Source: a virus
Reading direction: 5' to 3' (one strand)
Virus record (IMG/VR): IMGVR_UViG_3300025141_001001
Coordinates: 1 to 20,321 of that record
DNA length: 20,321 nt
The translations under genes were made by a program, and so were the position numbers. How positions within the stretch are numbered: position 1 is the stretch's first letter; every line of letters starts with the position of its first letter. The notes below the pieces were generated by a model that was not told where the DNA came from, did not search any database, and worked only from the letters and a program-made list of their open reading frames with translations. This document shows positions 1 through 20,321 of the stretch, in pieces.

Positions 1-42
1 TACAGGAGGACCAGTTGTTGGCTCTCACTCAGTTATTATTTA

Positions 43-309
43 TTAAAATCCGAACATACCTCTCATATTCTTTGCGTTTAACTGTTTATCTGTATGTTCT
101 ACATTAATCCAATTACCATTACTATCTTTGGCAGATATAATATCTGTTGCATATACACTACCAACTTCATCAAACATACCAACCTCAGAGCCGTGTGTTT
201 TAATCAGTCTTGTGTTTCCCTTTGAATTATCCATCATTATTCCAGTAACAGTAACTCCAAGTTGATATGTTCTTATCTCTGTTCCTTTTTTTATGTCATT
301 CGTTTTCAT
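43..309 (-). CDS. hypothetical small phage protein (88 aa)
   Basis: I do not recognise this protein. It is soluble, with no membrane segment or Cys motif, and looks beta-rich (alternating hydrophobic stretches such as RTYQLGVTVTGIMM). A GTG at 318 could extend it by three codons, but ATG at 309 is preferred: it has AAAGGTGG six bases upstream and overlaps the stop of the preceding gene as ATGA (306-309), the usual sign of coupled translation in this operon. It is the last complete gene of the minus-strand group. The 42 bases beyond its stop show no clear gene. Confidence 0.7.
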   Translation of the reverse strand: MKTNDIKKGTEIRTYQLGVTVTGIMMDNSKGNTRLIKTHGSEVGMFDEVGSVYATDIISAKDSNGNWINVEHTDKQLNAKNMRGMFGF

Positions 310-530
310 TTTATCCACCTTTCTGCTTGGTTGTTTATAGCTTTTGTTAATCTTTCTCTGTTTTTATAATCAAGACTTGCAACCCACCTTATCAAGTGTT
401 TTTGCATATCTGAGAACTTACCTCTTGTGTATTCATCAGGCTCTTCTCTGTTATATATCTCTTTTGCAAATTGATAGCCATCAGTATCATTTGTCCACCT
501 TATTAGGTCATATAAATCATCTTGTGTCAT
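306..530 (-). CDS. hypothetical small phage protein (74 aa)
   Basis: Unrecognised, mostly helical, highly charged 74-aa protein with several Trp and Tyr residues (LIRWTND, HLIRWVAS). ATG at 530 is preceded by AAAGGG at good spacing. It overlaps the 46-aa gene upstream by 14 bases and the gene downstream by the ATGA at 306-309, so it is translated inside a tightly packed minus-strand operon. No function can be assigned. Its charged, helical, cytosolic character fits the small early or host-interaction proteins common in phages, which is inference only. Confidence 0.72.
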   Translation of the reverse strand: MTQDDLYDLIRWTNDTDGYQFAKEIYNREEPDEYTRGKFSDMQKHLIRWVASLDYKNRERLTKAINNQAERWIK

Positions 531-657
531 ATATCCCTTTCTGTAGCTTTAAATACAATACTACATATTCGTTTAACATATCTAAAAACTCTGTATCTCC
601 ATTTGTTAATAAGTTCTCTATTCTACCCATTCTGTTTTGTATCTCTAAGAATGTCAT
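517..657 (-). CDS. hypothetical mini-protein (46 aa)
   Basis: Reading the minus strand from ATG 657 gives an uninterrupted 46-codon frame starting MTFLEIQNRMGRIENLL and ending GIYDTR with TGA at 517-519. An excellent Shine-Dalgarno sequence, AAAAGGAGAG, lies three bases before the ATG and fills the whole gap after the upstream stop at 671. The 3' end overlaps the next start by 14 bases. The predicted protein is amphipathic helix with heptad-like Leu/Ile spacing (IxxRMGRIENLL, FLDMLNEYVVLYL), so it may oligomerise. Function unknown. The SD and fit between neighbours are the case for it being real. Confidence 0.68.
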   Translation of the reverse strand: MTFLEIQNRMGRIENLLTNGDTEFLDMLNEYVVLYLKLQKGIYDTR

Positions 658-670
658 TTGCTCTCCTTTT

Positions 671-886
671 TTATTCTGTTTCAAATTCATCTTTCATATC
701 AATAGATTTTCTGTATACCCACTCGTGTTTTAACATTGTTTTAAGTGAGCCATACTCTCCTTTGCACATACTTACACAACCATCAGTGAAACCATCTCCT
801 TCTTCTGATACTTCAATAGTGTGTCCATTAATATGTATTATTACTTTCTGTTTTCCTTTTCTGTCATCAATCCATTTTATTTTCAT
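671..886 (-). CDS. hypothetical small phage protein (71 aa)
   Basis: Unrecognised 71-aa protein, beta-strand-rich in its first half (KIKWIDD, KQKVIIHINGHTIEVSEEG) and acidic at the C-terminus (DMKDEFETE). ATG at 886 has GAGAAGGAGAG closely upstream and overlaps the stop of the 54-aa gene before it as ATGA (883-886). Two Cys (GCVSMC) are not arranged as a full zinc site. It is part of the minus-strand operon of small proteins, and nothing in the sequence gives a function. Confidence 0.74.
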   Translation of the reverse strand: MKIKWIDDRKGKQKVIIHINGHTIEVSEEGDGFTDGCVSMCKGEYGSLKTMLKHEWVYRKSIDMKDEFETE

Positions 887-1047
887 TTGCTCTCCTTCTC
901 ACTTATTACTGTTATTATTTCATCTACTCTTTCTCTAAACTCTGCTATTGTTATACTTCCATTCCATTCCAAATCAGCTAATGCTCTGATATGATTGAAT
1001 GCGTCTTTATAATCAATAGTGTTGTAACAATCATCTGATATTTTCAT
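883..1047 (-). CDS. hypothetical mini-protein (54 aa)
   Basis: A 54-codon minus-strand frame runs from ATG 1047 to TGA 883-885, beginning MKISDDCYNTIDYKDAF and ending VISEKESK. It is held by overlaps on both sides: its ATG shares one base with the preceding stop (TAATG at 1045-1049) and its stop overlaps the next start (ATGA, 883-886). The SD of the downstream gene lies inside its last codons. Predicted all-helical and acidic, with no motif I recognise. The double overlap and continuous frame support it as a genuine coupled gene. Confidence 0.68.
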   Translation of the reverse strand: MKISDDCYNTIDYKDAFNHIRALADLEWNGSITIAEFRERVDEIITVISEKESK

Positions 1048-1451
1048 TACACAAACCTACTTTCAAGTCGTTCAATTGGATAATCAGGATAATGAATGTT
1101 TAACTTTTCTACAAGTAGATTGTATTCCCATACTCTCAGCTCTGTTAAATCTTCCACTTGACACCAATTATCTCTGCAACCATTTGTTAACTCTTGTCTA
1201 CTTTCTAAATACAGATTTTCTTTCCATTCAGTTACTCTAAATTCAATCTCTGATATTGTTATGATTGGTTTACCAACAAGTTTCATCAGTTTGTCTACCA
1301 ATTCATCTTGTGTTATTTCTTCATCAATCCAGCAGTCAACCAAATCACAAACAACTTCCCACCTTTTCTTTTTCCTTGCAGGTTTTGCAACAGATAATAT
1401 AGAATTAACATCTGATGCTATTTTCTTTGCAGCAGTTTTTTTCATTTCCAT
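1047..1451 (-). CDS. hypothetical phage protein (134 aa)
   Basis: Unrecognised 134-aa protein. The N-terminus is Lys-rich (MEMKKTAAKK, then ARKKKRWE near residue 26), followed by helical segments with acidic and Trp-rich character (VDCWIDEEITQDELVDKL, EFRVTEWKENLYLESRQEL). It has four Cys (residues about 35, 40, 92 and 97), not spaced as a classical zinc ribbon. ATG at 1451 has AAAGG about ten bases upstream, and a second ATG two codons later is an alternative. Its stop is coupled by TAATG to the 54-aa gene. The basic N-terminus could contact nucleic acid, but no fold is evident. Confidence 0.75.
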   Translation of the reverse strand: MEMKKTAAKKIASDVNSILSVAKPARKKKRWEVVCDLVDCWIDEEITQDELVDKLMKLVGKPIITISEIEFRVTEWKENLYLESRQELTNGCRDNWCQVEDLTELRVWEYNLLVEKLNIHYPDYPIERLESRFV

Positions 1452-1473
1452 TTGCTTTTGCCTTTCCTTTTCT

Positions 1474-1647
1474 TTATCTTTTAATAAACTTTACATTCCA
1501 GCACATCTCTATCCACTTTATAGTAAAATCTTTATAATGTATTGTTCTGTTATCTTCTAAACACCAAAATCTATGTCTTAGCTCATTTGCAGTCATTGGT
1601 TTTCCCCAAGTATCATCTAACCAACCACTTATACTATATTTCTTCAT
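1474..1647 (-). CDS. hypothetical mini-protein (57 aa)
   Basis: ATG at 1647 is chosen over an in-frame ATG at 1704 because AAAAGGAAAAG lies directly upstream of the later one, whereas the first 19 codons of the longer frame have no SD and low-complexity composition (IKEKEKKMKK). The resulting 57-aa protein is Trp-rich (six Trp) and basic, ending in IKWIEMCWNVKFIKR. It is not recognised. Between this gene and the one upstream is an 85-base gap holding a 7-bp inverted repeat (1667-1673 with 1724-1730), possibly regulatory. Confidence 0.62.
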   Translation of the reverse strand: MKKYSISGWLDDTWGKPMTANELRHRFWCLEDNRTIHYKDFTIKWIEMCWNVKFIKR

Positions 1648-1732
1648 TTTCTTTTCCTTTTCTTTTATATCAGCGTGTGATTTCACGGACAATTCCATAC
1701 ACATAGTTTATTTACTTGTCGCACTGATATTA

Positions 1733-1984
1733 TTAATTCAATCCTTTTCTTTCCATTGCTTTCAAATATCTACTTGCATTTATATAATCTGTTTTGCAAA
1801 AATATCCAATTCTAAAAAAACCATCATCATCATACCAAGACAGTGTTTCATTTCCAGTGGATTCAAATCCTTTTCCACAGGCTTTGCAAGTCCTTTTCTT
1901 TTGTGTTGCGGTATAACTAAAATTTCCCTGGAAACCTTCTTTTCTTTTTACTTTGTATTTCTTTTCATCAATGTTTAATTTCAT
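1733..1984 (-). CDS. small Cys-motif (zinc-finger-like) protein, 83 aa
   Basis: The frame is open back to 2053, but the upstream part runs through the terminator at 2035-2066. ATG at 1984, preceded by GAAAGGAAAGG, is the better start. The protein has a CKAC knuckle (C33, C36) and one more Cys (C63 in YFCKTDY), so it holds only three clear ligands; an Asp or an absent partner would have to supply the fourth. An N-terminal Lys-rich arm precedes the knuckle. A small nucleic-acid- or protein-binding zinc finger is a reasonable guess, no more. As the first gene of the eight-gene minus-strand operon it probably has its promoter at 1985-2034, where a TATAAT is visible very close to the SD. Confidence 0.66.
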   Translation of the reverse strand: MKLNIDEKKYKVKRKEGFQGNFSYTATQKKRTCKACGKGFESTGNETLSWYDDDGFFRIGYFCKTDYINASRYLKAMERKGLN

Positions 1985-2034
1985 TCCTTTCCTTTCATTA
2001 TAATTTTGTGTTAAGTTAAAATGTTTGGGATAAC

Positions 2035-2066
2035 AAAAAACCCCAAAGAACAATTGTTCAATGGGG
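2035..2066 (-). terminator. intrinsic terminator of the 2094-2495 gene
   Basis: Read on the minus strand, this is a hairpin with CCCCA/TGGGG arms (2062-2066 with 2041-2045), a two-base A-A internal loop, then the palindrome GAACAATTGTTC with an AATT loop. The GGGG arm is followed directly by TTTTTT (2040-2035). It lies 28 bases beyond the stop of the 133-aa gene and before the next minus-strand start, so it separates the two transcription units. A weaker T-run on the other side could make it partly bidirectional. Confidence 0.75.
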
Positions 2067-2093
2067 CTTTGTGTTTTTTACTTGTGTTATGAT

Positions 2094-2495
2094 TTATTTT
2101 TCAAATGTTGTTGTTCCTACTTCTTTATAAAAATAACACTCGAAAGTTTTACCACCTTTAACATAAGTTGTTGGTTTACAAATATCATATGCTTTCACTT
2201 TTTCATTATTAACAATATTTGTTTTAGGTAGTAACAAATAATAACCTCTAACATTTTCTATTCTTTGTTGTTTATCTTTATTTGTAATTACTACACTTGT
2301 TTCAATTTCTTTGTAGTATTCTCCAAATTCAGTAACAAGGAATTTATGCATTTTATCATTAACTTTTTTCATTATTTGAGCCTTTAAAGATAATTTCTTA
2401 TTACTTGTTTTTATCTCTTGTGTTGGCTCTATGTTAAAAGTTTTTGATAATTCTTCAATGTTTGTTATTTGTGTTGGTTTTTTTGCATTTTTCAT
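2094..2495 (-). CDS. hypothetical phage protein (133 aa)
   Basis: Unrecognised 133-aa protein that stands alone in its own transcription unit, facing the divergent AT-rich region and followed by an intrinsic terminator. The first half is very Lys-rich and helical (LSLKAQIMKKVNDKMHKFLV). The second half is beta-rich and aromatic (VRGYYLLLPKT, TFECYFYKEVGTTTF). The SD AAAGG lies about nine to thirteen bases before the ATG at 2495; an ATG eight bases upstream opens only a two-codon frame. A basic N-terminus and single-gene placement beside a divergent promoter would suit an early DNA-binding or regulatory protein, but there is no visible helix-turn-helix. Confidence 0.72.
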   Translation of the reverse strand: MKNAKKPTQITNIEELSKTFNIEPTQEIKTSNKKLSLKAQIMKKVNDKMHKFLVTEFGEYYKEIETSVVITNKDKQQRIENVRGYYLLLPKTNIVNNEKVKAYDICKPTTYVKGGKTFECYFYKEVGTTTFEK

Positions 2496-2535
2496 AACAT
2501 TTTTCCTTTTATTTTAACTTAGATTTCAAAAAGCA

Positions 2536-2549
2536 ATCGCCAAAGCGAT
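2536..2549. promoter_or_regulatory. hairpin/operator-like dyad in divergent region
   Basis: ATCGC-CAAA-GCGAT is a perfect 5-bp dyad with a four-base loop, the only GC-containing island in an otherwise almost pure A/T stretch (2496-2640). It sits about 41 bases upstream of the minus-strand start at 2495, so it could be an operator or a 5'-leader hairpin of that gene. Which of these it is cannot be told from sequence. Confidence 0.35.
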
Positions 2550-2623
2550 AAATAAATATATAATCATTAAATATAATAAACAATATAAAAATAATAAATA
2601 TATATAGATATATACAAATAATA

Positions 2624-2632
2624 TGCTATATT
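2624..2632 (+). promoter_or_regulatory. candidate extended -10 promoter
   Basis: TGCTATATT matches an extended -10 element (TGn plus a TATAAT-like hexamer at 2627-2632), with expected transcription start near 2639. That leaves a 36-base leader containing AAAAGGAG ahead of the start at 2675. No good -35 is visible, which is tolerated for extended -10 promoters. In such AT-rich sequence chance matches are frequent, so the call is tentative. Confidence 0.4.
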
Positions 2633-2674
2633 ATATATATGACAACACAAAATAAAACAAAAGGAGTTCTAATC

Positions 2675-2863
2675 ATGGATAGAGCCATATTAAGCGGTAA
2701 ACCGCAAGTAATAACAATTATTAAGGGAGAATACAACTTAACTAATATTGTTAAAATAAAGAGTATAGAAAGCCGATTAAATAAAGGCTTAGAAATTAGC
2801 CACATTGAAGAAAAAGACAATACATATAAGATATATATATCATTAAAAATAGGGAGAGCATAA
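2675..2863 (+). CDS. hypothetical small phage protein (62 aa)
   Basis: First gene of the short plus-strand group. ATG 2675 has AAAAGGAG eight bases upstream. An in-frame ATG at 2639 has no SD and coincides with the predicted transcription start, so it is not used here. The 62-aa product (MDRAILSGKPQVITIIKG...) is basic, with strand-helix-strand character and no motif I know. It is followed after two bases by the 49-aa gene. Function unknown. Confidence 0.7.
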   Translation: MDRAILSGKPQVITIIKGEYNLTNIVKIKSIESRLNKGLEISHIEEKDNTYKIYISLKIGRA

Positions 2864-2865
2864 AA

Positions 2866-3015
2866 ATGAATCCATTATTAAAAGGCTCATTAAGTAAAAA
2901 AGAGTTTACCGATAAATATTATAGAATATACAAAGAAGCTTTTAAGTATGATGAAGCGACTTTAAATATTTTTAATAATTTGTTAAAATATCCAAAAAAT
3001 AAAAGGAGTATTTAA
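2866..3015 (+). CDS. hypothetical mini-protein (49 aa)
   Basis: A 49-codon frame from ATG 2866 to TAA 3013-3015, beginning MNPLLKGSLSKKEFTDKYY. AGGGAGAG lies eight bases upstream, inside the last codons of the preceding gene. The SD of the next gene (AAAAGGAG, 3001-3008) is inside its own 3' end, so the three genes are packed without gaps. The product is basic, Tyr-rich and predicted helical. No function is assignable. Confidence 0.68.
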   Translation: MNPLLKGSLSKKEFTDKYYRIYKEAFKYDEATLNIFNNLLKYPKNKRSI

Positions 3016-3016
3016 A

Positions 3017-3670
3017 ATGAATGAGATAATTAAAAGGTATAATATAGGTATGTCAATAATAAATAATAATCAAGGAGTTAAAACAATGAAATTAATAAAA
3101 GCAATATATAATAAAATAAGTAATATAATAGATAGTATGTTTGAAAAAGTCGGTTATCATTTAATAGGGTATAAAGTGGATATAGAACAAAATCAAGATG
3201 ATATAAAAGCAATAAGAGAGTATAAAGTTGGGTTGCATAAATTCAAAACATTAAAAAATGATGTAAGTGATTTGAAAGATGATATAAAAGCGGTTGAAAT
3301 ATGCGTTAATTTGGCGAAAGAGGAACACGAGAAATTAAAAAATGTTCATAATAATTTAGCCTTTGATGTTAGAGAAAGGCTCTTGAAGTTGGAAGATTTC
3401 GAGTTAAGAACATTAAAAGAAAAAGCGGAGAAAGTTTTAAATCTTGAAAATGAGTTTGACGAAAAAGAAAACGCGTTTAGATTAGCGAATAAGTTAATTG
3501 ATACACCATTTAAAGATGATGATAATCTTGATAATTGCGCAAATGATGTAATTAAATTAGTTAATAAATATCATTATTTAGTAGATAATAACGGCGTTGG
3601 TGGTGATGATGATTATTTTATTGATGATGTAAAAAGATTAATAACTAAACATATTAACTTAACTAAATAA
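3017..3670 (+). CDS. coiled-coil protein of unknown function (217 aa)
   Basis: Largest gene of this group. It is predicted almost wholly helical, with a long coiled-coil-like stretch from about residue 55 to 160 (IEQNQDDIKAI, DVSDLKDDIKAVE, LKEKAEKVLNLENEF) and an Asp-rich tail (DNNGVGGDDDYFIDDV). Two starts are credible: ATG 3017 with AAAAGGAG, and in-frame ATG 3086 with CAAGGAG (194 aa, starting MKLIKAIYNK). Both SDs are good, so two isoforms are possible. The second start would put the hydrophobic/basic segment MKLIKAIYNKISNII at the N-terminus. It may form oligomers or act as a scaffold; no enzymatic motif is seen. Confidence 0.7.
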   Translation: MNEIIKRYNIGMSIINNNQGVKTMKLIKAIYNKISNIIDSMFEKVGYHLIGYKVDIEQNQDDIKAIREYKVGLHKFKTLKNDVSDLKDDIKAVEICVNLAKEEHEKLKNVHNNLAFDVRERLLKLEDFELRTLKEKAEKVLNLENEFDEKENAFRLANKLIDTPFKDDDNLDNCANDVIKLVNKYHYLVDNNGVGGDDDYFIDDVKRLITKHINLTK

Positions 3671-3682
3671 AGGGGGTTTAAA

Positions 3683-3865
3683 ATGCTAAGTAGAAAACAT
3701 TATATAAAGATAGCGAGTATTATTAAAGATAGCACTAATAGTAATAGTGATATGTTATTACCTACATTAAACAAAGTAACACTTATTAATAGATTAAGCA
3801 CTATGTTTAAAGATGATAATTACTTATTTAATTATGATAAGTTCTTTGAGGCTTGTAATGATTAG
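3683..3865 (+). CDS. small conserved-type phage protein (60 aa)
   Basis: A 60-aa protein with the pattern RKHYIKIASIIKDS near the N-terminus, a central L.L.KVTLINRLSTMF and an ending FNYDKFFEACND. I recall this arrangement (R-K-x-[HY]-x-x-I-A-x-I-I near the start, F-D-x-x-x-F-x-x-A-C at the end) as a recurrent tiny protein in many tailed phages, without known function. AAAGGGGG lies five bases upstream of ATG 3683. It is the last gene before the strong terminator at 3895. The family resemblance is from memory and unverified. Confidence 0.75.
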   Translation: MLSRKHYIKIASIIKDSTNSNSDMLLPTLNKVTLINRLSTMFKDDNYLFNYDKFFEACND

Positions 3866-3894
3866 TTAATAAGGTTGCGGATTGTTTACAATAG

Positions 3895-3926
3895 ACGCCT
3901 CGATTTATTCGGGGCGTTTTTGTTTT
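3895..3926 (+). terminator. strong intrinsic terminator
   Basis: ACGCCTCGA (3895-3903) pairs with TCGGGGCGT (3909-3917) through nine positions, one of them a T-G wobble, around a five-base loop. TTTTTGTTTT follows immediately. It lies 29 bases after the stop of the 60-aa gene and closes the 2675-3865 transcription unit. Confidence 0.9.
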
Positions 3927-3953
3927 CTTTTTAAATCTCTAAAAATCAAATAG

Positions 3954-3985
3954 AATTATAATCTAATTCAATTATAATCCAATTT
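3954..3985 (+). repeat. 16-bp tandem direct repeat (two copies)
   Basis: AATTATAATCTAATTC (3954-3969) is followed without a gap by AATTATAATCCAATTT (3970-3985), matching at 14 of 16 positions. Each copy contains a TATAAT. The pair lies in the 377-base gene-free interval between the terminator and the late operon, so a regulatory role (paired promoter -10 boxes or binding sites) or an origin role is possible. A fainter third unit may begin at 3989. Confidence 0.6.
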
Positions 3986-4018
3986 TCAACCTAATCGAAG
4001 AGCCTAGCAAGTTGTTTT

Positions 4019-4052
4019 GGGGGTGGGGGGGCGTGAAAAAACACTCACACCC
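4019..4052 (+). other. G-tract and hairpin in late-operon leader region
   Basis: Five G, one T and seven G (4019-4031) form the only long G-run in this AT-rich window. GGGTG (4021-4025) can pair with CACCC (4048-4052), enclosing an inner GTG-AAAAAA-CAC hairpin (4033-4044). Tract and hairpin lie about 190 bases before the first late gene and near the small terminase. Candidate roles are a packaging or cleavage recognition site, a replication element or an RNA structure. The sequence alone does not decide. Confidence 0.45.
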
Positions 4053-4138
4053 ATTCTGACCCTATTTTTGAAACTTTGTAACAATCTTTCTTTTTATTAT
4101 TAATTTTTCTTTCTATATAATATAGCTAACATATAGAA

Positions 4139-4171
4139 TCTCTATTATATCTCTACTATATCTCTATTATA
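4139..4171 (+). repeat. three tandem 11-bp iteron-like repeats
   Basis: TCTCTATTATA, TCTCTACTATA and TCTCTATTATA lie head to tail at 4139-4149, 4150-4160 and 4161-4171, with one substitution in the middle unit. The 11-bp period is close to one helical turn, so bound proteins would align on one face of the DNA. A 13-bp palindrome, CTATATAATATAG, lies just upstream at 4113-4125. This resembles binding-site arrays for replication initiators or late regulators. The rest of the gap (3927-4242) has no credible gene. Confidence 0.65.
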
Positions 4172-4231
4172 TAGATAAATATAATCAAATAAATGAGAAA
4201 TGCAAGACTTTTTTTTTCGGTAAATATTTTT

Positions 4232-4237
4232 TATATT
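4232..4237 (+). promoter_or_regulatory. candidate late promoter -10 (possibly leaderless)
   Basis: TATATT ends five bases before ATG 4243, and no Shine-Dalgarno sequence precedes that start. Transcription would begin at or about the start codon, giving a leaderless mRNA. The same TATATT-near-ATG arrangement recurs before the portal gene (9300-9305, ATG 9313). In a background this rich in A and T the match could be chance. Confidence 0.3.
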
Positions 4238-4242
4238 AATAC

Positions 4243-5049
4243 ATGTCTAATAAATCTAAAAAAACTGAATATATAAATCCAGCTGATAGTACATTTTATG
4301 ATATGATTGATAGGGCTCAATTGGAAGAGGATGATAAATCAACTAAGATACTTAGAGCTGCATTTTTAGCAGGTGGAATGCCATACATTCAATCTCACGA
4401 TGACTTGGACATATGGCAACAGGAGCAGCCTTATATAAAGCCAATAAGAGCTAATTTTATCAGAAGTGAAGAAAAAAAAGAATATCCAAATCTATTTGGG
4501 TTAATAGAAGAAAATTCAACTTTAGATAAGTTTATATCATCATTTATCCCAAGAACTGAGCCAGACACTCTTCATATAAGCGGTAAGTATTTTGGTGGTA
4601 CTAAAAATCCTTTGAGTGATTTTTTAGCAGAGATTTCTCATTCAATACAATATAGTAAACCAGAGGAAATAAGAGAATTTTTAAGTATAGCTGCTGGTGA
4701 GGAACGTAGAGCTAGTGGAGAGGATGTATATAATATTGAAGGAACAATGGAGCATGATGCTCATTCTAAATATCAACCAACGTTAGCAAAATCTTTAGTT
4801 GATGCTATGAAAGAAGATTATCCTAAATATACACCAAGATTAAAACCATGGAAAGAAAATTTAGAAAGATATTCTGAAATACCAGATGAAAAAGAAAAAT
4901 ATGGTGGGCATGCTTCTTTACTTTTAAAGTTAATAAAAGAAGATTCAGAAAAAACATTTAATAGTGCAATGTATAATCTTTGGAAAAAAATAGGAAATAA
5001 AGAGAAAGAAGATAAATGGCTAAGAAAATCTTGGGGTATTAAGGATTAA
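4243..5049 (+). CDS. degenerate zincin-like protein, unknown function (268 aa)
   Basis: First gene of the late operon. Its centre reads FLAEISHSIQ (residues 127-136) followed by IEGTMEHDAHSKYQP (165-179). This matches the layout of zinc metallopeptidase-like phage proteins that have an ELxHxxQ helix and a downstream ExxAH helix. Here the first His of HExxH is Ala (A129-E130-I131-S132-H133), while H133, E170 and H174 remain as possible metal ligands. It may therefore be an inactive or unusual metalloprotein. The N-terminal 110 residues and charged C-terminus (KEKEDKWLRKSWGIKD) are unrecognised. No SD is present. Placement directly before the small terminase suggests a virion or packaging-associated role, which is inference. 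Confidence 0.75.
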   Translation: MSNKSKKTEYINPADSTFYDMIDRAQLEEDDKSTKILRAAFLAGGMPYIQSHDDLDIWQQEQPYIKPIRANFIRSEEKKEYPNLFGLIEENSTLDKFISSFIPRTEPDTLHISGKYFGGTKNPLSDFLAEISHSIQYSKPEEIREFLSIAAGEERRASGEDVYNIEGTMEHDAHSKYQPTLAKSLVDAMKEDYPKYTPRLKPWKENLERYSEIPDEKEKYGGHASLLLKLIKEDSEKTFNSAMYNLWKKIGNKEKEDKWLRKSWGIKD

Positions 5050-5051
5050 TT

Positions 5052-5819
5052 ATGGATATTAAAACTATAAAAGGCGTAGAGAATTATTTATATGATGATG
5101 ATATTGAATTTAGGGCATTTAATCCTGGAGTTAAGATTGTTGGTAACTGGAGAGAGGGAGTAACAGGAGATTGGGTGTATACTGATGATGATTATGTTAT
5201 TCAAATCATTAAACGTAGTGCATTAAAGCATCCTGGCTATAAATCGCCAAGGAATGTTGTTTTGACTGTATGTGGTTCATTCATCATTGAACAAAAGACT
5301 CATCAAATACTCGGTGAGCATGGAGTTGCGGAAAACATCTATTCATTCTCTGGTAACTATAAAGCCATTTATGAGAGGGCAAAAGAAAGAAAGTTAAATA
5401 ATCGTGAATTTCTATTTGCTCAATACGTTGCAGCAGGTGAGGGTGCGGTTTCAGCGTATAAGAAAGCGTATCCAAAGGCAAAAGATGAAAACTATATTAA
5501 GAAGAAAACGAATGTTTTATTAAAAAAAGAGAAAGTTAGAACTATGGTTAAAGAGGAAGTAAAGAAAATATTAGCTGATGAGGGTGTTTCACCTGAATGG
5601 ATTGTTCAAAAGTATAAATTAATCGCTGATTTATCGGATAGAGACACTGATAAGCTTCGTTCATTAGAAGCGTTGTCTAAAATGTCTGGATTATTTGAAA
5701 CAGAGAAGAAACAAGAGCAATTAACAGTATTTCAAGGATTTACACCTGAACAAATGGAGGCTCTAAGTGGAAAAGCAGATACAAAGCTTATCGCACACAA
5801 AGAAAAAGACGAAGATTAA
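5052..5819 (+). CDS. terS: terminase small subunit with extra N-terminal domain
   Basis: DNA-recognition subunit of the packaging motor. Residues about 113-215 fit the Terminase_2-type fold: LNNREFLFAQYVAAGEGAVS, then AYKKAYPKAK (helix-turn-helix), a LLKKEKVRTMVKEEV helix, and the EGVSPEWIVQKYKLIADL segment that usually follows. The C-terminus (FQGFTPEQMEAL) probably contacts the large subunit. Residues 1-105 form a separate beta-rich domain (GDWVYTDDDYVIQIIKRS, VVLTVCGSFIIEQ) not part of ordinary small terminases, so the protein is longer (255 aa) than the usual 140-180. Start ATG 5052 follows the previous stop by two bases with no SD, so translation is probably coupled. Its last 53 bases overlap the zinc-ribbon gene. 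Confidence 0.85.
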   Translation: MDIKTIKGVENYLYDDDIEFRAFNPGVKIVGNWREGVTGDWVYTDDDYVIQIIKRSALKHPGYKSPRNVVLTVCGSFIIEQKTHQILGEHGVAENIYSFSGNYKAIYERAKERKLNNREFLFAQYVAAGEGAVSAYKKAYPKAKDENYIKKKTNVLLKKEKVRTMVKEEVKKILADEGVSPEWIVQKYKLIADLSDRDTDKLRSLEALSKMSGLFETEKKQEQLTVFQGFTPEQMEALSGKADTKLIAHKEKDED

Positions 5820-6012
5820 AGACCCTTGTCCTATTTGCGAGAGAGAATTGTACTATAACAAGTATTATTCTAAAAGGATTGGGTTATTTGACATGGAGAG
5901 TGCTGACCACGAGATAATTGGGTGGGCTTGTCCAAGATGTAAGAGTGAATTTGATAATAAAGATAATATTATGTATATTTACGGCGAAGATTCAATGCAA
6001 GGAAACACTTAA
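5767..6012 (+). CDS. zinc-ribbon protein nested into terS 3' end (81 aa)
   Basis: Starts at GTG 5767 inside terS, in another frame. GGAGG at 5756-5760 lies six bases upstream, which decides the start. The product has two Cys knuckles, CPIC (C21, C24) and CPRC (C55, C58), a textbook four-Cys zinc ribbon with a 30-residue intervening loop, and a basic N-terminus (HTKKKTKIKD). It probably binds nucleic acid or the terminase. Zinc-ribbon genes near terminase are common in phages, but this one has no known role. It ends in TAATG with the 45-aa gene. Confidence 0.8.
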   Translation: MEKQIQSLSHTKKKTKIKDPCPICERELYYNKYYSKRIGLFDMESADHEIIGWACPRCKSEFDNKDNIMYIYGEDSMQGNT

Positions 6013-6149
6013 TGGAAATAATTTATACACATTTAGCCACAGATGGAGAAGAAACAAACACCTCACTATCCCCTTCTTTTGTTAACTATACTCTATACCC
6101 ATCTTCATTTGTGGCTGATAATTCTAATTTTTCTATGTGGGAAGATTAA
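6012..6149 (+). CDS. hypothetical mini-protein (45 aa)
   Basis: A 45-codon frame runs from ATG 6012 (sharing one base with the previous stop, TAATG) to TAA 6147-6149, which in turn shares its last base with the endolysin ATG. AAGGA lies nine bases upstream. The product (MEIIYTHLATDGEETNTSL...SMWED) is acidic, rich in Ser, Thr and aromatic residues, and has no membrane segment. It fills the gap exactly and is coupled on both sides, which argues for a real gene. Function unknown; a lysis-related regulator is conceivable only from position. Confidence 0.62.
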   Translation: MEIIYTHLATDGEETNTSLSPSFVNYTLYPSSFVADNSNFSMWED

Positions 6150-6544
6150 TGGCTAAATTTGGTAGTAAATCAAAAGAAAGACTTAAAACTTGCGATGAAA
6201 AACTACAAAAAGTCTTTAATGAAGTAATCAAATATGTTGATTGCTCTGTATTGGAGGGACACAGGGATGAAAGACGACAAGAAAAACTTTTTGAAGAAGG
6301 AAAAACAAAAGTACACTATCCTATGGGGAGGCATAATAGTTCTCCTTCTCGTGCTGCTGATGTTACTCCCTATCCAGTTAATTGGACTGACAGAGAAAGA
6401 CAGACTCTTTTTGCTGGTTTTGTGTTGGGCGTGGCTCGTGGCATGGGCATTAAACTTAGATGGGGAGGGGACTGGAATATGAACTTTGATGTAAAGGATA
6501 ATCGATTTGATGATTTCCCTCATTTTGAATTAAGAAAGGAATAA
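6149..6544 (+). CDS. endolysin, M15-family peptidase (131 aa)
   Basis: Peptidoglycan peptidase (D-Ala-D-Ala carboxypeptidase or L-Ala-D-Glu endopeptidase type) that would degrade the host wall at lysis. The M15 signature is complete: EGHRDERRQEKLFEEGKTK (residues 36-54), the metal ligands H62 and D71 in GRHNSSPSRAADVTPYP, and DFPHFEL at the end with D122 and the third ligand H125. The length of 131 aa is normal for single-domain phage members. ATG 6149 is chosen because it overlaps the previous stop (TAATG); an in-frame GTG at 6137 has no SD. No signal peptide is seen, so it needs a holin for access, for which the 82-aa membrane protein at 7137 is the nearest candidate. Confidence 0.92.
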   Translation: MAKFGSKSKERLKTCDEKLQKVFNEVIKYVDCSVLEGHRDERRQEKLFEEGKTKVHYPMGRHNSSPSRAADVTPYPVNWTDRERQTLFAGFVLGVARGMGIKLRWGGDWNMNFDVKDNRFDDFPHFELRKE

Positions 6545-6545
6545 G

Positions 6546-7136
6546 ATGGCAAATTTAATAGATATGTTGAAAGGTGGAGGAGAAGAATATATTTCATATC
6601 CAAGAGCACATGAAAATATTGATAAAGAAATAAATAAAAACGATATATTAGGAGTATTAAGTGGTATACATAGCGTTACTCCAAAAGGTATGGCTCCACA
6701 AATTTGGGAAACTAAAGATGTATTTAATGAAGCAAAAACACCAGAAGGAAAATCTATATTGGATAAAATTTTGAAAAAAAATAAATCTTCGATAAAGAAT
6801 CTTAGAGGTGGAGTAGGCGCAAGTGCATCCTCACTCCCAATAGGTATTTTAACTGCATTATTGAGTGGCGGTGCTATAGGCACAGGCATTAACCAAAAAT
6901 TTGATTTGTCAGGTAAAATTTCTAAATGGTTAAGACCTGACCCTAAAATGGGAACAAAAGAACAGCATGATGAAGATATGGATATGTTAGTAAAAATAAT
7001 GAGTCCAGAAGCAGAACTTAAATATTTAAAACAAACAGGACAAGGGTATCCTGCTGATGAAGAAGGGTTTTTAAGAGCTGAGCCTAGAGATACTAATGAA
7101 ATTTTATTACAATTATTACGTGAACAATCAAATTAA
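6546..7136 (+). CDS. unknown protein with glycine-rich hydrophobic segment (196 aa)
   Basis: Unrecognised. It begins MANLIDMLKGGGEEY. A Gly/Ala/Ser-rich hydrophobic stretch lies at about residues 94-116 (GVGASASSLPIGILTALLSG and on), which could cross a membrane or form a packed amphipathic helix. A charged, Met-rich helical C-terminus follows (EQHDEDMDMLVKIMSPEAEL). AAAGGA lies six bases before ATG 6546, two bases after the endolysin stop. Placement between the endolysin and a one-span membrane protein suggests either a lysis accessory or a virion protein delivered into the host, as small virion proteins with Gly-rich hydrophobic segments often are in podoviruses. Neither is proven. Confidence 0.7.
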   Translation: MANLIDMLKGGGEEYISYPRAHENIDKEINKNDILGVLSGIHSVTPKGMAPQIWETKDVFNEAKTPEGKSILDKILKKNKSSIKNLRGGVGASASSLPIGILTALLSGGAIGTGINQKFDLSGKISKWLRPDPKMGTKEQHDEDMDMLVKIMSPEAELKYLKQTGQGYPADEEGFLRAEPRDTNEILLQLLREQSN

Positions 7137-7385
7137 ATGATAGATAAAAAAATATCTCTAGGAACATTAATTACATTGGGTACTATTATTGGTACATTTG
7201 TATATACTCAAGGTATATTTGCACAAAAGATAGAATCAATGGAATCTAATGGTTCTAGTAATTCACAAAAGATTATGTCTAATAATAAAAAAATACAAAC
7301 CTTAGAAGTTAGTGTTGCTAAGATAGAAACCAAATTAGATGAGAGATTTAATAGAATAGAAGAATTATTAATGGATTTAGAATAA
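7137..7385 (+). CDS. one-span membrane protein with coiled coil, holin/spanin candidate (82 aa)
   Basis: Short N-terminal MIDKK is followed by a hydrophobic segment at residues 6-29 (ISLGTLITLGTIIGTFVY and on), a Ser/Asn-rich linker, then a coiled coil to the end (IQTLEVSVAKIETKLDERFNRIEELL). One N-terminal membrane anchor plus a coiled coil fits class III-like holins and inner-membrane spanins, and the endolysin lies two genes upstream. No lipobox or overlapping outer-membrane spanin gene is visible, which favours holin slightly. It starts directly after the previous stop without an SD, so it probably depends on coupling. Confidence 0.65.
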   Translation: MIDKKISLGTLITLGTIIGTFVYTQGIFAQKIESMESNGSSNSQKIMSNNKKIQTLEVSVAKIETKLDERFNRIEELLMDLE

Positions 7386-7394
7386 GGAGATAAT

Positions 7395-7703
7395 ATGCCA
7401 CAAGGTAAAGGAACATACGGAAGTAAAGTAGGAAGACCAAGTAACCCAAAAAAACAAAGAAAACTAAAAGAATTAGTTAAAGCTGGTAAAAAATATAAAA
7501 AAGCAGGAAGCCCAGCTAAGCATGGAAGATTAAAAAAGATAAAAGAACTTGTTAAAGGAGGTGCTTTAGAAGCAAAAAAACCTGGATATAAAAAAGCTCA
7601 TGATTATGTTAAAAAATCTTCTGCTACTTTAGGTTCAGGTGGATATAAAGAAGAAGCTTCAAGGGTTAATGATGCAAGGAATAGAAGTAAAAAAACTTAT
7701 TAA
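7395..7703 (+). CDS. lysine-rich basic protein (102 aa)
   Basis: Highly basic protein, close to one third Lys plus Arg. The opening MPQGKGTYGSKVGRP is one I recall from uncultured marine phage genomes, where it has no established function. An internal pair KLKELVKAG (residues 23-31) and KIKELVKGG (47-55) suggests a duplicated basic helix. The charge pattern suits DNA binding, perhaps as a co-packaged or packaging-associated protein, given large terminase eight bases downstream. GGAGA lies five bases before ATG 7395. Confidence 0.72.
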   Translation: MPQGKGTYGSKVGRPSNPKKQRKLKELVKAGKKYKKAGSPAKHGRLKKIKELVKGGALEAKKPGYKKAHDYVKKSSATLGSGGYKEEASRVNDARNRSKKTY

Positions 7704-7710
7704 ATAAATA

Positions 7711-9279
7711 ATGGCTAATTTAAATCTTAATGGAAATGTATCAAATAATGAAAAGGTTCTTGAGATGGCATATAAAGACCTTATTGTATTTGGTAAATTA
7801 TTCTCACCACAAGATTATTTAGCTTCTGCAACACCTGATTTCCACAATTTAGTAGGTAAAAAGCTTTTAGATAAGAAAAATCAACAATTGGCTCTTGTAT
7901 TGCCTCGTGACCACGCAAAGTCAACCTTAGCTGCAACTGCGGTTTTACATCGGTTCTTATTTGCGAATAAAGAAAGCCCAGAATTTATCGCTTGGGTTGG
8001 CGAGGCACAAGACCAAGCAACAGATAATCTTAATTGGATTTCAAATCATATATACAATAATCCTGCGATTCATTATTACTTTGGTGATTTAGAAGGTGAT
8101 AAGTGGACTAAAACTGAAATTGTATTAAAAAACAATTGTAGACTAATTGCTAAAGGAACAGCTCAAAGATTAAGAGGTAAAAAACAATTATCAACAAGAT
8201 ATACTGGAATTGTACTTGATGACTTTGAATCAGAGTTAAATACTAAAACTCCTGAAGCAAGAATGCAAATAAAGAACTGGGTTACAGCAGCAGTATATCC
8301 TGCTATTGATTTTGATAAAGGTGGTTTTTTATGGTGTAATGGGACTATTGTTCATTATGATTCATTTTTAAATGGACTTGTAAAAAATTATAAAGAAGCT
8401 ATGAATAATGGAGAAGAGTATTCTTGGGATATAACAACATATAAAGCAATACTTGATAGTGGTGTTCCATTATGGCCTTCAAGATGGCCTTTAAAGAAAT
8501 TAGAAGAAAGAAAGCAATTTTATATAGATTCTGGTACTCCATCTAAGTTTTATCAAGAATACATGAATCAAGCTAAATCTCCTGAAGACCAAATATTTGA
8601 TGAAGGAGATATAACTGATAATTTTTATAAAGGTGGAATCAAATTTGATGAAAGTAGAAATTCTTGGTATTTAAAATTAGATGATGGGAGGACTGAATAT
8701 GTTAATATTTACATGGGTGTTGACCCTGCTTCAACACTTTCTGTTAGGAATGATTATAGTGTTATTATGGTTATTGGTGTTACCGCTGATTATGATTATT
8801 ACATTATTGAATATTGGAGACAGAGAGTATTACCCATGGACTGTGCAGATGAGATATTTAAAATCGCTGAACGATATAGACCAATTAAAAGAATAAATAT
8901 TGAAACAATATCATATCAAGAGATGTTAAGAGATTATATACATAAAAGAAGTAAAAAAGAAGGAAAGTTTTTACCAGGTATTGAACAAGGTATTAAAGGA
9001 TATGGAAATCAAAAAAAGAAAGATAGATTATTTGAAGGATTACAACCTATGTTTAAAGCTGGTGCTGTACATTTAAAAAAGGATATGCATGAATTTATTG
9101 GAGAATTACTTGATTTTCCAAAAGGTTCACATGATGATACAATAGATGCATTTTGGTTATCAACACAATTTGCAAAGGGCAGTAAATCTGCTAGTAAAAT
9201 CAAAAAAGTTAAAAACAGAGATAATGAATGGGAAAAACCAAAAAAAACATACAATTGGATTACAGGAGCAAGGGGTTGA
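7711..9279 (+). CDS. terL: terminase large subunit (522 aa)
   Basis: ATP-driven DNA packaging motor and headful/site nuclease. ATPase domain: Walker A-type loop LPRDHAKST (residues 64-72), Walker B GIVLDDFE (166-173) with the catalytic Glu, and a coupling motif near CNGTIVHYDS (209-218). RNase H-like nuclease domain: the first Asp in MGVDPAST (D338), a Glu in RINIETIS (E398), and the C-terminal Asp cluster in SHDDTIDA (473-480). All key residues are present and the length is typical. The start has no SD (TTATTAAATAAATAATG) and lies eight bases after the preceding stop. Unusually, the small terminase is six genes upstream rather than adjacent. Confidence 0.97.
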   Translation: MANLNLNGNVSNNEKVLEMAYKDLIVFGKLFSPQDYLASATPDFHNLVGKKLLDKKNQQLALVLPRDHAKSTLAATAVLHRFLFANKESPEFIAWVGEAQDQATDNLNWISNHIYNNPAIHYYFGDLEGDKWTKTEIVLKNNCRLIAKGTAQRLRGKKQLSTRYTGIVLDDFESELNTKTPEARMQIKNWVTAAVYPAIDFDKGGFLWCNGTIVHYDSFLNGLVKNYKEAMNNGEEYSWDITTYKAILDSGVPLWPSRWPLKKLEERKQFYIDSGTPSKFYQEYMNQAKSPEDQIFDEGDITDNFYKGGIKFDESRNSWYLKLDDGRTEYVNIYMGVDPASTLSVRNDYSVIMVIGVTADYDYYIIEYWRQRVLPMDCADEIFKIAERYRPIKRINIETISYQEMLRDYIHKRSKKEGKFLPGIEQGIKGYGNQKKKDRLFEGLQPMFKAGAVHLKKDMHEFIGELLDFPKGSHDDTIDAFWLSTQFAKGSKSASKIKKVKNRDNEWEKPKKTYNWITGARG

Positions 9280-9312
9280 TTTGTATTATAAAAATATTAT
9301 ATATTATGAGTT

Positions 9313-11334
9313 ATGATAGAGACAGATAAAAAGGCAGAATATACAAAGGAGTTATGGAAGCGATGGCATGATGCTCGTAAAGAGTGGGAAGACCATGCTA
9401 GGGAAGATATTGACTTTTATTTAGGTAATCATTTTAGTCAAGAAGAATCTGATGAACTTGCATCAAGAAATCAATCAAGTATACCTTTAGATAGAATTTA
9501 TTCTGCTATTGAGCAGTTTAAGGCTATCATAACTTCTAAACCACCTAAATTTTCAGCTATGCCAAGGGAAGACTCTGATAGTGATTTAGCAAATGTATGG
9601 AAAACAATACTTGAATATATATGGAATATTTCTGATGGTAATGAAGTATTTAAACAAACTGTGCATGATTATTCTGTAACAGGTCTTGGTTATTTTTATG
9701 CATATGTAGATAGAGAAGCTGATTATGGAAGAGGAGAAGTTAAATTTACATACGTTGACCCATTTAGAGTAGTAGTAGACCCTAATGCAAGAAGTAAATA
9801 CTTTGATGATGCAACAGGAATGATGTTATCTACTATATTTACAAAATTTCAATTATTAGATTTATATCCACAATTATCTGAAGAACAAGAAGATGGAAAA
9901 TTACTCATTGATTTAATAGAAGGATATAGCGAAGATGATACATATCCATCTCCAATGAATCAAAGAACTGTTGGTACATTCACTCCTGATTATATTAAAG
10001 ATAAAGATACTGGTGAAGGTTCACAAAAATATCAATTAATTGAACATTTTTCAAAAATTAAAGTTCCTTATTATAGAATATTAAATCTTGAGTCAGGTGA
10101 AGAAAGAATACTTGATTCTAAAAATATGGAAAAATTCTTAGCTGATAAACAAATGTCAAAAGCATTAGAAAAAGGACTTATTGATGTTGTGGAAGTTGAA
10201 CAACCAAGAATTAAATTAACATGTACTATTGGGCAAATAGTTTTGTATGAATATATATTAAATACTGATAAATATCCTATTGTACCTGTGCCTAATATTT
10301 GGACTAATACACCATATCCAATGAGTGATGTAAGAAAGAATAAAGATTTTCAAAGATTTTTAAATAAAACAATGTCATTAATAACCTCTCATGCGCAAGC
10401 ATCATCTGGATTAAAACTACTTATACCACAAGGGAGTGTTGATGATATTGAAGAACTTGAAAGAAATTGGGCTAATCCAAATGCAACTATTGAATATGAC
10501 CCATCTTTTGGTGAACCTCATTTCCCCTCTCCTCAACCTTTATCTAATTCAATTATGCAATTGCCTCAACTTATTGAAAAGTATATTGATTTAAATATGG
10601 GAATATTTGAAATGATGCAAGGAAATAGCGCAGTTGCTCCAAAAACATCTTCAGCTACAATGATGATGGAGGATTTTGGTCAAAGGAGAAGCAAATCAAA
10701 ATTAAGAGATATTGAAGGTTCACTTAGACGTTTAGGTCAAGTAATATATAATTTCTCTAAAGAACATTATACTTATAAAAAAGTATTTAGAGTAGCACAA
10801 CCGAATAATGATATGAGTGAATATATGGTTAATCATTACAATGATAAATCTCAAGCGATTGGTGAAATGATTAATGATTTAACAATTGGACAATATGATG
10901 TAAATATAATTGGTAATTCAACAATGCCATCAAATAGATGGGGTGAATGGTCAATTTATATGGAAGCTTACCAAGCAGGACTTATTGATAGAACTGAAGC
11001 TTTAATGAAAACAGATATATTTGATAAAGAGGGAGTATTACAAAGAATGGATATTGTTCAACAATTACAACAACAATTACAACAGTCTCAAGAAGCAATT
11101 AAGAATTTACAGGGTGATTTACAAACAGCTCACAGAGAGTCAATCTCATCAAGGAAACGTACAGAAGTTGAGAAATTCAAATCTGAGCTTAAATCACAAG
11201 AATCACAATCCAAGTCAGCTAATAAGTTAGCGGTTGGAAAACTAGAAAGTGCAGTTAAACTCGAAGCAGAGAAGTTACGTTTACGTGGCCAATCTCAAGA
11301 TAAGCAAGAGAGATTGCAAAGAAAAGGAGAGTAA
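9313..11334 (+). CDS. portal protein, P22-like (673 aa)
   Basis: Dodecameric ring at the packaging vertex. Recognised by the N-terminal LWKRWHDARKEWEDHARED, the wing/stem region SVTGLGYFYAYVDREADYG and VDPFRVVVDPNARS (residues 120-160), a hydrophobic-aromatic core, and the position between terL and scaffold. From about residue 577 to the end it is a Gln-rich then Lys/Glu-rich coiled coil (VQQLQQQLQQSQEAIKNLQ), equivalent to the barrel that P22-like portals project into the capsid. The length suits P22-type portals (about 700). No SD is visible; TATATT at 9300-9305 lies seven bases before the ATG, and in-frame alternatives are weak. Confidence 0.93.
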   Translation: MIETDKKAEYTKELWKRWHDARKEWEDHAREDIDFYLGNHFSQEESDELASRNQSSIPLDRIYSAIEQFKAIITSKPPKFSAMPREDSDSDLANVWKTILEYIWNISDGNEVFKQTVHDYSVTGLGYFYAYVDREADYGRGEVKFTYVDPFRVVVDPNARSKYFDDATGMMLSTIFTKFQLLDLYPQLSEEQEDGKLLIDLIEGYSEDDTYPSPMNQRTVGTFTPDYIKDKDTGEGSQKYQLIEHFSKIKVPYYRILNLESGEERILDSKNMEKFLADKQMSKALEKGLIDVVEVEQPRIKLTCTIGQIVLYEYILNTDKYPIVPVPNIWTNTPYPMSDVRKNKDFQRFLNKTMSLITSHAQASSGLKLLIPQGSVDDIEELERNWANPNATIEYDPSFGEPHFPSPQPLSNSIMQLPQLIEKYIDLNMGIFEMMQGNSAVAPKTSSATMMMEDFGQRRSKSKLRDIEGSLRRLGQVIYNFSKEHYTYKKVFRVAQPNNDMSEYMVNHYNDKSQAIGEMINDLTIGQYDVNIIGNSTMPSNRWGEWSIYMEAYQAGLIDRTEALMKTDIFDKEGVLQRMDIVQQLQQQLQQSQEAIKNLQGDLQTAHRESISSRKRTEVEKFKSELKSQESQSKSANKLAVGKLESAVKLEAEKLRLRGQSQDKQERLQRKGE

Positions 11335-11335
11335 A

Positions 11336-12064
11336 ATGGATAACGCATTAGAAAATAACAATCTTGAAGAAGGTCAAGTTAATGATAATGTAGGGCAAGA
11401 TGAAGCAACTCAGCAGCAAGAGTCTAAAGGTGATTGGGAATCACAAGCTAAGTATTTCCAATCAGAAAAAGATAAACTTCAAGCTGAAAATCAAAAGTTA
11501 AAGCAATACGAACAAGTTGGAAAAATGTTGGAATCAAGACCTGATATTGTAAATACCATTAGTGGTATGGTTCAGGGTGGTCAACCAGCAGTTCAAGAGA
11601 AACGTGTTGAATTATCTAAGGATGAGTTTGACCCCTGGGAAGCCTATAATGACCCATCGTCTAAGTCGTATAAATTTCGACAACAAGAGTTACAAGAAAC
11701 AATTAATACTGCTGTTCAAAGCCAAGTTGGTGATGTAAAGAAAGAAGTTGGTATGACTAAACTTCAGACTGAACTTGCTAATAAAGGATTAAACCAAGAG
11801 CAAATTACATCTTTTATGGATTTTGCTAGTAAGAATCCTGCGGAATATGGTATTGATGGTGTTATTAATATGTGGCAATCTGTAACTCAAAAGCCGACTG
11901 AAGGTGAAAGTAATACGAATAACCCACTTGATGCAATTCGTCAAAATCAATCAGTTCCTCAACAAGCTGGTATTTTAAATGGTGAGAAACCTGTGAAGAA
12001 AGACGATAAAGATTCAATGTGGGATAATATATTGAAAGCTGGAAGTCGGACTAATGTTTTATAA
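11336..12064 (+). CDS. scaffolding protein (242 aa)
   Basis: Internal assembly scaffold, called from composition and position between portal and capsid. It is acidic and Gln/Asn-rich at the N-terminus, with a coiled coil at about residues 35-60 (AKYFQSEKDKLQAENQKLKQ), then helical segments and a Lys/Asp C-terminus (KKDDKDSMWDNILKAGS) that could bind the capsid shell. The frame is open upstream into the portal gene to 11249, but ATG 11336 has AAAGGAGAG four bases upstream and starts just after the portal stop. No protease signature is seen in it or next to it. Confidence 0.88.
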   Translation: MDNALENNNLEEGQVNDNVGQDEATQQQESKGDWESQAKYFQSEKDKLQAENQKLKQYEQVGKMLESRPDIVNTISGMVQGGQPAVQEKRVELSKDEFDPWEAYNDPSSKSYKFRQQELQETINTAVQSQVGDVKKEVGMTKLQTELANKGLNQEQITSFMDFASKNPAEYGIDGVINMWQSVTQKPTEGESNTNNPLDAIRQNQSVPQQAGILNGEKPVKKDDKDSMWDNILKAGSRTNVL

Positions 12065-12087
12065 ATTATAACTAAGGAGAAAATAAA

Positions 12088-13443
12088 ATGGCTTACAATA
12101 GTGGGCAAGTGAAATTTGGAACTCCTGGTGCAGTTATTGATAGTACTATACCATCAAGAAGACTGTATGATTTTAGCGATAGGGTCGCAGACTTAGCACC
12201 AGAAGAATCTCCATTTTTTGTATATTTGTCAAAAGTAGGTAAAGTTCCAACTTCCGATAGTCAATTTAGATTTTTGGAAGATAGAACAAAGATAGCAATC
12301 GCTGATAGAAGTTTTTTAGCGAAAGGTGCTCAAACACTTGTTGCAGAAGATAGTTCAATGAATCTTGTCTTTGATACATCAGGTGGAGCAGCAGTTTCAT
12401 GGTTAGTTCCAGGTATGGTTGTAGCAGTTTCTTTAAATGCATCAGGAGCAGGAACAACCCCATCATTTGGTAATGTTCGTATAAATAGTGTAGACCACAC
12501 AACAGATACTAGTCAATCAACATGTAATGTTATATCTGTATCAACTGTTGGTGGTGCTTCAATGTCTATTACGGATAATGCTCAATGTACAGTAATTGGA
12601 ACTTCATTTGTTGAAGGTTCAGGTGCTCCAGATGTATGGTCAGAATCACTTGATAATGGATATGGGTATACTCAAATCTTTAAAACAGCTTGTGAAATGT
12701 CTAATACTGCAAGAGCAACAGTATATCGTGGATATGCTGATGAATGGTCAAGATTATGGAATCTTAAATTAAGAGAACATAAGGTTGACATTGAAAGAGC
12801 AATGCTTTTTGGACAACAAGCATCACAAAGTGGTATTCAATATACTGATGGTGTCGTTGGTCAAATAATAAGAAATTCAACAGTTGAAGGTGGTGGTGGT
12901 CAAGTATCATACACTAAAGACAAATCTTATTATAAATCAAATACAGCAGCTCAATGGACATATGATGATTTACTTAGTGATTTTGAAGTTATGTATGACC
13001 CTGCAAGGGGTGGTTCTTCTTCTAAATTAGGATTAGCATCATTACCAGTAATATCTTTCTTTAATAAGTTGGGTACTTCATCTGGTTTTGTTGCTGGAAC
13101 AGCAGGAACAGCTTCCGAAGATAATCCATTTAGATATAACTTTAATCAATCTAATGGTTCATTTGGACATAAGATAATGAAGATTGATACTATTCATGGT
13201 GATTTAAGTTTAGTTAAAGAACCATTATTTAGAGGATTTTCATCTGGATTCTTAGCTCTTGTTGATTTAGACCATGTATCATATAGACCTCTAGTTGGCA
13301 ACGGTGTTAACAGAGATACATCAATAACAACAAACGTGCAACAAGCAGACGAAGATTTACGAAAAGACATGATTCTTACAGAAGCAGGTCTTGAAGTTTC
13401 TCTTCCTGAAACTCATGCACTGATTAATTTGGAGGGCGTGTAA
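12088..13443 (+). CDS. major capsid protein, SU10-like HK97 fold (451 aa)
   Basis: Forms the icosahedral or elongated shell. The central segment GYTQIFKTACEMSNTARAT, then EWSRLWNLKLREHKVDIERAMLFG (residues about 190-255), is the spine-helix region typical of the SU10-type major capsid family, and TEAGLEVSLPETHALI at the C-terminus is also characteristic. A beta-rich insertion at about residues 95-180 (GMVVAVSLNASGAG, VISVSTVGGASMSIT) probably forms a surface domain. AAGGAG lies eight bases before ATG 12088. Highly expressed head proteins usually have such strong SDs, as here. Confidence 0.92.
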   Translation: MAYNSGQVKFGTPGAVIDSTIPSRRLYDFSDRVADLAPEESPFFVYLSKVGKVPTSDSQFRFLEDRTKIAIADRSFLAKGAQTLVAEDSSMNLVFDTSGGAAVSWLVPGMVVAVSLNASGAGTTPSFGNVRINSVDHTTDTSQSTCNVISVSTVGGASMSITDNAQCTVIGTSFVEGSGAPDVWSESLDNGYGYTQIFKTACEMSNTARATVYRGYADEWSRLWNLKLREHKVDIERAMLFGQQASQSGIQYTDGVVGQIIRNSTVEGGGGQVSYTKDKSYYKSNTAAQWTYDDLLSDFEVMYDPARGGSSSKLGLASLPVISFFNKLGTSSGFVAGTAGTASEDNPFRYNFNQSNGSFGHKIMKIDTIHGDLSLVKEPLFRGFSSGFLALVDLDHVSYRPLVGNGVNRDTSITTNVQQADEDLRKDMILTEAGLEVSLPETHALINLEGV

Positions 13444-13444
13444 A

Positions 13445-14017
13445 ATGAGAAGTGATTTATTGAATGTAAACAGCTCATCAAATGTTTCAAATGATGGGTT
13501 TAGTGAAGTTGGCGGAGTTAGTAAGGTATTAACTTTTGCTGGTGATTGTAAAGAATCTAGATTAGATTCTGCAACTACTCAGTATAGTGCTGGTGATATA
13601 ATACAATATTGTGGAGCATTAGATGTTACTGTTCCAGAAGGTATGCATGACCCAGTAAAGATACTAATCGATAAAGTAATGGTATGCACATCAGTTGTTA
13701 CTGGTAATGCAATGATTGGTCATATTACAGCTGGTACTGCAGCTAATGAAGCTGTTAATGCAGCTCCTACAGGGGCAGTTGAATTGTTTGGCGCAGGTGC
13801 TACACAATTATCCCCAGAGGGATATGCATTAGCTACAACTGCTACAGAAGCTGATGATTTGAATTATAATTCAGCTACAATTGCTTGGTCAGCTCCAAAT
13901 ATCATACTTCCAGTTGCTACTAAATATTTATATGCGTGTGTAACCACAACTATAAATCATGCAACTAACTTTGATGCTGGTAGATGGAACTTAGCAGTTT
14001 ACTATACTGTTCTTTAA
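13445..14017 (+). CDS. probable capsid-associated beta-rich protein (190 aa)
   Basis: Unrecognised by family, but its place directly after the capsid gene (one-base gap, SD GGAGGGCG overlapping the capsid stop) and its Ala/Thr/Val-rich beta composition suggest a decoration or minor head protein. Segments such as VKILIDKVMVCTSVVTGNAMIGHITAG and the closing AGRWNLAVYYTVL look like beta-sandwich strands; it has no membrane segment or signal peptide. Alternative roles (head fibre base, head-tail joining) cannot be excluded. The gene is followed by the structured intergenic element. Confidence 0.75.
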   Translation: MRSDLLNVNSSSNVSNDGFSEVGGVSKVLTFAGDCKESRLDSATTQYSAGDIIQYCGALDVTVPEGMHDPVKILIDKVMVCTSVVTGNAMIGHITAGTAANEAVNAAPTGAVELFGAGATQLSPEGYALATTATEADDLNYNSATIAWSAPNIILPVATKYLYACVTTTINHATNFDAGRWNLAVYYTVL

Positions 14018-14044
14018 ACCTAATCAATAGGGTTTGATAGTTTT

Positions 14045-14102
14045 GTAGAACTATGGAGGCTATCGTATAAAGGGTGGCCTCCGAATCTACTAAGATTTTT
14101 TA
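14045..14102 (+). terminator. large hairpin with T-run (terminator or attenuator)
   Basis: Outer arms GTAGA (14045-14049) and TCTAC (14086-14090) enclose an 8-bp inner stem, GGAGGCTA (14055-14062) with TGGCCTCC (14075-14082, one T-G wobble), closing on a 12-base loop. TAAGA then a run of six T follows. It comes 27 bases after the stop of the 190-aa gene. The T-run starts five bases after the stem, so termination may be partial, stepping down expression after the capsid genes. Confidence 0.6.
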
Positions 14103-14111
14103 ATAATAAAA

Positions 14112-14144
14112 GTACATTCATGCTCTAGCCAGAGCTTTAAGTAC
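14112..14144 (+). promoter_or_regulatory. second hairpin in the same leader
   Basis: GCTCT-AGCC-AGAGC (14122-14135) is a perfect 5-bp stem with a four-base loop, flanked by GTAC at 14112-14115 and 14141-14144 that can pair as an outer helix. It ends eight bases before the AAAGGAG of the next gene, so it may expose or shield that ribosome site, or protect a processed 5' end. Confidence 0.4.
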
Positions 14145-14163
14145 ACTCACAAAGGAGAATAAA

Positions 14164-14463
14164 ATGGCATCAAGTTTACATAAATTCACAGTAGCCGAGG
14201 CTCAAAATGCAGGAATGGGTCAAGCAGGCGCTAAATTCATATCAGACAATGCAGAACATACAGGTAGTTTTATAGCAATACAATGCTTAGAAGATACAGT
14301 ATTTGCGACATTAACTCCATCTGATACAACAAACGGATATGGTGTTGGCTCATATAATGGAAATACAATGGCATCTGAAACAATTCCTGCAGGAATAGTT
14401 ATATATGGTAGATGGACTACTGTAGATTTAACTTCAGGATTAGTTATAGCGTATATAGGTTAA
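14164..14463 (+). CDS. small beta-barrel-like virion protein (99 aa)
   Basis: A 99-aa protein with N-terminal helix (LHKFTVAEAQNAG) and then beta strands: FIAIQCLEDTVFATLTPSD, TIPAGIVIYGRWTTVDLTSG, LVIAYIG. I recall this short type (FIAIQ.LEDTVFA... AG..IYGR... LTSG.VIAY) as common next to capsid genes in metagenomic phages, probably a surface trimer or decoration protein, though its function is not established. Strong SD AAAGGAG, seven bases before the ATG. Likely a virion surface component acting with the LamG proteins that follow. Confidence 0.78.
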   Translation: MASSLHKFTVAEAQNAGMGQAGAKFISDNAEHTGSFIAIQCLEDTVFATLTPSDTTNGYGVGSYNGNTMASETIPAGIVIYGRWTTVDLTSGLVIAYIG

Positions 14464-14466
14464 GCC

Positions 14467-15192
14467 ATGTTAGGATTAGGCTCTAGTTTAACAAAAAGTG
14501 GTATAGTTACACCTGGAATCGTAACTGATAATCTCGTATTAAAACATAATTATAATGCAGCTAGCGTTGTACCTATAAGTGATGGTGCTGCTTATTTTGA
14601 TGGTAGTAGTGAATATATAGATTGTGGGGATGATGCATCATTAAGAACAGCTAGTTTTACAGTATCAGCTTGGGTTTGGTTCCCTGTTCTTGATGTTTAT
14701 ACTGGGATTGTAAGCTCTATTGATAATGCTGATACAAATAATAGGTCAGGGTTTAGCATGACAAAAAAAAGTAATAATGAAGTAGAATGGAGGACTGGAT
14801 ATACTACAGATTTACAGGGAAGCACTTCAAATACTAAATTAGAGGCAAATAGATGGTATCATGTGGCTCTAACTTATGATGGTAGTACTCAAAAAGGTTA
14901 TATAGATGGAGTTTTAGAAGATTCAGATTCTTATGCTAATTATACTGTATCTACTGAAAATTTTATAATTGGAGCGTATTATGCAAGTGCACCTACTTCT
15001 CTTGAGATGAATGGATATATATCTAATGTAGGATATTGGTCTGAAGTTTTAACTCAAGCACAAATCAAATCTATTATGAATAAAAACTATGCAGGTTTAT
15101 CAGATAGTGAAAAAACAAATTTAGTATCATGGTGGAATCTTAGTGCAGATGCAAATGATTCACATGGTTCAAATAATGGGACATTAACATAA
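14467..15192 (+). CDS. LamG-like jelly-roll protein (241 aa)
   Basis: The N-terminal 35 residues (MLGLGSSLTKSGIVTPGIVT) look like a virion-attachment or linker segment, followed by a concanavalin A-like LamG domain at about residues 36-205. Hallmarks: AAYFDGSSEYIDCGDDASL, FTVSAWVWF, ANRWYHVALTYDGSTQKGYIDG, NFIIGAY, MNGYISNVGYWSEVLTQAQI. Such folds bind glycans or proteins, so host-surface or particle-surface adhesion is likely. It is the first of four LamG domains here. The stop shares a base with the next ATG (TAATG). No good SD precedes its own start (AGGTTAAGCC only). Confidence 0.85.
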   Translation: MLGLGSSLTKSGIVTPGIVTDNLVLKHNYNAASVVPISDGAAYFDGSSEYIDCGDDASLRTASFTVSAWVWFPVLDVYTGIVSSIDNADTNNRSGFSMTKKSNNEVEWRTGYTTDLQGSTSNTKLEANRWYHVALTYDGSTQKGYIDGVLEDSDSYANYTVSTENFIIGAYYASAPTSLEMNGYISNVGYWSEVLTQAQIKSIMNKNYAGLSDSEKTNLVSWWNLSADANDSHGSNNGTLT

Positions 15193-18104
15193 TGGCTGCT
15201 ACTATACAAACCATTCAAAAACCAACAAAAGCTAGAGCATTAGATACCTCTGGTAATAATAATCATGGACAAATATATTCAGGTAGAGGATTAGAGTTTG
15301 ATGGGGTTACAGATTATTTAGATGCAGGAGTTACAGCTGCTACTTTAGGAATAACTAATGATGTTACAGTTGCTTGTTGGGTAAAATCTACAGATGCAGC
15401 TACAAGTCAATACCCATTTAATTTTTATCAAAGTACAAGTAATGCTGTAGGTTTAAAAATAAATAGTGATACTATATTAATATTTGATGATGTAGGCGGA
15501 GGAGATGAATCATTTTATGCCACTACAATTAATGATAATACTTGGTATAGAGTAACGATGGTTATAGATAGTTTAGCAGTAAAATTATATCTTAATGGAG
15601 TATTAGTTGGAAGTGGTTCTTCTATCGCTGATGGATTAGATTCATATACTTCTAATTTTTATATTGGAAATAGAAAAGGTTCAGGTGGTAGTAGTTATTT
15701 TACTGGGATGCTATCTGATGTTCAAGTATGGGATGCAGCATGGACAGCAGACGATGTATTATACGATTACAATAATCCAGAACAATTAGCTTTAAATAGA
15801 GGTGGTACATCACTAACAAACTCTAATCTTAAGATATGGTATCCAATGAATGATGGACATAGAGGGCAACAATCATATATACTTGATGCTTCAAATACAG
15901 GGTTGGGGGACGATACAGTAACTAATGGAGATTTTAGTGATGCTTCAGTTACTACTACAAGTGGAGGAAGTAACTTAGCTGGGTGGACAAATGAAAGCAC
16001 TCACGATGGAACTCATTATTGGGAAATTACAAATGAACAGTGTAGGCTTGTTACTAATGATGGAACTGCTACGACTATTAAACAATCTATTTTAACAATA
16101 GGCATTACATATAAATATTCAATTACCGTTATAACATCAGCAGATGGCTTTATAAAAATGCAAAGTGGAAGTGCTCCTTTTTTTGTAGGCACTACTGATA
16201 CTACTGGAACATTTACTGGAACCTTTACAGCAACTCATGCAGACTTAAAAGTAGTTCGTGGAGATGGTTCCGCAGCAAACGACATCACATTTGATAATTT
16301 GTCAATAAAGCCTGTAAACAACAAAAATCATGCAACAACTGTATTTCATGGTGATGAGTTAGTTACTAATGGTAGTTTTAGCGCTGATAGTGATTGGAAT
16401 AAAAATAGTAATTGGTCAATAGGTAGTGGTGTTGCAACAGCTGATGGTACTTCAAGTAATAATATTAATCAAAATGCTGGATTAACAATAGGTAGACAAT
16501 ACATAATATCTTTTGATATAACAGCTTATACATCTGGTGGAGGATTTGCAGTAAGAGTTGGTAGTGGTAGTAGTTATAGTACTCCAGTAACTTCTGTTGC
16601 TACACATACTGTTACACAAACATGCGAAGGTAATGGTTATTTATATATAAACGCAGATTCAAATGTTGTAGGGTCAATAGATAATGTATCTATTAAAGAA
16701 GTAGGTACAGCAACAGGCTGGACAGATGCAGACCAACAACTTCAAATACCACAAACAGCTTTACAATCTTATAATCAATTGGCTTGGTTTGATGGAGTAG
16801 CTGATAATGTTCAAATAGCCGACCATAATGATTTTAGTTTTGGAGATGGTAGTGAGGATTCGGCATTTAGCATATCTGCATGGATAAATATGAATGATGC
16901 TACTTTATTTCCAGTGATAGGTAAGTTTTCTAGTAGTCATAGAGAATGGGTATTTCTTACTGATGGTAGTGATAAACTTTATCTTAAATTATATGACCAG
17001 AGTGCAAGTGTATATCTTATTGGACAGTATGATACAGCATTAACCTCATTTGAAGGACAATGGTTACATGTAGTATCTACTTACGATGCAACAGAGCATC
17101 CTAATGGAATAAAAATATATATAAACGGAGAATCTAAAACACTTGCAGTTACAGATAATGGTAGTTATGTAGCAATGGAAAATAAAAGTGGAGCTGTTAC
17201 AATAGGAGCAAATTTAGGTGATAGTAATTATGCTAATGGAACTATAAATGAAGTATCTATATGGGGAACAGAATTATCTCAAACAGAAATAAATGAACTA
17301 TATAATGATGGTAAAGCTTTCGATGCTTATAATCATTCTAACCGAACAGCTCTTCAAGGTTATTGGAGAAATAATGGACTTGCAACTTGGCAAGATTTAA
17401 CAGCTAATAATAGAGATGGTACTCCAACAAGTTTAACAGAAATAATGTTAATTACAGCAGGAGCAGACGCTACAAGAGATTCTCAAGGATTTCTAATGAA
17501 TAGACAAAGGGTTACTAATAGTTTGAATTATTATCCAGATGTAGGAGGTGGTTCAAATTTAAATATTGGAGCTCAAACAAAAGTTTCTGGAAGTCCATTA
17601 ACTGAAGCTCAATTAGAAGCAATGACTGTAACTCTTTGGTTTAAATCTCCTGATTATTCTAATACTGATGCATTAGTCAATGTAGTTGTCGATGGTGCTG
17701 CTGAGTTTATAGCTCAAGTCGCTGGTAATGGAAGATTCAGATGGACATATGAAATTGACGGATTTAGTGGTAGTGCAAGACATCAAACTAATTCTAGTGT
17801 ATTTTCAACTGATAAATGGACTTTTGTAGCATTTGCCTTAGACCATGATGCTGATACAGATGCAAATAGAGCATTGTGTTATGTAGGTAATGAAGATAAT
17901 GCAGTATCTCTTCAAACTAATGCTGGAACTCAAACTGGTAGTCCAACCAGTGGCATGGAAGATAATTCTATGTGGATAGGTGGAGAAAAAGCAAGTGGAA
18001 GAAAATTTGTTGGAGAAATAGATGATGTATGCGTATATAGCAAAACATTAACATTAGCAGAAATAACAAGAAACTTTAACGCAGGAAAAAGGAGTCACAG
18101 ATAA
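15192..18104 (+). CDS. multi-domain LamG/carbohydrate-binding adhesin (970 aa)
   Basis: Large virion adhesin candidate. In order: LamG 1 (about 33-195; LEFDGVTDYLDAG, WYRVTMVIDSLAVKLYLNG), two related beta-sandwich, carbohydrate-binding-like modules (about 240-376 and 388-505; both begin VTNG-x-FS and end IxFDNxSIK or SIDNVSIKEV), LamG 2 (530-705; AWFDGVADNVQIAD, QWLHVVSTYDATEHPNGIKI) and LamG 3 (768-965; WFKSPDYSN, KWTFVAFALDHDADTD, GEIDDVCVYSKTLTLAEI). No enzymatic motif or signal peptide is seen. It starts by TAATG after the 241-aa LamG gene, without SD. Its place among head rather than tail genes suggests capsid fibres, though a tail fibre is possible. Confidence 0.88.
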   Translation: MAATIQTIQKPTKARALDTSGNNNHGQIYSGRGLEFDGVTDYLDAGVTAATLGITNDVTVACWVKSTDAATSQYPFNFYQSTSNAVGLKINSDTILIFDDVGGGDESFYATTINDNTWYRVTMVIDSLAVKLYLNGVLVGSGSSIADGLDSYTSNFYIGNRKGSGGSSYFTGMLSDVQVWDAAWTADDVLYDYNNPEQLALNRGGTSLTNSNLKIWYPMNDGHRGQQSYILDASNTGLGDDTVTNGDFSDASVTTTSGGSNLAGWTNESTHDGTHYWEITNEQCRLVTNDGTATTIKQSILTIGITYKYSITVITSADGFIKMQSGSAPFFVGTTDTTGTFTGTFTATHADLKVVRGDGSAANDITFDNLSIKPVNNKNHATTVFHGDELVTNGSFSADSDWNKNSNWSIGSGVATADGTSSNNINQNAGLTIGRQYIISFDITAYTSGGGFAVRVGSGSSYSTPVTSVATHTVTQTCEGNGYLYINADSNVVGSIDNVSIKEVGTATGWTDADQQLQIPQTALQSYNQLAWFDGVADNVQIADHNDFSFGDGSEDSAFSISAWINMNDATLFPVIGKFSSSHREWVFLTDGSDKLYLKLYDQSASVYLIGQYDTALTSFEGQWLHVVSTYDATEHPNGIKIYINGESKTLAVTDNGSYVAMENKSGAVTIGANLGDSNYANGTINEVSIWGTELSQTEINELYNDGKAFDAYNHSNRTALQGYWRNNGLATWQDLTANNRDGTPTSLTEIMLITAGADATRDSQGFLMNRQRVTNSLNYYPDVGGGSNLNIGAQTKVSGSPLTEAQLEAMTVTLWFKSPDYSNTDALVNVVVDGAAEFIAQVAGNGRFRWTYEIDGFSGSARHQTNSSVFSTDKWTFVAFALDHDADTDANRALCYVGNEDNAVSLQTNAGTQTGSPTSGMEDNSMWIGGEKASGRKFVGEIDDVCVYSKTLTLAEITRNFNAGKRSHR

Positions 18105-18457
18105 TGGCACATTATGAAATGTATTTTTGTCTACCAAGCAGTGCATATGATAGTGCTGTTGGTACCAAAATAAAAGAACTATATCCAATAGTAGAATCAG
18201 TAGATGAGGATGATAATATTACTTATGTATCTGCACCTACTTGGCACGATATAATATTTGCAGGTAAAGTAGGAGCTCCAAGATATTCACACGATAAAGC
18301 ATATTGTATTATCAAAGGTGAATGGTCAGCAAAAGATGGAGTATTATCAGAGCTTATAGCATTAGGAGCAAGTAAAGCATATCCTAATTTTAGTGTATTA
18401 ACTAAGTCAGAAGCACAAACTTTGGCTAATAGTGATACATTTGTAAGTGAAGACTAA
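18104..18457 (+). CDS. unknown protein following the LamG adhesin (117 aa)
   Basis: Not recognised. Mixed alpha/beta, 117 aa, rich in Tyr, His and Trp (MAHYEMYFCLPSSAYDSAV, PTWHDIIFAGKVGAPRY, AYCIIKGEWSAKDG). AAAAGGAGTC lies eight bases before ATG 18104, and the start shares one base with the adhesin stop. A small protein coupled directly behind a large fibre-like gene is often an assembly chaperone or fibre tip, which is the best inference here; nothing in the sequence proves it. Confidence 0.7.
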   Translation: MAHYEMYFCLPSSAYDSAVGTKIKELYPIVESVDEDDNITYVSAPTWHDIIFAGKVGAPRYSHDKAYCIIKGEWSAKDGVLSELIALGASKAYPNFSVLTKSEAQTLANSDTFVSED

Positions 18458-18480
18458 TTATATTAAATTAGAGGGAATTT

Positions 18481-18696
18481 ATGAAAAGAAATAGAACATA
18501 TTATTGCAACTCTTGTAAAGAATGTATTGACTTTAAAGCAAATGATGACCATATATGTAAGTGTGGATATATTTTCGGTAAAACAGTTAATATAAAAAAT
18601 GGTATTAATATGAGAACAACATGGAGTGGACAAACAAAGGTCGAATTTAGTCAAACAACAATTGATGATGATATAGCAGATAGGAATAGAAGATAA
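18481..18696 (+). CDS. small zinc-ribbon protein (71 aa)
   Basis: Cys motif CNSCKEC (C9, C12, C15) and CKCG (C26, C28) with H24 nearby: a compact zinc ribbon in the first 30 residues. The remaining 40 residues are polar. AGAGGGAA lies just before ATG 18481. It is the second zinc-ribbon gene in the late operon and, like the first, starts among structural genes, so a role in virion assembly or in late regulation cannot be separated. Its stop overlaps the adaptor start as TAATG. Confidence 0.75.
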   Translation: MKRNRTYYCNSCKECIDFKANDDHICKCGYIFGKTVNIKNGINMRTTWSGQTKVEFSQTTIDDDIADRNRR

Positions 18697-19403
18697 TGGC
18701 GTGGACATTTGGAGATGAAATAAAAGTTTTAACAGGTTATGATGCCATGGGAAGTGATGATTCTGTAAGTGGAGAGGATTTTTATATTCATACAAATCAA
18801 TGGTTAAAAGATGCGGCAAAAGAAGTTACACATTTATTACCAGATAAATTAAAACAAAAGTGTATGACAGAAACTACCTTAAATAATTCTACTCCAACTA
18901 TGGATATGGATGGTAAAGGTGAAATTTTGTATGTAAATAGGCTTTCTGCTGATTCTGGTGGGAGTAGAATTCCATGTAGGAAAATACCATCAATGTATGG
19001 AGAATTAGCAAATGATTCAAATAGTTTGTATAAAGCAAGTGTTACTGACCCTGTATATTGGATTTTAAGTTCAGGTGATGCTGCAATTTTAAATGTAATA
19101 CCAACACCAACTGCAAATCAAACTGCAATTGTATATCATATTGGTTATCCGAGTCCTGCAAATTTTCATAATGATACAGTTATTGCAAATTTTCCAGATG
19201 AAGCTGAATATTTAGTTGTTTTAAAAGCTGCAATATCAGCCACTCAACATTTATTAGCAATTGAAGAAGATATTGAATTATATGTTCCAATTTTATCAAG
19301 TTTAAAAGCTCAATATCAAGAAGGTGTATATGCATTAAAAACAGGTAATTTAGCAGCTCCTAAAAAAGATGTTAGAATTGCACAAGAAAAGGGAACTAAA
19401 TAA
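18696..19403 (+). CDS. head-tail adaptor/connector-like protein (235 aa)
   Basis: Helical ends around a beta-rich middle, as in phage adaptor proteins that sit under the portal. The N-terminal helix reads HTNQWLKDAAKEVTHLLPD, the central strands hold the ILNVIPTPTANQTAIVYHIG segment, and the C-terminus FPDEAEYLVVLKAAISATQHLLAIEEDIELY is the typical final helix pair. The length (235) is within the usual range. It starts by TAATG after the zinc-ribbon gene with only a weak AGAAGA upstream. The family is inferred from organisation and position. Confidence 0.78.
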   Translation: MAWTFGDEIKVLTGYDAMGSDDSVSGEDFYIHTNQWLKDAAKEVTHLLPDKLKQKCMTETTLNNSTPTMDMDGKGEILYVNRLSADSGGSRIPCRKIPSMYGELANDSNSLYKASVTDPVYWILSSGDAAILNVIPTPTANQTAIVYHIGYPSPANFHNDTVIANFPDEAEYLVVLKAAISATQHLLAIEEDIELYVPILSSLKAQYQEGVYALKTGNLAAPKKDVRIAQEKGTK

Positions 19404-19741
19404 TGACAGCTAAAAATATTATAGAACAAATAGAAAAACTATTTGGAAGACAACAAGAACAATATATGTTTCAATTAATGAATGATGCATTAGATGATAT
19501 TGCATCCCATAAAAGAAATAACACAGTGTCAAAAACAACTAATTTAATAGGTTACGATAGATGGTATACTCTTCATGATGATGTAATAGATGTACAAAAA
19601 GTTGAAATAAAAGATACAAATGATAGATATGTAATGATTCCAAAATTAGCAGACCCACATAAAATATTAAGAGGAGATACTGACGGAGACGTTACTAGTA
19701 TGGGTTCAGACACAGATACAACAACTCACACATTAACTTAG
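19403..19741 (+). CDS. N-terminal half of a split adaptor-like protein (112 aa)
   Basis: The N-terminal helix KNIIEQIEKLFGRQQEQYMFQLMNDALDDI is followed by strands WYTLHDDVIDVQKVEIKDTNDRY and MIPKL, which is the first half of a common phage adaptor layout (helix, then D..Y.LP.DF..I..V.IKD..G..Y.IP.L). It then ends in a Thr/Asp-rich tail. The expected second half is in the next gene in another frame. The start shares TAATG with the previous stop; AAAAGGG lies about ten bases upstream. Confidence 0.75.
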   Translation: MTAKNIIEQIEKLFGRQQEQYMFQLMNDALDDIASHKRNNTVSKTTNLIGYDRWYTLHDDVIDVQKVEIKDTNDRYVMIPKLADPHKILRGDTDGDVTSMGSDTDTTTHTLT

Positions 19742-19748
19742 GAGAATT

Positions 19749-20147
19749 ATGGCAACAAATAAAAGAACATATCCAAATGATTATTTTGTATGGTATAATG
19801 ATGACAATAGACTTGCTATATTATCTGAAGATACAACTGCTACGTCAGGAGAAAGAACAAAAGAAAAATATGATACTTACCAAGGAGATGATGTAACTGC
19901 AGGAATAAGAATTACATATAAATCAAAATATGGAACAATTGATGCTCAAACAGAAGATTTAAAAACAGAAGCTGGTTTAGATTCAGGATTACATCCTGCA
20001 GTAGTATGTTATATGAAATCAAGAATGTTTGAAGATTCAGGAGATGTACAAAGAGCTCAATATTTTAGAGCAATGTATGATAAGATGGTAAAACAATATC
20101 CTTTAAGAAAAAGTGGTGTAAGGACATTATCAGTACCTAGAATGTAA
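19749..20147 (+). CDS. C-terminal half of a split adaptor-like protein (132 aa)
   Basis: Begins with a Y..DYFVWYNDDNRLAILSED strand region and continues to GIRITYKSKYGTI and a C-terminal helix (HPAVVCYMKSRMFEDSGDVQRAQYFRAMYDKM) of the kind that ends single-chain adaptors. Together with the 112-aa gene it makes up one apparent adaptor fold. It has its own SD (TAGGAGAATT, ATG 19749), so the split is used rather than being a simple frameshift. The final RTLSVPRM may contact the portal or nozzle. Confidence 0.75.
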   Translation: MATNKRTYPNDYFVWYNDDNRLAILSEDTTATSGERTKEKYDTYQGDDVTAGIRITYKSKYGTIDAQTEDLKTEAGLDSGLHPAVVCYMKSRMFEDSGDVQRAQYFRAMYDKMVKQYPLRKSGVRTLSVPRM

Positions 20148-20161
20148 TAAAAAGGAATAAT

Positions 20162-20197
20162 ATGGAAACTTTGAAAAAGAAGTTAATCGGTAGATAG
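20162..20197 (+). CDS. possible 11-codon leader ORF
   Basis: METLKKKLIGR followed by TAG, with AAAAGGAATA before the ATG. Too short to judge from composition. It could be a leader for the phosphoesterase or a remnant of a degraded gene. Confidence 0.2.
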   Translation: METLKKKLIGR

Positions 20198-20222
20198 TTT
20201 TTTGAAATAAAAAGAGGTTAAG

Positions 20223-20321
20223 ATGGCGAAGTTAGATAAAGGTATTATTAGTAGAGCTATAGTAACTCCTGATAAGCATTTTCCTTTGCATGATGATGCA
20301 GCAATTAATGTAGTATGTCAA
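20223..20321 (+). CDS. calcineurin-like metallophosphoesterase, partial (first 33 codons)
   Basis: The visible N-terminus contains VTPDKHFPLHDDAAINVVC, matching the first metal-binding motif (D-x-H) of calcineurin-like phosphoesterases in phage form. The rest of the enzyme (GDxxD, GNH[DE] and later His motifs) lies past the window. GAGGTTAAG precedes ATG 20223. Placed after the adaptors, it may act on nucleotides or nucleic acid; similar short N-termini recur in marine phage genomes as I remember them. Confidence 0.72.
   Translation, partial: MAKLDKGIISRAIVTPDKHFPLHDDAAINVVCQ

Follow-up and report, generated by a model that had tools for sequence, protein, structure and literature searches.

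Among phage-like particles, the head spike that most closely resembles the arrangement considered here is that of RcGTA, in which a pentamer of the base protein Rcc01079 sits on a capsid pentamer and carries one fibre (PMC7296036). Residues 2-10 of this fibre (IALGLGLGL) form a five-point star held in pockets of the base, and the N-termini of the base bind the capsid protein, helped by Glu12 (PMC7296036). The fibre has also been shown to bind the host capsule (PMC7296036; PMC10218006). The base (Rcc01079/GhsA) and the fibre (Rcc01080/GhsB) are represented by the families NF048002 and NF048003, respectively. Rhodobacter phage RcapNL (JQ066768, 20588-21279) contains a true spike base of family NF048002 and, beginning two bases further on, a protein that starts MGLGLGIGLGL and carries a CBM4-like module. 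This second protein is also without the NF048003 domain, and the domain therefore does not define the arrangement. A further spike base is known from the Cobetia phage Carin-1 (PDB 8cjz, chain h). The capsid of the phage analyzed here is closest to another system, that of SU10/Kuravirus, where gp10, with a predicted Ig-fold, is numbered between the major capsid protein (MCP) gp9 and the adaptor gp11 (PMC9509320). This gp10 is a possible minor capsid protein that was not seen in the virion, and the long tail fibres gp12 and gp13 are numbered after adaptor gp11.

The window corresponds to an entire IMG/VR viral contig (20,321 bases), and a near-identical genome lies on a 38.4 kb contig (L002) that encodes a capsid protein 100% identical to that of the window. 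Along with a terminase and a P22-like portal, the window codes for an MCP and adaptors of SU10 type, and these two belong to the same families as their SU10 counterparts (PF17236 and PF24175). Between them is a cassette at 14164-18457 that begins with a small gene, g99, and ends with another, g117. We consider this cassette, with a probability of roughly 70%, to code for a head spike built like that of RcGTA but with a new family of base protein. The features of the region are as follows.

12088-13443: SU10-type MCP
13445-14017, plus strand: decoration-type gene g190 (family F1), with variable domains after a conserved N-terminal peptide, MRSDxLNxNS
14018-14163 (core 14018-14093), plus strand: structured, pseudoknotted RNA element in the 146-nt gap between the decoration gene and g99
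14164-14463, plus strand: g99, 99 aa, proposed head-spike base protein
14467-15192, plus strand: Lam1, 241 aa, proposed head-spike fibre, with the N-terminal anchor MLGLGSSL and one LamG domain
14467-14490, plus strand: coding sequence of the proposed anchor peptide MLGLGSSL (Lam1 residues 1-8)
15192-18104, plus strand: Lam2, 970 aa, with three LamG domains and two CBM4-like modules
15909-16316, plus strand: CBM4-like module 1 (Lam2 residues 240-375)
16350-16706, plus strand: CBM4-like module 2 (Lam2 residues 387-505)
14599-15069, 15303-15758, 16794-17294 and 17610-18065: the four LamG domains, as located by genome search
18104-18457, plus strand: g117, 117 aa
18696 and 19403: SU10-type adaptor genes

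The genes of the cassette are closely packed, with g99 ending three bases upstream of Lam1, one base shared between Lam1 and Lam2, and a one-base overlap again between Lam2 and g117. The preliminary description correctly placed the LamG genes between the capsid and decoration genes and the adaptors; its unit of 14467-18104 is too short, and the full extent, with g99 and g117, is 14164-18457. Neither g99 nor the LGLG anchor was part of that account. Across 80 relatives found by their capsid protein the recurrent order is capsid gene, decoration-type gene, g99 (about 100 aa) or an alternative small gene (F7), adhesin or other proteins, a zinc-ribbon-like gene and the adaptors, and the decoration family F1 follows the MCP in most of them. 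In relatives g117 occurs together with the Lam1-Lam2 pair. This gene travels with Lam2 and may be an assembly helper or a cap.

The domain content of Lam1 and Lam2 had been read from the letters as four LamG folds and a duplicated, carbohydrate-binding-like module in two coupled genes, with no enzymatic motif, and the searches confirm this observation. Laminin_G_3 (PF13385) is found once in Lam1 (84 bits) and in three stretches of Lam2 (185 bits in total), all four above the Pfam cut-off of 27.6. The two modules, of the pattern VTNGxFS...DNxSIK, share 32% identity (two-sequence E 1.6e-4), and the profile of their family matches the CBM4-type PDB domains 1gu3, 1ulo, 1gui and 4mgq (E 8e-6 to 6e-5). 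Three members of the module family match Pfam CBM_4_9 (PF02018; best 1.8e-7), whereas the modules of the window score below the Pfam cut-off. No enzyme family was matched. Both ends of Lam2 are conserved in relatives, with KPT..RA.DTSG at the N-terminus and GKRSHR at the C-terminus. The module in the RcapNL protein is 26% identical to module 2 of Lam2 (E 8e-6) by pairwise BLAST, although the module HMM, unlike pairwise BLAST, gave no match to that protein.

The first gene of the cassette provides a candidate for the base. A g99 profile search led to 80 loci. Of about 90 distinct copies of the gene, nearly all have an adhesin encoded directly 3′, and a few have none. Glu12 is invariant in 77 of 77 g99 sequences, and the cation-binding glutamate of the RcGTA base is also numbered 12. 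An AlphaFold model of g99 (pLDDT 72) gave as its top VIA-align match chain A1 of 6tb9 (Z 6.3 over 79 residues), an entry whose 84-aa chain bears the name ‘Head spike base Rcc01079’. Chain 8cjz_h of Carin-1, named ‘Spike Base Protein’ and unrelated to g99 in sequence, has a similar predicted fold and was matched by this model with Z 4.9 and by a second, deeper model with Z 4.5. The confidence of the second model was no higher, and the RcGTA base was absent among its listed matches. The predicted fold of g99 resembles two solved spike bases, but modestly, and the jelly roll of spike bases is a candidate fold for it. Values of Z below 8 may stem from a widespread small-barrel shape, and both models are of moderate confidence (pLDDT 71-72).

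Comparison of sequences places g99 outside the known base family. No match to NF048002 (the RCAP_Rcc01079 spike base family) was obtained for g99, whereas the bases of RcapNL and RcapMu match it at 7.9e-31 and 5.3e-21, and hhalign gave a probability of 0.4% for g99 against the RcGTA base, the base sequence having come via RcapNL and the PDB. Homology to the RcGTA base was likewise considered for F7 and for the decoration family, and profile comparison found none for any of the three. Because sequence comparison shows no membership, g99 is kept out of the RcGTA base family, and the best reading is that it would work like the RcGTA base while being of separate sequence. Searches of the phage collection by tblastn with three different g99 queries recovered no named isolate carrying the gene. 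In some relatives the place of g99 is taken by F7, a protein of about 170 aa that shares with g99 only an N-terminal stretch, LHKYTVxE, and the LamG proteins encoded after F7 start with MFTS or MFTK and are without LGLG.

The start of Lam1 supplies the second element of the comparison. A start of the LGLG type, M(x)LGL(G), is present in 59 of 88 non-redundant genes that follow g99 and in none of 1636 other ORFs at the same loci, a count that draws on related loci and for which the motif pattern was drawn up once examples had been seen. Of the 29 cases left, 16 have a mini-ORF (41-50 aa) beginning 0-4 nt beyond the end of g99, with starts that alternate hydrophobic residues, for example MLKLGLSV, MLNLGLKL, MLGLFQTL and MPRLGTRL, and in several lineages a tail-fibre-like gene comes after the mini-ORF. 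The start of Lam1 has hydrophobic residues only at positions 2, 4 and 8, fewer than the five of RcGTA. A degenerate-DNA search of 385 alphaproteobacterial genomes for a fibre start like that of RcGTA found nothing.

These findings suggest a model in which small g99 pentamers would sit on the non-portal vertices of the capsid, docked to the capsid protein through their conserved N-terminus with Glu12. The N-terminal LGLG peptide of Lam1 would fit into each pentamer as a plug, leaving the LamG domain to project outwards from the head. Lam2, whose translation is coupled to that of Lam1 and which brings three more LamG domains and the two CBM4-like modules, is proposed to join Lam1 or the base and to enlarge the glycan-binding surface. 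The spikes could then bind glycans of the cell surface or capsule reversibly, before the tail engages. The likeness to RcGTA comprises a small base gene next to an adhesin gene, a Leu/Gly anchor at the N-terminus of the adhesin, an acidic residue 12 in the N-terminus of the base and the proposed role in glycan binding. The differences are that the bases are unrelated in sequence, that RcGTA has the GTA spike-fibre domain NF048003, to which Lam1 has no match, whereas the window has a LamG/CBM4-like adhesin in two polypeptides, and that the cassette of the window is in the genome of a marine podovirus-type phage. RcapNL shares the two-gene layout, the Leu/Gly start and a CBM4-like module related to those of Lam2, and differs in its NF048002 base, in an adhesin of just 144 aa and in the placement of the genes after the tail genes.

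That these genes encode head-borne, glycan-binding adhesins had been proposed earlier on the basis of gene position, and while the conclusion is the best-supported reading, position is a weak reason for it. More weight attaches to the N-terminal LGLG anchor beside a small, base-like gene, which reproduces the solved RcGTA arrangement. Gene position as proof of location on the head was rejected, as many relatives have the cassette after the adaptors or elsewhere. Of the labelled copies of g99, about 31 come after a capsid or decoration gene and about 36 after a gene of adaptor type. Some related phages keep the genes at the same place, with the cassette after the MCP and decoration genes, and many do not. 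For example, in a phage contig from a Prochlorococcus single-cell (SAG) genome the cassette lies some 15 kb further downstream than the capsid gene, past the large tail gene. The MCP of this phage is 25% identical to that of the window and its g117 is 83% identical, and it follows that the cassette moves between phages and has been transferred between phages with different capsid genes. At least four kinds of capsid are represented among the marine phages that carry the cassette, and g99 with its partner occurs directly after the MCP, or no more than one to two small genes away, in other MCP families (phrog_267, phrog_544/267 and phrog_334).

This mobility is relevant to the principal alternative, in which Lam1 and Lam2 would be tail fibres or tail-tip adhesins, g99 an adaptor that docks them to the adaptor or portal ring, and the place beside the capsid gene a mere rearrangement. 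About as many distinct g99 copies follow adaptor genes as follow MCP or decoration genes, the cassette of the SAG phage is among tail or internal virion genes, and in some lineages tail-fibre-like proteins of the GIGT and SSYEQLL types take the same place downstream. Three g99 members also weakly match a PHROG named as a tail protein (E 0.0013), but spike-base proteins are easily misnamed, and the true spike base of RcapNL is itself annotated ‘tail fiber protein’. Against location on the tail stand the LGLG anchor beside a small base gene, which is the solved head-spike arrangement, and the occurrence of g99 after MCP genes of unrelated kinds. One such phage is L182, with an MCP of non-SU10 type, in which g99 follows the MCP and lies upstream of a tape measure protein (phrog_3779, 3.8e-16). 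Another relative, L027, has, besides the cassette, a distinct tail fibre gene downstream of the adaptors (phrog_9017). In the window the cassette precedes the adaptors and is not in the position of the SU10 tail fibres gp12/gp13, directly after the adaptor, although cassettes of other lineages do follow adaptors. Taken together, the anchor, the cassettes after unrelated MCPs and the separate tail fibre of L027 favour the head, and we regard a tail location as unlikely. A rule by which the LamG cassette and a tail-fibre gene would be complementary was also considered and dropped, since many relatives are without both and L027 has both.

Less probable still is a head-borne structure of another geometry, in which the proteins would be decoration or head fibres at the centres of hexamers, comparable with Hoc, pb10, gp8.5 and the head fibres of crAss001, and g99 a linker bound to the hexamer. 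Head fibres of known phages are often on hexamers and bind glycans (PMC7602432; PMC10172136), the turrets of HFTV1 combine a hexameric base with a head protein that has a galactose-binding-like domain (PMC12494034), and SU10 has its gp10, with a predicted Ig-fold, numbered between MCP and adaptor. The LGLG anchor, however, specifically matches the pentameric RcGTA base, and this same base is one of the two spike-base structures to which the g99 model was matched. Such structures, with RcGTA, are also a precedent for what the preliminary description called an unusual attachment layer; unusual it is, but not without parallel. It is very improbable that the LamG proteins are secreted or cell-surface proteins made during infection and not components of the virion, a view with which the lack of detectable homology to virion proteins outside LamG-bearing PHROGs would agree, but the genes are inside the structural block and accompany g99 in many phages, and the best PHROG match of the LamG proteins is a virion structural protein (phrog_8510, 1.4e-31).

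Should the head-spike reading be correct, lectin spikes would be mounted on the head vertices in a large group of marine phages not yet cultured, and the capsid would make the first contact with the host, which is possibly Prochlorococcus. The mechanism solved so far in RcGTA would extend to an unnamed family of bases, and a small gene followed by an LGLG start would be a simple signature for head spikes that may at present be annotated as tail fibres. Attachment of capsids to glycans in the ocean would also become directly testable. A wider proposal, more tentative and held at somewhat less than even odds, is that of a mobile head-spike cassette of marine phages, made up of a base family unrelated in sequence to that of RcGTA and either a replaceable, LGLG-anchored glycan-binding fibre or an anchor mini-protein of 41-50 aa. 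Phages of podovirus type and long-tailed phages, with four or more types of capsid among them, would exchange this cassette. In the SU10-type lineage a pseudoknotted RNA not described before would often stand between it and the capsid genes, and this RNA may set the expression of capsid versus spike.

The RNA element upstream of g99 has four helices, including the pseudoknot. Pairing is found in 99.0% of 501 cells, compared with 33-43% in slid controls, and changes on both sides are seen in 15 of 21 pairs. No family in Rfam was matched, and the element is new. Scans of the region for promoters and terminators gave no more than shuffles. A covariance model places the element after the decoration gene in many relatives, including the SAG phage (E 7e-6); sequences used to build the model match by construction, and L044, L049, L053, L057, L061, L109, L110, L141 and L193 were left out of its building. 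Because the element is present after the decoration gene regardless of which gene follows, it is assigned to the end of the capsid genes as a neighbour and is not a part of the spike.

A 46 kb phage contig from the single-cell genome of Prochlorococcus sp. AG-436-M02 (QCPL01000010.1; locus L183, G047:C10) carries the cassette of g99 (the 99-aa proposed head-spike base), the LamG adhesins Lam1 and Lam2, and the coupled gene g117, along with an 80%-identical copy of the window gene g135. The capsid protein of this phage is only 25% identical to that of the window, and the presence of the cassette and the g135 copy despite this is evidence that the cassette has been transferred. The contig also provides a lead to the host.

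Some relatives have F7, an alternative small protein of about 170 aa, in place of g99:
L044, 11938: F7
L070, 3673: F7
L075, 9436: F7

These are two different small proteins, and one common docking site is suggested for them because a LHKYTVxE start occurs in g99 and in some F7 members (hhalign E 1.3e-4). Some phages have two or three g99 copies, one of those in L153 lying within a 336-aa protein:
L153, 7977-9361 and onwards: multiple g99 copies
L157, 6233 and 8001: multiple g99 copies
L176, 7977 and 9846: multiple g99 copies

Directly 3' of g99, mini-ORFs of 41-50 aa are found in L158, L160, L164, L167, L170, L171, L175, L177, L179, L181, and L182, followed by a tail-fibre-like gene. They have an LxLGL-type start and a common tail, ARL(V/A)RDxW...ERKWxNI, and may serve the spike base as anchor peptides in their own right.

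The decoration-type proteins (window 13445-14017 and family F1 of relatives, including a 302-aa version in L028, L029, L030, L032, and L035) have in common the N-terminal peptide MRSDxLNxNS, followed by domains that differ strongly, as if it were a capsid-docking tag bearing exchangeable domains. Directly 3' of the decoration gene is a conserved pseudoknotted RNA element:
Window, 14018-14163 (core 14018-14093): RNA element
L044, 11799-11874: RNA element
L057, 11315-11390: RNA element
L109, 5759-5831: RNA element
L193, 19905-19984, minus strand: RNA element

Covariation is present in all four of its helices, its conserved loop is ATCGTATAAAGGGT, and Rfam 15 holds no entry for it; it may act on the capsid transcript, either as a stability element or by marking an mRNA boundary.

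In relatives without the LamG cassette (those listed and others), lysine/glycine-rich proteins, often two in tandem, lie between the small structural gene and the adaptor, with the motif GPSHxxGGIxIEVEGGEYxIKKxSVN:
L026, 5109-5321: lysine/glycine-rich protein slot
L049, 4427-5865: lysine/glycine-rich protein slot
L065, 4694-5775: lysine/glycine-rich protein slot
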